Of a DNA stretch of 64,000 nt, positions 1-64,000 are shown piece by piece; the stretch's first letter is position 1; each line of letters opens with the position of its first letter. This stretch comes from a bacterium. GTDB lineage: Bacteria; Verrucomicrobiota; Verrucomicrobiia; Verrucomicrobiales; Akkermansiaceae. Below the pieces are notes generated by a model, which saw only the letters and a list, made by a program, of their open reading frames with translations, made no database searches and had not been told where the DNA came from. A program made the translations under genes and the position numbers. The stretch is from the NCBI GenBank assembly GCA_018222765.1, contig JAAEZT010000001.1, positions 83,462-147,461 of the forward strand. The letters run 5' to 3'.

Positions 1-82
1 CGACGCCGGCAAGCTCCGCATCGAAGGCAAAGACTACGTCGTCAGAGACGGCGACGTCATCGAATTTCGCTTCAACGTGTAA
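1..82 (+). CDS. ychF: C-terminal end of redox-regulated ATPase YchF (partial)
   Basis: Only the last 26 codons are in the window, in the frame ending at TAA 80-82; the gene starts upstream. The readable tail contains EGKDYVVRDGDVIEFRFNV, which matches the invariant end of the YchF/OLA1 family, a TGS domain closing with a D-G-D-V motif and a terminal F-N-V. YchF is a universally conserved Obg-like P-loop ATPase associated with ribosomes and oxidative-stress responses. The GTPase-like domain cannot be seen, so completeness cannot be judged. The next gene begins 61 bases downstream with no obvious terminator between them. Confidence 0.85.
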   Translation, partial: DAGKLRIEGKDYVVRDGDVIEFRFNV

Positions 83-143
83 TTCTTCTCCGACCGAAAA
101 TTCCTCCTTTCAAATCACGCGACCCGAACTAGCTTGAGCGGCC

Positions 144-1622
144 ATGCGTTCAATCCTGCGCCCTCTTCTTCCTCTCGCTCTGACAGCTGCCGCTTCCGGG
201 CAGCTAAAAGAATCTCCGCTAACGACAAAGGCAAAACCCACGATTTACGACTCGGTCGTCAAAATCGAATGCGCCACTCAGGTCCCCGACTACCGGACCC
301 CCTGGAACAGTGGCCGCTTCTCCGGCGGGCGTGGCACCGGATTCCTCATCGGCCCCAACCAGTTTCTCACCAACGCCCACGTCGTCTCCGACGCCCGACG
401 CCTCCTCATCACCCGCCGCGGCTCCGCTCAAAAGCACGTCGCACGCATCAAGCACATCGCCCACGACTGCGACCTCGCGCTTCTTGAACTGGAATATTTC
501 GCTCCCTTCGAAGATCTCAAGCCCATCGAAATCGGTGGCATGCCCCAGCTCGAATCAGAAGTCAGCACCATTGGCTATCCCGTCGGAGGCGACCGCCTCT
601 CGGTCACACGCGGAGTCGTTTCCCGGATCGACTTTTCCTCTTACTCTCACTCCCGCGCCGATTCCCACCTCGTCATTCAAGTCGATGCTGCAATCAACCC
701 CGGAAACTCCGGCGGCCCGGTCATTCAGGATGGCAAACTCGCCGGGGTTGCCTTCCAGGGGCGCACCGACGCCGACAACGTGGGCTACATTATTCCCACC
801 CCTGTGGTGAAGCGCTTTCTCGAGGACATCAAGGATGATGAATATAATCACTATATGGACATCGGCCTCTCCACTTTCCCTCTCTTCAACCCCGCGATGC
901 GGAAGGCCTACAAACTCTCCGATGACGCAAAAGGAATACTCGTCGCCAATGTGGTCCCCGAGGGTCCGTGCGACAAAGTCATCGAGAAGGGCGACGTTCT
1001 TCTCAAGATCGACGGCAACGAAATCGACAGCGCCGGCAACATCCGTATCGGTGGCGAATTCGTCGACATGAACGAGATCGTAGAGCGCAAGTTCGCCGGC
1101 GACAAAGTCAAACTCACCATCCTCCGGGGAGGAGAAACGAAGGATGTCGAAATCACCCTTAACGAATTCCCCTACAGCAGCATTTACTCAATCCGCTACG
1201 ACGAGCAACCACGCTTCACCTTCTACGGCGGACTGGTCTTCCAACCACTCAACTTCAACCTTTACGCGAGCTACAGCTTCGACGACCGCCGGCTTCGCCA
1301 AATCTACAACGACTTCATCTCAAAAGGCCTCTTCAAGGAGATCGAAGACATCGTCGTCCTCACCCGTGTCGAAAGTGATCGGCTCACCACCAGAATGGGA
1401 GGCTTCACCGGAATGGTCGTTGAGAAAGTCAACGACACCAAGATCAAGAACCTCAAACATCTCCACGAGATCTTAAACGCGCCCAACCCACCGGAATTCC
1501 ATGTCATCGAATTTAACGGTGGCGCCCGACCACTCATCGTTCCCTCCGCGGAAGCAGCCGAAGCGCAAAAGCGCATTATGCAACAAGTCGGCATCAGCAA
1601 GGCCTCACGACTTGAAAAATAG
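144..1622 (+). CDS. Secreted trypsin-like serine protease with PDZ domain (HtrA/DegP-like)
   Basis: 492 aa. An N-terminal signal peptide (about residues 1-19, ending AAASGQ) points to export. The trypsin fold carries the full triad: His79 in TNAHVV, Asp110 in DCDLALLEL, and Ser189 in NPGNSGGPV. A PDZ-like region follows at about 255-345 (EGPCDKVIEKGDVLLKIDG), and a further PDZ-like segment near the C-terminus (GMVVEKVNDTKIKNLKHL). This is the HtrA architecture, expected to act in envelope protein quality control. It is followed after 27 bases by a paralogue of almost the same length and layout, so the two probably form an operon made by tandem duplication. The exact substrate is unknown. Confidence 0.85.
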   Translation: MRSILRPLLPLALTAAASGQLKESPLTTKAKPTIYDSVVKIECATQVPDYRTPWNSGRFSGGRGTGFLIGPNQFLTNAHVVSDARRLLITRRGSAQKHVARIKHIAHDCDLALLELEYFAPFEDLKPIEIGGMPQLESEVSTIGYPVGGDRLSVTRGVVSRIDFSSYSHSRADSHLVIQVDAAINPGNSGGPVIQDGKLAGVAFQGRTDADNVGYIIPTPVVKRFLEDIKDDEYNHYMDIGLSTFPLFNPAMRKAYKLSDDAKGILVANVVPEGPCDKVIEKGDVLLKIDGNEIDSAGNIRIGGEFVDMNEIVERKFAGDKVKLTILRGGETKDVEITLNEFPYSSIYSIRYDEQPRFTFYGGLVFQPLNFNLYASYSFDDRRLRQIYNDFISKGLFKEIEDIVVLTRVESDRLTTRMGGFTGMVVEKVNDTKIKNLKHLHEILNAPNPPEFHVIEFNGGARPLIVPSAEAAEAQKRIMQQVGISKASRLEK

Positions 1623-1649
1623 TCTCTCAATTCTAAAGCCCTCATCTCT

Positions 1650-3107
1650 ATGAAGTTTCTCATTTTCACGCTCCTTACCGCCCTCCCTCTTCTCGGCGCT
1701 CCTTCGGACTCGCTCGTGCGAATCAATTCCACCTTGCAATCCTACAAGGCCTCCCAACCCTGGGAAAAGAACTCGCCTAAAAAACGACAAGGCCTCGGCA
1801 CCCTCCTCTCCGGAAACCGCGTCCTCACCACGGCGGCCATGGCGGCCGATGCGATCTATCTTGAACTGGAATCCGCCGACAGCTCCCGTCGTGTTCCGGC
1901 CAGGCTCAGCGCCATCGACTACAAGACCAACCTCGCCCTTCTCGTCCCGATCAATGGGGCCGATTTCCTCAAAGACCTCAAATTCGCAGAGGTTAGTAGC
2001 CCCGTTAAGATCGGCGACGACCTGGAATTTTACCAACTCGAAGATAACGGTGATTCACTCTCCACCAGCGGAACAATTCGTAAGATGGACCTCCTCAGCA
2101 CCTTCGTGAGCAGCGGCGGCTACCTCAGCTACCAAGTCAAAGCCTCGATGCAAACCGCAGGCAATTCCTTCACTCTCCCCGCCTACCACAATAACAAACT
2201 TGCGGGCGTTCTCACGAGCTACAATTCCAAGGACCAAATTTGCGACGTAATCTCAGCCGATATCATCTCTGCCTTTCTTAAAGACGCCGCCGATGGCAAT
2301 TATCTCGGCTTCCCCAGCCTCGGCGCCGGGTTCAGCACGACTGAAGACGAGCACTTCCGTGCCTGGCTCAAGCTGCCCAGGGAAGCCGGTGGCATTTACA
2401 TCAACCGCGTTCTTCCCGGAGGATCGGGCGACTCCGCTGGCATGAAAAAAGGCGACGTTATTCTCACCATCGATGGCAATGCCATCAACCGTCAGGGATA
2501 CTATCAGCACAAAAAATACGGCAGCCTCTACTGGCCCCACCTCGTCGGTGGCAGCCGCGTTATTGGCGAAGAGATCTCCATCGGCCTCCTCCGTGACGGC
2601 AAGCCGCTTGACCTCAAAGTCACGCTCAAGAAGGCGCCCGATCCACTTCTCCCACTTCACCGCTATGACAACGCTCCGCCCTTCCTCATCAAAGGCGGAC
2701 TTGTCTTCCAGGAACTCTCCCGTCCCTATCTCCTGGCCTTCGGCAAGGAATGGGCCAGCCGCGGACCGCTCAACCTCCTCGACGTCATGGCCAACCCGAG
2801 TGACTACGAGGAGGGCCGCAACCGCGTTGTTGTTCTGACTCGCGTGGTCCCCACCGAAGCCACCATTGGATACGATCGCATCTCCAATCAAATCATCGAG
2901 AAAGTGAACGGGAAACCTGTCGCCGACCTTCCCACTCTTGCCAAGGCCCTCGCCACCACGCCGGAGAATGGCATTCACGAAATCGAAACCGACCAAACGC
3001 CCTACAAACTCTACCTCGATCAAGGTCTCTCCGATCAAGTCGACACCCAATTTAAAGCCCGCGGCCTTCCCTCACTCTCAAGACTCTACGAACCCAAGGC
3101 GAAGTAG
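1650..3107 (+). CDS. Catalytically degenerate trypsin/PDZ paralogue (pseudoprotease)
   Basis: 485 aa with a signal peptide (MKFLIFTLLTALPLLGA). It parallels the preceding protease along its whole length: degenerate trypsin-like domain, PDZ (PGGSGDSAGMKKGDVILTIDG) and a C-terminal PDZ-like segment. Aligned by eye, the catalytic His is replaced by Ala63 (VLTTAAMAADA against FLTNAHVVSDA) and the catalytic Asp by Asn94 (TNLALL against CDLALL). The Ser equivalent is kept at 173 (AGNSFTLP), but the following Gly-Gly is lost. The reading frame is intact and the remaining domains look well conserved, so I take it as a functional pseudoenzyme, perhaps a regulatory partner or scaffold for its neighbour, and not a pseudogene. 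Confidence 0.8.
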   Translation: MKFLIFTLLTALPLLGAPSDSLVRINSTLQSYKASQPWEKNSPKKRQGLGTLLSGNRVLTTAAMAADAIYLELESADSSRRVPARLSAIDYKTNLALLVPINGADFLKDLKFAEVSSPVKIGDDLEFYQLEDNGDSLSTSGTIRKMDLLSTFVSSGGYLSYQVKASMQTAGNSFTLPAYHNNKLAGVLTSYNSKDQICDVISADIISAFLKDAADGNYLGFPSLGAGFSTTEDEHFRAWLKLPREAGGIYINRVLPGGSGDSAGMKKGDVILTIDGNAINRQGYYQHKKYGSLYWPHLVGGSRVIGEEISIGLLRDGKPLDLKVTLKKAPDPLLPLHRYDNAPPFLIKGGLVFQELSRPYLLAFGKEWASRGPLNLLDVMANPSDYEEGRNRVVVLTRVVPTEATIGYDRISNQIIEKVNGKPVADLPTLAKALATTPENGIHEIETDQTPYKLYLDQGLSDQVDTQFKARGLPSLSRLYEPKAK

Positions 3108-3526
3108 AATCTCTTTTTATGGAGAAGATTAGGCTCACCGGCTTCTTTCCCCATTCGGAATACCGATCTGAGCGAAATTCGGAGAATAAAGTCTCTGCCT
3201 TCCCTTTTCTGACAGCCTGACAGCCCCCCAAGACTGGGAGTCCGCTAGTTGATGCCGGGAGCGATCTTCCTCAGCTTTGGCATCGCAATGGTCTCCTCCA
3301 AAACCTTATCGCAGCATGAATCCCGGCGGTCATTCAGAGTAAAACGTTCGAGATGCTTCTATTCCCGAAAACGAATCAAACCTTCCAATTCCCCGTCCAG
3401 AATGGCCTAACTTGTGCTGCAGGCCGAACCCTGCGGATGCTCTTATTTTTCTCCTCTTGAAATTTCATCCGGCACCACTAGGTTCCCCCCGTAGTCCCAA
3501 ATCAGGGGCTAAGCACAGCTTCAATC
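3108..3526. other. Intergenic region before sdhCAB; no gene seen
   Basis: About 420 bases with stops in all frames and no ORF that resembles a protein. It must contain the end of the protease transcript and the promoter of the sdh operon, but I could not identify a convincing terminator hairpin or a -35/-10 pair by eye. The segment contains a short repeated GACAGCCTGACAGCC element near 3210-3225 of unknown meaning. Confidence 0.5.
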
Positions 3527-4213
3527 ATGAGTGCATCCACTTGCTCCCTTTGCGCCTTCGCAAAATCATCCATTGGTCGGAAATTGATCGTCGCCCTCAC
3601 CGGCCTCGCTCTCGTTCTTTTCCTCGCCGGTCACCTTAGCGGCAATTTACTCATCTTCGCCGGCCGTGACGCCTTCAACGAATATGCCCATTTCCTCCAT
3701 AACTTCCTGCATGGCATGGGGGTTTGGATCGCTCGAGTTGGCCTGCTCGCCTGTTTTGCCCTCCACCTGATCTTCACTGTCCTCCTGACCAAGGAAAACA
3801 AGGCCGCCCGCACCGCCTACGCCCGCGAAGCCACCGTGCAGGCTCCGAAGTCCTCCCTGATCATGATCTGGTCGGGACTCACCATCCTCGCCTTCGTGGT
3901 CTACCACATCCTTCATTTCACGGTCCGGATTGACTCAGGGCTCGCCGATCTCGGCAAAAACGACCCCTGGGGAATGGTGATCCTTGGATTCCAGGATTCC
4001 ATCGTCGTCCTGTTTTACATAATCGCCATGACCCTCCTTTGCTCACACCTGAGCCACGGTGTTGCCTCGATCTTCCAGACTCTCGGCCTGCGCACCAAGA
4101 AAACAGCCTCTGCCATCAAATTCGTCTCCCAAGCCTACGCCATCATCATCTACGCCGGCTTCCTTTCCATTCCCATCGCCATTAAATTCTTTGGTTTTGG
4201 CTCCAGCAACTAA
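3527..4213 (+). CDS. sdhC: Succinate dehydrogenase cytochrome b558-family membrane subunit
   Basis: 228 aa integral membrane protein with about five hydrophobic segments (roughly 22-45, 68-92, 110-130, 150-175 and 200-222) and several His residues in or beside them (GHLSGN, FALHLIF, VVYHILHF) suitable for haem ligation. Size and order match the single-subunit anchor of non-classical succinate:quinone oxidoreductases, as in Bacillus and Bacteroidetes, not the paired SdhC/SdhD of proteobacteria. It anchors SdhAB to the inner membrane and passes electrons to quinone. sdhA follows after 12 bases and sdhB after 3 more, so the three are one operon. No sdhD is present, as expected for this type. Confidence 0.88.
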   Translation: MSASTCSLCAFAKSSIGRKLIVALTGLALVLFLAGHLSGNLLIFAGRDAFNEYAHFLHNFLHGMGVWIARVGLLACFALHLIFTVLLTKENKAARTAYAREATVQAPKSSLIMIWSGLTILAFVVYHILHFTVRIDSGLADLGKNDPWGMVILGFQDSIVVLFYIIAMTLLCSHLSHGVASIFQTLGLRTKKTASAIKFVSQAYAIIIYAGFLSIPIAIKFFGFGSSN

Positions 4214-4225
4214 CTTTTCCGACCA

Positions 4226-6196
4226 ATGAGCTTAGATTCCAAAATCCCCACCGGTCCTCTCGCCGACAAATGGACATCCCACAAAGTGGACTCCAAATTG
4301 ATCAACCCGGCCAATAAGCGGAAATTCAAAATCATCGTAGTGGGTTCCGGGCTCGCCGGGGGTTCCGCCGCCGCCACCCTTTCCGAACTCGGCTATCAGG
4401 TGGATTGCTTCTGCTATCAAGACAGCGCCCGTCGTGCCCACTCCATCGCCGCCCAAGGTGGAATTAACGCCGCCAAGAATTACCAAAACGACGGCGACTC
4501 CATCTTCCGCCTCTTCTACGATACGATCAAAGGCGGCGACTTCCGCGCTCGCGAGGCCAACGTGCATCGCCTTGCCGAGGTCTCCAGCAATATCATCGAT
4601 CAGTGCGTTGCCCAAGGTGTGCCTTTCGCCCGCGAATACGGGGGCCTACTCGACAACCGCTCCTTCGGAGGAGCACAGGTCAAACGCACTTTTTACGCCC
4701 GCGGCCAGACCGGTCAGCAGCTCCTGATCGGATGCTATCAGGCCCTCTCCAAGGAAGTCGCGAAAGGCGGTGTCAAAATGCACACTCGCAACGAGATGCT
4801 CGATCTTGTGGTCGTAGACGGACACGCCAAAGGCATCGTCGTTCGTAATCTCGTCACCGGTGCAGTCACCTCTCACGCCGCCGATGCGGTGATCCTCGCC
4901 ACCGGGGGATACGGAAACGTTTTTTACCTCTCCACTAATGCCATGGGCTGCAATGTCATGGCCGCCTACCGCGCGCACAAGCGGGGCGCCTACATGGCAA
5001 ACCCCTGCTACACCCAAATCCACCCAACCTGTATCCCGGTTAGTGGCGACTATCAGTCCAAGCTGACCCTCATGTCCGAGTCCCTCCGTAACGATGGGCG
5101 GATCTGGGTTCCAAAGTCTCGCGAAGACGCCAAAGCAATCCGCGAAGGCAAAAAGAAAGCGTCTGACATCTCCGAGGAAAATCGCGACTACTATCTTGAG
5201 CGCAAGTACCCCTCCTTCGGCAACCTTTGCCCACGCGACATCGCTTCCCGGGCCGCAAAAGAAGCCTGCGATGACGAACGCGGTGTCGCAGCTTCCGGAC
5301 TGGGAGTGTATCTCGACTTTGCCGATGCCATCGCCCGCGACGGCGAAGATGCCATCCGCGCCCGCTATGGAAACCTCTTCCAGATGTATGAGAAGATCTC
5401 CGGCGACGACCCTTACAAGTCGCCGATGCAAATCTACCCAGCCGTTCACTACACCATGGGTGGGCTTTGGGTCGATTACAACCTGATGTCCAACCTCCCC
5501 GGACTCCACGTTCTCGGTGAAGCAAACTTCTCGGACCACGGAGCCAACCGCCTCGGAGCCTCCGCTCTCATGCAGGGTCTGGCCGACGGATACTTCGTCA
5601 TCCCGTCCACCATCGCGGTCTATCTCGCTACGCAAAAGCCCGGAGCCGTCACCACCGACCATCCGGAATTTAAACGCGTCGAAAATCAGGTTAACGACCG
5701 CCTCAAATCTCTCATGGAGATCAAAGGAAACCGTTCCGTTGATTCCTTCCACCGCGAACTGGGACTCCTCATCTGGGATAAATGCGGCATGGCCCGTGAC
5801 GAAGCAGGCCTCAAGGAAGCTCTCGAAAAAATCCCTAAAATCCGCGACGAGTTTTGGACCAATGTTCGCATTCCCGGGTCAGCGAATGGACTAAACCACG
5901 AGCTCGAAAAAGCAGGACGGGTAGCCGATTTCATCGACTTCGCCGAAGTCCTCTGCCACGACGCCCTCAACCGTGCCGAATCCTGCGGAGGCCACTTCCG
6001 TTTGGAACACCAATTCACCGAAGCCGACCAAGAAGTCAAGGACGGCAAGACCCAGACGGGTGAAGCCAGACGCCACGACGACAAATATCTCTACGTCGCC
6101 GCATGGGAACACACCGACCCCGGCGAACCGCCTATTCTTCACAAAGAGGAACTCGTCTACGAAGAAGTCAAACCCTCAATCCGTTCTTACAAGTAA
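4226..6196 (+). CDS. sdhA: Succinate dehydrogenase flavoprotein subunit
   Basis: 656 aa. The N-terminal dinucleotide-binding motif is [12 protein letters not shown] (about 38-50). The covalent-FAD histidine lies in [11 protein letters not shown] (about 72-82). Substrate-site features include the HPTCIPVSG segment and the FAD-domain return motif [17 protein letters not shown], with Arg in [10 protein letters not shown]. It oxidises succinate to fumarate in the TCA cycle on the cytoplasmic face of the complex. Length and sequence are of the non-classical (Bacillus/Bacteroidetes-like) type, which in some species works as a fumarate reductase. With an oxidase-assembly cluster at 61358-64000 an aerobic succinate dehydrogenase is the likelier direction, but the sequence alone does not settle this. 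Confidence 0.93.
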
Positions 6197-6199
6197 ATC

Positions 6200-6961
6200 A
6201 TGCCTTTACTCAACCTCACTCTCAAAGTCTGGCGTCAGGATAACGCCGATTCCGAAGGCCGTATCGAATCATACGAGGCCAAGGAGATTCCCACTTCGGC
6301 GTCCTTTCTGGAAATGATCGACATCGTGAACGATCGTCTCATCAAGGATAACGAAGAGCCAATTCACTTTGACCACGATTGCCGCGAGGGCATCTGCGGG
6401 ATGTGCTCGATGACCATCAATGGCGTTCCCCACTCCAAGGAGCAGGGCATCACTACCTGCCAGCTTCACATGCGCAAGTTCTCCGAGGGCGATACCATCT
6501 GGATTGAACCCTTCCGCGCCAATGCTTTCCCGGTGGTCAAAGATCTCGTCACGGACCGCTCGTCATTCGACCGCATCATTCAAGCCGGTGGCTACATCAG
6601 TGCCCGCACTGGATCGGCACCAGACGCGCACGCTACTCCGGTCCCCAAGGCCGACGCCGATGCCGCCTTTGACGCTGCTGCCTGTATCGGGTGCGGTGCC
6701 TGCGTCGCCGCCTGCAAAAACGCCAGCGCCATGCTCTTCGTCTCCGCCAAAGCGTCACATCTCAATCACCTTCCCCAGGGACAGGTCGAAAAAGACTCCC
6801 GAACACTCGCCATGGTCCGCCAAATGGATGAGGAAGGATTTGGAAACTGCACCAACCAATTCGAATGCGAAGCGGTCTGCCCCAAGGAAATCAGCGCCGA
6901 GCACATCGCCAAACTCAACCGCGACTACCTTGCCGCCACCGCCCGCGAAACAGTTTCTTAA
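6200..6961 (+). CDS. sdhB: Succinate dehydrogenase iron-sulfur subunit
   Basis: 253 aa. The N-terminal plant-type ferredoxin domain holds the [2Fe-2S] cysteines in [10 protein letters not shown] and a later TTCQLHM. The C-terminal domain has [12 protein letters not shown] and [15 protein letters not shown], which supply ligands for the remaining [4Fe-4S] and [3Fe-4S] clusters. It relays electrons from the FAD in SdhA to the haem/quinone site in SdhC. It starts 3 bases after the sdhA stop, so translation is probably coupled. No clear hairpin terminator follows; the next gene starts 92 bases on. Confidence 0.93.
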
Positions 6962-7053
6962 ATTCTCAAAAAATCCCTCAATCTGGCATCGCCAACTTTT
7001 AGGCTGCCATGTTAGGTTCCCTAGCGACTTGATATTCAGAGGCTACCACCTCG

Positions 7054-8163
7054 ATGGAAATTCCAAGAGCTATGAGTAAACGGGCCTTCACGGGTAGTAA
7101 AAAGCGCAAACTAATCGCAGAAAAGCGCACGACTATTTCACGAAAAGACGCTGCGGCAAAGCGCCATACCCTGACCAAAAGGGTGATGGAGGTGACCAGC
7201 CGAGCCAGCGCACAGTCTGAAGTAAAATCCGGGAAAGCGCCCACCAAATTTCAAACCACCGCAATTCTGATCAAAAAAACAGCGGTTAAGCGGGCCCCAA
7301 CCAAAAAGACCCCTTTAAAACCCGGTGCAATCGAGCGACCAAAATCGTCTAGCCCTCTCCGCACAAAGACCATACGTGTCAGCCTGAAAGGCCCTGGCGC
7401 AGGAGCCCCACCACAAGCAACCGAGCCCGTTTCTCCAAAATCTCTCGCTGAGCCCATCGCGCCAGCCCCAGGTAATTGGCCGGAAACTCCGGCAGCTCCG
7501 GAGGAAGAGGGCTATCAGCCCAAGCCCGAGAAATCGGTTCGAGTCAGAAAAGAGACCATCCGCGCCAGCCTAAAAGAACCATCCCCTGAAAAAATCGATC
7601 CCATGGAAAACTGGGATATCCTTGAGCCGGGGAAGCTTGCCGAATTCGCCGAAGAAGACCCTGATCGCAAATACGCCCCTCCTGGTTTGCAGGAAACTCC
7701 TGCAGCCAATTCGCATCAAGCCATCGCCCCCGCTCCAATGCCCGAGCCAGAGCTCGAACCAGACTTCGAGGAAATACCCTTGTCGCTCGATCAGGCTCTG
7801 CCATTGCGAAAAGAAAAATTGCGGAGCTCCGTGAAAGTGCCCTTCGCAGGCATGGCGGCCGCTCAAGCCGCTGCCGCCCGCGAACCAATTCTCGCTACTC
7901 AAGCGGCCGCACCAGAACCGGAACCCGCACCCAAAGTTGTTTTGGAACAAAGCACCGCCTCGGTCACTGTTTCCGCCCAACCGCCACCTGCGCAACCCGG
8001 GGCTCCCGAGCAACTACAACCGCCGCAATCGCAGCTCAGCACTCCTCTTCCGCCCCAGCCCGTCCAACCGAAAAAGGATCTGGGATCAATTCTCATGACC
8101 TGGCTATGCGTCATCCTTGGAATAATTGCCGCAGTCATGATCTATTTGGCATTTTTCACCTAA
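7054..8163 (+). CDS. Basic, Pro/Ala-rich protein with short repeats and a C-terminal membrane anchor
   Basis: 369 aa of no family I can name. The first 100 residues are strongly basic (many K/R, T and A), the middle is low-complexity Pro/Ala/Glu, and residues about 345-368 form one hydrophobic segment at the very C-terminus, suggesting a tail anchor with a cytoplasmic basic domain. Three diverged copies of a short motif occur: TKTIRVSLKGP (104-114), KETIRASLKEP (166-176) and KEKLRSSVKVP (253-263). From memory, similar K-E-T-x-R-[IV]-x-L motifs recur in uncharacterised Verrucomicrobia proteins. An alternative ATG lies at codon 7 (7072). Function is unknown. Confidence 0.7.
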   Translation: MEIPRAMSKRAFTGSKKRKLIAEKRTTISRKDAAAKRHTLTKRVMEVTSRASAQSEVKSGKAPTKFQTTAILIKKTAVKRAPTKKTPLKPGAIERPKSSSPLRTKTIRVSLKGPGAGAPPQATEPVSPKSLAEPIAPAPGNWPETPAAPEEEGYQPKPEKSVRVRKETIRASLKEPSPEKIDPMENWDILEPGKLAEFAEEDPDRKYAPPGLQETPAANSHQAIAPAPMPEPELEPDFEEIPLSLDQALPLRKEKLRSSVKVPFAGMAAAQAAAAREPILATQAAAPEPEPAPKVVLEQSTASVTVSAQPPPAQPGAPEQLQPPQSQLSTPLPPQPVQPKKDLGSILMTWLCVILGIIAAVMIYLAFFT

Positions 8164-8240
8164 AAAGCGGCTCGCGCTCCCAAGATCACTCAACTCAGCT
8201 AACAGCTTGGCTTTTGCTCTGAAGAGAACAAACTCCCGCC

Positions 8241-11200
8241 ATGTCTCGCAAGTCCACCCTTTGGAGCTCTTTGCCTCTTCTCACTGTTCTGGGTTTCACT
8301 TCCCTCGCTCACAGCGCGGAAACAATTGAAGTCCCCGCCACGCCAGAGCTTTCACCCGACGGCAAAACAGTCTACTTTTCCTGGGCTGGGGACATTTGGT
8401 CCGGTAACAGTGAAGGCGGTGAAGCTCGCCGCATCACCACCCACCCCGCACCTGACACCGCGCCTCAACTTTCCCGAAACGGCAAATCGCTCTTTTTTAA
8501 TTCAGATCGCACAGGATCACCTCAGGTCTTCCAGATCCCGATCGGTGGCGGAGTCGCCGAACAAATCACCTTCCATTCCGAAGGCAGCGTTTTGGAAGAT
8601 GTTCACCCACAAAAGAACCTTCTTCTCCTCAGCAGCCAGCGCGATCATGCCGGGCGCCGACCCTACCGCCTCATCGAAAAACCCATCGATATCTCCAAAG
8701 ACGAACGTGTCCTTTTCGATGCCACCGGCCGAAACGGACGCTACTCTCCCGACGGAAAAAACATCCTCTTCGTCCGCGGAGGGGCCCCCACTTACCGTAA
8801 AGGCTACCAAGGCTCCCAAGCTGCCCGAATTTGGAATTATAACGTCGAAAGCAAGACCTTCAGCGAGCCGGTAAGCGACCCAACCGGTTGCCGCTACCCG
8901 CTCTGGGCGGCGGACGGGAAATCCTTCTTCTACGTTTGCGCCCGCTCAGGTGCGTTTAATATTTGGCAGCATCACTTCGGTAAAAACAATGACCGCCAAC
9001 TCACCAATGATCCCAGTGACAGCGTCATCGGACCCGCCATTTCTGCCGACGGCTCCACGCTCATCTACCGCCAGCTATTCGACTTTTACAAACTCTCCAC
9101 CAAGGCCGGAGCAAAGCCCGAGCGCGCCAAGTTCTTCCATCGTTCTTCCCTGGTGCACCCTGAACATGAAGCGCTCACCATTCGTTCGACCAAAGACGCC
9201 ACCGTCACTGCGACAGGACTCGAATGGGCATTTATTGCGCAGGGAGAAATCTGGGCCATGGACACTGTTCTCAAGGAACCCCATCGCCTCACCGAAACTC
9301 CGGCTCACGAATCCGACATCTTCTTTTCCGAAAAAGGTGACTACCTTTACTACCTCAAGGACAACGGCATCACCGCCAACTACTGGCGCATGTCAAAGAG
9401 CCAGCCCACCGAATTTTGGTGGGAAGCCACCGACTTCTCCCACGAACAGGTCACCAAAGGCCCGGAAGGAAAATGGGGCTTCAGTTTTAGTCCAAAGGGA
9501 GACCAAATCGCCTACATTGAATACCCCGGAAACCTCTGGATCGCCAAGCCCGATGGTTCGGAAGCCCGACTTCTCCTCCCGGCCTGGACGTCGCCCGAAT
9601 ATGTCTGGTCACCCGACGGAAAATACATGGCCTTCTCCCTCAGAGACGCCAACTATAACAGCGACATCTGTATCATGCCCACCGACGGCAACGGCGAACC
9701 AGTCAACGTGTCCCAGCACCCCGACAATGAGCATTCCCCACGCTGGTCTCCCGATGGCAAAACCCTCGTCTTTGCCGGTCGTCGTCATTCCACTTCCACC
9801 GACCTCTTCATCGTCCACCTCAACAAGACGACCCACTTCACCAGCGACCGCGACCGGCGAGTTCTCAGCGCCGTCAATACAATGAAAAAGGACCCTGCTT
9901 ACAAAGAGAAGGAAGTCAAAGAGGGTGAAGAAAAAACGGAAAGCATCGGCAGAAAAATCCTCAAAGGACTCGGATTAAAATCAAAAGAGGCAAGCGAAGA
10001 ACAGGAGATCGACTTCGACGGCATCAGCGAACGGATCCAGCGAATCAAACTGAACGGCCTCAGCCCCGGCTCGCTTCATTGGATGCCCGACTCCAAAAAT
10101 GTGATTTTCCAATCCGGCGGAGCAATCTATCGGGTCGAAGCGAAGGGCGGCTCCACTCCCGCAAAACACTTCAGCGGATCCGGCTCCATTCACCGCTACA
10201 AGGACAACGACAAACTCTACCTCGTATCCGGTGGAGTCCCGGCCTTTCTCCAAAAAGGGAAACTGACCAAATTCGGTTTTTCCATTCCCTTCGCACGCAA
10301 CCGCGAAGCCCACCAGCGAGTGGGATTCCGCATGGCCTGGCGAACTCTGCGCGATGTCTTTTACGATCCCGCCCTCAACAACCGGGACTGGGACCAGATT
10401 CGCAACAAATACGAACTCGCCGCCGCCAAAGCTCCCACCAGCAAGATTTTCGCAAGTGTCATGGCCATGCTTCTCGGTGAACTCAATGCCTCCCACATGG
10501 GCTTCTATCCCAACCCATGGCCCAAGGATTGGAAATTCGAGGAAAGCTGGCGCACCTACACCGCCCACCTTGGCATGAGACTCAATCCGTCCAACCGTGT
10601 TACCTTTGTTCACCCCGATGGCCCCGTCGATCGACCCGGAACCCGTATCCGGGTTGGAGAGCAAATCACCAAGATCAATGGAGAAACGATTCGTTCCGAC
10701 AAACCACTGACTCAGATGCTCACGGGACGCCTTGACCGTGACATCTCGATTACTGTCAAAAATAAGAAAGGCGAATCCCGTGAGATCACCATTCGCCCCA
10801 TCAGCTATAGTCAGGCTCGCTCACTGGCACATACCGCCCGCCTCGATCAACGGCGCGAAACCGTCGAGGAATCATCCTCGGACACCTTGGGATACCTCCA
10901 TGTTGCGCGTATGGCATGGGACGAATTTGAAAAATTTGAACAACACATCTACGAACGCGGAAATGGCAAACAGGGTCTCATTATCGATATGAGAGACAAC
11001 GGAGGCGGCTCCACAGCCGACCACCTACTAACCGTTCTAACCCAACCACTCCACGCATACACCGTGGGTCGCAATGGCAAGATCGGCTATCCACAGGACC
11101 GCAAAGTATACGCCAGTTGGAACAAACCCATCGTTGTTCTTTGTAATGAAAACTCCTTCTCCAATGCCGAGATTTTCACCCACGCCATCAAGACGCTCAA

Positions 11201-11498
11201 TCGCGGAAAGGTCATCGGTATCCCGACCGCCGGAGGGGTCATTTCAACCTGGTCCACCTCGGTTCTCGACCTCGGCCGCATGCGCCTCCCCGGCCGTGGC
11301 TGGTTCCTTCCACAAACTGGAGAGGATATGGAACTCTACGGAGCCGTTCCCCACATCATCATCGATGTCGCTCCCAACGACCTTCCATCAGGCAAAGATC
11401 CCCAGCTCGAGAAAGCCATCGAAATTCTCAAGCAAGAGGTCAAAGAGAAAGGCAGTATCCTTCCCCGACCCATCTACCGCTCCCAACGCGGCAAATAA
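8241..11498 (+). CDS. Secreted Tricorn-like S41 protease (PD40 propeller, PDZ, C-terminal protease core)
   Basis: 1085 aa with a signal peptide ending near LAHSAE (about residue 25). Residues about 30-540 hold repeated PD40/WD40-like blades (SPDGKTVYFSW, SPDGKNILFV, SPDGKTLVFAG), forming one or two beta-propellers. A helical segment (GFRMAWRTLRDVFYDP) precedes a PDZ domain (about 770-850) and an S41 tail-specific protease core. The probable nucleophile is Ser974 in NSFSNAEIF, followed by GIPTAGGVI. This is the Tricorn-protease architecture: a propeller gate feeding oligopeptides to an S41 site. The exported location suggests periplasmic peptide degradation, unlike the cytoplasmic archaeal Tricorn. 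Upstream spacing of 77 bases allows its own promoter. Confidence 0.85.
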   Translation: MSRKSTLWSSLPLLTVLGFTSLAHSAETIEVPATPELSPDGKTVYFSWAGDIWSGNSEGGEARRITTHPAPDTAPQLSRNGKSLFFNSDRTGSPQVFQIPIGGGVAEQITFHSEGSVLEDVHPQKNLLLLSSQRDHAGRRPYRLIEKPIDISKDERVLFDATGRNGRYSPDGKNILFVRGGAPTYRKGYQGSQAARIWNYNVESKTFSEPVSDPTGCRYPLWAADGKSFFYVCARSGAFNIWQHHFGKNNDRQLTNDPSDSVIGPAISADGSTLIYRQLFDFYKLSTKAGAKPERAKFFHRSSLVHPEHEALTIRSTKDATVTATGLEWAFIAQGEIWAMDTVLKEPHRLTETPAHESDIFFSEKGDYLYYLKDNGITANYWRMSKSQPTEFWWEATDFSHEQVTKGPEGKWGFSFSPKGDQIAYIEYPGNLWIAKPDGSEARLLLPAWTSPEYVWSPDGKYMAFSLRDANYNSDICIMPTDGNGEPVNVSQHPDNEHSPRWSPDGKTLVFAGRRHSTSTDLFIVHLNKTTHFTSDRDRRVLSAVNTMKKDPAYKEKEVKEGEEKTESIGRKILKGLGLKSKEASEEQEIDFDGISERIQRIKLNGLSPGSLHWMPDSKNVIFQSGGAIYRVEAKGGSTPAKHFSGSGSIHRYKDNDKLYLVSGGVPAFLQKGKLTKFGFSIPFARNREAHQRVGFRMAWRTLRDVFYDPALNNRDWDQIRNKYELAAAKAPTSKIFASVMAMLLGELNASHMGFYPNPWPKDWKFEESWRTYTAHLGMRLNPSNRVTFVHPDGPVDRPGTRIRVGEQITKINGETIRSDKPLTQMLTGRLDRDISITVKNKKGESREITIRPISYSQARSLAHTARLDQRRETVEESSSDTLGYLHVARMAWDEFEKFEQHIYERGNGKQGLIIDMRDNGGGSTADHLLTVLTQPLHAYTVGRNGKIGYPQDRKVYASWNKPIVVLCNENSFSNAEIFTHAIKTLNRGKVIGIPTAGGVISTWSTSVLDLGRMRLPGRGWFLPQTGEDMELYGAVPHIIIDVAPNDLPSGKDPQLEKAIEILKQEVKEKGSILPRPIYRSQRGK

Positions 11499-11522
11499 GC
11501 GGATCGATCTTTTTTACATCAC

Positions 11523-12902
11523 ATGCAACTCTCCCGACTTCTCCTTGGCTCAATTCTCGTCGGCGCCATTTCATGCTCCGCGCTGAAGGGCCCTCAAGCG
11601 GTCCAGACATCCAAGATCGAGACTCCAAAAATCTGGGCTGCCGCGAAGACCGGTAGTAATGCCCGGATCAGCAAAGGATGGCTCGGCGAATTTGGTGATG
11701 CCCGCATGACTCAACTGGTCAATGAAGCCCTCGCCCACAACTTTGATCTGAAAGCAACCGCAGCCCGCCTCCGCGCGGCCAAGGAAGGCACCATTATCGG
11801 AAGATCAGCACGTCTCCCCTCTCTCAATGCCTCAACCTCCTATCGGCGCAGTGGAGCAAAACAAACTCCCAGCACGGAAAACTACTCGCTTTCCCTCAAT
11901 GCCAGTTGGGAAGCCGACCTCTGGGGCCGCTTACGAAATTCCGAATTAGCCAGCCGCGCCGACTACGCCTCCACCCTCGCCGACTTCCGGGGAGCCCGGC
12001 TTTCCCTGGTTGCTAACACCGCAAAAGCCTGGTGTAACCTCGTCACCGCCGAACAGCAACTGACACTCGCCCAGAAGACTCTCGAATCCTACCGCCAGGC
12101 TCTTCCGGTGGTGGAACGACGCTACAAGGCGAACACCCTCCGCTCTGTGGATGTGCAATTTGCCCGTAACAACGTCGCCGGAGCAGAGCGCAGCTTGCGA
12201 GTTCGAAAACTCAACCGCGACAACGCCGCCCGCTCTCTCGAACTCCTCCTCGGCCGCTATCCCTCTGCCAGCGTCGCCTCATCCGAGCAACTACCCAACC
12301 TTTCCCCAAATCCACCCAGCGGACTTCCCTCGGAGTTACTAGAACGCCGCCCGGACCTCCAGGCAGCCCGCGCAGACCTTTACGCATCGGCACAGCGCGC
12401 CGAACTTACCCGAAAAAACCTGCTTCCGTCCCTCCGGCTCACCGCCAGCGCGTCCGGTGGAGACGACAATTTCCAAAGAGTCTTCGACCCTAATTATCTG
12501 GTCTATTCGGCAGCCTCATCTCTGGCCCAAACCATCTATCGCGGTGGGGCCCTCTCCGCCCAGGCCCGTGCAGCCCTCGAGAGAAACAAAGCCGCCATTC
12601 ACGACTACACCCGGGTTGCTCTTCGAGCCTTCCGGGAAGTCGAAGCCGCTCTGGCCGCCGACATCTCACTGCGCGAGCAGGAGGTCTTCCTCGAAAAAGA
12701 GGCCAAACAAACCCGGCTGGCTGAAAAACGAGCTCTGAGCGACATCACGCTGGGAATTGAGGGAGCTTCCTTCCTCGAATACCTCGAAGCCCAACGCCGC
12801 TCGGAGAACGCCGGCATTTCCCTGATCCGCCTCAAAAACGACCGCCTGCAAAACCGGATCGATCTCCACCTCGCTCTGGGTGGAGACTTTGCCACGCGGT
12901 AG
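11523..12902 (+). CDS. Outer-membrane efflux lipoprotein, NodT/TolC family
   Basis: 459 aa. The N-terminus is a lipoprotein signal with Cys at about 18-19 (GAISCS). Two OEP repeats follow, with long helices (FDLKATAARLRAAKEG; ELLERRPDLQAARADLYASAQRAEL), the latter being the diagnostic RRPDL-x2-A-x2-D motif of NodT-type outer-membrane factors. It would form the trimeric outer-membrane channel of an RND or similar exporter. The cognate membrane fusion protein lies at 13306, but no inner-membrane pump is encoded next to either, and the remnant of an unrelated kinase gene lies between them. It starts 24 bases after the Tricorn-like gene. Confidence 0.88.
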   Translation: MQLSRLLLGSILVGAISCSALKGPQAVQTSKIETPKIWAAAKTGSNARISKGWLGEFGDARMTQLVNEALAHNFDLKATAARLRAAKEGTIIGRSARLPSLNASTSYRRSGAKQTPSTENYSLSLNASWEADLWGRLRNSELASRADYASTLADFRGARLSLVANTAKAWCNLVTAEQQLTLAQKTLESYRQALPVVERRYKANTLRSVDVQFARNNVAGAERSLRVRKLNRDNAARSLELLLGRYPSASVASSEQLPNLSPNPPSGLPSELLERRPDLQAARADLYASAQRAELTRKNLLPSLRLTASASGGDDNFQRVFDPNYLVYSAASSLAQTIYRGGALSAQARAALERNKAAIHDYTRVALRAFREVEAALAADISLREQEVFLEKEAKQTRLAEKRALSDITLGIEGASFLEYLEAQRRSENAGISLIRLKNDRLQNRIDLHLALGGDFATR

Positions 12903-12935
12903 TAATGTGACAAAACTGTCTCTCGGCTTCTTTTA

Positions 12936-13175
12936 TCAGTTTCCAGCTGGATCTGCTTCCATAAGAAATTCCTCCCGCGACAAAATCCCCTGAGTTAAAG
13001 CCACATCAAGCGAACACCCCTCGATAACCTTCGAAACAACGGAGACCTCTCTCTTCATCATCCGGCGGGCATCATAAACCGGCACGATATGGCGTTGCCT
13101 GATCCTCGCAAGCGTCCGGGCATCATCAAAGGCCGCTCGCGCCGAATCAGCCACTTCCGAAATGAAGCTTCGTTT
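12936..13175 (-). pseudogene. Remnant of a Hanks-type Ser/Thr protein kinase gene
   Basis: The minus strand between two efflux genes encodes a short frame, open from about 13175 to a TGA at 12938-12936. It contains DARTLARIRQRHIVPVYDAR followed by VSVVSKVIEGCSLDVAL. This resembles the kinase N-lobe pattern common in Planctomycetes and Verrucomicrobia: helix C (EA.TLA.I.HPHIV), the next strands (VPVYDVG) and the hinge (.VVSKFIEG..L). There is no glycine-rich loop, catalytic HRD, DFG or C-lobe, and the frame ends about 20 residues past the hinge. A GTG at 13154 could initiate about 72 residues, but a whole kinase is impossible here. I call it a decayed fragment; the similarity is judged by eye. 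Confidence 0.6.
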
Positions 13176-13305
13176 TCAGAAAGCAAAGGCGCTTCAGACT
13201 CGTCAATTCATTGTATCTTCTGCAATTTCCTTAAAATAATGCCGTAATGAAGGCGGCGAAACCCGGCTAGCCTTTTTCCCGATCCGGACTATACTCAAAT
13301 GCTCG

Positions 13306-14514
13306 ATGGCCAAGCTCCTCCGATATCTCCTACCTCTTGTCGTTCTCGGCATGGGCTATCTCGTCTACGCCAAGTTCTCGGTGAAGGAAGAGCCCGAAGC
13401 AAGGATCCGCCACAAACGCCCACCCATCGAAGCCGAGACAACCGTCCTCGCTCGCACCGATTTTCGCGTCACCTTGAATTCCCAAGGCGTCGTTCGTCCT
13501 CACAACGAAACCTCACTCACTTCGCGGGTCAGCGGGCGCATCACTAAAATCTCTCCTGTTTTCGAAAGCGGTTCCTTTTTCAAAAAAGACGACATCCTCG
13601 TCGAACTTGATTCCTCAGATTTCCTCGCTGCCGTCTCGGGAGCAGAAGCCCGCCTCGCCCGCGCCGAAGCCAGCCTCGCCCAAGAAGAGGCCCGCGCCAA
13701 ACAAGCCCTGCTCGACTGGAACGATCTCGGTTACACCGAACCTCCCACCGAACTCGTCCTCCGTAAACCTCAACTCAAGGAAGCCAGGGCCAACGTCAAA
13801 GCGGCCCAAGCCGAGCTCTCCGACACCACTCGCGACCTCGAACGCACCAAGATCATCGCACCCTACGCTGGGCGCGTCAAAGAACGCCTTGTCGGCCTCG
13901 GCCAATCTGTCGGCCCCGGCACGAATCTTGGCGATATTTTTTCAACCGACTTCGCCGAAGTCCGCATCTCGCTCTCCGCCCGTGAACTTCCTCATGTCAT
14001 TCTTCCCAATAACCCCGACGACTCTCCCATTCCCGTCACCCTCACCGATGCCCTGGCCAAGGAAAACCCGCAATCCTGGCAGGGGTCGATCGTGAGAACC
14101 GAGGGAATCCTCGACGAAAAATCCCGCAAACTCTTCGTCATCGCCCGCGTCGATGACCCCTTCGGCTTGAACTCCGAAACGCCCGCTCCTCTCCGGGTGG
14201 GACAACCTATTCGCGCCACCCTCAAAGGCGAACCCATTGAAAACGTCTTTGTCATTCCCCGTGAAACCCTTCGCCGCCCCAATGAAATCATTCTCGTTGA
14301 ACCAGTGGAAATGAAACTCCATCGGATCGTCGTCGACCCTGTCTGGACCGACGAACACTCCCTCGTCGTCCGCGAAGGGCTCACCGAGGGCTGGCACCTC
14401 GTCACCAAGCGACTCGCCAACGCCCCCCAGGGAGCCAGAGTCACCCTCGTCGATCCCAACGTCGACGACGAAAAAGCCGTTTCCGCTCCCGCCGAAACAA
14501 AACCCAAAACGTAA
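13306..14514 (+). CDS. Membrane fusion protein of an RND-type efflux system (HlyD family)
   Basis: 402 aa. An uncleaved N-terminal hydrophobic segment (about 4-22) anchors it to the inner membrane. A lipoyl-like half-motif (GRITKISPVFESGSFFKKDD) lies near 75-95, a coiled-coil hairpin at about 105-180 (rich in A, E, R), and the second lipoyl half at TKIIAPYAGRVKERLVGLG. Beta-barrel and membrane-proximal domains follow. It would link an inner-membrane transporter to the outer-membrane factor at 11523-12902. No transporter is adjacent, so the partner must lie elsewhere in the genome or be lost. A formate dehydrogenase operon follows immediately. Confidence 0.85.
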   Translation: MAKLLRYLLPLVVLGMGYLVYAKFSVKEEPEARIRHKRPPIEAETTVLARTDFRVTLNSQGVVRPHNETSLTSRVSGRITKISPVFESGSFFKKDDILVELDSSDFLAAVSGAEARLARAEASLAQEEARAKQALLDWNDLGYTEPPTELVLRKPQLKEARANVKAAQAELSDTTRDLERTKIIAPYAGRVKERLVGLGQSVGPGTNLGDIFSTDFAEVRISLSARELPHVILPNNPDDSPIPVTLTDALAKENPQSWQGSIVRTEGILDEKSRKLFVIARVDDPFGLNSETPAPLRVGQPIRATLKGEPIENVFVIPRETLRRPNEIILVEPVEMKLHRIVVDPVWTDEHSLVVREGLTEGWHLVTKRLANAPQGARVTLVDPNVDDEKAVSAPAETKPKT

Positions 14515-14557
14515 TTTCGCATCTTGCACCCGTCCCCCCTATTCGTAATCCTTGGAC

Positions 14558-16237
14558 ATGGCAGACGCGACCAACGAAGAACTGATCGGGCAGTGGAAAA
14601 ACCAACCCGCTCCGCTCCTCCCTCTTCTCCACGCCTTTCATGATCGCGACGGCTACCTTTCCGACGACGCTCTCCGCGCCGTTTCAGATGGATTGAAAAC
14701 CCCACTTGCCGATCTCTACGGCACCGTCACCTTCTACCATCACTTTTCCCGCACCCCCGGCGGCCTTGATGCTCCGCGCGTCTGCACCGGAAATATTTGC
14801 TGCATGCGCGGTGGAAACGAAATTCTCGAAACCCTAAAAGCACAGGGAAAGGCTGCCGCCGAAATGCCCTGCTCCGGCCGCTGTGACGAACCCGTCCCCG
14901 TCCTCACCGGACACACCACCCTCGCTGGCACCTCCGCCGACAATCTCAAACCCACTCCCTCCCCGCTTCCCGCTCCCTATCCCGGCGTAAACGAAGAGTG
15001 CCTCTTTTCCAACATCCGTAAGGAAGGACACAACACCCTCGAAGGATACCAAGCCAACGGCGGCTTTTCCGCCCTCACCAAAACTCTCAGTAGCGCCACT
15101 CCCGAGGGCGTCATCGAGACAATCACCGCCTCCAAGCTGGCCGGACGAGGCGGAGCAGGCTTCCCCACTGGAATCAAATGGAACGCCGTCGCCGAGTGCG
15201 ACCGTCACCCGAAATCCATCGTCTGCAACGCCGATGAAGGTGAACCCGGTTGTTTCAAAGACCGCACCCTCATGGACTACGATCCTTATGCCCTCATCGA
15301 AGGCATGATCATCGCTGGCTTTGCCACCGGAGCACCTCGCGGCTTCATCTACCTCCGCTATGAATACCCCGAAACCAACGCCCTCCTCGAGCGCTGCCTT
15401 GCCGAAGTCCTGGAAGCCGGACTCCTCGGAAACAATATTCAAGACAGCGGCTTTACCTTCCACCTCTACGTCCGTCGCGGCGCCGGAGCCTACATCTGTG
15501 GTGAGGAAGGATCCCTCCTCAACTCCCTCGAAGGGAAACATCCTTTCCCTCGCAACAAGCCTCCCTTCCCCGTTACCCACGGCTTCGAAGACAAACCCAC
15601 CGCCGTCAACAACGTCGAAACACTCTGCGCTGTGCCCCACATTATCAATCGCGGCGCCGACTGGTATCAATCACTCGGCCTCGGCGAACACGCCGGCACC
15701 AAACTCATTTCCCTCTCCGGTGACATCAAACGCCCCGGAAATTACGAGATCCCGATCGGGCTTCCATTAAAAACCCTCCTCTACGATTGGGCTGGTGGTC
15801 CGCTCGAAGGACGCAGCGTGCAAGCTGTCACCATGGCCGGACTTTCCGGCGGGTTTCTTGGCCACCAAATCCTCGACGATCTCACCCTCGACGATCCCTG
15901 CATACGCTCTCATGGATCTTTCCTTGGAGCCGGAGGCATCATGGTCTTCGACGACACCCGCGACATGGTCAAAGCCGCCCACGACGCCATGGCCTTCTTC
16001 GCCCACGAGAGCTGCGGAAAATGCTTCCCCTGCCGCATCGGCACCCAACGACTCACCGAACGCCTTAATAGCGAATCCGACAACCTCTCCCACGAAGCCT
16101 GGACCGAGGAGGTCAATGACATCGGCGAAGCCATGAAAGCCACCTCCGCCTGCGGCCTCGGCATGGCCGCCCCCAACGTTACCGATTCCCTGCAAAAATA
16201 CTTCCCCGACCAAGTCGAAGCCTCCACCAACAACTAA
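14558..16237 (+). CDS. NAD-dependent formate dehydrogenase, fused gamma-beta subunit (NuoE-NuoF type)
   Basis: 559 aa from ATG 14558; an in-frame TTG two codons earlier is a weaker start. Residues about 1-130 are a complete NuoE/FdsG-like thioredoxin-fold domain with [2Fe-2S] ligands in a CX4C (CTGNIC) and a CX3C (CSGRC) motif. The rest is NuoF/FdsB-like: GRGGAGFPTG for NADH/FMN binding, CNADEGEPG, a conserved YICGEEGSL segment and the [4Fe-4S] motif ESCGKCFPCRIGT plus a later Cys (TSACGLG). It should accept electrons from the Mo subunit encoded 12 bases downstream and reduce NAD+. In many soluble formate dehydrogenases these two domains are separate proteins; here they are fused. Confidence 0.88.
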   Translation: MADATNEELIGQWKNQPAPLLPLLHAFHDRDGYLSDDALRAVSDGLKTPLADLYGTVTFYHHFSRTPGGLDAPRVCTGNICCMRGGNEILETLKAQGKAAAEMPCSGRCDEPVPVLTGHTTLAGTSADNLKPTPSPLPAPYPGVNEECLFSNIRKEGHNTLEGYQANGGFSALTKTLSSATPEGVIETITASKLAGRGGAGFPTGIKWNAVAECDRHPKSIVCNADEGEPGCFKDRTLMDYDPYALIEGMIIAGFATGAPRGFIYLRYEYPETNALLERCLAEVLEAGLLGNNIQDSGFTFHLYVRRGAGAYICGEEGSLLNSLEGKHPFPRNKPPFPVTHGFEDKPTAVNNVETLCAVPHIINRGADWYQSLGLGEHAGTKLISLSGDIKRPGNYEIPIGLPLKTLLYDWAGGPLEGRSVQAVTMAGLSGGFLGHQILDDLTLDDPCIRSHGSFLGAGGIMVFDDTRDMVKAAHDAMAFFAHESCGKCFPCRIGTQRLTERLNSESDNLSHEAWTEEVNDIGEAMKATSACGLGMAAPNVTDSLQKYFPDQVEASTNN

Positions 16238-16249
16238 TTTCCTTTCGCT

Positions 16250-18988
16250 ATGATCAACGATCCCAATTCCGCCATTGCCGCTGACCTTTCGATTACCATA
16301 GACGGCCAAAGCACCACCTTTTCCGAAGGCGAAACTATTTACGAAATCTCAAAGCGCCTACAGAGAGATATCCCCACGCTTTGCTACGATGACCGTCTCG
16401 ACGCCTTTGGTGGTTGCCGCCTCTGCGTCGTGGAAGTCGAAGGAATCCGCAATCCCGTCGCCTCCTGCACCACCAAGGCTTCCGATGGCATGGTCGTCAA
16501 AACAGCCCCGCCCAAGATCGAGAAAATGCGCAAGACGCTCCTCGAAATGGTCGCCTCGGAAAACCGTCAGGTCGACGTCGACCCCCTCCGCGGACTCGCT
16601 TCACAGGAACTCTCCACCCTCGTCAACAAATACGGCGCTCGCAGCGGTCGCTTCGCAGGAGCCAAATCCGGCACCACGAATCTCCAGGACGCCAACCCCT
16701 TCATCCTCCGCGACTACGAACAGTGCATCTCCTGCTACCGATGCGTTCGCGTCTGCGCCGAACAGGAAGGCGACTACGCCATCACCGTCGCCAACCGGGG
16801 ATTCGACACTCAAATCACCACCGAATTCAACAACGACCTTCGCGACTCCGATTGCACCTTCTGCGGCCAGTGCGTCCAGACCTGCCCCACCGGAGCACTC
16901 GCCGACAAGAAGGCACTCCGCTCTGAAGAGCTTCCCGAGGAGATCAAAAAGACCCGCACAGTCTGCCCGTATTGCGCCGTCGGTTGCTCTATCGACCTCA
17001 TGACGAAGGGCGATAAAATTGTCGGAGCCCAACCCGCCATGGAGGGCCCCGCCAACAAAGGCGCGCTTTGTATCAAAGGCCAGTTCACCTACGACTTCAT
17101 CCAGCATGAGGATCGCCTCAAAAAACCACTTATCAAACAAGCCGACGGCTCGTTTAAAGAAGTCGAATGGGATGAGGCCCTTAAAGCCGCAGCGAAAGGC
17201 TTCGCCGACGCCCGGGCAAAATACGGACGCCATAGTATTTACGGAATCGCCAGTGGTCGTGCCCCGCACGAAGCAGCATACTCCATGCAGAAGTTTATCC
17301 GGGCGGGCTTCGGCACGCATCACATAGACAACTGTAGTCGAGCCTGACACGCTCCCACCGTCGCCGGTCTGGCGGCCCAAATCGGAAGAGGCGCAATGTC
17401 CAACCCTCTCAAGGACATGGACAAGCCCGATACCATCTTTGCCATCGGCACCAACATGACCGAGTGCCACCCCGTTGCCGCGACCGGCCTCAAGAAAGCT
17501 CTCACTAAAGGAGCAAAACTCGTCGTCGCCGACCCCCGTAAAACCCGTCTTGCCGAGCTTGCCCACCTTCATCTCCCCATCCGCGTTGGGTCAGACGTCG
17601 CCCTCCTCCTCGCCATGGCTCACGTCATTGTGCGCGAAGGACTCACCGACCAGGAATTCATCGCCGATCGCTGCGCTGAATACGAAGCCTTCGAAAACCA
17701 CCTAAAGGAATTCACTCCCGATTGGGCTTCCGGGATCTGCGAAGTCCCCGCCGCCGACATCGAGCAAGCCGCCCTCTGGTATGGAAAAGCCAAACTCGGC
17801 GCCATCTACTACACTCTGGGCATTACCGAGCACATCTGTGGCGTCGACAACGTTCAGTCCCTCTGCAACCTCGCCCTTCTCACCGGTAACCTCGGTAAGG
17901 AAGGCACCGGCATTAACCCGATGCGGGGGCAGAATAATATCCAGGGAGCCGGCGACTGCGGAGCCGTGCCCGCGAACTACCCTGGCTTCCAGCCAGTCGT
18001 AAATCCCGAGTTCCATAAAAAGTTCAAAGAAGCCTACCAGCAGCCCGATCTCGACCCTGGTAACCCGATGACCAAAGTCACCGCTCTCAATCTGTGCGGG
18101 CAGGAAGAAAACGGTATCCACGCCATGATCATCGATGGCGAGAACACCCTCGTCACCGACCCCGACAAGAACCACTGCGAAAAAGCCCTCAAGGCTCTCG
18201 ATCACCTCGTCGTCATTGACATCTTTCTCACCGAAACCGCGCAAATGGCCGACGTCGTCCTACCCGCTTCCGCCTGGGGCGAAACCGATGGCGTACAAGC
18301 CAATACCGAGCGCCGCGTCCAACGACTTCGCGCCGCCGTGCCTTCTCACGGGGAGTCCAAGCCAGATTGGTGGATCATCTCAGGCATCGCCAAAGAACTC
18401 GGCATCCCCGGCTTCGAATTTGAATCGGCCAAAGACGTCTTCAACGAACTCTGCTCCCTCAGCCCGATTTACAAGGGCCTCAACTGGGACAACATCGGCG
18501 ACGGCAACTACCAATGGCCCGTCCCCGAAGAAGGCCACCCCGGCACCCCTATTCTTCACCAGGATGAATTCAAGGACGGAAAGCCGGGTCTCTTCAAGAT
18601 CATCGGCTACCGCGATCCCGCCGAAGTCATCGACGACGACTACCCCGTCTGGCTCACCACCGGTCGTCGTCTGCAAGCCTACCACACGCGCACCCAAACC
18701 GGACGCGCCAGTGGCATCGACTACCTCCTCGCCGAGGAAACCCTCGAAATCCACCCCGACGACCTCGGCGACTGGGACATCGCCGACGGCTCCACGGTCA
18801 AAATGGCCAGCCGCCGCGGCGAGATCGAGCTCAAAGTCGAAGCCACCACGAGATCCCCACGCGGCACCGTCTTTACCTCCTTCAGCTTCGCCAAGACCAA
18901 CGTCAACATCTTGACGGGTTCGGGCTACGACCCCGTGACACAAACCGCAGAACTCAAAGTCTGCCCGGTTCGGATCAAGCCCGTGTAA
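16250..18988 (+). CDS. Selenocysteine-containing formate dehydrogenase alpha subunit (TGA-decoded)
   Basis: Read as one frame with TGA 17345-17347 as Sec366, the product is 912 aa. The [2Fe-2S] ligands are Cys45, 56, 59 and 73. Two ferredoxin-type clusters follow (Cys159/162/165/169 and 202/205/208/212), then the molybdopterin-domain [4Fe-4S] (Cys239/242/246/274). At the active site the sequence reads DNCSRA-U-HAPTVAGL; known formate dehydrogenases have Cys or Sec exactly there. The frame continues without a break into a normal bis-MGD oxidoreductase domain to 18988, including a molydopterin-binding C-terminal barrel. It oxidises formate to CO2 and passes electrons to the fused NuoEF-like subunit. 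Conventional calling would split it into a 365-codon and a roughly 530-codon gene; conservation on both sides argues against decay. Confidence 0.9.
17345..17376 (+). promoter_or_regulatory. Sec codon and bacterial SECIS hairpin of the formate dehydrogenase
   Basis: TGA at 17345-17347 is followed after 12 bases by GTCGCC (17360-17365), loop GGTCT (17366-17370) and GGCGGC (17371-17376), a 6-bp stem with one U-G pair. The GGTCT loop begins 18 bases after the TGA. From memory, E. coli fdhF has the same apical GGUCU at the same distance, where the SelB elongation factor binds. The hairpin lies in coding sequence, as is usual for bacterial SECIS elements. Confidence 0.85.
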
Positions 18989-19094
18989 AGGAATAGCGAC
19001 GTCATCGCCGAAATTATTCCTGAGGGTGGATTTACTGTCTTCGAGATCGTCCGACGGTCAAACCAAACGATTACGACAAGGATAAAAGCAGCTT

Positions 19095-20528
19095 CTAGCG
19101 CTCCTCCACTCTTCGAAACAGCGGGATTTCGTTGAGGGTGTAATAGACATCAGCATGCCAAAGCTTGGCACCTTTGGCGGACGTAACTCCTTTGGAGTTC
19201 AGGTGATGCACATGTCCTTGGACTCGGCCGCTCACGGTGAGTTCGACACCCAGACCATCCTCGCTGACCTTGGCACCCGTGATCTTCGGCGTCGCCTGAT
19301 CGACTTCCGGACTACCGTAGCTTTTTTGATAAATATACGTCCAGGCTTCCATGGCATAGCTACCAGGATTCCCCGCCGTCTTGGGATCGACCTTCTCCGT
19401 GAAATTAAGAACAAACCCTGTCGGAGTTACTCGCATCGTCTTGACCTCAAACGGAACTTTCCCGCTCCATCTTGTCCGCTTAAGAAAAGCGGATTTCTCT
19501 CTCGCTCCACGACCTACCCCACCAATAAATAGCGTGCCATCTTTCGCCATCCGAATCGGAATAACACCCGGTTCCAAGTCATCAAGAAAGGGAAAGACCG
19601 CTCCCTGGTAAAGGCCATTTACCATTTCCAAATCAACCCGCTGCAACTGTGAATTCATTTGCTCTCCGACAAAAACCTGTCGCTCGAAGGGACCGAATCT
19701 CCCACCGGACAAATCGGCAATCACGGCCGTCGGCGATTGCCCGACCCTCGCATGTGGCAAGACCACTGCCGGCGGCGTAATACGCGGATCCTTTTCCCGC
19801 TCGATCTGAATTCGCGAGCCGCTCTTGAGAGTCGGCGGCTCAGGCTGTCCCGCCAACTTTGCCGAAATACTCCCCACCGGGCTCCCCATGAATCCTCCGG
19901 GCTTGAGCCACTTCAATGAAGACGAGCCATTCCAAAGCCCCCGCCTTTCGGTATAGAAAAGATCACCCACTGCATTGTAACCAATCCCACCCGGAGAACC
20001 AACCCCCGGAATCTCCGGAACAATTTCCCCTTTCTTACTCATCCTTACCGCCCAGCCAGGCCACTTGCCATCCCCGGCCAGACCATCCATCCCAATCACC
20101 GCCCAACAATCTCCATGAGCATCCGGATCTGATCCAACAATTTGATTTTGAGTTTCCGCCGAAATATCTCCAGCGTCGGCGCGCGCCTCAATATCATTTG
20201 CTTTCCCGTCGCCATTAAGATCTTTTAAGAGAACCAGTCCGGACTGTTGCTGAACCCACAGCGCTTCGTCCCGCCAAAACAGTCCCAATGGCTCACCCAA
20301 GCCACTCGCAAAGAGCGTCCAGCTCACCTTCGAGAGGTCATCATCGTAGCATCCGCTTCCAATCCAAACCGCACCCCCACGACCGGAGATCGCGATCTTC
20401 TTTTCGGGAAGAAGCGCAATCGCACCCACCTCGATCACCTTACCCTCCGGCAAAGGAATGGCCTCGGTTTTATAATACTGTCCGTATGCTATAGATGCGG
20501 ACAAGGAGAGAGAGAGCAAGGCTTTCAT
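19095..20528 (-). CDS. Secreted PVC-type beta-propeller 'membrane-bound dehydrogenase' protein
   Basis: About 477 aa from ATG 20528; a GTG three codons upstream (20537) is possible. A signal peptide (MKALLSLSLSASIAYGQ) is followed by a six-bladed-propeller-like region with NHL/PQQ-type turns (GLGEPLGLFWRDEALWV, DLNGDGKANDIE). The C-terminal part (TGFVLNFTEKVDPKTAGNPGSY) resembles the Ig-like tail of the protein encoded at 30038-32872, so the two are paralogues in their propeller and tail. Such proteins are numerous in Planctomycetes and Verrucomicrobia, often next to c-type cytochromes, and are presumed to act on sugars or other periplasmic substrates; activity is unproven. Here it stands alone, convergent with the formate dehydrogenase operon. 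Confidence 0.75.
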   Translation of the reverse strand: MKALLSLSLSASIAYGQYYKTEAIPLPEGKVIEVGAIALLPEKKIAISGRGGAVWIGSGCYDDDLSKVSWTLFASGLGEPLGLFWRDEALWVQQQSGLVLLKDLNGDGKANDIEARADAGDISAETQNQIVGSDPDAHGDCWAVIGMDGLAGDGKWPGWAVRMSKKGEIVPEIPGVGSPGGIGYNAVGDLFYTERRGLWNGSSSLKWLKPGGFMGSPVGSISAKLAGQPEPPTLKSGSRIQIEREKDPRITPPAVVLPHARVGQSPTAVIADLSGGRFGPFERQVFVGEQMNSQLQRVDLEMVNGLYQGAVFPFLDDLEPGVIPIRMAKDGTLFIGGVGRGAREKSAFLKRTRWSGKVPFEVKTMRVTPTGFVLNFTEKVDPKTAGNPGSYAMEAWTYIYQKSYGSPEVDQATPKITGAKVSEDGLGVELTVSGRVQGHVHHLNSKGVTSAKGAKLWHADVYYTLNEIPLFRRVEER

Positions 20529-20631
20529 GAGACCCACTTCTGCAAAAAATGTCGCAGGAAGTCACCCGCGATTTTCGAGCAGGAAAAGATAGTAACCGAA
20601 AGTTTCACTTTGAACGCATCGGCACAACCAT

Positions 20632-21234
20632 TCAACGTCGCCCCTCAAACGCCCTGGAAAGCGTTAGCTCATCGGCAAACTCCAATCCTCCGCCAGCCGG
20701 CAGACCCTGCGCCAACCTCGTCACGGAACAATCACAACTCGAAAGAACATCGGAGAGGTAATTCGACGTCGCTTCACCCTCGACATCCGAACTCGTCGCA
20801 AGAATCACTTCCGCTCCCGGCGTGTCGCGAACCCGGCGAACCAACTCACCAATCCGCAAATCCTCCGGCCTCACCCCATCGAGCGGAGACAAACGCCCGC
20901 CCAAGCAATGATACAAGCCGCGAAACACTCCCGAGCGTTCGATGGGAAGAACATCAGTCGGCTGCTCCACCACACAAAGCACCGCAGTATCACGCCCCTG
21001 TTCACTGCAAACGGCACATCCGGATTCACCGGTGAAAAATCCGCAGGTCGGACAGGCCCTCACAATCCCGGCACATTGCTGCAAGGCCCCCGATAACTCT
21101 CGCGGCGACGCCTTCGGGCTCTGCAAAAGAAACACCGCAATCCTCTCCGCGCTCCGCGGGCCAACTCCGGGGAGCCGCTTTAACTCACTCACCAGAGCGC
21201 GCACTTCGGCGGGGTATTCAATTCTAGCCATCAA
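20632..21234 (-). CDS. recR: Recombination mediator RecR
   Basis: 200 aa, the usual length. The order is helix-hairpin-helix (LKRLPGVGPRSAERIAVFLL, about 18-37), a Cys4 zinc finger (CPTCGFFTGESGCAVC, about 61-76) and a TOPRIM domain (LCVVEQPTDVLPIERSG, with conserved Glu). RecR works with RecF/RecO to load RecA at gaps and stalled forks. The start overlaps the end of the upstream membrane-protein gene by 11 bases, so the two are probably translationally coupled. ATG codons 1 and 2 are adjacent (MM), and either may be used. No dnaX or ebfC neighbour, a common partner elsewhere, is present. Confidence 0.95.
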   Translation of the reverse strand: MMARIEYPAEVRALVSELKRLPGVGPRSAERIAVFLLQSPKASPRELSGALQQCAGIVRACPTCGFFTGESGCAVCSEQGRDTAVLCVVEQPTDVLPIERSGVFRGLYHCLGGRLSPLDGVRPEDLRIGELVRRVRDTPGAEVILATSSDVEGEATSNYLSDVLSSCDCSVTRLAQGLPAGGGLEFADELTLSRAFEGRR

Positions 21235-21733
21235 CGTGTGAACTCGATTCAGCAGCGTGATCGCTGTTCATGGGAATGACGACATTCTCAACCGCCACAC
21301 TCAAAGAAATCTCACACGGCATGACATGGTTGTGCGCATATATCGCCGCCGACATCCATCCCCATATCACTCCGAGAATCATCCCGAAGGGTTTCCAAAA
21401 AATCCCCCAGACCGCAAAGCAGGGAAGCAGAGCGACCGACAAGAACACCGCCGACATTCCCAGAATCGCCCGACGCCCGTCACCCGGCGTTCCCAGAATC
21501 GCAAAGACTACGCCAAAAACCGCAAAGGCCGTCAGCAAAATCCCCACCGTTCCGGGTAATCCTATCTCGAAGTCGATCACCAAACTCCGTTCACTCAAAA
21601 CTCCCCGCAGAGCCTCGTTCGCACCATCAAAGATGCCCATCCTCTCCGTCGCAAACCCCAACCCCAGAGCAACAAAGCTCAGGATGATGAGTGGCCCGGC
21701 AACGTGGCCGGCTGGGCGAGGGCGGTGGGACAT
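21224..21733 (-). CDS. Small integral membrane protein of unknown function
   Basis: 169 aa. Hydrophobic segments at about 12-30, 58-82, 89-108 and 112-132 predict four membrane spans; the C-terminal 30 residues are polar. I recognise no family. The gene ends inside the first codons of recR (11-base overlap) and begins 51 bases after the clpX-like gene's stop, so it may be cotranscribed with clpX and recR on the minus strand. Confidence 0.65.
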   Translation of the reverse strand: MSHRPRPAGHVAGPLIILSFVALGLGFATERMGIFDGANEALRGVLSERSLVIDFEIGLPGTVGILLTAFAVFGVVFAILGTPGDGRRAILGMSAVFLSVALLPCFAVWGIFWKPFGMILGVIWGWMSAAIYAHNHVMPCEISLSVAVENVVIPMNSDHAAESSSHVDG

Positions 21734-21784
21734 GGCGTGAGAACTTCCTTAACAAATCTAAACTGTTTCGAAAAGGACTTAGAA

Positions 21785-23362
21785 TCAAGCGTCTTTGTAG
21801 GATTGCACCACCAACTCGCTGAGGAATTTATCCGGGTCTGCGACCGCGGCTTCAGTGAGCACGAATTCCTTCTGGTTGGTATTCTTCTGAATCAACTTCA
21901 GCCCAAACTGATAATCCCGAAAGATCTGCCGTGCGACTTGGAAGACGCTTCGGGCCTGCTCCCCTGCCGTTTTCACCAGCAACGCGACCGCATCATCTTC
22001 CAGCTTCACCACCACGCCGTGCTTGTCCTTAAACTCACGAATAAAGGCATCTACTTCCTGGCGGGCCTTCTCAACGACCAAATCCTGCCCCAAAAGACGG
22101 AATTTATCGAGATGCTCTTCCCGGTTGTCGATCAGATTACCATCGACAATCAACTCGCTCACCGAGGTCCCCGGTAGCTCGTATTTAAAGTCACGCAAGA
22201 TCCGCTCGCCCACCGTCATCAAACCACGGGCTCCCGTCTTCTCGTCGGCTGCCATCTCCGCGATGCGGGCGATGCCTTCGTCTTTGAATTGCACATCGAT
22301 CCCATAGGCTTCGAATTCGCGTTCATACTGGCGTAGCAAACTTCCCTCGGAATATTTCAAGATCGCTTCGAGATCCTGCGCTTCGAGATGTTCGCAAACG
22401 ACGCGCACTGGAATCCTTCCGATGAATTCCGCTTCGAAACCAAAGTCGATATAATCCTGTGTCGTGACGTGCTTGAACAATTCCTTGTCCATCGCCGGCT
22501 CGGATTGCTCGGCAGAGAATCCAATTTGCGAGGCCTGACTCCGCTTGCGCACGATCTTTTCCAGTCCGGAAAATGCTCCGCTCACGATAAATAAAATGTG
22601 ACGGGTATTGATATTCTCTTTCCCCTTCTTCCCACTCTGCATGTCCATCATCGACATCATCTGTCCGCGCATGTCACTGGGGTTGCGCACCGGCACTTCG
22701 GTTTCTTCCATCAACTTCAAGAGAGTCGTCTGCACTCCACGCCCGCTGACATCGCGACCAATCATGCCTCCGCTCGACGCGAGCTTGTCGATTTCGTCGA
22801 TGTAGATAATTCCGAACTCAGCTTTGGAAACATCGCCATCGGCTTTCTGCACCAACTCTCTGACCAGGTCATCCACATCTCCTCCGACGTAACCGGTCTC
22901 GGAAAACTTCGTGGCATCCGCCTTCACGAAAGGCACGCCAATCAATTCGGCGATGTGCTTCACGAGGTAGGTCTTTCCTACTCCGGTCGGTCCGACCACC
23001 ATGACGTTCTGCTTTTGGAGCTCCAGTCGCTCGCCATCTTCCCCCATCGACTTGAGAGCCTTGGCATGATTGTAGTGATCGCACACCGCAATCGCCAAGG
23101 CCTTCTTCGCTTCGTCCTGACGGATAACATAGCGATCGAGGTGCGCCTTGATATCGCGGGGTAGATAATCAAATTCAAAAAGCGTATTATCCTCCTCGAC
23201 CTCAACGGTGGCATCTCCATCCTCTTCCCGGGTAAAAACATCCCCCTCCATTCCGGGAAAAGTAAACCCGGATTTCCCAATCTGCCCGAACATCCCCTCA
23301 ATGGTTTTACGAAACTCATCGGGATCCGGTATCTTCGGGTCTTTCTTATCGTCGTCGCTCAT
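21785..23362 (-). CDS. clpX: ClpX-type AAA+ unfoldase without zinc domain and with a C-terminal extension
   Basis: 525 aa, against about 420 for typical ClpX. The N-terminal about 65 residues are acidic and hold no Cys4 zinc-binding domain. The AAA+ module has Walker A GPTGVGKT (124-131), pore loop GYVGGDVD, Walker B IIYIDEIDK, a sensor/arginine region (FIGRIPVRV) and sensor 2 (GARGLMTVGERIL). The ClpP-docking tripeptide IGF is present (SQIGFSAE), so partnership with ClpP is likely. About 110 residues follow the usual C-terminus, including a second alpha-domain-like stretch. ClpX unfolds substrates for ClpP; the altered ends suggest changed adaptor or substrate choice. No clpP or tig is adjacent. 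It is divergent from tRNA-Leu. Confidence 0.85.
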   Translation of the reverse strand: MSDDDKKDPKIPDPDEFRKTIEGMFGQIGKSGFTFPGMEGDVFTREEDGDATVEVEEDNTLFEFDYLPRDIKAHLDRYVIRQDEAKKALAIAVCDHYNHAKALKSMGEDGERLELQKQNVMVVGPTGVGKTYLVKHIAELIGVPFVKADATKFSETGYVGGDVDDLVRELVQKADGDVSKAEFGIIYIDEIDKLASSGGMIGRDVSGRGVQTTLLKLMEETEVPVRNPSDMRGQMMSMMDMQSGKKGKENINTRHILFIVSGAFSGLEKIVRKRSQASQIGFSAEQSEPAMDKELFKHVTTQDYIDFGFEAEFIGRIPVRVVCEHLEAQDLEAILKYSEGSLLRQYEREFEAYGIDVQFKDEGIARIAEMAADEKTGARGLMTVGERILRDFKYELPGTSVSELIVDGNLIDNREEHLDKFRLLGQDLVVEKARQEVDAFIREFKDKHGVVVKLEDDAVALLVKTAGEQARSVFQVARQIFRDYQFGLKLIQKNTNQKEFVLTEAAVADPDKFLSELVVQSYKDA

Positions 23363-23526
23363 GGCTGGACTATCGTTCTCCCAAGGAGCGAGGCAAGCGG
23401 GATTTTTGTTCTCTTTTCTCCCCTTGACCCCTTCCTCCCCACCTCGCTAAAGTCCCCCGTCGTCCGAGAGGAAATCCCGCATTCACTTGCATGATTTTCA
23501 CAAAAGCCGACACTGCCTGAGAAGAA

Positions 23527-23608
23527 GCCGGGATGGTGGAATTGGTAGACACGCGTGATTTAGGATCACGTGCCCTAGGGCGTGCAGGTTCGACCCCTGT
23601 TCCCGGTA
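23527..23608 (+). tRNA. tRNA-Leu (anticodon TAG)
   Basis: Acceptor GCCGGGA (23527-23533) pairs with TCCCGGT (23601-23607) with one G-U pair; the discriminator is A at 23608. The anticodon stem is CGTGA/TCACG, with loop TTTAGGA and anticodon TAG at 23561-23563. A long variable arm (TGCCCTAGGGCGTG region) marks a class II tRNA, and the T-arm contains GGTTCGA. The 3' CCA is not encoded. Confidence 0.95.
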
Positions 23609-23639
23609 CTTCAGCTCAAACTCAAATCCAAGCGGACCC

Positions 23640-23837
23640 ATGGACGAACTCAGAGAAAAACTCGCCGCTCTCGGCCTCAACGAGGATCAAATCGATGGCG
23701 TTATTGAAGCTTTTGTCGACTTCATTAAAGGCAAACTTCCCGACGGCATGGAAGGAATGGTCCAGGGACTTTTGGACGGAGGCAGCTCCGATGCCAACGC
23801 CCTCCTCGATCAGGCCAAAGGCCTCTTCGGCGGCTAG
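23640..23837 (+). CDS. Small acidic helical protein, unknown function
   Basis: 65 aa, starting 31 bases after tRNA-Leu. Composition is acidic and helix-forming (MDELREKLAALGLNEDQID), with a Gly-rich tail ending GLFGG. There is no signal peptide or membrane segment. The regular heptad-like spacing suggests a small helical bundle. Codon use is like its neighbours and the start is in good context, so I consider it real, but I cannot assign a function. It ends about 36 bases before the 3' end of rnpB, which is on the opposite strand. Confidence 0.65.
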   Translation: MDELREKLAALGLNEDQIDGVIEAFVDFIKGKLPDGMEGMVQGLLDGGSSDANALLDQAKGLFGG

Positions 23838-23873
23838 GCGACGCTCTCCGCCCTCAAAGTTCAGCGTTCAAAG

Positions 23874-24232
23874 AGGCCGCTCCCCTGTAAGCCGGATTCT
23901 GTTCCATCCACCCTATGTGGACTTCAGCAGTCATTTATCTTTGCGACTATTACCCGGGGATCAAACGGACGAGCAGCCCTTCCCCTGTTCTGTCTTGCAC
24001 TGTGAGAGGTTTACCCAGCCACCTCGGTCACCCTCGGCGCGGTGGGCTCTTACCCCACCATTTCACCCTTACCTCCCGAAGAAGGCGGTCTGTTTTCTGC
24101 GGCACTATCTGTCCGATGATCCTCGCGAATCACCGTCCCTCATTTTCATAAGGCACACTGCTCTGTAGTGTCCGGACTTTCCTCCAGTCCCCTTCCGAAG
24201 AAGAAAACCAGCGACTGCCCGGGGAGCGGACA
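23874..24232 (-). ncRNA. rnpB: RNase P RNA (bacterial type A-like)
   Basis: Read on the minus strand, the 5' part contains the universal GAGGAAAGTCCGGAC block (near 24187-24170) and the 3' part ends with ACAGAATCCGGCTTACAGG (near 23905-23887). The ends pair as helix P1: CCGCTCCCC (complement of 24221-24229) with GGGGAGCGG (complement of 23877-23885). Length is about 355 nt. This is the catalytic RNA that matures tRNA 5' ends. Exact ends are estimated from P1. Confidence 0.93.
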
Positions 24233-24423
24233 ACAAGGGTAATAGTCCCTCCGAAATATACCAGCCCGAATGTGCTCCCACAATTAGGAGAGCGGTCGTC
24301 CCTGCCCGTGAAATGCCCTTGGGCGCTTCCCTACAACCAAAACCCTCACCCACCTACCATTACAATGAGAGGGCTGATTTATCCTACCCGTCCTGCCTCC
24401 TCTTCGTTAAGCTCTGCGCAAGA

Positions 24424-25857
24424 ATGGCGGAAAGAAAGAAGAAAGGGAGCCCACTCATCACTGGGATCATGGGGCTAATTTTGCTTGGGGGCTCGATCGG
24501 GGCGATTTGGAAAAATGAGCATCGCTTTGACTACTATCAGGCGGCGAAGGCGACCGAGCCTGCAGAAGCCGTCGGCGACCTGACCGCCGACCGCTTGTTT
24601 TCCCACACGGGGAGCATGGATCAGGATCTCACCATGAGAGGGAACTATGTGCAGTCCTTTCGAGGGTTTCTTGAAGTCTCCCGCTCGGCGCAGATCTACG
24701 CCTGGGATCGCGACGAAGATGAAGATGGCGTTTACTGGAGCAAGGAATGGATGTCCTCCCTCGAGAACAACAGCCGAAATAGAGATTTCAAAAAGCTCCT
24801 GACATCCGCCAATATTCGCCCAAAAACTTATCAAGTCGCCGAGCTAAAAATCGCCACCAAACAGATTCAATTCGTCGATAAGAAGTATCAAATTCACCCC
24901 CGCAGTCTCGAGCTCTCGAAAAAGGGTACGGACGAGAAACTTACGACGCGAGGAGACTATTTCTACCTGGCTAAGGGCGGAGGAAATCAACTCGGCGACG
25001 AACGTCTGGCCTACCGCGGCCTACCGGTCCCAAAGACTGCGACCTACTTTGGAAAATGGGGCGAGGGCATCGCGGTGGCCCATCAGGCCGAGAAGAAATC
25101 AGGCCTAATCTCCGGTATGATCAGAGACAGAGGCATCCTTCATCACCTCGTGGCGGGAGAGCGGGAAACCGCTCTTGATTCGCTCAAAGCGCATTTGGCA
25201 CGCCTAAAGAACATTGTTCGCATCGCCGGTATCGCAGGCGCCACTTTTGGGAGCGGAATCTTTTTCTTCAACCTAACCCGCGTCCTCATTTTCATCCCTA
25301 TGATCGGCCCTTTTGTCAATCGACTCTCCGGCTGGCTTGGAATGCTCCTCGGCTTCCTCCTGGGCCTCATTACCCTAGTGATCGCTTTCCTGACCAGCCA
25401 ACCGCTGATCCTCGCGCTCTTTATTCTCGCCCTTGGAGCCGGGCTATTTTCCCTGTGGAAAAATGCCAAGCGGAAACGCGCACATGTTCAAACGCAGATC
25501 TTCAAAACGCTGGGCCATTTTCCTTCACAAAACAAACTGGGGGAACTAGAATTTATCAAACTCTGGCAGCTAGTAGCCGAGGATGGTGAGATCACCGAGT
25601 CCGAACAAAAACGGCTCAATAAGTGGACCAAGCGCCATCGCTGGAGCTCGGCAAAAGTGGTCGAACTGACTCAACAGGCTCGGGAGGAACTCTCCAAGAC
25701 GAGCAAGCGGGAGAAACTGGAATCGCTCATTCAATTCTCACTTGCTGATGGTCGTATCGACCGGGCCGAGATGAAGAGTCTGGAGCATGCCGCCGGGAAA
25801 ATCGGAGTTCGGGGGCCGGAGCTATCAACAATGATCCTCCAGTTGCAGCGAAGCTAG
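24424..25857 (+). CDS. TMEM43-family membrane protein with C-terminal TerB-like domain
   Basis: 477 aa from ATG 24424. The frame is open further upstream (24313), but that part overlaps the probable rnpB promoter and has no signal, so I reject it. One membrane span near 12-30 (ITGIMGLILLGGSIGAIW) precedes a large extracytoplasmic domain (about 45-275) with the TMEM43 pattern (SVEMYxW-like SAQIYAWDRDEDE). Three spans follow at about 280-370, then a cytoplasmic C-terminus (about 385-477) with two TerB-like repeats (LVAEDGEITESEQ; SLADGRIDRAEMKSLE). Bacterial TMEM43 proteins are uncharacterised; TerB domains occur in tellurite/stress and membrane-linked systems. The assignment is by eye and moderately sure. 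Confidence 0.65.
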   Translation: MAERKKKGSPLITGIMGLILLGGSIGAIWKNEHRFDYYQAAKATEPAEAVGDLTADRLFSHTGSMDQDLTMRGNYVQSFRGFLEVSRSAQIYAWDRDEDEDGVYWSKEWMSSLENNSRNRDFKKLLTSANIRPKTYQVAELKIATKQIQFVDKKYQIHPRSLELSKKGTDEKLTTRGDYFYLAKGGGNQLGDERLAYRGLPVPKTATYFGKWGEGIAVAHQAEKKSGLISGMIRDRGILHHLVAGERETALDSLKAHLARLKNIVRIAGIAGATFGSGIFFFNLTRVLIFIPMIGPFVNRLSGWLGMLLGFLLGLITLVIAFLTSQPLILALFILALGAGLFSLWKNAKRKRAHVQTQIFKTLGHFPSQNKLGELEFIKLWQLVAEDGEITESEQKRLNKWTKRHRWSSAKVVELTQQAREELSKTSKREKLESLIQFSLADGRIDRAEMKSLEHAAGKIGVRGPELSTMILQLQRS

Positions 25858-25959
25858 ATTGTCGTTTCTCATCTTGGTGGGTTGTTGAGGAAATTTCTAT
25901 CCGCAATCGGAGCGTAGCGCAGATAGCCGATGAAAATCTTCACTAGTCAGGGAGGCTGG

Positions 25960-26856
25960 TCACCACAGCTTAAGCACATCGGCGGGGTTGCGGAATTTCA
26001 CGGCGGGGGGATGAAATTCTCCTTCGCGGAGTTTCTTCAGGAATTCAGCGGGATATTCTTCGATGAATTCGCTCTCGCCGGAGAGGAGCTCGAGAAAGCC
26101 GGGAATGCCGCCGCAGTCTTCGGGTGGGCAGAGGCCTTCGCCGGCGTGCATCATGGGAGTGAGCCCGGGAGAGGTTTCTTCCTGCCCTGCTCCGACGAGA
26201 TTCTCGAAGGTGACGAGGTGCTCCCAATTATCACTGAAGTCATAGACGTAATGGAATTGTGGTTCACTCTCGAAAATAGCATCGACGATTCGATTCCCGA
26301 CGCCGCAGAAGTCATTCTCCCTGACCTCCTCAACCGGGTTGCTCGAGAAGGTGGCTTCAACTTTTCCCTGGGAACGGAATTCAAATTGATGCTGGTGCCG
26401 GTCCTCCCATCCCATGGAATCCTGAATGGCACAGTGCAGATCAAAAAATGAGGCATCGCCGGGAAGACTGAATCTTCGCCACAGCAGCGGATCGCTTCCG
26501 CTAAGTTCAACTTTAAAAATCATGCGCGCGGGACTTTTCAATGGTTTATATTGTGACTCGCCACTCTCTTCGTCCCCGTCGAGCAATTCATCGAGCACTC
26601 CACCCTCTTTCAGTTGTTCCGCAAAGCTCTCGATCATTTGCGATCCGGCATCGCTCTCCATGACTTCCTTCATGAAGGCCTCAACCTCTTCCTCGCTTGC
26701 ATCGTCGCCGGGGAAAGCGTTCATCATCTCGTTGAAGCGACGGAGCGACTCGTCGGAAATTTCGCCTGCGGCATCGGCCGCTCCTTTGTCAAAGGGCACA
26801 ACATTTTCGGGGCCTTCATCCTGACCGTCTGGGGGCTCCGCTCCGTCAATAGACAT
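25960..26856 (-). CDS. pRiA4b ORF-3-like domain protein
   Basis: 298 aa from ATG 26856; a TTG eight codons upstream (26880) is also in frame. Residues 1-100 are acidic and linker-like. The C-terminal about 180 residues match the plasmid pRiA4b ORF-3 family (PF07929): FKVELSGSDPLLWRRF, then DLHCAIQDSMGW, HQHQFEF, YVYDFSDNWEHLVTFE and CPPEDCGGIPGF. The family is widespread and its function unknown; the domain is often linked to nucleic-acid or SEC-C proteins. It stands alone, convergent with the TMEM43-like gene. Confidence 0.85.
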   Translation of the reverse strand: MSIDGAEPPDGQDEGPENVVPFDKGAADAAGEISDESLRRFNEMMNAFPGDDASEEEVEAFMKEVMESDAGSQMIESFAEQLKEGGVLDELLDGDEESGESQYKPLKSPARMIFKVELSGSDPLLWRRFSLPGDASFFDLHCAIQDSMGWEDRHQHQFEFRSQGKVEATFSSNPVEEVRENDFCGVGNRIVDAIFESEPQFHYVYDFSDNWEHLVTFENLVGAGQEETSPGLTPMMHAGEGLCPPEDCGGIPGFLELLSGESEFIEEYPAEFLKKLREGEFHPPAVKFRNPADVLKLW

Positions 26857-27060
26857 AGACACTTCATGCCAGAGAGCCAAAAACGAAGAAAGGCAATTCC
26901 CTCGTCAACTCTTGGTTTTCGTCACGGTGAGGGCACCTTCGTGACCCGATAATAAGGCGCCCGATGGAAAAACAAGACCGAGATTCAATGGCTGTGTTGA
27001 TTGCCCTTGGCGATTCATGATTCACTTCCTCATTTCCATCTGATATCTTCAAGCAGCGCC

Positions 27061-27804
27061 ATGAAATTTCTGATTCACACCTCACTCGCCCTTCTCGCGC
27101 TGGCGGCATTGAACTCCTGTTCCTCCAGACTCAGTGAGGCGGAACTCGCGGCCATCCTTACGGTCTCGGTGCCCAAGGCGACTCTCGCTCCCAATTCCTA
27201 CAAGCACCCCAGCGTCTTTGAATATCGCGACGACGGACGATCACCCCACGATGGGGTGGGCTTAATGGGAGGACTGGTCGGGGTGACCGCTGCGGACAAC
27301 GACCTCGCCGGATACCTCATCGGCGAAATGGTTGGAGACGCCGTCGGGCACGTAATCGCCGCGAATGAAAAAACGACCTTTAAGAAAAACTACGGAACCT
27401 ATTATTCCAGCCTGCGTGGAAAAGTCCCAAGCGATCTCACCTCCATGGTCACCAAGAGAGTCGAAGCGCAGGTCAAAGCCAACCCCTTCTTTGGCCCCCG
27501 CCTGAAGGATCAGGGCCGTCATCAATTTTCGGTGCGAATCAAACACCATTTTCTCAGCCGCAATGGAAGCGGCCCGCGTAACCAACAGCCTCTCATGAGT
27601 GCCTACGTCCAACTCGAGGTCACCCTTTACGGACCCGGTCTTCGCGTCCTCTACACCGGGACCTATCTCGGCAAATCCCGCATCGCGATGGACATCCCGA
27701 CCCTCGCCTCTAGTAAATTCATCAGTCGTGATGCCTTCCGCGAAGCGGTCAATGATGCTTGCAAGAAGTTCGCCTATGAGCTTCGCACGAAGTCCGGGCG
27801 TTAG
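27061..27804 (+). CDS. Lipoprotein of unknown function
   Basis: 247 aa from ATG 27061; an upstream in-frame ATG (27001) would bury the signal. The lipoprotein signal is clear: MKFLIHTSLALLALAALNSC, with Cys20 in the lipobox. The mature part has a glycine-rich hydrophobic stretch (GLMGGLVGVTAADNDLAGYLIGEMVGDAVGHVI, here described only by position 82-114) and a beta-rich C-terminus. It resembles envelope lipoproteins of the YajG/LPS-assembly size class, but I do not recognise a family. Confidence 0.7.
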   Translation: MKFLIHTSLALLALAALNSCSSRLSEAELAAILTVSVPKATLAPNSYKHPSVFEYRDDGRSPHDGVGLMGGLVGVTAADNDLAGYLIGEMVGDAVGHVIAANEKTTFKKNYGTYYSSLRGKVPSDLTSMVTKRVEAQVKANPFFGPRLKDQGRHQFSVRIKHHFLSRNGSGPRNQQPLMSAYVQLEVTLYGPGLRVLYTGTYLGKSRIAMDIPTLASSKFISRDAFREAVNDACKKFAYELRTKSGR

Positions 27805-27979
27805 GAAGAGTATCCTGGAACCGCTTCCTCAAGAATCGCCTCGATGGATTTGCGTTCGCGACTGCCGAGGCAGTCTAATTCCTCGACTCATTCCTCGCCG
27901 ATCTCAAAACCCATACCCTCGCCGACAAGGCAGCGTAGCCCAAGATGGCGAATCAGCTTCGAAAATTACTTTCCGATTC

Positions 27980-29332
27980 TTAGAATTCACAATGACCCGG
28001 CGTGCGGGCAAAGGGAATGACGTCGCGGATATTCTGCATCCCGGTAACATACATCAGGAGACGCTCGAAGCCCGCGCCGAATCCGGCATGCGGAACGGTG
28101 CCGTACTTCCGCAAATCGAGATACCAGCCGTAGTCTTCCAAATCGAGACCGTCGGCGATCATGCGATCTTTAAGAAGGTCATGGCGTTCTTCGCGTTGCG
28201 CTCCGCCAATGATCTCCCCCACTCCGGGAACGAGAACATCCATCGCGGTCACCGTTTTGCCATCGTCATTGGCCCGCATGTAGAAGGGCTTAATCGATTT
28301 TGGGTAGTTGTAAACGGTGAGCGGGCCCTTCACTACTTCCTCGCAGAGATAGCGCTCGTGCTCGGACTGCAGGTTCACCCCCCACTCCACGGGATAGTCG
28401 AACTTCTTGCCCGACTTCAGCAACTGCTCGACAGCTTCGGTATAAGTCATGCGACCGAAGCCGCTTGAGGCGAGTTTTTCCAAACGAGGACGCAGCCCTT
28501 TATCAATGAACTTTTCAAAGATCGTGAGATCACCCTCGTTGTTTTCAAGAACATCATTTACGAGAAACTTTATGAAGTCCTCGGCGAGATCCATGTCGCC
28601 TTCGAGGTTACAAAAAGCCATCTCGGGCTCGATCATCCAAAACTCGGCCGCGTGTCGCGTGGTGTTGGAGTTCTCCGCGCGGAAGGTTGGGCCGAAGGTA
28701 TAGATGTTCGAGAGCGCACAAGCGAAGGTCTCACCTTCGAGCTGTCCACTCACGGTGAGGTACGATTTCTTCCCAAAGAAATCCTCCTCGGGCTTGCCGG
28801 TCGGATTCGTGGTGACCCGAAACATCTCACCCGCGCCCTCGCAATCACTCGCGGTGATGATGGGCGTGTGGACATAAGTAAAATCCCGTTCGTTGAAAAA
28901 TCGATGCACCGCATAAGCGAGGCGACTCCGCATCCGGAAGACCGCTCCGTAAAGATTTGTCCGTGGGCGCAAGTGGGCAATCGAGCGGAGAAACTCCGGC
29001 GAGTGACCTTTTTTCTGGAGCGGAAAATCTTCCGTCACCTCACCCAACAACGCGACCTCGGTCGCACGCACTTCCCAGCTCTGCCCTTTCCCCGGGCTCT
29101 CGACCAATTCCCCCACCACGCTCACCGAAGCACCGGTGTTCATTTTGGAAACCTGATCCGATCCCGGTATCCCGGCATCAATGATGACCTGAATCCCCTG
29201 GAGGCAAGAACCGTCATTCAATTCGACAAAAGAAAACTCCTTGGAATCCCGCCGGGTCCGGACCCAGCCACTGAGTTCGACTGAGCTCTCCGCAGATTCG
29301 CTGGAGAGAAGATGTTTCACGGACTTACGCAT
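27980..29332 (-). CDS. asnS: Asparaginyl-tRNA synthetase
   Basis: 450 aa, close to the usual 465. It has the N-terminal OB-fold anticodon-binding domain ([20 protein letters not shown], about 19-38) and the class II catalytic core: motif 1/2 region ([42 protein letters not shown]) and motif 3 ([15 protein letters not shown]). The Asn-specific GAGEMF segment separates it from AspRS. It charges tRNA-Asn with asparagine. An intact AsnS means direct Asn-tRNA formation, so Asp-AdT amidation is not required for Asn. Confidence 0.95.
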
Positions 29333-29382
29333 GGCGTATTTGTAAGCCCTCCCCTCCGAGAATCGACCCGAAATTTAGGAAT

Positions 29383-29886
29383 TCACCAAAAGAAAATATC
29401 CACCACCAAAACAATCACCATTAAAACTCCAACAATGAGATTGATGAGCATTCCGGTGAGCGTTCCGACCACAGAACCCACTCCCGAAACCGCAGCGGGC
29501 TTGACCTCCTGATCCGCAAACCTCCATTCACAAACAAAGGACCCGATCAGCGGCCCCAGGATTAATCCAAGGGGCAAAAAGAACAGACCTAGCAATCCCC
29601 CGGCGAAGGCCCCGAAAGCTCCCCATTTCGTTCCGCCAAACCAGCGCGTCCCCATCGCCCCGCTGAAAAACTCGAGCGCCTGTGCCAGCGCGATCCCCAC
29701 TCCCAGAGTGACCAGCCCCCAGACTTCGACCCCGCCGGAATCCTCCAGCGCAAAGAAGGGCACGAAGGCCGCACCCAAGATAAAAAGATGCCCCGGCAGG
29801 AAAGGCACTATCGTCCCAACAAGCCCCACGATCACCAAACTGACCGTGGCAATCCATATCCCCCAATCCAGAATCCAATCCCACAT
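29383..29886 (-). CDS. DUF456 membrane protein
   Basis: About 167 aa from ATG 29886 (MWDWILDWG); an in-frame ATG 20 codons upstream is less likely because it adds a polar leader. Four or five hydrophobic segments with the DUF456 pattern: a first span with VGTIVPFLPG, GxxxGxxxAxxLEFFSGAMGTRWFGGTKWG and the glycine-rich GAFAGGLLGLFFLPLGLILGPLIGS region (about 94-118). Function unknown. It lies 50 bases upstream of asnS in the same direction and divergent to the DUF1080 gene. Confidence 0.8.
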   Translation of the reverse strand: MWDWILDWGIWIATVSLVIVGLVGTIVPFLPGHLFILGAAFVPFFALEDSGGVEVWGLVTLGVGIALAQALEFFSGAMGTRWFGGTKWGAFGAFAGGLLGLFFLPLGLILGPLIGSFVCEWRFADQEVKPAAVSGVGSVVGTLTGMLINLIVGVLMVIVLVVDIFFW

Positions 29887-30037
29887 CACCTTACTTACAT
29901 CAATTCCCAGTAGATTTCTTCTCGAAAGCTTAGAAAAATTTGTCATACAAAATAGCCGTGAAAAGAGAACTAATCACGCCATTCTGACAAAGCCGATTGA
30001 CGAATTTCGTAGAAAGGCTTCTTTCATTCACTACGAT

Positions 30038-32872
30038 ATGCACCGCCTTCTACTCATCACCAGCCTCATTACCGGCCTCCACGCCGCCGAACCCGACTTT
30101 ATCTTTAAAGACAAGCCCACTGACTGGAAAATGGCCGGCCCCGGTTCATTCGAAATCAAAGGTGACATCGCCACCGCAAAAGGAGGCATGGGACTCTGGT
30201 GGTACGGCAAAAAAGATTACTCCAACGCCTATTTCGAGTTGCAGTTCAAAACCACCGACGCAAAGCAGAATTCCGGCGTCTTCGTCCGCTTCCCCGATCC
30301 CGGCAATGACCCGTTGGTGGCGGTCAAGCAGGGATACGAAATCCAAATCTCTGGGACCGAGCCCGGAATCCAGTCGATTGGCTCGATCTACGAATCTCAG
30401 GCCGCCGTTGATGTCCGTGCTTTCGTGGGAGAATGGAATACCTACAAAATCATCACGGCCGGTGACCACATCTGCGTCATCCTCAACGACAAGATCGTCA
30501 ACATTTTCGAATGCCAACCCGGTCGTGGCGACCAAAGAGGCTATTTCGGGTTGCAGAATCACGACAACGGCTCGCCCGTGCAATTCCGCGGAGTCAAAGT
30601 GCAGGAGCTTTCCTCCGAATCTCTTTTAAAGGCCCTCGAAGAACTCAATATTCCCCGCGCCGCTCTCACAAGATACTGGAACATCCGCAAGCCCGTCGGC
30701 AAAAAGTGGTATCACTCCACCGATCACGGTCCGGCTTTCTTCCAGAGTTTCGGCGACTACTACGAAGGTACTTTCCGCCGGGAAAGCGCCATCAAAGGCC
30801 TCGCCCTCTCCTATTCCGCCAACCCCGATCGCAAGGCTCTCTTCAATACCGAGACTCTCGCGCTCATCTCGTCGACCGACGGCGGCATCTCCCTTGACAA
30901 TACCCCCTGGGGTGGAGGCCACGGAAAAGTCAACCAGTTCAAGAATAAGGATAACTACCTCTTCAACACCTCATCGGGTCCCGTTTGGGCTGACGCCAGT
31001 GGCTCATTCGAAGACAACCGTACTATCAAGGGATTCGGAAACTTCGATCACCTCAAGTTCAACGGATACTTCCGCAACGGCTCAGATATCATCCTCGACT
31101 ACGACGTACACGGCACCCGTATTCTTGATCTCATCAATGAGAACAGCCATGGCATCAGCCGATTCTTCGAGGTCACAGCCCACGACAAGCCTCTCAAGGT
31201 TCGCTTGAGCAACAACTCCAGCCACAAAGGATTCAGCATCAAGGTCGCGGGTCAGGGAGCCGCTCTGAAAAACGAGAACGGAGCCTACTTCCTCACCCTC
31301 GCCCCCTCGAAAAACACCAGCCTCGTGTCGCTGAACTACACCACCAATGGCGCGGCCAAGGCGCCGACGCCACAGGCCCTCTCCCCCATGACTTACAGCG
31401 GCAAAGGGATTTCACCCGAGAGCTTCACATACGACCTCAAGCCCGCCGAAGGCAAGGCCGCTTGGCTCGTCGATGACATTCCCCTTCCAAAAATTCTTCT
31501 CGAGTCTCCCTACCACTGTAAGGTTCGCATGAGTGATGTTGACTTCTTCTCCGACGGAGATCGCGCACTTCTCAGCACCTGGGATGGTGACATTTGGCTC
31601 GCCTCGGGATTGAAGGAATTTAAGAAAATTACCTGGAAACGTTACGCCACCGGATTCTTCGAACCTCTCGGTCTTCGCATCGTGAAGGACATTCCCTATG
31701 TCGCCGGACGTGATGCCATCTGGAAGCTCTCCGATGTCAACAAAGACGGCGAAGCCGACAAGTTCGAGATCTTCAACAACGACGTTCTCCTTACCACAAA
31801 CTTCCACGAATTCCAGTTCGGACTCGAAACCGACGCCGATGGAAATTTCTACTTCGCTAAGGGCTGCCCTGTCCGCCCCGGCGGTCGCGGATTTGACCGG
31901 ATCCTCCCACACAACGGAGCCTTCGTCAAAGTCTCTGCCGACGGTGAATACCTCGAAGTCATCGGAACCGGACTCCGCGCACCGGGTGGAATCGCCATCG
32001 GACCCAATGGTGAAATTACCACCGGTGAGAACGAAGGAACCTGGCAGCCTTGTTGTAAGCTCAACTACTACGAGCCATCACGCGGCAAACCCTTCTTCGG
32101 AGTGGAAAATGCCCGTCACGATAATAAGTCCCCCTTCACCGAGCCACTCTGCTACCTTCCAATGTCAGTCGACAACTCGGGCGGTGGTCAGATCTGGGTT
32201 CCCGAGCATGCCAAGATTGGCATCAAGTCCGGCGAACTCATCCACCTGTCTTACGGCAAGTCCGCGATCTACCACGTCCTGCGCGAAAAGGTCGAAGACG
32301 GATTCTACCAGGGCGGTGTCGTGAAGCTCCCTGTCAAGCTGGCCTCCTCGGCACAGCGCGCGGTTTTCCACCCCGATGGCTCGATGTATGTTGCTGGATT
32401 CCGCGGATGGCAGACCAATGCCGCCAGGGAAGCTGGCTTCCAGCGCATCCGTCGCAACGACAGCGTCGCCAACCCTCTCCCATCTGGCATGAAAGTGACC
32501 AAGGACGGAGTAGCCCTCCGCTTTGACGTGGAACTCGACGACGAACTCGCCACCGATCCAAGCTCTTTCACCGTGAAGCGCTGGAAGTATATCCGCAGTG
32601 TTCAGTATGGCTCCGGTCAGTTCTCAGTGGACCATCCCGATCTCGAAGCGGAAAAGAAAGCCGCCGTCAAGGAATCCAAGGGCCATCGCAAGCATGATAA
32701 CGTCAAGGTCCTCGCGGCCAAGCTCCTCGATGACAAGAAGACCATTCTTCTCAAGCTGGATGGGCACAAGCCAGCCCAGCAGGTCAAACTTGACTACGAT
32801 CTCGAGTCAGCTGACGGCGACGAACTCATCGGCAATATCCACAGCACCATTCACAAAGTGCCCGCCAAATAA
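30038..32872 (+). CDS. Secreted DUF1080 (3-keto-disaccharide hydrolase-like) and beta-propeller multidomain protein
   Basis: 944 aa from ATG 30038, giving a clean signal peptide (MHRLLLITSLITGLHA). The frame is open further upstream without coding character. Residues about 20-195 are a DUF1080/LamG-like sandwich (GGMGLWWYGKKDYSNAYFE, SGVFVRFPDP). About 220-420 resembles DUF6797 (DHGPAFFQSFGDYYEG). About 490-800 is a propeller of the PVC 'membrane-bound dehydrogenase' type (EPLGLRIVKDIPYVAGRD, DVNKDGEADKFE), and the last part is an Ig-like tail shared with the protein at 19095-20528. A pentahaem cytochrome follows 93 bases on, so I infer a periplasmic oxidation of a sugar-like substrate coupled to cytochrome c. 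The substrate is not evident. Confidence 0.8.
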   Translation: MHRLLLITSLITGLHAAEPDFIFKDKPTDWKMAGPGSFEIKGDIATAKGGMGLWWYGKKDYSNAYFELQFKTTDAKQNSGVFVRFPDPGNDPLVAVKQGYEIQISGTEPGIQSIGSIYESQAAVDVRAFVGEWNTYKIITAGDHICVILNDKIVNIFECQPGRGDQRGYFGLQNHDNGSPVQFRGVKVQELSSESLLKALEELNIPRAALTRYWNIRKPVGKKWYHSTDHGPAFFQSFGDYYEGTFRRESAIKGLALSYSANPDRKALFNTETLALISSTDGGISLDNTPWGGGHGKVNQFKNKDNYLFNTSSGPVWADASGSFEDNRTIKGFGNFDHLKFNGYFRNGSDIILDYDVHGTRILDLINENSHGISRFFEVTAHDKPLKVRLSNNSSHKGFSIKVAGQGAALKNENGAYFLTLAPSKNTSLVSLNYTTNGAAKAPTPQALSPMTYSGKGISPESFTYDLKPAEGKAAWLVDDIPLPKILLESPYHCKVRMSDVDFFSDGDRALLSTWDGDIWLASGLKEFKKITWKRYATGFFEPLGLRIVKDIPYVAGRDAIWKLSDVNKDGEADKFEIFNNDVLLTTNFHEFQFGLETDADGNFYFAKGCPVRPGGRGFDRILPHNGAFVKVSADGEYLEVIGTGLRAPGGIAIGPNGEITTGENEGTWQPCCKLNYYEPSRGKPFFGVENARHDNKSPFTEPLCYLPMSVDNSGGGQIWVPEHAKIGIKSGELIHLSYGKSAIYHVLREKVEDGFYQGGVVKLPVKLASSAQRAVFHPDGSMYVAGFRGWQTNAAREAGFQRIRRNDSVANPLPSGMKVTKDGVALRFDVELDDELATDPSSFTVKRWKYIRSVQYGSGQFSVDHPDLEAEKKAAVKESKGHRKHDNVKVLAAKLLDDKKTILLKLDGHKPAQQVKLDYDLESADGDELIGNIHSTIHKVPAK

Positions 32873-32891
32873 TCGCCGGAATTTTCATCAA

Positions 32892-32924
32892 AGCGTCTCC
32901 GGCACTCCCCGGAGGCGCTTTTTT
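32892..32924 (+). terminator. Intrinsic terminator after the DUF1080 gene
   Basis: AGCGTCTCCGG (32892-32902), loop CACTCC, then CCGGAGGCGCT (32909-32919), an 11-bp stem with one G-U pair, followed by a run of six T. It separates the DUF1080 gene from the cytochrome gene, so the latter may be a weaker readthrough product or have its own promoter. Confidence 0.9.
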
Positions 32925-32965
32925 CTTCTTTCGCCATCATGGCGTAACTCCTAAAAGTCACTTCA

Positions 32966-34918
32966 ATGAGATTCATTTCACTCATCGCTCTTTCCTGCTT
33001 CATCGCATCTGCCAATGCTACCATCACCGCGACCTTTAGCTCGGGAGGCAAATCGGTCACAAAGCAAATACGCATGCCCGCCTTGAGAGTAGAAGCCGGA
33101 GAATCTCCCGCCGCCGGACTCGCGCCTGGAGCGTTCACAGTCGACTTGAAAGGAACTCTCACCATCCCCAAGCGCTACCGCGTTTATTTTTCATACGATA
33201 TCGAGGGCACGGCCACCATGAAAGTGAATGGCGAAGATCTCCCCTTCACCGACGGAAAGTCCGAGCGCCTCCGACTCAATCCGGGCGAAGTGCCCATCGA
33301 GGTTCACTACAAATCTCCCGACAATGGCGCGGGTTCATTCCGGCTTCATTGGGAAGAGCGCAAAGAGTTCCCGCGTGAGCCCGTGTCCTCCACCGTCTTC
33401 ATCAAGAGCGATTCTGAAATCAATGCCGCCCACCTTTTCGCCAATCACAATTGCGCCCAGTGCCACGACACCGGAGACCTCGGAGCCCATGCCATGCCCG
33501 AGCTAAAATACGCCGGCCCCAACCTCACCGGCATCGGCGACCGCACCACCGAAGCCTGGCTCACCCGCTGGATCGCCCAACCCGACAAACTCAAGCCCTC
33601 GACAAGCATGCCCGCCATGGTCGATCACACTAAACCCGAGGGTGCCCAGGCCGCCGCCGACCTCGGAGCCTACCTCGCCTCACTCAACACCGGCGCCACC
33701 TCCCCCGCTCCCGACCAATCCCTCGCACAAACCGGAGGCGCTCACTTTCACAAACTCGGTTGCGCCGCCTGCCACACCAAGCCTTCCGCCGACGAACCCG
33801 ACTTTGATCACAAACGCATCCCGCTCAACAACGTCGCCACCAAATTCAAAGGCGGCAGCTTGATTTCCTTCCTCAAAAATCCCCAGCAGCATCACGAAGC
33901 AATCAAGATGCCCAACTTCCGACTCAACGACGAAGAAGCCAAATCACTCGCCGCTTACCTCACCAAGGAATCCACCGGAAACCACACCCCCGATCCCTCG
34001 GAATTCCCTCCCGGCGATGCCGCCCGCGGAAAAGAACTGTCCGCCTCTCTCAATTGCGCGGCCTGTCACGAAGGACTCGAAAAAGCCACCACCAGCGCGC
34101 CCAAGCTCGCCGACTTCAAGGATTGGAACACCAAGGGCTGCCTCGGCCCCGATGAAAAACGCGGCAAGGCTCCCCGCCTCAATCTCACTGCCGAAGAAAA
34201 AGCCGCCCTCACGCCCAAAGTCGTTCCTGAGTTGAAATTCGACACTCTTGAAGCCTACGCCACCCGTCAGGTTGAAAGCCTGCGCTGCGCTTCCTGCCAC
34301 ACCCACGACGGCAAGGCCGATCTCCTCACGGCCGTTCACGGCGAAACCAAATCCCTCATCGCCCACATCGAGGGGCACGACGAGAGACTCGACCAATCCC
34401 GCCCGCCCCTCACGCACATGGGGGCCATGCTCAACACGCCCTTCTTCGAAAGCATGCTCCTGGGCACTGCCAACCCGCGCCCCCGCCCATGGCTTGAAAT
34501 GCGCATGCCCGCCTTTCCTCTCCATGCCAAGGATCTCGCCGCCGGATTGGCCCGCCAACATGGTCTGGGCAAGGCCGAACCCGGCAAAGAAAAACCCGCC
34601 GCTGATCAAGTGAAGCTCGGAGAGCAACTCGTAGCAATGACCGGCTACGCCTGTGTCACCTGCCACGCCCAGAATGACAAACCCGCCCTCGCCGCCTTCG
34701 AAGTCCAGGGCATCAACTTTGGCGAGGTCCACAAGCGCCTTCGCCCCGACTACTATCACCAGTGGATGTTCAATCCCGCCCGCATGGTCCCTAACACCAA
34801 GATGCCACGCTACACCAACCCGGATGACGGCACCGGTCTCCGCACCGACCTCCTAGAAGGCGACGCGCAGAAACAATTCGAAGCAATCCGCGCTTACCTC
34901 CAGTCGCTGCAAAAATAA
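32966..34918 (+). CDS. Secreted pentahaem c-type cytochrome with PA14-like N-terminal domain
   Basis: 650 aa. A signal peptide (MRFISLIALSCFIASANA) is followed by a PA14-like carbohydrate-binding sandwich (about 20-135: YRVYFSYDIEGTATMKVNGEDL). Five CXXCH haem-binding motifs follow: CAQCH (near 163), CAACH twice, CASCH and CVTCH, each in a small class I cytochrome c module, several with a distal Met (for example AMPEL, KMPNFRL, RMPAF, KMPRY). It would be a periplasmic electron acceptor for the preceding propeller protein, a pairing common in PVC bacteria. The PA14-like domain suggests glycan contact. The order of reduction and the terminal acceptor cannot be read from sequence. Confidence 0.85.
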   Translation: MRFISLIALSCFIASANATITATFSSGGKSVTKQIRMPALRVEAGESPAAGLAPGAFTVDLKGTLTIPKRYRVYFSYDIEGTATMKVNGEDLPFTDGKSERLRLNPGEVPIEVHYKSPDNGAGSFRLHWEERKEFPREPVSSTVFIKSDSEINAAHLFANHNCAQCHDTGDLGAHAMPELKYAGPNLTGIGDRTTEAWLTRWIAQPDKLKPSTSMPAMVDHTKPEGAQAAADLGAYLASLNTGATSPAPDQSLAQTGGAHFHKLGCAACHTKPSADEPDFDHKRIPLNNVATKFKGGSLISFLKNPQQHHEAIKMPNFRLNDEEAKSLAAYLTKESTGNHTPDPSEFPPGDAARGKELSASLNCAACHEGLEKATTSAPKLADFKDWNTKGCLGPDEKRGKAPRLNLTAEEKAALTPKVVPELKFDTLEAYATRQVESLRCASCHTHDGKADLLTAVHGETKSLIAHIEGHDERLDQSRPPLTHMGAMLNTPFFESMLLGTANPRPRPWLEMRMPAFPLHAKDLAAGLARQHGLGKAEPGKEKPAADQVKLGEQLVAMTGYACVTCHAQNDKPALAAFEVQGINFGEVHKRLRPDYYHQWMFNPARMVPNTKMPRYTNPDDGTGLRTDLLEGDAQKQFEAIRAYLQSLQK

Positions 34919-34921
34919 GCC

Positions 34922-35212
34922 TTAGCGGCCGAGGATTTTCTCCAACACCGCGAGATAGTCCTTAAAAGCCTCCCGCCCCGCTTTTGTCAGCCCATAGAAA
35001 GTTTGCGGCCTCCCGACCCCGTCGATTTTCTCCGACTGGAGATACCCCGCATTTTCCAGCGTCCGAAGATGCGTGATGAGATTCCCATCACTCATCTTCA
35101 ACTCCCCCTTCAAATCCTGAAAAGCCCACCGCTCAGCCCGCGAAGCCAGCAGGGACATGATTCCCAGCCGCGCTTTCTCGTGAATGAGCTTATCGAGTTT
35201 CGAGAGATCCAT
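34922..35212 (-). CDS. Small winged-helix transcriptional regulator (HTH_34/MarR-like)
   Basis: 96 aa, essentially one winged-helix domain: MSLLASRAERWAFQDLKGEL, recognition helix SDGNLITHLRTLENAGYL, and wing (KIDGVGRPQTFYGLT). It matches the stand-alone HTH_34 family (PF13601). Its start codon overlaps the stop of the upstream membrane-protein gene by one base (TGATG), so the two are translationally coupled and probably function together, the regulator likely responding to or controlling the membrane protein. Confidence 0.85.
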   Translation of the reverse strand: MDLSKLDKLIHEKARLGIMSLLASRAERWAFQDLKGELKMSDGNLITHLRTLENAGYLQSEKIDGVGRPQTFYGLTKAGREAFKDYLAVLEKILGR

Positions 35213-35811
35213 CAGGAACGGTCCTTTTTAGAAACAGTGACGAGCGCACCATAAATCAAGTGAAAGCCCCCAAAGGTCACTCCCATAATTCTATTATCCA
35301 AGAGCGAGATTCCCGTCATGGGAAAAAGTGCGACAAAGATTCCCATCACCACAAAGGCCGCACCGAGATTCCAAATGGATCGGGGAGAAAAGCTTCCAGT
35401 GCTCATTAAAGCAAGGCCATAGCAAGACATCCAAACCGCAGGAATATAGGAATACAACTTGGCTTCCACCAAAACCTGTCCGCCAACAAACCCAACCACC
35501 AAAGGAGGCACGATCGCGCGACAGGCCGCCTTCAATCCGGGTGAGAAGAGCGGCTTCTTTTCCCTCTGCGACTTCCTCACGATCAGGACGGTATTAAAAA
35601 TCACCACTAAACCCAAAACGACATACCAGATCTGATGCCAACGAAGATTCAACGAATGCTCCATCTTAACTGCGCCCCAAAAGCCCATCAGCAAGGCCAA
35701 CACCCCCGCAAATAAAGCCGTCGGACCGGAGATCGCCCGATAAACCGTAGCCCGCTCCATCAGCGATCGAATCACCTCCAGATTCTCCGCCGCCTTGTCC
35801 TTCTCGTTCAT
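35212..35811 (-). CDS. Membrane protein coupled to the HTH_34 regulator
   Basis: 199 aa with about five hydrophobic segments (27-48, 56-76, 102-122, 128-145 and 150-168) after a short charged N-terminus (MNEKDKAAENLEVIRSLMERA). I do not recognise a named family. Pairs of a small winged-helix protein and a membrane protein of this size are common in Verrucomicrobia and Acidobacteria and are of unknown role. It is divergent from rpsB, with about 195 bases between. Confidence 0.7.
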   Translation of the reverse strand: MNEKDKAAENLEVIRSLMERATVYRAISGPTALFAGVLALLMGFWGAVKMEHSLNLRWHQIWYVVLGLVVIFNTVLIVRKSQREKKPLFSPGLKAACRAIVPPLVVGFVGGQVLVEAKLYSYIPAVWMSCYGLALMSTGSFSPRSIWNLGAAFVVMGIFVALFPMTGISLLDNRIMGVTFGGFHLIYGALVTVSKKDRS

Positions 35812-35928
35812 ATTCGCGAAACTAGCTTACTTTGCGCGCCAAAGCCAATCTGAAGCGCGAAAACCCTTGCCATCAGGGTCATTTCCTCGTAACTCCCTCG
35901 CCCCTTCCCCTGCTGCCGTCTCAACAAC

Positions 35929-35964
35929 GAGGAATTTTGGAAAGGGTCCATGCGGCAATTCCTC
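35929..35964 (+). promoter_or_regulatory. Leader hairpin before rpsB, candidate uS2 autoregulatory element
   Basis: GAGGAATT (35929-35936) pairs perfectly with AATTCCTC (35957-35964), enclosing an inner TGGA/TCCA helix. There is no T-run, so it is not a terminator. It lies 25 bases before the GGAGG ribosome-binding site (35990-35994) of rpsB, the position where r-protein leaders act. Regulatory function is inferred. Confidence 0.45.
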
Positions 35965-36006
35965 ACCCACAGCGCCTTCGTGCTTTAACGGAGGACCAAA
36001 AATACA

Positions 36007-36690
36007 ATGATTAACGAACTCGTAAAAGAGCTGGTCGAGGCTGGAGTCCACTACGGACACCAAACCAAGAAATGGAACCCAAAGATGAAGCCTTACCTCA
36101 TGAAGGACAAAGGCGGAATTTACATCATCGATGTCGAACAGACCGTCCAGTGTCTCGACAAAGCATCCGACTTCCTCTCGAAGCTCGCCAGCAAGAACAA
36201 GAAAATCCTTTTCGTCGGCTGCAAACGCCAGGCCCAGGACGCCGTCCGTGAAGCCGCTACTGCAACCGGGCAATACTACGTCAACTACCGTTGGCTCGGT
36301 GGCACCCTGACCAATCTCGCCACAATCCGGAATTCGGTGAAGCGCCTCAAGTATCTTGAGGACATCGAAAAGGCTCCCGAATACAAGGCCATGTCTAAGA
36401 AGGAACTCTCCGCTCTTGGTCGTGAGAAGGACAAGCTCCACCGCAACCTCAACGGTGTGCGTGACATGGAGAAGCAGCCGGATGCCGTCGTCATCGTCGA
36501 CACCGCCCGTGAGTCCATCGCCGTCGCGGAAGCCCGTCGTCTCAAGATTCCCATCATCGGAATCGTCGACACCAACGGAGACCCCACCAAGATCGACTAC
36601 CCCATCCCGGGCAACGACGACGCCATGCGCTCAATCCGCATCGTCCTCCAGAACCTTGTTGACGGAATTGCCGTGGGAGCCAAGAGCTAA
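36007..36690 (+). CDS. rpsB: 30S ribosomal protein uS2
   Basis: 227 aa. Typical S2 motifs: [61 protein letters not shown], and the C-terminal [27 protein letters not shown] Shine-Dalgarno lies 12 bases upstream, preceded by the leader hairpin. It assembles late onto the 30S platform with bS1. tsf follows after 38 bases, the classical rpsB-tsf pair, and a strong terminator after tsf closes the operon; pyrH and frr are not attached. Confidence 0.97.
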
Positions 36691-36728
36691 TTACTCACTC
36701 TAAGAACCATCTTTACTTCTAAAGACTC

Positions 36729-37595
36729 ATGATCACCGCATCTCTCGTAAAAGAGCTCCGTGAACAAACCGGAGCAGGCATGATGGAGTGTAAAAACGCA
36801 CTCAAGGAAACCGAAGGCGACATCGACGCAGCCATCAAGTATCTCCGCGAACGTGGAGACCTCAAGGCTGCCAAGAAAGCCGACCGCGCTGCCAAAGAGG
36901 GCGTCGTGGCTGCTCAAATCTCCGAGGACGGCAAGTCCGGCATTCTCGTGGAAGTGAACTGCGAAACCGACTTCGTGGCCCGCAACGAAAACTTCCAGGC
37001 ATTTGTCGATGAAGTTGCCTCGACGGTAGCCACCAGCGACGCCCAGGATCTCGAGGCTGCTATGGCCCTCCCCAAAGGAGACCAGACCCTCGAAGGATAC
37101 ATCAAAACCAAAGTTCTTGAACTTGGTGAGAACCTTCAGTTCCGCCGCTTCGAACGCCTCAACGTCTCCGGTGAAGGAGCCGTTGCCTCCTACATTCACC
37201 TCGGCGGAAAAGTAGGCGTTCTCATCGCCGTCAATGCCGAGAAAGCTGAATCAGCTTCGAATGATGCCTTCCGCAACCTCGTCAAGGACCTCACTCTTCA
37301 CATCGCCGCTTCCGCTCCTGCCGGACTCGGGCGCGAGGACATCCCGGCCGACCTCGTCGAAGCCGAGAAGGACATCTTCCGCAAACAGATGGAAGGACAG
37401 AACAAGCCGGCTGACATTCTCGAAAAGATCATCAGCGGAAAGCTTGGCAAGTTCTACTCCGAGCACTGCCTCCTCGAGCAAGGTTTCGTCAAGGACCCCG
37501 ACACCACCATTCAGGGTCTCCTCGAAGCACAGGGCAAAGAAGTCGACGACACCCTCGCCATCGACCGCTTCGTCCGCTTCCAGCTCGGCGAATAA
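36729..37595 (+). CDS. tsf: Elongation factor Ts
   Basis: 288 aa. The N-terminal UBA-like module (LVKELREQTGAGMMECKNAL) and the conserved TDFVARNENFQAF segment, which contacts EF-Tu and expels Mg2+/GDP, are both present. Two core subdomains follow, and the C-terminus ends without an extra module. It is the nucleotide-exchange factor for EF-Tu. Its place after rpsB is universal. Confidence 0.97.
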   Translation: MITASLVKELREQTGAGMMECKNALKETEGDIDAAIKYLRERGDLKAAKKADRAAKEGVVAAQISEDGKSGILVEVNCETDFVARNENFQAFVDEVASTVATSDAQDLEAAMALPKGDQTLEGYIKTKVLELGENLQFRRFERLNVSGEGAVASYIHLGGKVGVLIAVNAEKAESASNDAFRNLVKDLTLHIAASAPAGLGREDIPADLVEAEKDIFRKQMEGQNKPADILEKIISGKLGKFYSEHCLLEQGFVKDPDTTIQGLLEAQGKEVDDTLAIDRFVRFQLGE

Positions 37596-37619
37596 TCCTT
37601 TCGCGATAAAAATCATCAA

Positions 37620-37651
37620 CCGGTCGTCTCCCGAAGACGGCCGGTTTTTTT
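37620..37651 (+). terminator. Intrinsic terminator after rpsB-tsf
   Basis: CCGGTCGTCT (37620-37629), loop CCCGA, AGACGGCCGG (37635-37644), a 10-bp stem with one U-G pair, followed by seven T. Confidence 0.92.
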
Positions 37652-37710
37652 GTATCCGTCGCCGTGAAGATCGCCGAAAATTTTACTTTTGATACTGGGC
37701 CCCGCCCACC

Positions 37711-37744
37711 GATCATATTTTTGGATCGCTGAATAAGTATGATC
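37711..37744. repeat. Inverted repeat upstream of the di-haem peroxidase gene
   Basis: GATCATA (37711-37717) and TATGATC (37738-37744) form a perfect 7-bp dyad with a 20-base spacer, ending 15 bases before the GTG start at 37760. It may be an operator, but a dyad of this size can arise by chance. Confidence 0.35.
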
Positions 37745-37759
37745 AGGTAGTCTTCCGCC

Positions 37760-38932
37760 GTGATTTCGCTCCCTAAAATCTTCTTCTACGGAGTAGTCGC
37801 TTTGCTTGGACTCAACGCGCCTTCAATGGCCACCCCATCCGCCGCGAGTATCGGTCGGGCCATTTTTCAGGACACCAATCTCTCCCGCCCCAAAGGGCAG
37901 GCCTGTATTTCCTGTCACGATCCCAATCACGCCTTCGCCGATCCACGACAAATCTCTCCGGGCGCAACACCAAATATCAAGGGCACTCGAAACGCCCCTT
38001 CCCTGATGTATGCCGCCCTGATTCCTCCAATGGCGTATGATGATTTTTTCCTCCCCGACGGTAGCGAAGCCTTCGCCTGGGAAGGCGGTCTCTCTCACGA
38101 CGGACGGGCTCAGGATCTTTTCCAACAAGTCCAGGAACCCTTCTTCAACCCCAAGGAAATGAACCTCCCCGGACCGAAGGCTCTTGCATCCGAGCTTCGT
38201 AAATCCACATACGCTCCGGAATTCAGAAAATGGGTCGGAAACAAAGCCTGGCAGGATGACGAAAAGCTAAACTACTTCGCCTATCGTTCGCTCGTCGAGT
38301 TCTTGAAAGAGCCCTTCTTTCGCCCCTTCGACTCCCGCTTCGATGCCTACCAAAATGGCGATGAGGAAATTCTCACCAAAACAGAAAAGCGCGGGCTTGA
38401 GATCTTCAAGACCACCGCGGCCTGTGCCGACTGCCATTTCCTTCATGCCAAAAGTTGGACCGCACCTTTGCTCAGTGACTTCGGCTATGACAATCTCGGC
38501 GCGCCTTCATTCGGAGCGAAAGACCCCGGCCTCTTCGCGGTCACCAAAGACCCCGAGGACCTTGGAAAATTCAAAGCACCCTCGCTCCGCAATATCGAAC
38601 TCACCGCCCCCTACATGCACAACGGCTCCATCCCAACCCTCCGGGAGGTTCTCGAATTCTACAACGTGCGGGATCTCCAACCACCCCGCTGGCCCAAGAC
38701 CGACTACCCCGAAACCGTGAATCACGACGACATGGGCGACCTCGGTTTGAGTGAACAGGAAATCGATGAACTCCTCGCCTTCCTCAAGACCCTGAGCGAT
38801 CGTTCGCTTCTCAAAAAACCGAAAGACCAGCTCTTCCCCAAAGCCCCCGCCGGGGTTCCCAGCAGCCTGAATCGAAAACTCTACTTCCCCGATTGGACCC
38901 ACCGTCTGCACCCGGCCTTTCCCGGAGACTAA
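37760..38932 (+). CDS. Periplasmic di-haem cytochrome c peroxidase / MauG family protein
   Basis: 390 aa from GTG 37760, the only start that keeps the signal peptide (ending near PSMATPSAA). Two haem motifs, CISCH (about 50-54) and CADCH (about 225-229), sit in the two-domain CCP/MauG arrangement, with conserved TRNAPSLMYA and PYMHNGSIPTLREVLEFYN segments. It would reduce H2O2 with electrons from cytochromes, or, as in MauG relatives, carry out oxidative protein modification. Met/Tyr distal ligation is not resolvable by eye. It stands alone after the tsf terminator. Confidence 0.88.
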   Translation: MISLPKIFFYGVVALLGLNAPSMATPSAASIGRAIFQDTNLSRPKGQACISCHDPNHAFADPRQISPGATPNIKGTRNAPSLMYAALIPPMAYDDFFLPDGSEAFAWEGGLSHDGRAQDLFQQVQEPFFNPKEMNLPGPKALASELRKSTYAPEFRKWVGNKAWQDDEKLNYFAYRSLVEFLKEPFFRPFDSRFDAYQNGDEEILTKTEKRGLEIFKTTAACADCHFLHAKSWTAPLLSDFGYDNLGAPSFGAKDPGLFAVTKDPEDLGKFKAPSLRNIELTAPYMHNGSIPTLREVLEFYNVRDLQPPRWPKTDYPETVNHDDMGDLGLSEQEIDELLAFLKTLSDRSLLKKPKDQLFPKAPAGVPSSLNRKLYFPDWTHRLHPAFPGD

Positions 38933-39219
38933 TCGTCTTCCTGCAACCCAAGCAGCCACTCAAAGACAAACCGCCCCCGGGGTTGGTTCGTTTACCTCGA
39001 TGCTTGGCCAGAGAGGCCGCGCTGGCGACATCAGCCAAAGAATAAATCGGCCCGGCGTGTACTAGCCTCAAGTAGTTCCCGACCTTTGGCGAAAAGGACA
39101 GCTTCAGTATGACCTCTCTCTTCGCCGACTTCCTAAAACCTACAAGTTGATTAAAAGGAAGAACCGTTAAATCCGTCTCTCACTATCTGCATCGGTTCCG
39201 CTCAAAAGAAAGCACAAGT

Positions 39220-41748
39220 TTACGTAGGTCCGTCCCAATTGTGTTTGGGATACCGCCCGGCGAGATCTTTTTTCATTTGTGCAAATCCCCTCTCCCAAAA
39301 TCCCGGCAGATCACTCGTCACCTGCCAGGGTCGTTGATTCGGCGCGAGGACTTTCACCACCATCGGATGACCATTGGCAATCGTCGGCGTTTCGGTCACG
39401 CCATAGAGACGCTGAACTTTTTCTTCGATCCATGGTTCGGAATCAGCCGCGTATCTCACCCGCGTATTGATACCGTTTACGAGAGAGATTTTCTCGGGAG
39501 CATAGGCCTCCAAACCTTGGCATTGGGGCCCCGACAACCAATCACGCAAGACCGGCCATGGGTCTCGTTCTTTAACTTCTTTGAATGTCGTTGCGCCGGC
39601 ACAGATCTGCGCAATAGCCATTTCCCGATCGTCTTCGGAAAATCCGGGCAACTCCAATTCCGGCATCGTTCGACTCAAGAAACAAAGACGTGCAATCCAG
39701 CGCTCCACCGAGGCATCCCATTTTTTCAACGACAGCTCTCCGGCGATGACACGCTCGGCCAACAAACTGCCGGCCAGATCAGGATCAACTTTCCCGCCCC
39801 GCTTTTCTTCTAAAACCAGACCCCTGAATGTGCGTTGCTTCACCGAGACAACCCGACGGGCAACCTCATCAAAAATCACTCCGCCGGTTTCACGAACTTC
39901 GCCCTCTGGCAACCACGCTTCATCAATGGCAACGCAACGGGAAAGGTTCACCGTCCGCTCCCGGCCTTCGATCTCTATGATTTCCGTGGTTAAAAAGAGT
40001 GGCGATTTTCGCACCGCACTCTTGGAATTCATCTTCCCACGCCGACCTCCGACGACATGGCAAACCGCGCTCCCCTGATCACGTCGCACCGCCAGACGGT
40101 CCCCAAAGGCAATCAGCATTGCCTTGGCGCAATCTTCTCCCCGCTGTCGAAAGTCGGGCTCCTTGATATGGCCGCCTTGCTTCTCCATCCCCCGGAGAAG
40201 TTGCTCGTATGTTTTCATGGTCTCCCGCGCACCCCGGGCAAGAACTCCCAACGCGTCGCAGTCGCGTGGATTAAAGTTCGCTCTTCTCGCGGATTCCATC
40301 GCCAACCATTCGGAGGCAAAATCGCTCACCCAACCTGGCTCTCCTTCAAAATACTCCGCCCACTTCGTCCCCCGTTCTCCTTTCTTAAAAATCCCCTCAC
40401 CCTGCACCGCCGCCGCCACGAATATAGCTTCTCCCAAACATTCATGTCGTATCCCTTGTAATACCAAACAGGCCAATCTCGGATGCATGGGATAGCGAGC
40501 CATCTCTTCTCCCGCCTTCGTCAATCTACCACCCGCATCCAAAGCTCCCAGCCAGGTCAGAAGGTTCAACGCCTCCCGATAACGCTCCGACTCCGGGGCA
40601 TCAAGCCAACGGAATTCGTCCACTCCCAGTCGCTTCAAAAACAACAAGGCCTCGGCCAAATCAACCCGCCGCACCTCCGGGGTCTCAAATTCCGATCTTC
40701 CGCGGTGATCACTCTCACTCCACAGTCGCACACAGCGACCCGGACCGGTTCGCCCTGCCCTACCCGCACGTTGTTCTGCTGCCGCTCTGGAAATTTTCAC
40801 AATCCCCAGGGAATCGAAACCACGACCTACGTCGTACTTTGACTGCCTCGCCATACCTGAATCGATCACGACTTTCACGCCATTGATCGTCACCGAGGTT
40901 TCCGCGACATTAGTCGAGAGAATCACCCGCTTTTTCCCATCCACTTTAATCGCGGCTTGTTGGGCCGCCGGAGCGAGCGCCGAGTAAAGCGGAAGAATCT
41001 CCCAGCCATTCATCCAAGATGCTCTTTCCAAAAGGGTTTGGCATTTTCGGATCTCATACATTCCGGGTAGAAAAACGAGGATGCGATCTCCCTCAACCAA
41101 CTCTGCCACCTCGGCCCGCACTGCGGATATCACCCGATCCCACAACTCCTCTGCTCTTGTCGGTCCTCGACGCGTCACTTGTCGCTCACCACGATATTCG
41201 ATTTCCACCGGAAACAATCTTCCACCCGCCTCGACCAATTCGCAGGGCATAAGGTATTCCTTCAATCCTCCAATCTCGAGCGTCGCAGACATCACGACAA
41301 CCCGCAGATCAGGCCGAATACTTTCCTGGAGATCAAGCACCCTGCCTAAGGACAGATCTGATGAAAGCCGACGTTCGTGAAATTCATCAAAAACCACCGC
41401 TCCAACGCCCTTTAGTTCCGGGTCATCAAGAAGCATCCGCTGCAGAACGCCATCGGTGACATAGAGAATTTCCGTTTCCCGCCCAAACCGGCTCTCAAAA
41501 CGCACCGCATAGCCCACACCTTTCCCCAGCGGAGTGCCAGCCTGCCGGGCCACGAATTCTGCCAGCAAGCGAGCAGCCATTCTCCGTGGTTGCACCACAA
41601 TGACCCGCCCCTCCACCTCAGCCCGAATCATCGAGGGCACGGTGGTTGATTTGCCCGATCCGGTAGGGGCTTTCAGAAGCAATCGCCCCTGATCTTCCCG
41701 GACTGCCGCACGAATATCCTCCTCAACCTCATGCACCGGCAACTTCAC
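39220..41748 (-). CDS. hrpB: ATP-dependent helicase HrpB
   Basis: 842 aa from GTG 41748, close to the usual 810-830. DEAH-box motifs: KAPTGSGKSTTV (motif I, about 26-37), PRRMAARLLA (Ia), DEFHERRLSSDL (motif II with DEFH), SATLEIGG (III), then ILSTNVAETSVTI (V) and QRAGRAGRTGPG (VI). The HA2 region and the HrpB C-terminal domain follow. HrpB helicases are of unclear physiological role, with RNA processing suspected. It is divergent from tatA. Confidence 0.93.
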   Translation of the reverse strand: MKLPVHEVEEDIRAAVREDQGRLLLKAPTGSGKSTTVPSMIRAEVEGRVIVVQPRRMAARLLAEFVARQAGTPLGKGVGYAVRFESRFGRETEILYVTDGVLQRMLLDDPELKGVGAVVFDEFHERRLSSDLSLGRVLDLQESIRPDLRVVVMSATLEIGGLKEYLMPCELVEAGGRLFPVEIEYRGERQVTRRGPTRAEELWDRVISAVRAEVAELVEGDRILVFLPGMYEIRKCQTLLERASWMNGWEILPLYSALAPAAQQAAIKVDGKKRVILSTNVAETSVTINGVKVVIDSGMARQSKYDVGRGFDSLGIVKISRAAAEQRAGRAGRTGPGRCVRLWSESDHRGRSEFETPEVRRVDLAEALLFLKRLGVDEFRWLDAPESERYREALNLLTWLGALDAGGRLTKAGEEMARYPMHPRLACLVLQGIRHECLGEAIFVAAAVQGEGIFKKGERGTKWAEYFEGEPGWVSDFASEWLAMESARRANFNPRDCDALGVLARGARETMKTYEQLLRGMEKQGGHIKEPDFRQRGEDCAKAMLIAFGDRLAVRRDQGSAVCHVVGGRRGKMNSKSAVRKSPLFLTTEIIEIEGRERTVNLSRCVAIDEAWLPEGEVRETGGVIFDEVARRVVSVKQRTFRGLVLEEKRGGKVDPDLAGSLLAERVIAGELSLKKWDASVERWIARLCFLSRTMPELELPGFSEDDREMAIAQICAGATTFKEVKERDPWPVLRDWLSGPQCQGLEAYAPEKISLVNGINTRVRYAADSEPWIEEKVQRLYGVTETPTIANGHPMVVKVLAPNQRPWQVTSDLPGFWERGFAQMKKDLAGRYPKHNWDGPT

Positions 41749-41874
41749 AAGAGGAGGAAATCACCTGTATCCATATGGTGCAAGCCGTGCGAAGACGAGA
41801 TTTACTGAAATGTCTCTACACACTGCCCCGTTTCATCACTTGCTTAATATCACAATCAACTCTAGAATTTCCCC

Positions 41875-42108
41875 ATGAACTTACAGTTTCTCGCATTCGG
41901 ACCGCTTGGCGGGCCTGAAATCGCCCTCATTTTCCTAATCATGCTTCTTCTCTTCGGAGCCAAAAAACTTCCCCAACTCGCCCGTGGAATCGGCAAGAGC
42001 ATGGGTGAATTTAAAAAGGCCCGTGAAGAATTCGAAGACGAAATCAAAAAGGGAGCGGACGACCTCGACGTCAAGGAAGCCAAGGACAAGGAACCTCGCG
42101 ACAGCTAA
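41875..42108 (+). CDS. tatA: Sec-independent protein translocase subunit TatA/E
   Basis: 77 aa. One N-terminal span (about 12-29), then the FGAKKLPQLARGIGKSMGEFKKA amphipathic helix described by its F-G and K-L-P hinge (about 27-49), and an acidic tail. TatA oligomerises to let folded proteins cross the inner membrane, for example cofactor-containing ones. tatC is not in the window. The stop TAA shares its last A with the ATG of the next gene (TAATG). Confidence 0.95.
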   Translation: MNLQFLAFGPLGGPEIALIFLIMLLLFGAKKLPQLARGIGKSMGEFKKAREEFEDEIKKGADDLDVKEAKDKEPRDS

Positions 42109-43127
42109 TGCAGCTCAAGCTCAATTTATTCTTCAAAAACGCTCCGAAAATTATTCTCGGAGCGTTTTTTCTGTGCGCCTCTTGCAAGCAGGAGCCAAAG
42201 GTCTCGAATTCGAGTCAAGAGAAGGATTCCTCTCAGACTCATTCAAGCCCGCCCGCGAAATCAACTCCATCCGACGCGACTCCCGAACCCCCGGCGAGCC
42301 CGGACGAAGTGCGCTTCCTTTCCTACAATCTGAAGAATTATCTCACGATGAAGCGCTACTCTCGTGAGGGTCCTCCGACCGAGAGAACCAAACCCGAAGA
42401 GGAAATCGCCGCGCTCATCGCAATCATCGTCAACGAAGAACCGGACATCCTCGGAGTCTGTGAAATCGGAACGAAAGAAGATCTCGAAGATTTGCAATCC
42501 CGCTTGAAAACTGCAGGCCTCGACCTCCCCCACATTGTCCACGCCGGCGGCATGGACGAAACCCGCCACCTCGGACTCCTCTCCGCTCTTCCGGTGGAAC
42601 GCACCGATTCCGAGCACCACCTCCCTTTCACGTTGGGTGATCAAGAATACCTAATGCGACGGGGCATTCTCGATGCAACGATCACTCTTCCGGAGGGCCC
42701 GACCCACTTCATCGGGGTGCATTTAAAATCCAAACGTCCGTCTGAGGCCTACGACGAGGCAGAGATGCGACTCAACGAAGCCCGCCTTCTTCGCGAACAC
42801 GTAAATAAGATTCAAGAGGAAGACCCGGAAGCCCGCGTGGTTGTTTACGGAGACTTCAATGAAACCCGAAAGATGCCTCCGCTTGCAATGATCATGGGGC
42901 GCAAGGGCTCCAAAGGCTATCTCGGCGACATCTTCGTCAAAGATTCCCGCAAGGAACTCTGGACCCACTATTGGAATTACCAGCAGCAATACGCCCGCTT
43001 TGACTACGTTCTCGTTTCCAACTCGGTGATGCCTGAAGTTAACTTTTCGCGATCCTACATCGCCGACCCCGAGAACTTTTACGATGCCTCCGACCACCGG
43101 GCGATCATGGTCGCATTTGGCCGATGA
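42108..43127 (+). CDS. Endonuclease/exonuclease/phosphatase-family lipoprotein
   Basis: 339 aa, starting one base inside the tatA stop. A hydrophobic leader (about 14-25) with Cys26 in LCASC looks like a lipoprotein signal, though the -3 Cys makes the lipobox unusual. After a Ser/Pro-rich linker, the EEP fold begins at RFLSYNLKNYL (about 70-80), with catalytic Glu in ILGVCEIG, the GDFNETR motif and the closing SDHRAIMVAF with Asp-His. Substrate could be nucleic acid or a phosphoester/lipid. An intrinsic-terminator hairpin (42136-42170) lies inside the leader codons. Confidence 0.82.
   Translation: MQLKLNLFFKNAPKIILGAFFLCASCKQEPKVSNSSQEKDSSQTHSSPPAKSTPSDATPEPPASPDEVRFLSYNLKNYLTMKRYSREGPPTERTKPEEEIAALIAIIVNEEPDILGVCEIGTKEDLEDLQSRLKTAGLDLPHIVHAGGMDETRHLGLLSALPVERTDSEHHLPFTLGDQEYLMRRGILDATITLPEGPTHFIGVHLKSKRPSEAYDEAEMRLNEARLLREHVNKIQEEDPEARVVVYGDFNETRKMPPLAMIMGRKGSKGYLGDIFVKDSRKELWTHYWNYQQQYARFDYVLVSNSVMPEVNFSRSYIADPENFYDASDHRAIMVAFGR
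42136..42170 (+). terminator. Terminator-like hairpin inside the leader of the EEP gene
   Basis: AAAACGCTCCG (42136-42146) pairs perfectly with CGGAGCGTTTT (42158-42168), loop of 11 bases, ending in six T. It has full intrinsic-terminator form and would end tatA transcripts, yet it sits at codons 10-21 of the downstream reading frame. Confidence 0.85.
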
Positions 43128-43152
43128 GAGCTCTCCTCCGAGTGCCCCTGCC

Positions 43153-43794
43153 CTAAAGAAACGCCACCGCACCCGGCACAATTCTCTTCCAGGAATGCGC
43201 CTTCACGAATTTCTCCATGAGTTCGGCTTCAGAGATGCGCGGAACCAACGCACTTTCATCGAGATAGTCACAAATCACCTTCGCCGAGGCCTTTTCAATC
43301 GCGAGAGTACTCCACAAAAGCAAAGTGCTCAGCCCAAGCCCCGCACTCATGATCGCCACTGCCATCGACGGTGGCACGCGCCCGACCACCATCGCAAAAA
43401 TCATGGTGATGATCGTAAAACCGGGCATGGCGTAGCCAAACTTCACGGCCCACGTCCGCCAAGCCACCACCCGGTCCTGTTGGCGGGCCATAAGTACCAT
43501 TCCTGCGATGAGAGCAACTCCAGCGACATCCCTTACCTCCTTTGACTCTGCCTGCTGCGGGGAGATCACCAAATATTCCGGACCCAAAGGAAGGAAGGGC
43601 CTCTTTTTCACCTGAATCTCCACATCTGTCGCTTTGCCGAGCCTAAGAATACGCTCCACCATCTCTTTACCCGAATAGGTCACCTTGGTTCCCCCCTCTT
43701 CGGACTTTAACACCCGATCAGAAAAAAATTTGCGCGCTAGAAACGATCCTATTAAGGGAATCAGTCCCAACATCAGAAGAAATTTAAAAATCAT
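43153..43794 (-). CDS. Membrane protein, probable degenerate YugP-type zinc metallopeptidase
   Basis: 213 aa. Order of elements follows the YugP/DUF2265 family: an N-terminal span, YSGKEMVERILRLG (compare SG.E.A..iL...g), a short beta segment (DVEIQVKK), EYLVISPQQAES, and a hydrophobic helix region, then membrane spans and a C-terminal segment (EKASAKVICDYLDESALV, compare the 'FdAS.RA...L' element). At the place of HEXXH the sequence reads VALIAGMVLMARQ, so the zinc ligands are absent. I infer a non-catalytic relative; the alignment is by eye and could be wrong. It is convergent with the EEP gene. Confidence 0.5.
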   Translation of the reverse strand: MIFKFLLMLGLIPLIGSFLARKFFSDRVLKSEEGGTKVTYSGKEMVERILRLGKATDVEIQVKKRPFLPLGPEYLVISPQQAESKEVRDVAGVALIAGMVLMARQQDRVVAWRTWAVKFGYAMPGFTIITMIFAMVVGRVPPSMAVAIMSAGLGLSTLLLWSTLAIEKASAKVICDYLDESALVPRISEAELMEKFVKAHSWKRIVPGAVAFL

Positions 43795-43829
43795 GGACGG
43801 TCAATAGCTTCATACTTGGAGGCGGACTT

Positions 43830-45044
43830 TTGAATTTCATTTTTCTTCTTTTCCGACAAACTTCACCCAACACACCACCGAATCAGCAAATGGAAGGCCA
43901 ACAAGATCCCCCACCAGCGACCACCTCAGCACCGGCTGCCACCCCGACTTCCAACCAGAATCTCATTCTTGGCATCGTCATGGGCGCTGTGGTCCTACTT
44001 CTCCTGTTGCTTGTAATCACCCAGCAATTCGGCGGACAGGGCGACGAGACAAACGACCCGAAAGTTACCGAGATGCAGAGGGAATCGGCGGAATTGAAAG
44101 CCAAGATTGCCCTGATGGCATCCACTTCCGGCAACAATCAAACCACTACTCTACTTGTCGAAGGCATCAAACGTGACGTGGGCACACTGGGAGCAATCGT
44201 GGAACAAAACCAACAAAACGTTCTCGCTCTCAAAGACTCTCAGGCCACTGTTCAGGGCCTCACCCGTCAACTGGCCGACCTTCAGCGTAGGGACAAACTC
44301 AACGGAGACGCCACCGCCCGCGTCGCCGGTCTCGAGGCTCAAGTTAAAGACCTTACTGCAAAACTCGATGGAGCCGTCGACCAAGCGACCCTGACCGCTC
44401 TTCGTGATCAGCTCAAAGCAAGCAAAGCCCTGTCACTACAACTCCAGGAAGAACTCACCGCGCTCGAAGCCAAAAGCGCAAGAATGATCGACGATAATCA
44501 ACATACCGCTGTTCGCGCAGAACTCGACGAGTGCCTCGCCGAAAATATTCTCCTCAAACTCGAACTCCAAAAACTACGCACCAAACTCGATGGCGCCCGC
44601 CTTTTCGTCACCCGGGAAAATCTCAGCCCAAAGGCCCAAAAATTTTTCCGTGAGTTGGAACGTCTCGAGGGAATTGACCGGGATGGCCTTGAACAAGCCT
44701 ATGAGCGAATTAAAAAGGAATTCAACGCCCATGTCGTTGAAACCGCTGCTTTCGCCGCCGGAAGCCCCGATCTCAAACAAGAACACGAGGCCCACATCAA
44801 AGGCGTGACGGTCGAATCGAATCCCAACTCGTTTTTCCTCGTCGTTGGCTACGCATCTAAAACCGGAGACATTAAAAGCAATCGCGACCTTTCAGAGCGC
44901 CGCTCCAAACGAGTTGCCTCCACGGTGAATTACCTCAAACAGAACAGCCAAGAAGTGCAGGCCGTCTACTTGGGAGAAACAGATCGCTTCGGCGAAAAGG
45001 CCCAACCCAACCAAATTTGCGAGGTCTGGGAAATTCGACCGTAA
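43830..45044 (+). CDS. Membrane-anchored coiled-coil protein with OmpA/MotB-like C-terminus
   Basis: 404 aa from TTG 43830, chosen because a GGAGG ribosome-binding site (43818-43822) lies 7 bases before it; an ATG at 43890 has no such site. A Pro/Ala-rich segment precedes one membrane span (about 47-64). A long coiled-coil follows (about 75-270, with repeated AELKAKIA and LTRQLADLQR type heptads). The C-terminus (about 320-404) resembles an OmpA-like peptidoglycan-binding fold: VVGYASKTGDIKSNRDLSERRSKRVASTVNYL. It may tether the inner membrane to peptidoglycan. Closed by a terminator. Confidence 0.75.
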   Translation: MNFIFLLFRQTSPNTPPNQQMEGQQDPPPATTSAPAATPTSNQNLILGIVMGAVVLLLLLLVITQQFGGQGDETNDPKVTEMQRESAELKAKIALMASTSGNNQTTTLLVEGIKRDVGTLGAIVEQNQQNVLALKDSQATVQGLTRQLADLQRRDKLNGDATARVAGLEAQVKDLTAKLDGAVDQATLTALRDQLKASKALSLQLQEELTALEAKSARMIDDNQHTAVRAELDECLAENILLKLELQKLRTKLDGARLFVTRENLSPKAQKFFRELERLEGIDRDGLEQAYERIKKEFNAHVVETAAFAAGSPDLKQEHEAHIKGVTVESNPNSFFLVVGYASKTGDIKSNRDLSERRSKRVASTVNYLKQNSQEVQAVYLGETDRFGEKAQPNQICEVWEIRP

Positions 45045-45073
45045 CACCAATATAACACACAACCTCCTTCAAG

Positions 45074-45100
45074 AACCTTGGGATATCCCAAGGTTTTTTT
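45074..45100 (+). terminator. Intrinsic terminator between the OmpA-like gene and lexA
   Basis: AACCTTGGGATATCCCAAGGTT (described as a 22-base near-perfect palindrome, 45074-45095) followed by seven T. On the minus strand no T-run follows, so it serves the plus-strand gene. Confidence 0.9.
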
Positions 45101-45117
45101 GCGGACAAGCGACTCGG

Positions 45118-45768
45118 CTACATCCGTCCGCTCCTCAGCAAGCCCACCAATACTCCCTGCACCACCAATTCGCGGGCAGGTAGAAGATCCGGAAAATCGG
45201 CGTTTTCAGCCCTAAGATAAGGACGCCCCTTCTCCATGATGAAACGCTTCAAGGTCGTTTCCCCGTCAATTAAGGCAGCTACAATGTCCATGTGCCTCGG
45301 CTCGCGAAATTCCAGGATGACTGTATCTCCATCACAAATATGCGCATCGATCATCGACTCCCCTCTCACCTTCAAAGCAAAGGTGCGCGAATTCCTTGGA
45401 ATTCCCAGAGAGGCGATATCGATTGAAATACAGCCTTCTTTTTCCTCCTCTGTGGCCTCCGCCATGCCTGCCGCAATACTGCCATAAAGCGGAATATCCA
45501 CGATTTCCTCGCGCTCCAGCTCCTCTGGAAAAATCACTGCCCGCGCCTTCCCCGCCAAACGTACGATCACCCCTTTTTTCTCCAAGGCCCTGAGATGACT
45601 CATTGCCGCGGTCTGGCTGGCGAATCCAAAGTGCGCCTGAATTTCACGGGTCGAGGGCATCACCCCGGTCTGGCTCTGGGTAATCTTGAGAAAATCTAAA
45701 AGCTCCTGCTGTCGGGTGGTCAATTCTTTGCGCATACTGTGAACAGTGGTTTGATGAACACTACTCAT
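45118..45768 (-). CDS. lexA: SOS repressor LexA
   Basis: 216 aa from ATG 45768; a second ATG at codon 12 (45735) is a strong alternative because the family usually starts near LTTRQQELLDF. N-terminal winged helix (about 16-75: STREIQAHFGFASQTAAMSHLRAL), cleavage site Ala100-Gly101 (IAAGMAEA), and the Ser138/Lys174 dyad (GESMIDAH; TTLKRF). LexA represses SOS genes until RecA filaments trigger self-cleavage. A dyad at 45736-45747 abuts the second ATG and could be its own operator. Confidence 0.95.
   Translation of the reverse strand: MSSVHQTTVHSMRKELTTRQQELLDFLKITQSQTGVMPSTREIQAHFGFASQTAAMSHLRALEKKGVIVRLAGKARAVIFPEELEREEIVDIPLYGSIAAGMAEATEEEKEGCISIDIASLGIPRNSRTFALKVRGESMIDAHICDGDTVILEFREPRHMDIVAALIDGETTLKRFIMEKGRPYLRAENADFPDLLPARELVVQGVLVGLLRSGRM
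45736..45747 (-). promoter_or_regulatory. lexA: Candidate LexA operator at the lexA start
   Basis: ACTGT-GA-ACAGT is a perfect 5-bp dyad directly before the ATG at 45735. A further GAACA half-like element lies at 45756-45760. Being inside the longer reading frame, it supports the later start if it is a true operator. Function is inferred only from position and symmetry. Confidence 0.35.
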
Positions 45769-45810
45769 ACGGACGACTGTCTGTCTAGCGAAAATATTTT
45801 CAGCCCGCGT

Positions 45811-46629
45811 CTATGAGCTCCAATAAATCATTCCAGCAATCCCAGCGGCAAAGCAATAATAGGAAAAATATTCCAATTTCCCCCGCCGCACCGCACCCAT
45901 CACGAGATAAATCGCAAACAGCCCCACCACCGCCGCCGCTAGAGCTCCAGCGAGATAAGGAGCAGTAAGACAGGACTTCAGCGCCTCTCCAAACGATCCC
46001 TTTTCTTCAATCCGATCCTTCATCGTCAGCACAAATCCGCCTGCAATTGCCGGAATTGACATTAAAAAAGAAAATTCGGCAGCCCGCTCCGCCTTCACCC
46101 CACTCAACATCCCTGCCGCAATCGTTGATCCTGAGCGCGACACTCCGGGCAATATCGCCAGGGCCTGTCCCACCCCCATCACCAGTGAATGCTTTAATCC
46201 CACCTCGCTCGAGCCACTTTTGACCAATCTCGGCACGAACAAAATCAAGCCGGTCAGAATCAAAAATCCCGAAACCATCACCGGACGACCCGGCGCCGAA
46301 TCAAAGAAATCCTTAAATAAGAGCGCTGCCGCCACCGCTGGAAGAGTCGCGATGGCCAACCAGCCGATCTTTTTACGCTCTTCGAGCATCGCAGGGTCCT
46401 TCAAGGACTTGATCAGCTCCCAGAGGCTTCTTCTAAAAAAAATCAACACACTCACCAGAGTCCCTACATGCAAAATCACCTCAAATCCAAGGTCGGGTTG
46501 GTGGTCCGCGCCCACTTCACGAATACCCAAAAGATACTGAGTCAACACAATGTGTCCCGAAGATGAAATGGGGAGAAATTCCGCCAAGCCCTGCACTATC
46601 CCAACAACAATCGCTTTCCAAATTTCCAT
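45811..46629 (-). CDS. uppP: Undecaprenyl-diphosphate phosphatase
   Basis: 272 aa from ATG 46629 (MEIWKAIVVGIVQGLAEF), the usual family start; an in-frame ATG 18 codons upstream adds a non-conserved leader. Signature motifs: GLAEFLPISSSGH (with catalytic Glu and Ser/His) and GVSRSGSTIAAGM. Eight-segment membrane protein that recycles undecaprenyl diphosphate for peptidoglycan synthesis and gives some bacitracin resistance. It is divergent from the LysM gene. Confidence 0.95.
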   Translation of the reverse strand: MEIWKAIVVGIVQGLAEFLPISSSGHIVLTQYLLGIREVGADHQPDLGFEVILHVGTLVSVLIFFRRSLWELIKSLKDPAMLEERKKIGWLAIATLPAVAAALLFKDFFDSAPGRPVMVSGFLILTGLILFVPRLVKSGSSEVGLKHSLVMGVGQALAILPGVSRSGSTIAAGMLSGVKAERAAEFSFLMSIPAIAGGFVLTMKDRIEEKGSFGEALKSCLTAPYLAGALAAAVVGLFAIYLVMGAVRRGKLEYFSYYCFAAGIAGMIYWSS

Positions 46630-46773
46630 ATGCTTAAGCGACGCTATGATGACTCTCTCGTGACAACAAGCATCATAGAACAATCAACGACACACAAAAG
46701 GTCACGACGGCTCCGCTAAACCATCGAAATCACCCTTTAAAAAAATATTTCGCAATACTTAACCAATTAGCCT

Positions 46774-47202
46774 ATGATCTCCCTCGTGAAAAAGACCCTA
46801 CTCGCCATTGTCCCGTCCGCCTTCCTGATCTCGTGCTCCAACTTTGGAAACGACGGACCAGCAGCCCCCGCCGCAGCCCCATACGCCGAAGGAAACCCTT
46901 ACGGCGTTCCCGGAGGCAACCTCCCGAATTATGATCCAAATTCAGCGGGTTACCAGCCAATCGCACCAATCAATCCCAGCGCCACCCCGGGAGTTGCTCC
47001 GGGATATCCAGTTGCTCCGGCAGCCCCTGTGACTCCGGTCGCACCAGCCGCCGCCAGCACTCATGTTGTCGTTGCAGGTGATTCCCTCTGGGGACTTGCC
47101 CGTCAGCACAACACCACTGTGGAGGCCATTCAGCAGGCCAATGCTCTGCCCAACACGCAAATTAACGTGGGGCAGACTCTTAACATTCCAGCCGCCCAAT
47201 AA
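46774..47202 (+). CDS. LysM-domain lipoprotein
   Basis: 142 aa. A lipoprotein signal (MISLVKKTLLAIVPSAFLISC, Cys at about 21) is followed by a Pro/Ala/Asn-rich low-complexity linker (about 28-92) and one C-terminal LysM domain (about 94-140: VVAGDSLWGLARQHNTTVEAI, NVGQTLNIP) that should bind peptidoglycan. It has no catalytic domain, so a structural or recruiting role is likely. It is closed by a perfect terminator. Confidence 0.88.
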   Translation: MISLVKKTLLAIVPSAFLISCSNFGNDGPAAPAAAPYAEGNPYGVPGGNLPNYDPNSAGYQPIAPINPSATPGVAPGYPVAPAAPVTPVAPAAASTHVVVAGDSLWGLARQHNTTVEAIQQANALPNTQINVGQTLNIPAAQ

Positions 47203-47227
47203 TCCTTTCGGCATCCTAACCTCTGCC

Positions 47228-47263
47228 AAAAGCGGGCTGGATCATCTCCAGCCCGCTTTTTTT
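47228..47263 (+). terminator. Intrinsic terminator after the LysM gene
   Basis: AAAAGCGGGCTGGA (47228-47241) pairs perfectly with TCCAGCCCGCTTTT (47247-47260), 5-base loop, T-run to 47263. The next gene's ATG is at 47270, only six bases after it. Confidence 0.93.
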
Positions 47264-47269
47264 AAACCC

Positions 47270-48247
47270 ATGAAATACCTTCTCCTCACCCTCTTTTTCT
47301 CGGTCTCCATTTTTGCCCAAGACAAGGCGCAACGGGACGCTCTCGTCGGCGCGCTTTTCGAAGCGCCCGACGCAGCCTCCTTTGAAAAAGCATTCGCGGC
47401 CGCCAAAGCCGGCAAGATCCCCAATCAAATTCTCGTCGAGGCACGGTTTCTTTATCTCGTCGACTACGCGGACCGGGCCACTCTCGCTGCCTTTGCGCCA
47501 ATCTTGAAAGAACAACTGAAAAAAGACCAAATGAACGAAAGCGTGATCTTTGCAGTCAAAGAGGACTTCATGGCGGTCTACGAATACACTCTCGCCCTTG
47601 GTGCGTTGGAAAAAAACGACTCCGCCGCTTTCAAAAAACACATCACCGAGGCCTTCTGGCTCAGCCCCTCCCAAGCCGGAGTCTTTGGACCACAAATCAA
47701 CGAACATCGATTGGCCAAAAAGATGGACACCCTCAAACTCGACCTGACCCAAGAACTGGAGGTTCAAAGTAAAGAACCCAAGAAAACCAGCCTCAAAAAA
47801 CTCCTCGGTGATTCTCCCGCCATCGCCCTTCACTTTTGGACGCCATGGTCGCAGGAGTCTGTGAATAGCTTTCCGGATTTTTTAGCAACATCAGAGGTTC
47901 TTCAAAAAAATAATCTCCCGTCCACATCGATCCTGATCACCGGCAACGCCGAATCACGAAACGACGCCGACTCATTTCTCGCCGAATACAAATCAGCACT
48001 CCCTGGATCCTGGTTGATCGACGCAAAAGAAAATCGACTGAGCACCACCCTTCGCATTACAAATTTTCCCACCATCGTTCTCATCGCGAAAGACGGAACA
48101 GTTCTTTTCCACGGCGATCCCGGTGCAAATAAATTTTGGACCCAACTAAAAAAACTCTCTCCAAACATTACCCGACCCCACTCGCCCGCCATCAATTCAC
48201 CACATCCGGAAGAGCGAAAAACAAGCGCTAACAAGGAGGAGCAGTAG
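47270..48247 (+). CDS. Secreted thioredoxin-like protein lacking the CXXC motif
   Basis: 325 aa from ATG 47270, giving a signal peptide (MKYLLLTLFFSVSIFA). The frame extends upstream but would read through the LysM gene. The middle is helical and charged. A thioredoxin-like fold starts near residue 180: ALHFWTPWSQESVNSF, where redox TlpA-like proteins have W.xWCxPC; both Cys are missing. The later cis-Pro segment is kept (TNFPTIVLIAKDGTVLFHG). It is probably a non-redox TlpA/ResA-like protein, for instance a binding or folding factor. It starts directly after a terminator, with no visible ribosome-binding site. Confidence 0.72.
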   Translation: MKYLLLTLFFSVSIFAQDKAQRDALVGALFEAPDAASFEKAFAAAKAGKIPNQILVEARFLYLVDYADRATLAAFAPILKEQLKKDQMNESVIFAVKEDFMAVYEYTLALGALEKNDSAAFKKHITEAFWLSPSQAGVFGPQINEHRLAKKMDTLKLDLTQELEVQSKEPKKTSLKKLLGDSPAIALHFWTPWSQESVNSFPDFLATSEVLQKNNLPSTSILITGNAESRNDADSFLAEYKSALPGSWLIDAKENRLSTTLRITNFPTIVLIAKDGTVLFHGDPGANKFWTQLKKLSPNITRPHSPAINSPHPEERKTSANKEEQ

Positions 48248-48321
48248 AACAATAAAGAAAGATTAACCTTGAACAAGTAGCTTAAAATCGGCTTGTTAGG
48301 TGCAACCAAACGCAAACATCC

Positions 48322-49173
48322 TTGTCTCGATTCGGAAATCCATCACCCCAGGAACTTCATGCGCTCGCTATTTTGTGGAGCGAAGGTCCAAGTACGGTGG
48401 GGCTCGTACACGAGCTTATCCATGGAAACGAGGAGCGCTCATACACCACGACCCTCGCGGTGATGCGCAACATCGAGAAGAAAAAATTGGCCAAACGAAG
48501 CAAGAATGGCCGGGCTCATGTTTACGAAGCGACGGTGAAGCGTGATGAGATCCTAAAACCCCTTCTAAAAGATCTCGTACAAAATGCTTTCAGTGGGAGC
48601 CTAGATGAGGCTATCCTATCTCTGATCTCAGTAGGTGTCATGACACCTGAAGGGAAAAACGCGGTAACGCGTGAACTAAATAAGCACAAAGCTATGGCTG
48701 CTAAAAAGAAGACCACAAAAAAGAAATCCGCCCCTAAAAAGGCTGCTAAAAAACCCGTGAAGCGCGCTACCAAGAAAAAGGTAGCTAAAAAAGCTGCACG
48801 CAAGCCCGCTAAAAAAGCGGCTAAGAAGAAGGTAGCTAAAAAAGCTACCAAGAAGAAGGTAGCTAAAAAAGCTGCCAAGAAGAAGGCCGCCCCTAAAAAG
48901 AAGGCCAAGAAAAAGGTAGCTAAGAAAAAAGCCGCTAAGAAAAAGGCCGCCCCTAAAAAGAAGGCCAAGAAAAAAGCAGCTAAGAAAAAAGCCACCAAGA
49001 AAAAGGTAGCCAAGAAAGCCACTAAAAAGAAGGCAGCCAAGAAAGCTGCCAAGAAAAAAGTAGCTAAGAAAAAAGCCACCAAGAAAAAAGCAGCCCCTAA
49101 AAAGGCCGCTAAAAAGAAGGCCGCCAAGAAAAAGGTAGCCAAGAAAAAAGCCGCTAAAAGAAAGCGCAAATAA
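48322..49173 (+). CDS. BlaI/MecI-type winged-helix protein fused to a histone-H1-like Lys/Ala tail
   Basis: 283 aa from TTG 48322. Residues about 7-115 match the BlaI/MecI/CopY repressor family: PSPQELHALAILWSEGPST, RSYTTTLAVMRNIEKKKL (recognition helix), RAHVYEATVKRDE, and the dimerisation helices with VQNAFSGSLDEAI. From residue 125 (MAAKKKTTKKK) to 283 the sequence is almost only Lys, Ala, Thr, Val and Pro in short repeats such as KKKVAKKA and KKAAPKKK, like bacterial H1 homologues (Hc1/AlgP-type tails). The frame is uninterrupted. It could bind a specific site through the wing and bulk DNA or RNA through the tail. No blaR1/mecR1 partner is adjacent. A terminator follows. Confidence 0.82.
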   Translation: MSRFGNPSPQELHALAILWSEGPSTVGLVHELIHGNEERSYTTTLAVMRNIEKKKLAKRSKNGRAHVYEATVKRDEILKPLLKDLVQNAFSGSLDEAILSLISVGVMTPEGKNAVTRELNKHKAMAAKKKTTKKKSAPKKAAKKPVKRATKKKVAKKAARKPAKKAAKKKVAKKATKKKVAKKAAKKKAAPKKKAKKKVAKKKAAKKKAAPKKKAKKKAAKKKATKKKVAKKATKKKAAKKAAKKKVAKKKATKKKAAPKKAAKKKAAKKKVAKKKAAKRKRK

Positions 49174-49200
49174 GAGACCCAACCCTCCCAAACTCTTTCC

Positions 49201-49232
49201 AAGGGACACCTCCTCGCGGGGTGTCCCTTTTT
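49201..49232 (+). terminator. Intrinsic terminator after the BlaI-H1 fusion gene
   Basis: AAGGGACACC (49201-49210) pairs with GGTGTCCCTT (49220-49229), 9-base loop, with a short T-run. It separates this gene from tRNA-Val. Confidence 0.88.
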
Positions 49233-49323
49233 CTTTATCCCTCTCCTCCGCAATCAAACCATTTTTTAAAAGAAAGGGATTGCCAGACCCGATTCGTCCT
49301 CTTAGCTTGCCGCCCGCTAAGGC

Positions 49324-49398
49324 GCTCGGCTAGCTCAGGGGTAGAGCACTACATTGACATTGTAGGGGTCGCTGGTTCAAATCCAGCGTCGAGCACCA
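49324..49398 (+). tRNA. tRNA-Val (anticodon GAC)
   Basis: Acceptor GCTCGGC (49324-49330) pairs with GTCGAGC (49388-49394) with one G-U pair. The anticodon stem is CTACA/TGTAG, loop TTGACAT, anticodon GAC at 49356-49358; the T-arm is GCTGG-TTCAAAT-CCAGC. The 3' ACCA is encoded (49395-49398), unlike the tRNA-Leu in this window. A T-run follows at once. Confidence 0.95.
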
Positions 49399-49420
49399 TT
49401 TTTTTTGTACGAATACCAAG

Positions 49421-50248
49421 GTGTCCCGCCCACAGATCAGCACAATTTTGAAACTGCTGGACGATGAAAATCAGGAGGTTCAAAACGGTATCCAGCAAGC
49501 ATTGCTCGACTATCGTGGCGATGCCAGTGATGACCTAGCCGCGCTGGGAATCCAACTTTCAGCTGAGACCAGCTCCCTACTTTCCAAATCCCTGCACTCC
49601 GGACGCCAGACTTCACTGAAAGAAAATTGGAGTGTTCCGTCCCGAAGCTTAAAAGATCCCGACGGAGACTGGGATGCCCTCGAAGCCCTCCTCCGCCTTC
49701 TTTCCGATTTTCTGCACGATGGCATCACCCTTCGGCCAAGCATGTCCGACGAACTCGACCTCCTCGCCACTGAAGCCGAAACCCAAGTCGAATCTCCAGC
49801 CGAACTCTCCGAATGGCTCTTCGCTTCCGATCGTTTTTCGGGCAACAAAACCAACCCCTACGACCCGCGAAACTCGGACCTTGCTTGGTGCCTCGAAGAG
49901 CGAAAAAGTAATCCACTTGGCCTTTCCCTGATTTATCTTCTCGTAGCTCAACGTATCGGCCTCCCCGTTTACGGCGTCAATTATCCCGGGCATTTCCTCT
50001 GTCTCATCGATCTCGATGTCGCGCCTACTCTCATCGATCCCTTCCATCGCGGTCGCCCCATTCCTGTGATGCAGCTTCTCCAGGAACACCCTGAGATTTC
50101 GAAAAAAGCAGCAGAAGCTGTTCGGCGTCCCTGTTCACTCGCAGCCATCCTTTCCCGCGTTCTTGCAAATATGAATCTCGCCTTCTCGAAGCTCAATCGA
50201 CTCGACGATGCCGATCTCATTGAAAATCTCGCGAAGACAATTAAGTGA
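49421..50248 (+). CDS. SirB1-family transglutaminase-like protein
   Basis: 275 aa from GTG 49421, 22 bases after tRNA-Val. It matches the SirB1/Transglut_core2 family (PF13369): a helical N-terminus, LSEWLFASDRFSGNKTNPYDPRNSDL, GLSLIYLLVAQRIGLPVYGVNYPGHFLCLI, and DPFHRGR. In this family the transglutaminase Cys is generally missing, so catalysis is doubtful; here the aligned segment also shows no clear Cys nucleophile. The stop overlaps the next start (ATGA), so the two are coupled. Confidence 0.85.
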   Translation: MSRPQISTILKLLDDENQEVQNGIQQALLDYRGDASDDLAALGIQLSAETSSLLSKSLHSGRQTSLKENWSVPSRSLKDPDGDWDALEALLRLLSDFLHDGITLRPSMSDELDLLATEAETQVESPAELSEWLFASDRFSGNKTNPYDPRNSDLAWCLEERKSNPLGLSLIYLLVAQRIGLPVYGVNYPGHFLCLIDLDVAPTLIDPFHRGRPIPVMQLLQEHPEISKKAAEAVRRPCSLAAILSRVLANMNLAFSKLNRLDDADLIENLAKTIK

Positions 50249-51075
50249 TGAAAATTGAAGAGGAGACTCTCAATGTTTTTGGGGAACGACTTCATCACTT
50301 GGTTCTTCATCCGGAATCCAGCCCTCGCGGCGGTCTTGTCTTTTTTCATGGTCAGGGCGACTTCATCGACCGCTATCCAGGTATCCTCAAGCCATTCGTC
50401 GACGCTGGCTTGAAGTGCCTCCTCACTGAACTCCCCGGCCACGGACGCTCTCCGGGAAAAAGAGGACACATTCCCCACATCGGCTTCGTTGATCAAATCC
50501 TTGACTCCTCTCTCGAAAAAATCGAGGGCCCTGTGACTATCGCCGGTCACTCGATGGGTGGACTAATGACCCTAAGACTGCTCATTACTCATCCCGGTCT
50601 CTTCAAAAACGCTTGGATCAGCTCCCCTCTCCTCGACCCCATGAATCAGGCCAAGCCATGGATGCGAGCAATTCTTCCCCATCTGACTCCAATTCTTCCC
50701 CGGGTGACGGTGAGCACGGGAGTAACAAGCGAGGATTGCCGGGACGACTCGGCACAATCAGAGCCAAGCTCGACTCAACTCTACCACAGCAGAGTTTCCC
50801 TCATCTGGGGACGAACTCTTTCCCTGATCGCTGAGGAAGTGAACGAGAAATTCACCCAACTCCCCTCCGCAACCAGACTCATCTTCACCCAGGGAAAAGA
50901 TGATCGAATCTGTCCCCCCCAATTCCTCCGGGAACGTTTGCTCAAGGTTACCCACCCAGCCATCACCTACGAAGAAATCCCCGGCGCCCGCCACGAGCCC
51001 TTCGGCGACCCGACCGGAAACGAGCTAGCAAAAATAATCACTCTCTGGCTCGCCCAAACGGCCTCGATCGTCTGA
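50245..51075 (+). CDS. Alpha/beta hydrolase (monoacylglycerol lipase / S33-like)
   Basis: 276 aa, overlapping the previous stop by 4 bases (ATGA). It shows the Hydrolase_4 layout: oxyanion segment VFFHGQGDFIDRYPG (about 33-47), nucleophile Ser in AGHSMGGLMTL (about 97-107), acid Asp in FTQGKDDRICPP, and His in GARHEPFGD near the C-terminus, so the triad is complete. No signal peptide, so cytoplasmic. Substrates may be monoacylglycerols or lysophospholipids; the sequence does not tell. Confidence 0.87.
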   Translation: MMKIEEETLNVFGERLHHLVLHPESSPRGGLVFFHGQGDFIDRYPGILKPFVDAGLKCLLTELPGHGRSPGKRGHIPHIGFVDQILDSSLEKIEGPVTIAGHSMGGLMTLRLLITHPGLFKNAWISSPLLDPMNQAKPWMRAILPHLTPILPRVTVSTGVTSEDCRDDSAQSEPSSTQLYHSRVSLIWGRTLSLIAEEVNEKFTQLPSATRLIFTQGKDDRICPPQFLRERLLKVTHPAITYEEIPGARHEPFGDPTGNELAKIITLWLAQTASIV

Positions 51076-51105
51076 TAATGGTGAGAGCGGCAAGGGGGGG
51101 AATGC

Positions 51106-51143
51106 TGTCTGACATATTTACCGAATGTATCGCTTATCAGACA
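51106..51143. repeat. Inverted repeat between hydrolase and pyrophosphatase genes
   Basis: TGTCTGA (51106-51112) and TCAGACA (51137-51143) form a perfect 7-bp dyad with a 24-base spacer, about 60 bases before the hppA start. A possible operator or terminator stem; the T-run is missing. A chance dyad is possible. Confidence 0.3.
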
Positions 51144-51202
51144 AATTCGTTGCTTGCGACCTCTGACTCCCTAAGTTCTCGGCCTTCCCAATAACAACAT
51201 TT

Positions 51203-53284
51203 ATGCCTGCCATCTACACGCCCATCCTCGGTTTCATTGGACTCGTCTTTGCAGCCTTGATTCTCCGGAACATTATCAGTCGCGATGGAGGTGAAGGAAA
51301 AGTCGCCGGAATCGCGGAAAAGATCCACGTCGGCGCGATGGTCTTCATGAAAAGGGAGACCAAACTCATCGCCGGTTTTGCCATCGTAATCGGACTGGCT
51401 CTCTTCTTTTTCCAGGATCCTGCTTTTGGCAAACAGCAATCACTCGCCTTCTTTCTTGGCTGTCTCGCCTCTTCGACCGCGGGCTTCATCGGAATGTATA
51501 CCGCCACCAAGGCCAACGTCCGCACTGCGATCGCCGCCAATGACAGGGGCGCTTCCGAAGCTCTTACCGTAGCCTTCTTCGGAGGCTCCGTGATGGGGCT
51601 CACCGTCGCCTCAATGGGCCTTCTTGGACTGGGTGGCCTCTTCGTTTACTTCCAATCAGACTCCACCCATCTTGCCGAAATCCTCGAAGGCTTCGCCATG
51701 GGAGCCTCACTCGTCGCTCTCTTCTACCGCGTCGGCGGTGGTATTTTCACCAAGGCTGCCGACGTTGGAGCTGACCTCGTCGGGAAGGTCGAGGCTGGCA
51801 TTCCTGAAGACGACCCCCGCAACCCGGGCGTGATCGCAGACAACGTCGGAGACAATGTTGGTGACGTCGCCGGAATGGGATCAGACATCTTCGAATCCTA
51901 CTGCGGAGCCCAAATTGCCACCGTCGCAATCGGAGCCTCTCTTGGCGCCCGCGTTGCCGAAGCCAACACCGGTATTGCCGCAACCACGATCGAAAAACTT
52001 GGCGCTGCCTCCGATCCATCCATTCTTCTTCAGCTTCCTCTCATCCTGACATCCGTCGGCTTGATTTGTTCCATTCTGGGGATCTTCCTTGTCCGAACCA
52101 TGTCCGACAAAAACCCCGCCAAAGCACTTCGCTATGGCACCATCGGATCAGCCATTCTCTTCATCGTTGCTGCGTTTATCGTCGGATCATCACTCGGCCT
52201 CTCCCAGAATGTCGCTCTCGCCGTCCTCTCCGGGGCCGTCGGAGGAATCATCATCGGCCTCATCACCGAACACTACACTGGTGGCGCCCCTGTTCGTGAA
52301 ATTGCCCATCAAGGCGAAACCGGAGTGGCCACGCTCATGATCTCCGGACTCGCAGTGGGACTCAGGTCTGTCGTCGTTCCTCTCTTCACTATCGCCGCGA
52401 CCATTTATATCTCTTACGAATTTGCCGGCCTCTACGGAGTAGGTCTCGCCGCAGTCGGGATGCTCGGCACGGTCGGAATCACCATGGCCATCGATGCCTA
52501 CGGCCCCGTCGCTGACAACGCCGGAGGCATTGCCGAGATGGCTGAAATGGGCAAGGAAACACGCACCATCACCGATGGACTGGATGCCGTCGGAAATACC
52601 ACCGCCGCGATCGGAAAAGGCTTCGCCATCGGTGCAGCCGGACTAGCCGCCCTCGCCCTCATCACCGCCTTCATCCAGAAAACGCAAATCTCACTCGATC
52701 TCGCCGATCCCGATTCGCTCCGCCTCTTCTTTGTCGGACTGATTATTGGGGGAGCGATTCCTTTCCTCAACGGAGCCATCACGATGAATGCCGTCGGCGA
52801 AGCGGCTTTTGAAATGATCACCGAGATCCGCCGTCAGTTCCGCGAAATCCCCGGCCTCCTTGCTGGCAAAGCCGAACCGGAAACCGAACGCTGTATCGAT
52901 ATCGCCACCGCTGCCGCCACCAAGCGGATGATCGGACCCGCTCTCCTCGCTGTGGGCACCCCCCTAATCGTTGGATTTGGATTTGAATGGATCGGTGACG
53001 AAGGAACTCAAAGCGGAGCCAAGGCCCTCGCTGGAACACTTTGCGGAGCTCTCCTCGGCTGTGTTCTCCTCGCTCTCATGATGTCCAACTCTGGCGGCGC
53101 TTGGGATAACGCCAAAAAATACGTCGAAGACGGAAACAACGGCGGCAAAGGTTCCGAGACACACGCGGCGAGCGTCGTGGGCGATACCGTGGGCGACCCT
53201 CTCAAGGACACCTCTGGCCCCTCGATGAACATCCTAATTAACGTTATGGCCATCGTTAGCTTGGTGATCGCCGGCCTGCTCTAA
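51203..53284 (+). CDS. hppA: Membrane-bound ion-translocating pyrophosphatase, K+-dependent type
   Basis: 693 aa, about 16 membrane spans. The catalytic block [20 protein letters not shown] and [15 protein letters not shown] (about 190-235) and the C-terminal [20 protein letters not shown] are intact. In the sixth-loop element [10 protein letters not shown] an Ala occupies the position that is Lys in K+-independent enzymes, so it should be K+-dependent. It couples PPi hydrolysis to H+ (or Na+) export; Na+ and H+ types are not separated by these motifs alone. It recovers biosynthetic PPi energy in the membrane. Confidence 0.94.
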
Positions 53285-53291
53285 AAAATAA

Positions 53292-53322
53292 ACCGCCGTG
53301 ATCCTCGCAGAATCACGGCGGT
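53292..53322 (-). terminator. Terminator hairpin downstream of the small lipoprotein gene
   Basis: ACCGCCGTGAT (53292-53302) pairs perfectly with ATCACGGCGGT (53312-53322). The T-run appears only on the minus strand (the A-run 53283-53288 in plus), so it mainly ends the minus-strand transcript from 53472; hppA ends at 53284 and may use the hairpin as a 3' stabiliser. Confidence 0.75.
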
Positions 53323-53346
53323 GCGCTGAAAAGAGGCCAGATAAGC

Positions 53347-53472
53347 TTACTTAGCTGGCTCAACATCAATGTAGTCTTGGTTCGACTTCACCTGCATAGG
53401 ATCAGGAGAGGAACAACAACTGCCAAGGGTAACAAGTGCAGCCAGGGCACTGAGGATTACGAGTAGTTTCAT
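53347..53472 (-). CDS. 41-residue lipoprotein, too short for usual gene calling
   Basis: Start ATG at 53472, stop TAA at 53347. It reads MKLLVILSALAALVTLGSC followed by CSSPDP and a short polar tail ending EPAK. The hydrophobic leader with LGSC is a perfect lipobox, Cys19 being the probable lipidated residue. A purine-rich AAAGAA element precedes the start and a terminator hairpin follows the stop at 53302, so a short transcript is well delimited. Small lipoproteins of this size resemble entericidin-like or other envelope peptides, but no family is assigned. Confidence 0.65.
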   Translation of the reverse strand: MKLLVILSALAALVTLGSCCSSPDPMQVKSNQDYIDVEPAK

Positions 53473-53501
53473 TATTCTATTCTTTCTTTTTGGGTTAAAA
53501 A

Positions 53502-54377
53502 TTATCGGCGCACCTGGTTCCGGGGAGCCTCGGCAAAGGGACTGGCACCACCTCGCTGCCGCGCCTCCTGCCAGCTTGCCTTGTCATGATAAACCGCCAT
53601 TCCCATCACTCCGACATTTCGGGTATCAGCTCCACTGATGTGAGCGTAGGATGCTCCCACCGAGGAAAATTTAAATGCGGCGACGGCCGACTCTGACGTG
53701 CGAAATCCTTTTACCTCAAGCGTTTTTCCAGGAGCAATGACGTAACCTTTTTTTCGAACCGAAGCAGCTTTTCCATCGATGACATCCAGACCGTCAACGC
53801 TCAAAACAACCTCGACACGATTCGCGCTCTTGTTCTTAACGATCAATGAGTAGGTCTTGCCTTTTTTCCCAATAATCATGCGATCACCCCTCCACGAATA
53901 ACTCGGCAACATCCCCCAGCCACTCTTCACCCCCCACTCCACGAGTCCACCAGCGGCACTTTGCAGCCCGGATGTTTTATATTTCGTGTTTACCCCCATC
54001 GAGGCCGCACCATCAGTGTCGTTGTAGCGAATCATCGCAATCTTACCGGTCGGTTTCGATGATGCCCGCACGAAACTGGTATAAGATATTTTTGAATTTA
54101 CCTCGTCACCCCATCCCGTCGCAAGACCGCTCCTTGGAACGTCATTATTCAGAGTCCTATCCATTGAATTGCGATTCACTGCATCTTCTCCCGACCGCAC
54201 TCCTGCGATGGCCACTCCGCCGACCTCCTCCTGAGCACTGGAAGGCGTCATAGCTGGAGCAGGTAGAGCTGACTGCTGCACGGAACAACTCGCTATGCTC
54301 CAGGCTGTCAATCCCAGTAAGACTCCCCTTCCAAGGCTTTCTCGTATTTGCATTTTCCAACGATCATCTCTCTTCAT
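53502..54377 (-). CDS. Lipoprotein with conserved C-terminal domain of unknown function
   Basis: About 291 aa from ATG 54377; ATG 54353 gives an even tighter signal peptide (MQIRESLGRGVLLGLTAW, then SIASC). The mature N-terminus is Ser/Pro-rich. Residues about 150-260 form a beta-rich domain (GKTYSLIVKNKSANRVEVVL, DGLDVIDGKAASVRKKGYV, DTRNVGVMGMAVY) that recurs in uncharacterised secreted proteins. It is divergent from the L,D-transpeptidase gene, with a long dyad between them. Confidence 0.68.
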   Translation of the reverse strand: MKRDDRWKMQIRESLGRGVLLGLTAWSIASCSVQQSALPAPAMTPSSAQEEVGGVAIAGVRSGEDAVNRNSMDRTLNNDVPRSGLATGWGDEVNSKISYTSFVRASSKPTGKIAMIRYNDTDGAASMGVNTKYKTSGLQSAAGGLVEWGVKSGWGMLPSYSWRGDRMIIGKKGKTYSLIVKNKSANRVEVVLSVDGLDVIDGKAASVRKKGYVIAPGKTLEVKGFRTSESAVAAFKFSSVGASYAHISGADTRNVGVMGMAVYHDKASWQEARQRGGASPFAEAPRNQVRR

Positions 54378-54386
54378 AACCCTGCT

Positions 54387-54434
54387 AAAAAAACAGCAAT
54401 TAAACATCTCGTCAACGAATAATGCTGTTTTTTT
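54387..54434. repeat. 12-bp dyad between divergent lipoprotein and L,D-transpeptidase genes
   Basis: AAAAAAACAGCA (54387-54398) and TGCTGTTTTTTT (54423-54434) are a perfect 12-bp inverted repeat with a 24-base AT-rich interior. It starts about 10 bases from the ATG at 54377, in a divergent promoter region. It could be an operator for a shared regulator; as an RNA it would also look like a terminator in both directions. Confidence 0.6.
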
Positions 54435-54513
54435 AACACTTTGTGCAAGCTGGATGGTGTTGTTGTTCACTTGACCTCCTAATTGCTTTCATCCATTACA
54501 CCTCCACCACCAG

Positions 54514-55164
54514 ATGAAACTGATTCGATTATTCCCCCTCCTTGTTGGCGCCGGTCTTGGCCTGCTGACCTCTGGTTGTTCCAAAAACATCACGGCAAAT
54601 CCCAATCAGACTGTCATCAAAGATGCCATTTTTGTGAATCCCTACCCACCGGGGACCTACGCCCACTTCACGGCGGAAAACTACCCCAATACGACCAAGA
54701 CCTGGAAAAACCACAGCGTATTAGAAAAAACGAATTCGTCTAACAGCCGCATCAATATCAATCTCTCCCTACAGCGTGGCTTCCTCATGCTAGGTAACCA
54801 AATCGCCATGGACTATCGCGTTTCGAGTGGAAGATCCGAGTATGCCACCCCTCCAGGCAGTTATCGCGTTATTGAGAAGGTTCAAAAGAAGCGCTCCAAC
54901 CTCTACGGCCGCATTCTCGATTCCTCTGGCGAAACGGTGAACTCCGATGCTGACATTAGAGAGGACTCTGTCCCTGATGGCGGTAGCTTCCTTGGAGCCT
55001 CCATGCCCTACTGGATGCGCCTTACCGGTTCTGGAATCGGAATGCACCAGGGCATCGTCAATCAAAGTTATGCCTCCCACGGATGTATTCGCACCCACTA
55101 CTCCGCAATCCCCACTGTGTTTTCAAAAACCAGAGTGGGAACCCCCGTGGATATAACGCCTTGA
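54514..55164 (+). CDS. L,D-transpeptidase (YkuD family) lipoprotein
   Basis: 216 aa. Lipoprotein signal MKLIRLFPLLVGAGLGLLTSGC with Cys at about 22. The YkuD domain starts near RININLSLQRGFLMLGN and contains the catalytic motif SHGCIRTH, with Cys preceded by His and followed by Arg, plus the upstream GSGIGMHQG segment. It would make 3-3 peptidoglycan cross-links or attach proteins to peptidoglycan. It is divergent from the lipoprotein at 53502-54377. Confidence 0.88.
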   Translation: MKLIRLFPLLVGAGLGLLTSGCSKNITANPNQTVIKDAIFVNPYPPGTYAHFTAENYPNTTKTWKNHSVLEKTNSSNSRININLSLQRGFLMLGNQIAMDYRVSSGRSEYATPPGSYRVIEKVQKKRSNLYGRILDSSGETVNSDADIREDSVPDGGSFLGASMPYWMRLTGSGIGMHQGIVNQSYASHGCIRTHYSAIPTVFSKTRVGTPVDITP

Positions 55165-55315
55165 CGCTGCCCTCAAGTCCAACCTCGGAAAAGACACTTC
55201 GCCACCTTGAGCCTTCTCTCGGGAGCATTGCCATTGTTGAGTTGTATTAGCTCCAAAGTTGGCAAGAGCGACCAAGAAAATTTTAGGCCCGTAATGATTA
55301 TCGAAACACTATGAG

Positions 55316-55342
55316 TTATCCCAAAAGTTTACGCTGGGATAA
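55316..55342. repeat. Inverted repeat downstream of the L,D-transpeptidase gene
   Basis: TTATCCCA (55316-55323) and TGGGATAA (55335-55342) form a perfect 8-bp dyad with an 11-base spacer in the convergent gap 55165-55436. No T-run follows. Role unknown. Confidence 0.4.
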
Positions 55343-55390
55343 ATAAGGGATCAACGATTACGGTCGTGCCTCAACCAAATCATTTCATTT

Positions 55391-55427
55391 AAAAAGTGCG
55401 TTTTCATTCTCCCGGCAGCGCCTTTTT
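55391..55427. terminator. Possible bidirectional terminator between convergent genes
   Basis: AAAAAGTGCG (55391-55400) and GCGCCTTTTT (55418-55427) pair imperfectly (mismatch T/C near the tip) with A- and T-runs on both sides, between the L,D-transpeptidase (plus) and the M29 aminopeptidase (minus). Confidence 0.4.
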
Positions 55428-55436
55428 ATTTTTCTC

Positions 55437-56537
55437 CTAACCATTCAATTTCGCGAGATTCTTCGGCAAAAAGACCCCATCTTTCCGGATCAATTTCCCA
55501 TCAAAGAAAATTTCTCCCCCTCCGTAATCCTTCCGCTGAATTGTCACCATGTCCCAATGGACGGTTGAGCGATTTCCATTATCAGCCTCCTCATAGGCCT
55601 GCCCTGGGGTAAAGTGAAAGCTACCCGCAATCTTTTCATCAAAAAGAATGTCACGCATCGGCTCTCTAATCACAGGATGAAATCCTAACGCAAATTCTCC
55701 CACGTAGCGTGCACCCGCATCAGCATTCAAAATCTTGTTCAACTCCTTCGTCTTACCTCCGGCGGCTTCCGCTTTGATTATTTTTCCTTTTTCAAAAACC
55801 AACTTGATCCCGTCAAAAGCAATCCCGCGATAAATCGTCGGCGCATTATGCGTGATCACCCCTTCCACCGAATCCTTCACAGGCGCGGTGAACACCTCGC
55901 CATCCGGAATATTATAATTGCCTCCACATACAATCGCGGGGATGCCCTTAATTGAAAAACGCAAATCCGTGCCCTTGTTTTTAAGGTGCACCTGATCGGT
56001 TTTATCCATGAGCTTCTTCAGCGCATTCATCGCCGGAAGCAAGCTCTTGTAGTCAAGCAAACAGACCTTGAAGTAAAAATCCTCGAAAGCCTCGCTACTC
56101 ATACCAGCCTGCTGCGCCATTGCCGGATGAGGCCAGCGCAACACGCACCATTTGGTTTTTTTGACTCGGTGATCCAGGACCTTGCGCATGTGCTTCATCG
56201 CCACGGCCATATTTTTCTGCGGCACATCACTGGTCTCAGTGATATTATGAGATCCGCGAATCGCGATGTAGGCATCCATATCCTTCATCTCGGTAAGCAA
56301 ATGTTTGCCCGTCGTTTTAAACTGCTCGTCAGTCGCTCCCATCATGAGCTCACGAGTCAACCTGTTCGCACCCAACCGCAAAAAAGGAACGCCCTTCCGT
56401 GCTCTGACTTCCCTGATGAGAGCAATCGCCATCGCCTCAGGCGTATCAACCAAATCCAGGAGAATTTTCTCCCCTTTCTTAAGGCTCGTAGAATAGCGGA
56501 TAAGTTGCTGCGCAAGCTCGTTGTAGCGTGGGTCCAT
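55437..56537 (-). CDS. M29-family aminopeptidase
   Basis: 366 aa from ATG 56537 ([13 protein letters not shown]); an ATG 12 codons upstream adds a non-conserved leader. M29 pattern: [19 protein letters not shown] at the N-terminus; the metal-binding C-terminal domain with DGEVFTAP, a Glu in [14 protein letters not shown], a conserved His in STVHWDMV and Asp in [14 protein letters not shown]. It is a cytoplasmic exopeptidase using Co2+/Zn2+/Mn2+. It is complete and of usual size. Confidence 0.9.
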
Positions 56538-56586
56538 GGCAATGAAGAAACCGCGCCTTCCCGCCAAGAACAATCAGAAAAACACC

Positions 56587-56787
56587 CTACTCGTTATTGC
56601 GGTATTCCTCGAATGAGCGACCACCCGGAATATCGGGGTCAGGAAGGTGGGAATTCGCATCAAGCTTTCGGCCTGTTTCGGATTCATCAAAAGCTCCACC
56701 GCCAGCGCGTTTGCTGTTGACCGACTCACATGACGTCAGGATCAGGACCGAGATGACTGCCAGGGCCGAAAGAAAAATGCTTTTCAT
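56587..56787 (-). CDS. Small lipoprotein
   Basis: 66 aa from ATG 56787; a longer frame to 56892 would bury the signal. MKSIFLSALAVISVLILTSC is a typical lipoprotein signal (Cys20), followed by a polar tail (ESVNSKRAGGGAFDESETG). No family recognised. It lies 49 bases upstream of the M29 aminopeptidase in the same direction and may be cotranscribed. Confidence 0.68.
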   Translation of the reverse strand: MKSIFLSALAVISVLILTSCESVNSKRAGGGAFDESETGRKLDANSHLPDPDIPGGRSFEEYRNNE

Positions 56788-57050
56788 GAAGGGCGAATAT
56801 GACTGTTTTTGATTATCCTGCAAGCTTCTCCTCTCGATGGGTAAGACTTGGCCCAACAAAGAGGAAGTGCTAATATTTTCGCTCTTGAACATCGATTGAG
56901 CTAGTGGAACAAACTTGATCTTCCCCCGGATTTCGACAGCACAAAGTTCATCGATCTTCTCGCCTCCCTTCTCGCGATAGCTTTAGCTATTCCCATCGCT
57001 GCGAAAACTCGAGAGCTCCTGCCTGAAAAATTGTGTCAACTTCACAAAAC

Positions 57051-57824
57051 TCAGCGCTCAATCTTCTCAACCGCCTTCCTTAGCCCATCCTCGATCTCTT
57101 CGGGCAGGCCATAAGACGAGAGTTCCTTCACAAAAACATCCCAGTCCTTGTTCTTTCCACTCCCGAGATAGGCATTTAATCGGGTTGCCACGGTCGAGTC
57201 CGCCAATGACTTCCCATCGGTATAAGTCTTCCCCAAAAAACTCCGGATATCGCTATAGCGAGTCAGATAATATTTCTGATGATAAGCTTCGGCGTAGGTG
57301 AACTCCCCCACTGGAAGAATCGCGGTCTTCACCGCATCCGGGGAGACTCCTTGTGCCTTCGCCGCATTCGCCACACTGGCTTGGGCTGCCTTCTTTTGCT
57401 CGTCGTTGTGATAAAACAAGGCATTCATATACTGTCGGGAATACCCCGCCTGGTCACAGCGATGGGCACTCCAGAAAAGATGCAACATGTCTTCGTATTT
57501 CAAGACCTCCGGATCGTAATCAATCGAGATCACCTCGGTATGATTTCCCAAACTGTGGTAGGATGGATTTTTCTTCTCACCCCCGGCGTAGCCCACGCGG
57601 GTGCGAATCACTCCCTTAAGACTTCCGAACTCGGAGTCTGGTCCCCAAAATCATCCTAAACCAAAAGTCGCCGTCTCAAATTTCTTTGAAGCCAGCTTCT
57701 TATCCAGCGGAAGGGTCTTCGCAGACACCGTTCCGTCTGCCTTGGCTAATTTTTCTCCGGTCGCAAGTCCTGCCATGATGAGCAAAGATGTCGCGACCGC
57801 CCCGATGAGCAAACGAATTTTCAT
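57051..57824 (-). CDS. msrA: Selenocysteine-containing methionine sulfoxide reductase A (TGA-decoded)
   Basis: Reading the minus strand from ATG 57824 through TGA 57653-57651 as Sec gives 257 aa. A signal peptide (MKIRLLIGAVATSLLIMAG) is followed by TATFGLG-U-FWGPDSEFG; the MsrA catalytic motif is GCFWG, so Sec58 replaces the nucleophilic Cys. The rest is typical: TRVGYAGGEKKNPSYHSLG, HTEVISIDYDP, FWSAHRCDQAGYSRQYMNALFYHN, and AYHQKYYL. Without the recoding only a GTG start at 57611 is available, giving a protein without active site and signal peptide. The product should repair methionine sulfoxide in the periplasm. Sec-containing MsrA is known in a few bacteria and algae. No C-terminal resolving Cys pair is seen, as in other one-Sec forms. 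Confidence 0.88.
57619..57653 (-). promoter_or_regulatory. msrA: Sec codon and candidate SECIS hairpin of msrA
   Basis: On the minus strand, TGA (57653-57651) is followed after 11 bases by AGACT-CCG, loop AGTT, CGG-(A)-AGTCT (57639-57619): an 8-bp stem with one bulged A. The loop begins 19 bases after the TGA, close to the spacing in the formate dehydrogenase. The loop sequence differs from GGTCT but contains G-U, as most bacterial SECIS apical loops do. Confidence 0.65.
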
Positions 57825-57921
57825 AATTAAGTGAATCCTGTGCTCACGAAGATGGCCTACTTGGCGATTTATTCCAGCACGGGTTGACGATTCCTTTTCT
57901 TTCGCGTTGGCTCGACCACAG

Positions 57922-59757
57922 ATGGCCGAGCCCGAGACAATCTCCGAATTCGCTCAGCGCGTGCTGATGAGCGATTCTTTGGAGGAAAAGCTCACTCACG
58001 CTCCGAGGCACCTCATCCTGGATCCTCCTTCAAAAGAGACCATCACCATCCCAGATACCCCGGGCCGCCCCTCCCACCTCTTCCCCAGCAGCAACGAGGG
58101 CCGCTCTCCATTTCCCGGCACCCACCAGATTGAAGACGAAGAGCAACGAGCCATCCTCCTCCACTTTTTCGCCAACCACGAACTTCTTGCCGTCGAGCTC
58201 ATGGCTCTGGCCTTACTCAAATTCCCCGACGCGCCCAATTCCTTTCGAAAGGGCGTTCTCCACACTCTCAAAGAGGAACAAAACCACACCCGCTGGTATC
58301 TCAAGCGCATGGAAGAATGCGGCGTCAAATTCGGCGACTACCATCTCAGCCCCATGATCTGGTCGCACATCTCTCCCATGGAGAGCCCGCTCGACTACGT
58401 CTCCACGCTCTCGCTCACTTTTGAGCAAGCCAACCTCGACTACGCCAAGCACTACTCAGAAATCCTAGCGCAGTCCGGCGATCAAAAGTCCGCCAAGATT
58501 CTCTCGAAAATCTACCACGATGAGATTGCCCACGTCGGTCACGGCTTGAAATGGCTCCGCCGTTGGAAGGAGCAATCGCAATCGGATTGGGATGCCTGGC
58601 ACAAGCAACTCCACTTCCCGGTCTCTCCCATTCGTGCCAAAGGAAAAGTCCCCTTCAACGAAGAAGGCCGTCGGCTGGCCGGGCTCGACGAGAATTTCAT
58701 CTCCTCGCTCCGTCGCTACCAATCATCCCGGGGACGCAGCCCTGATCTCTACTACTTCAATCCCGACGCCGAACCAGCCGCGGCTCATCCTGGTTGGAAG
58801 ACCCCAAAGCGTCTCGAAGAACTCGCCGCCGATTTGGAATACGCCTTCGCTCTTTCCATCCCAACCGAAGACGACCTTGTCCTTCTCCGGCGCCTCCCCA
58901 GCGATCAACATCGTGATTTTCTAAGTAAGAAAGGACTTCACTTTCCAGAAGTCGGATTGCTGGCCGACATCGATGAGATACGAAAACATCGAAAGTTCCG
59001 CGACAAACGTCCCTGGGGCTACGCTTCCAAGGAATTGCTCTCTAAAAAATTCGGCCTCGAACTTCGTGACCTAATTGAGGAATCCCCCATCCCCTCGGCC
59101 ATCTGTTCCAGCAAAGAAGACGCCCTCGCTTTCATCGCGGAGTATCCCCACGAAGAATGGATCGCCAAACCTCTCCACAGCTCGGCCGGCCGAGGCAACA
59201 AACGCTTCCACCGCAACTCCATGGAAGTTCCCAAAGGCGATTTCCTCATCGAACCCTGGCTGGAAAAAATCATGGAGTTCTCCCTCCTCTATCAAATCGG
59301 GCGCCCCGAAGAGGGCGGCATTCGTTGCCTCGGACTTTCCCGCCAGGAGGTCAGCAAAGACGGCCAGTGGCTCAGCTCAACTTCCTATCCCAAGCCCGCG
59401 GTCGGCATACCCGTCGAGCACGCGCAAGTCATCTCCAATCAAGTCATGCCCTTTGCCAAAAAGAAGATTTGCCGCGCGCTTAAAACTCTTCTCGAAGGCC
59501 ACGACTACCTTGGACCGCTCTGCATCGATTCCTTCCTCTACTTTTCCGAAGGAGAGCTCAAATGGCACCCCGTCAGCGAGGTCAACGTCCGCTGGTCTAT
59601 GGGAAGACTCGCGCATCAACTACGCAAACGACTCGCGCCTGACAGCTCCCTGACGCTCACCACCTGCCCTCCTGATGAAGCAAAAGCAATGAACAACGGC
59701 TTTCCACTCGGAGACCCCGATCAAGCCACCGCACGAGTTCCCGTGATTCGCTTTTAA
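57922..59757 (+). CDS. DUF455 ferritin-like domain fused to an ATP-grasp-like domain
   Basis: 611 aa from ATG 57922; an in-frame TTG five codons upstream is weaker. Residues about 5-255 match DUF455, a ferritin-like four-helix fold: EEQNHTRWYLKRM and HDEIAHVGHGLKWL supply EExxH and DExxH metal ligands, with LTFEQANLDYAKHY between. After a linker, about 400-610 looks ATP-grasp-like: WIAKPLHSSAGRGNKRF (Lys and Gly-rich phosphate loop), LIEPWLEKIMEFSL, and SEVNVRWSMGRL (compare the Mg2+-binding E-x-N-x-R). I infer a di-iron/ligase fusion; neither the substrate nor an operon partner is evident. The stop shares TTAA with the convergent MYG1-like gene. Confidence 0.72.
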   Translation: MAEPETISEFAQRVLMSDSLEEKLTHAPRHLILDPPSKETITIPDTPGRPSHLFPSSNEGRSPFPGTHQIEDEEQRAILLHFFANHELLAVELMALALLKFPDAPNSFRKGVLHTLKEEQNHTRWYLKRMEECGVKFGDYHLSPMIWSHISPMESPLDYVSTLSLTFEQANLDYAKHYSEILAQSGDQKSAKILSKIYHDEIAHVGHGLKWLRRWKEQSQSDWDAWHKQLHFPVSPIRAKGKVPFNEEGRRLAGLDENFISSLRRYQSSRGRSPDLYYFNPDAEPAAAHPGWKTPKRLEELAADLEYAFALSIPTEDDLVLLRRLPSDQHRDFLSKKGLHFPEVGLLADIDEIRKHRKFRDKRPWGYASKELLSKKFGLELRDLIEESPIPSAICSSKEDALAFIAEYPHEEWIAKPLHSSAGRGNKRFHRNSMEVPKGDFLIEPWLEKIMEFSLLYQIGRPEEGGIRCLGLSRQEVSKDGQWLSSTSYPKPAVGIPVEHAQVISNQVMPFAKKKICRALKTLLEGHDYLGPLCIDSFLYFSEGELKWHPVSEVNVRWSMGRLAHQLRKRLAPDSSLTLTTCPPDEAKAMNNGFPLGDPDQATARVPVIRF

Positions 59758-60605
59758 GCCCAGGACTTTTCAATCAACACCTTCAATCGCGAAACCTCCG
59801 TCGCCGACACCTTCGCAATGAACCCCTTGTTGTGCGCAAAATGCACATCGGGCTCGTCTTTGATTTGGGTATACTCCATTCGCTTGTCGTCGTTAAACCT
59901 TCCAAGGCCATACCCTTCGCCGCGACGGTCGGGATAAACCATCGCCACAACTTCTTCCTCCAAGCCCTGATCTTCCACATAGCGGCCCATCCCCATCGAA
60001 GGATCGTTTGGCATGGGGTCAGTCCTCGGCAGGAAGAGCACCTTTTTCCCAAAGCTCATTTCCCAAACCTCGGCATTCTCGCCAATATACTCGAGTTGCT
60101 TTTTCATGCCACGCACGAAGCTAATGAGATCCTCCCCCACCATCTTCATCACTTCATAAATCGGCTGTCCCGGCGAATGCTCGGTGCTCGCTGCAAAACG
60201 TCGCAGCAAGGTGATATCAATCGGCGAATTTAACTTCGCCATGGCATCACGCTCCACACCCAGCCACTTGGCGGTATCATTGGGACCACGCGTGTCCATC
60301 CACTCCGCCACAATCAGCCAATCGCAAAACTTATGCGCCTCCTCGTAGAGCCCCAAATACTTCAAGACCAAACTCAACGCACAAAGCGGCTCGGCATCGC
60401 GCGGAAACTGGTGATGGTCAAAATTCATCTTCGACTCGTCCCACTTCAACCCCACATCCACCACGGCCGTCGCAACATCTGAAAGATCATCTTCACTTGG
60501 CTCGCGACGATACACGGGCACTCCGGTTTCAGCCATCAGCAGTGCACAGGCGAGAAAGTCATCCTTATGAGCTCCACCGGGGTGAACTACAATTTGTCGA
60601 ATCAT
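59754..60605 (-). CDS. MYG1-family (UPF0160) putative metal-dependent hydrolase
   Basis: 283 aa from ATG 60605 (MIRQIVVHPGGAHKDDFLA), or ATG 60617 four codons upstream; the frame continues further upstream into the divergent glycosyltransferase gene but lacks coding character there. MYG1 hallmarks: HPGGAHKDDFLACALLM near the start, the metal site FDHHQFPRD, then CDWLIVAEWMDTRGP and a C-terminal segment (HFAHNKGFIAKV). MYG1 proteins are DHH-like phosphoesterases; a nuclease role is reported for eukaryotic ones, uncertain in bacteria. Confidence 0.8.
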   Translation of the reverse strand: MIRQIVVHPGGAHKDDFLACALLMAETGVPVYRREPSEDDLSDVATAVVDVGLKWDESKMNFDHHQFPRDAEPLCALSLVLKYLGLYEEAHKFCDWLIVAEWMDTRGPNDTAKWLGVERDAMAKLNSPIDITLLRRFAASTEHSPGQPIYEVMKMVGEDLISFVRGMKKQLEYIGENAEVWEMSFGKKVLFLPRTDPMPNDPSMGMGRYVEDQGLEEEVVAMVYPDRRGEGYGLGRFNDDKRMEYTQIKDEPDVHFAHNKGFIAKVSATEVSRLKVLIEKSWA

Positions 60606-60647
60606 GAAAACGGGCATAACCTCACTCAGAACAATGCTCAACCACGA

Positions 60648-61361
60648 ATGAAAATCTCCGTCATCATCCCGGCCCACAACGAGCAGGAATATCTCCCCGC
60701 TGGATTGAATGCCGTTGCCGTAGCTGCGAAAATTTGCCCTCACGAGGTCGAAACAGTCGTCGTGCTCAACCGCTGTACTGACCGGACGGAGGAGATCTCG
60801 CGGGAATTTGGAGCCGTCATCGCAAAAGAAGACGCCAAGAACCTCTCCCTTATTCGCAATGCTGGCGTCGCTGCCAGCTCTGGCGATATTATCGTCACCA
60901 TCGACGCCGACAGCCAAATGCATCCCCAGTTCCTCCGCATCGTCGTCGAAAAACTCGCTCAAGGTCGCGATATTGGAGGCGGCAGCATGATTCTTCCCGA
61001 GCGCTGGTCAATCGGCATCATTGCTTGTGGCGCAGTCCTCTTCCCTCACCTCGCCAAATACAAAGTCTCCTTCGGGGCCTTCTGGACCAGCCGAAAAACT
61101 TTTGATCACCTCGGCGGCTTCAACGCGGATTTCGTCACCATCGAAGATGTCGACTTCGCCATCCGGATGCGAGACTACGCCAAATCCATCGGCAAGAAAA
61201 CCGGCACCGTCTGGACCGCTCCCATGACAACATCGTGCCGAAAATTCGACCAATACGGCGACTGGCACATTTTCAAAGACCGCGGCTTCATGTTTAAAGT
61301 CCTCGAAGGAAACAACACAAAAGTCGCCAACGAATATTGGTACGACCAACGTTCAAATTAA
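60648..61361 (+). CDS. Family 2 glycosyltransferase
   Basis: 237 aa from ATG 60648 (MKISVIIPAHNEQEYLP); an ATG 27 codons upstream would overlap the divergent MYG1-like gene. GT-A features: SVIIPAHNE, metal-binding VTIDADSQM (DxD-type), then FNADFVTIEDVDFAIRMR with the acceptor-site Glu-Asp. No membrane anchor or C-terminal spans, so the product is soluble or peripheral. It probably adds a sugar to an envelope glycan or lipid. The stop shares TTAA with the DUF420 gene. Confidence 0.82.
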   Translation: MKISVIIPAHNEQEYLPAGLNAVAVAAKICPHEVETVVVLNRCTDRTEEISREFGAVIAKEDAKNLSLIRNAGVAASSGDIIVTIDADSQMHPQFLRIVVEKLAQGRDIGGGSMILPERWSIGIIACGAVLFPHLAKYKVSFGAFWTSRKTFDHLGGFNADFVTIEDVDFAIRMRDYAKSIGKKTGTVWTAPMTTSCRKFDQYGDWHIFKDRGFMFKVLEGNNTKVANEYWYDQRSN

Positions 61362-62008
61362 GGCGACTCCTCCAAAATCAACTCCACCTTCGCAGCCTCC
61401 CAAGGGTAGAAGGGTTTCAGCATGTAATAGCAGATCGGTCCCGTCACCGCGACAAAAAGCCAAATCGGAAAGACCTTCTTGGCGAGCCTCTTGTGCTTCG
61501 CGAAATTATTCGTCCACGCATGCACGAAGGTTAGCAGAATGAAGGGAAAACTAATCGCCGCAGCTGCGATGTGGGTAATGAGAATCGAAAGGTAAACCGT
61601 TCGAGCTGATCCGGCGATCTCACTCTCTTCATCACTCAATTTGCCATTCCCATCGGTATCACCAAAGAGAGTCTCTGTTGTTGTGAAATGATACGCCACA
61701 TAGCTCAGCAAAAAGAGGCCTGACAAACCCAAGGCGCCTGTCATGCAGCGCTGATGCGCTTTGTAATTCTTCCGGGCCAAGAAAAAAAGTCCACCCAAAA
61801 GACACGCCGCCACCAAAGTGTTTAGAAGCGCATGAAGCGGTGGAAGCAACGAAAGCTCCACCCCTTCGGGAAGCGGAATCTTGTAGGGACTCCTCATCAT
61901 TGCTACAAGAAGCAGGACCAATCCGCTGACAATCCAGACCAGCTTCTTCAACAACTTCGCCCGCTCCTCAAGAACAGGTCGAGAAACAAATTCATTTCGA
62001 TCACTCAT
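61358..62008 (-). CDS. DUF420 membrane protein with an inserted EF-hand-like loop
   Basis: 216 aa from ATG 62008, which overlaps the SCO gene's stop by 8 bases (ATGAGTGA). Five hydrophobic segments at about 22-42, 56-78, 88-112, 140-165 and 178-200 follow the DUF420 plan (LLPPLHALLNTLVA; SYVAYHF; TVYLSILITHIAAA). DUF420 proteins (compare Bacillus CtaM) assist haem-copper oxidase maturation. Between two spans lies DTDGNGKLSDEE (about 118-129), a canonical 12-residue EF-hand calcium loop ending in Glu, probably on the outer face. This insertion is unusual for the family. Confidence 0.78.
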   Translation of the reverse strand: MSDRNEFVSRPVLEERAKLLKKLVWIVSGLVLLLVAMMRSPYKIPLPEGVELSLLPPLHALLNTLVAACLLGGLFFLARKNYKAHQRCMTGALGLSGLFLLSYVAYHFTTTETLFGDTDGNGKLSDEESEIAGSARTVYLSILITHIAAAAISFPFILLTFVHAWTNNFAKHKRLAKKVFPIWLFVAVTGPICYYMLKPFYPWEAAKVELILEESP

Positions 62009-62696
62009 TACTTTCAACAGCTTCGTCTTTCTTAATCTCGTTCAACGCGGTCCTAACAACATTGCTCAGAGCCTCCGGCGGCAGGCGTTCATGCCACTTC
62101 TTCACGAGAGTATTTCCCCGGAACACAAGAATTCCCAAATCGTGCGACCACTTACCCTTGGCGGCAGCTTCAATGGGGTCCTTGCGTTCACGAATATCTC
62201 CAAACTTCATCTCAGAGCGCATATACTGCCAAAGCGGCTCCCGTTCGGCTTTGACAAACCACCAATTGGAAGGATCAACCGAAAGCGACTTTGTCATTTC
62301 CTGAAGCTTCTCCAGAGTATCCTCTTCTGGATCAACCGAGAAACAAACCACCTGGAAATCCTCCTCATTCTTATATTCGTTGTAAACTCCCAGCAGTGAG
62401 TTTGCATTGCGGGCCGCACACATCGGACAGGACGTATAATACTGAGCCGCCACCCAGACCTTATTTTTCAGGTCAGAGATTTTCACCGCCGCGCCATCCT
62501 GCTTCACCAGATCCAAATCTTTCTCCAGCTCCCAAAGATCTCCCGCTTCTTCCTTTCCGGCGTCTTCCACGATCGGAGCATTCTCCTCACGCAACTTGCC
62601 TCTGAGCGTCGTGAGCCAGAATGACACTCCGAGAATCATCGCGCAGATGGCGGCGACGCCCAAATAGATCAGTTGAATTTTTTTCTTATCGGTCAT
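62001..62696 (-). CDS. SCO1/SenC-family copper chaperone
   Basis: 231 aa with an uncleaved N-terminal span (about 10-30). The thioredoxin-like SCO fold has YYTSCPMCAARN with CXXC, where classical SCO has CXXXC (CPxxC); the later His is in KWSHDLGILVF and matches the third copper ligand. It would deliver copper to the CuA site of cytochrome oxidase or act as a thiol-disulfide factor. Overlaps: 4 bases with the upstream SCO-like gene (ATGA) and 8 with DUF420, so the three are one translational unit. Confidence 0.82.
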   Translation of the reverse strand: MTDKKKIQLIYLGVAAICAMILGVSFWLTTLRGKLREENAPIVEDAGKEEAGDLWELEKDLDLVKQDGAAVKISDLKNKVWVAAQYYTSCPMCAARNANSLLGVYNEYKNEEDFQVVCFSVDPEEDTLEKLQEMTKSLSVDPSNWWFVKAEREPLWQYMRSEMKFGDIRERKDPIEAAAKGKWSHDLGILVFRGNTLVKKWHERLPPEALSNVVRTALNEIKKDEAVESNE

Positions 62697-63478
62697 TTTT
62701 GTCCTTTCTCGTCCGGATTTTCGTTGAGGTATTCAATTGATTTTTTCAAAAGCTTCACTAGCTCCTCAGTCGATATTTTAGGCGCGACGAGGTCCTCCTC
62801 GTCATTGGTTTTTTTCGCCTCGTCATATTGGCGCTCCCAGCCAGCTACTTTTTCAAAATCCCAGCCGATCGGCACCCCGACAGGACCCCGGATTTGCAAA
62901 TGCTGATCGAGCAAGACGAGCTGGGAATCATAGATCAGTTTCCCATCTTTCTCGTGGGGATAGATTCCAAAGCGAATCTTGCTCTTCAAAAAAGCCCTCA
63001 GGGAATCTTTCCGGTCCTCGCTCGCCGGCACCCGCCAAACCTCCGGCTCTTGTCCAAACTCGGTGAGAACCTGCGCCACCAATTCCGGCTTCTCCTCATC
63101 TCCATCGAGGACAAAGACGAGTAGCTTCGGCCTCTTTTCCTCATCGGGAAAATCCGCGAGCACTTCTCGCACCGCTGAAATGGTCGGCTCGGATTCCGAC
63201 GCCAACTCGCTCGTCACCGCAAAGGTCAGCACAACGCTCCCTCTTAAATCCTCCATCGTGCGGCGCTCCCCATCCGAGGTGAGAATGTGCACCTCATCAG
63301 CACCACCGATCGCCGAGAGGAAACTCGGACGCTCGGTATCAGACGTCTTTTCAGCAAATCGATTGTAGGCCCATAAAATAGCAAAGCCCCCGACCACCAT
63401 GATCGCGGTAAGAATGAGCGCGGTGTTTCGGAGTTTGACCGGATCGCGGTCGGCAGGTTCCAGCTTGCTGACGTCCAT
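62693..63478 (-). CDS. SCO-like protein without the copper-binding cysteines
   Basis: 261 aa from ATG 63478; a TTG three codons upstream is in frame. An N-terminal span lies at about 20-40. The central thioredoxin-like fold begins MEDLRGSVVLTFAVTSE, where SCO proteins have L.GKVV.vnF.ft.C..vC; no Cys is present in that region or anywhere obvious in the domain. Its tail is acidic and helical. It lies immediately after ctaB and before the true SCO, so I infer a non-metal-binding assembly factor of the oxidase. It overlaps the SCO start by 4 bases. Confidence 0.7.
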   Translation of the reverse strand: MDVSKLEPADRDPVKLRNTALILTAIMVVGGFAILWAYNRFAEKTSDTERPSFLSAIGGADEVHILTSDGERRTMEDLRGSVVLTFAVTSELASESEPTISAVREVLADFPDEEKRPKLLVFVLDGDEEKPELVAQVLTEFGQEPEVWRVPASEDRKDSLRAFLKSKIRFGIYPHEKDGKLIYDSQLVLLDQHLQIRGPVGVPIGWDFEKVAGWERQYDEAKKTNDEEDLVAPKISTEELVKLLKKSIEYLNENPDEKGQK

Positions 63479-63493
63479 GCGGCGCAAGCTAGC

Positions 63494-64000
63494 TCAACTC
63501 CACACAAAGGCAAGACCCAGCAATATCACCGGTAGATAGAGCAAAGTCCCGAAAAAGGCCTTCCTCATTGGCCCGCGCTCGCCCGAGGCTTTATATTTTA
63601 AGACCGGCACCATCAGGAAAATCACAAAAGGAGTGTGCAAAATCGCCACCAACCAAGGAAACAAGCCGGTCCAGGAGCCCAAAATCACCAGCACCATGAG
63701 ACAAATCGAGAATCCAATGAAGAGTTTCGCAGTCTTTGCGCCCGAAACATCACCATTTGACCACATCTGGTAGCCTGCCTCCTCGTAATCCTCCCTGCAT
63801 AACCAGCTGATTGCCACAAAATGAGGCAATTGCCAAAAAAAGAGCAGTGCGAAGAGGAACCACCCGCCCCAGGCATCCCAGGACCCTCCGGCCCCAACCC
63901 ACCCAATCAAAGGTGGTATGGCTCCGGGGATCGCTCCGACCAAAGTATTCGTGGAATGCCACTTCTTCATCGGCGTGTAGACAAAGACGTAGGTCGCGAT
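63494..64000 (-). CDS. ctaB: Protohaem IX farnesyltransferase (partial, 5' end outside the window)
   Basis: The frame runs from the window edge (64000) to the stop at 63494, 168 codons; the N-terminus, including the first DxxxD prenyl-diphosphate site, is outside. It shows YTPMKKWHSTNTLVGAIPGA, PPLIGW, FFWQLPHFVAISWLCREDYEEAGYQM (second Asp-rich region) and four to five spans, the UbiA-type haem O synthase pattern. Haem O/A is needed by haem-copper oxidases. It is followed by the SCO-like, SCO and DUF420 genes on the same strand, a typical ctaB-SCO-DUF420 cluster. Confidence 0.92.
   Translation of the reverse strand: MATYVFVYTPMKKWHSTNTLVGAIPGAIPPLIGWVGAGGSWDAWGGWFLFALLFFWQLPHFVAISWLCREDYEEAGYQMWSNGDVSGAKTAKLFIGFSICLMVLVILGSWTGLFPWLVAILHTPFVIFLMVPVLKYKASGERGPMRKAFFGTLLYLPVILLGLAFVWS

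Follow-up and report, generated by a model that had tools for sequence, protein, structure and literature searches.

In a group of Verrucomicrobia, a gene that a plain open reading frame finder lists as truncated and inactive very probably encodes, as far as its sequence tells, a functional selenoenzyme. It lies on the minus strand of the window, the 64,000-nucleotide stretch of DNA analysed here (G000:C26:83462-147461), which is part of a 4.33 Mb draft genome of 87 contigs that is 97.8% complete. We estimate at about 95% the probability that the gene encodes a selenocysteine-containing MsrA (Sec-MsrA) decoded through SelB. It is in all probability a genuine selenoprotein gene whose kind is known: passages of three papers already describe the Sec-MsrA family (PMC4333827, PMC4479559, PMC2398784), so that the finding adds a lineage and not a kind. 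The preliminary description of this DNA had regarded an exported Sec-MsrA in a probable Verrucomicrobium as a notable addition, which holds for the lineage but not for the kind. The more interesting point, absent from that description, is an additional cysteine, Cys123, in which the Verrucomicrobial enzyme departs from its Clostridium counterpart and which makes this variant worth a test at the bench. The features discussed are collected in Table 1.

Table 1. Features of the Sec-msrA locus, in window coordinates
Feature	Position	Strand	Details and basis
Sec-msrA gene	57051-57824	-	ATG 57824-57822 to stop TGA 57053-57051; 257-residue product; orthologues
In-frame TGA, predicted selenocysteine, residue 58, catalytic position of GCFWG	57651-57653	-	sequence and conservation
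Signal-like N-terminal segment, residues about 1-21, basic then hydrophobic	57762-57824	-	sequence, hydropathy scan
C-terminal helical domain, about residues 191-257	57054-57254	-	alignment and model; also present in Clostridium oremlandii Sec-MsrA
Codon of Cys123 (HRC), candidate resolving cysteine	57456-57458	-	alignments; position computed from the start codon
Hairpin core, putative bacterial SECIS	57620-57638	-	apical loop AGUU at 57631-57628; folding, recoding tests, covariation

The msrA frame and its in-frame TGA codon

At this locus the mechanical list of open reading frames contains only 57051-57611, with a GTG start at 57611, a frame that begins downstream of the MsrA active site; a plain gene caller would accordingly report a truncated enzyme, as the preliminary description had pointed out. 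That description had also extended the frame upstream to an ATG across one TGA at the catalytic position, and the extended frame indeed contains this single internal TGA, in the context GLG-U-FWG. The profiles of two MsrA families match the 257-residue product across it: Pfam PMSR (PF01625) at residues 51-188 (5e-38; 131.2 bits against a cut-off of 23.7) and NCBIfam msrA (TIGR00401) at residues 50-186 (112.5 bits against a cut-off of 108.1). A match to the NCBIfam profile for VPGUxxT thioredoxin-like selenoprotein type 2 was rejected, because its score of 45 bits lies below the cut-off of 275 and its best position in the genome is this same msrA gene. The promoter scan at the gene gave no excess (two found against a shuffle mean of 1.2), and the terminator scan there found none.

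The nearest named homologue records, among the best 80 of 424 found, come from Verrucomicrobiaceae, Verrucomicrobiales and Akkermansiaceae, which agrees with the earlier assignment of the host to the Verrucomicrobia. These best 80 also served as the named loci for comparison. Across 111 aligned loci with a match, the codon for residue 58 is TGA in 51 and TGT or TGC in 58, and two loci (L049 and L096) are cut before this residue and were excluded from the codon counts. TGA stands there in every one of the 34 Verrucomicrobial copies of the gene that were fetched and extend over residue 58, at identities of 49.8 to 99.6% (29 distinct sequences when identical ones are counted once), and also in 17 loci from other phyla. 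The genus is represented by 27 genomes, the one studied here among them, of which 21 have a TGA copy; the copy is cut by a contig end in G002 and G020, and only weaker MsrA matches were found in G011, G012, G022 and G024. A phylum-wide search of 288 genomes drawn evenly returned 34 rows at E<=1e-45, three with a TGA inside: the gene itself, G048 and G259, the last of which was rejected as an ordinary GCFWG MsrA whose TGA is its following stop. In a relative of the same order the copy (G076:C12:30430-31095, 40% identity) contains one internal TGA and one internal TAA and is perhaps decaying.

With 34 of 34 loci in agreement, the stop codon at residue 58 is, on this alignment, not a product of chance. 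If it were a true stop, the locus would be a pseudogene, or would yield a short peptide and an inactive truncated MsrA from the GTG at 57611. The mechanical list, which has the truncated frame only, agrees with such a reading, and an ordinary Cys-MsrA encoded elsewhere in the genome, 37% identical to Sec-MsrA, could cover the function. We nevertheless consider it very improbable, in view of the TGA shared by all 34 Verrucomicrobial loci, whose frames are otherwise open, and of the full set of selenocysteine genes in the genome. The preliminary description had reasoned that relatives keeping TGA while losing the surrounding MsrA residues would speak against selenocysteine; the relatives keep both the codon and the MsrA residues on its two flanks. 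A sequencing error in place of a real TGC or TGT, conceivable in a draft of 87 contigs, is extremely improbable, as TGA stands in the copies of 28 other genomes (51 to 95% identity) as well as in the named records.

A tree of 73 rows, built by a quick method with residue 58 masked, columns 80 and 123 kept and an arbitrary root, included 25 (plus L010) of the 58 Cys-form loci. It places its 30 Verrucomicrobial rows on one side of a branch with an SH-aLRT value of 92, below the 95 mark. The surrounding group of 49 rows includes two Cys rows on long branches, L071 and L077. Haloarchaea (Halorutilus, Natrinema, Natronorubrum, Halopiger) have MsrAs as well, represented by L071, whose codon at residue 58 is TGT, and by plasmid hits H1-H6. 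The match extends to at least residue 221, past the catalytic domain, in L071 and in five of the six plasmid hits, and these proteins are possibly Cys forms of the two-domain type.

Selenocysteine machinery and the hairpin downstream of the TGA

The interpretation as Sec-MsrA, already proposed from the sequence, is supported by the conserved TGA together with selA, selB, selC and selD, all of which are present in the genome; the preliminary description had held that a genome without selB or selC would refute it. The tRNA-Sec has the anticodon UCA (54 bits, cut-off 47), selA scores 488 bits, and selB (272 bits) encodes the SelB beta-barrel and the third winged-helix domain (SelB-wing_3). The selD gene (374 bits) contains an in-frame TGA of its own after SSCGG, and the SelD of this genome is probably itself a selenoprotein; the gene is located at L020 1501-2430 (G000:C60:58831-59760). 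That UGA is read as another amino acid, by reassignment or a suppressor, is likewise extremely improbable, since UGA also terminates this same gene and the genome has a UCA tRNA of the selenocysteine type.

In 97 genomes (own included), whose lists were compiled by hand, selA was found in 28 of 29 genomes with a TGA-containing msrA versus 25 of 68 without it (Fisher p 1.5e-8), and outside the genus in 8 of 8 versus 20 of 62 (p 3e-4); both p-values are too small because the genomes are related. The sole genome with a TGA-containing msrA and no selA match (G001) is 86% complete and has selB.

Folding reproduced the stem-loop that the preliminary description had placed 11 bases after the TGA, with the core GACUCCG-AGUU-CGGA-a-GUC. 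Measured by total folding energy the stem-loop does not stand out (z of 0.11 relative to dinucleotide-shuffled sequences), and 239 of 1000 synonymous recodings of a 36-nt stretch are at least equally stable, which counts against the SECIS reading. For 41 distinct sequences the mean z is -1.34, with p<=0.05 in 12. In line with the SECIS check proposed earlier, an Rfam scan of 57560-57700 was run and returned three chance-like matches, all far below the gathering scores. Only 3 of 2000 synonymous recodings of the window's sequence reach this hairpin, and p<=0.05 is attained by 23 of the 24 distinct sequences from Verrucomicrobia and by 12 of 17 from other phyla; these p-values apply to a hairpin picked by eye, because the two registers tested were both chosen after sight of the sequences. 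The Verrucomicrobial exception is L038 (rank 357 of 2000). Five sequences of other phyla (L066, L067, L069, L070 and L072) give no score in the two registers; the folds of three of these (L067, L069 and L072) contain a hairpin whose loop is wider.

The choice of codons within the stem is unusually uniform at two serines. Of 29 Verrucomicrobial sequences, 27 use TCC for Ser64 and 27 use AGT for Ser68, a uniformity that none of the gene's 26 background codons with sixfold degeneracy attains; the uniformity of the Asp63 and Phe66 codons is not unusual. Codons 65, 66 and 67 change together, the 29 sequences having GAG-TTC-GGA (20), GAG-TTC-GGT (1), CAG-TTT-GGG (7) or CGG-TTC-GGG (1). Where Glu65 is replaced by Gln (CAG), Phe66 is TTT and Gly67 is GGG in seven of seven cases, and the one Arg65 (CGG) goes with TTC and GGG; the linked changes at Phe66 and Gly67 are silent and, as read from the sequences, restore the predicted pairing. 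In other phyla CGG occurs with TTC-GGG in 10 of 10 cases, and CAG with TTT in two and with TTC in two. The 25 sequences of the Gln/Arg register have 87.4% of cells paired and a covariation of 0.310 versus 0.160 after shuffling (0 of 500), with at most 0.131 at slid positions; two of five measures do not exceed the shuffles, namely double-change pairs (3; 146 of 500) and further pair types (7; 188 of 500). Among 18 sequences that share the window's type, pairing reaches 96.8% of cells without any covariation, which is uninformative because the hairpin hardly varies there.

In bacterial SECIS elements the apical loop carries a G close to its beginning, and the G at the second base of AGUU would fit this rule. 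The hairpin appears to be held by synonymous codon choice and by coupled changes of codons, which is what a SECIS would show, and is a putative site of SelB binding.

Predicted export and an additional cysteine

The N-terminus is hydrophobic at residues about 5-21 (mean hydropathy up to 2.09), followed by GLATGE (A-x-G), and an AlphaFold2 model has a helix at residues 3-21, with low confidence there. Signal-like starts occur in 18 of 22 Verrucomicrobial rows of alignment A1; in L047, L048, L050 and L051 the start chosen by the script omits this segment, which reflects either a wrong start or a real lack. Where a signal peptide had been proposed earlier, sequence and hydropathy show a signal-like segment, and judging from the sequence Sec-MsrA is probably exported. 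Export would not be special to the Verrucomicrobial clade, because hydrophobic segments stand at the start of several Sec-MsrAs from other phyla as well.

The neighbours of the gene, which suggest no function for it, encode a DUF455 protein, a small lipoprotein-like ORF and an M29 peptidase. At least one neighbour match adjoins msrA in L023 to L039, L049 and L052 to L056 (some cut by contig ends), and none was found beside the gene in L040 to L048, L050 and L051. The divergent neighbour (57907-59757, plus strand) has DUF455 at residues 44-265 and some 350 further residues with no Pfam match at E<=0.001. Elsewhere, the window carries RNase P RNA and two tRNA genes (23872-24230, minus strand; 23527-23608 and 49324-49395, plus strand).

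In the mechanism that we propose, the UGA would be read by the Sec-tRNA(UCA), brought by SelB bound to the downstream hairpin, so that the chain is not ended. The selenol of residue 58 would then attack the sulfoxide of an oxidised methionine, with a proton from Glu97, giving methionine and a selenenic acid. In the C. oremlandii enzyme (CoMsrA), residue 16 is catalytic and Glu55 is the proton donor, according to passages of PMC4479559 and PMC4333827; with an alignment offset of 42, these correspond to residue 58 and Glu97. We infer both the insertion of selenocysteine at residue 58 and the enzymatic activity of the product. The conserved TGA, the selenocysteine machinery, the conservation of the hairpin and the MsrA fold with its helical domain support this mechanism at the level of sequence and model.

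The selenenic acid would next be resolved by Cys123, or by Cys80 in a few relatives, giving a selenenyl-sulfide that some reductant then reduces. Cys123 stands in HRC, replacing the proline of H-x-Pro, in 27 of 29 distinct Verrucomicrobial sequences, so that the enzyme falls outside the 1-Cys type, which has no cysteine besides the catalytic residue. The two sequences without it, L048 (Ala) and L050 (Tyr), both have Cys80 in GYCGG, as do six others. A swap of the thiol position between Cys123 and Cys80 is possible in these two but is not significant by itself: with Cys80 in 8 of 29 sequences, the chance of both falling there is about 0.07. Position 123 is Pro in 16 and Gly in one of the 17 TGA-encoded MsrAs of other phyla, none of which has cysteine at column 80 or 123, and none of the 58 Cys-form loci has a cysteine aligned at 119-127. 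In the alignment the CoMsrA counterpart of Cys123 is residue 81, which precedes by five residues the L2-loop stretch 86-91; a passage of PMC4479559 reports that this stretch shifts in the dimer of CoMsrA, with displacements of 6.4 to 6.7 A for Gln89 and Tyr90. A Sec-Cys bond is plausible because of this closeness in sequence to the loop stretch, and that Cys123 is a built-in resolving thiol for Sec58 has, judging from the alignments, only slightly less than an even chance.

At nearly even odds stands a Sec-MsrA in which Cys123 is a structural or substrate-binding replacement in the H-x-Pro loop and the enzyme works in the 1-Cys mode of Clostridium, an external thiol attacking the selenenic acid. 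The Clostridium enzyme does without a second cysteine and is thought to be recycled by glutaredoxin, and also through a dimer, according to part of PMC4479559. The two Verrucomicrobial sequences lacking Cys123 are in keeping with a non-resolving role. The cysteine-bearing sequences form one tree group, so the conservation of Cys123 may represent one gain and its retention. Against this reading stand the retention of Cys123 in nearly all Verrucomicrobial sequences, the Cys80 of the two that lack it, and the absence of a corresponding cysteine from the selenocysteine forms of other phyla and from the Cys forms. Taking Cys123 as the resolving thiol, we tentatively suggest, at somewhat short of an even chance, that in Verrucomicrobia the Sec-only, glutaredoxin-dependent type known in Clostridium was turned into an exported Sec-MsrA that supplies a resolving thiol itself, close to its active site (Cys123 or Cys80), and so has a self-sufficient Sec/Cys pair fit for periplasmic conditions.

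Comparison with known MsrA enzymes

A literature search that covered few subscription papers found no report of a Verrucomicrobial Sec-MsrA. In the Global Ocean Sampling survey (PMC2398784), a table includes MsrA among the selenoprotein families of ocean metagenomes; the first figure of its row, 9, is taken here as the number of Sec sequences, the passage giving the row without column heads, and the string 'Verrucomicrob' is absent from the text of that paper.

The resolving cysteines of 2-Cys and 3-Cys MsrAs lie near the C-terminus and not in the H-x-P loop. These enzymes, known from Mycobacterium tuberculosis and E. coli, share with the Verrucomicrobial one the catalytic fold and the GCFWG motif, whereas their catalytic residue is Cys. 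They would share the principle of a resolving cysteine, as part of PMC4479559 describes it, and lack a helical domain of this type according to a passage of PMC4333827.

The best solved relatives of the product are forms of the C. oremlandii Sec-MsrA (2e-46; PDB 4LWJ, 4LWK, 4LWL, 4LWM, 4U66 and 4W8C), about 40% identical to the Verrucomicrobial enzyme. The AlphaFold2 model (mean pLDDT 90.9) superimposes on CoMsrA with a TM score of 0.89 by target length and 0.72 by query; its residues 48-257 match 4lwj with Z 25.8 and an rmsd of 2.5 over 205 residues, helical domain included. The two enzymes have in common selenocysteine at the catalytic position in a GUFWGPD motif, a Tyr/Glu/Gln/Tyr/His/Tyr active-site set by alignment, and the C-terminal helical domain, which a passage of PMC4333827 describes for CoMsrA. 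They differ in the N-terminus, signal-like in the Verrucomicrobial protein but not in the aligned CoMsrA sequence, and in Cys123, which is added to an enzyme type whose catalytic residue is, in CoMsrA, the sole Cys/Sec (PMC4479559, in part). The recycling of MsrAs without a resolving cysteine is poorly understood, as the same paper notes, and the two lineages offer a natural comparison: the same two-domain selenocysteine enzyme with and without a cysteine in the H-x-Pro loop.
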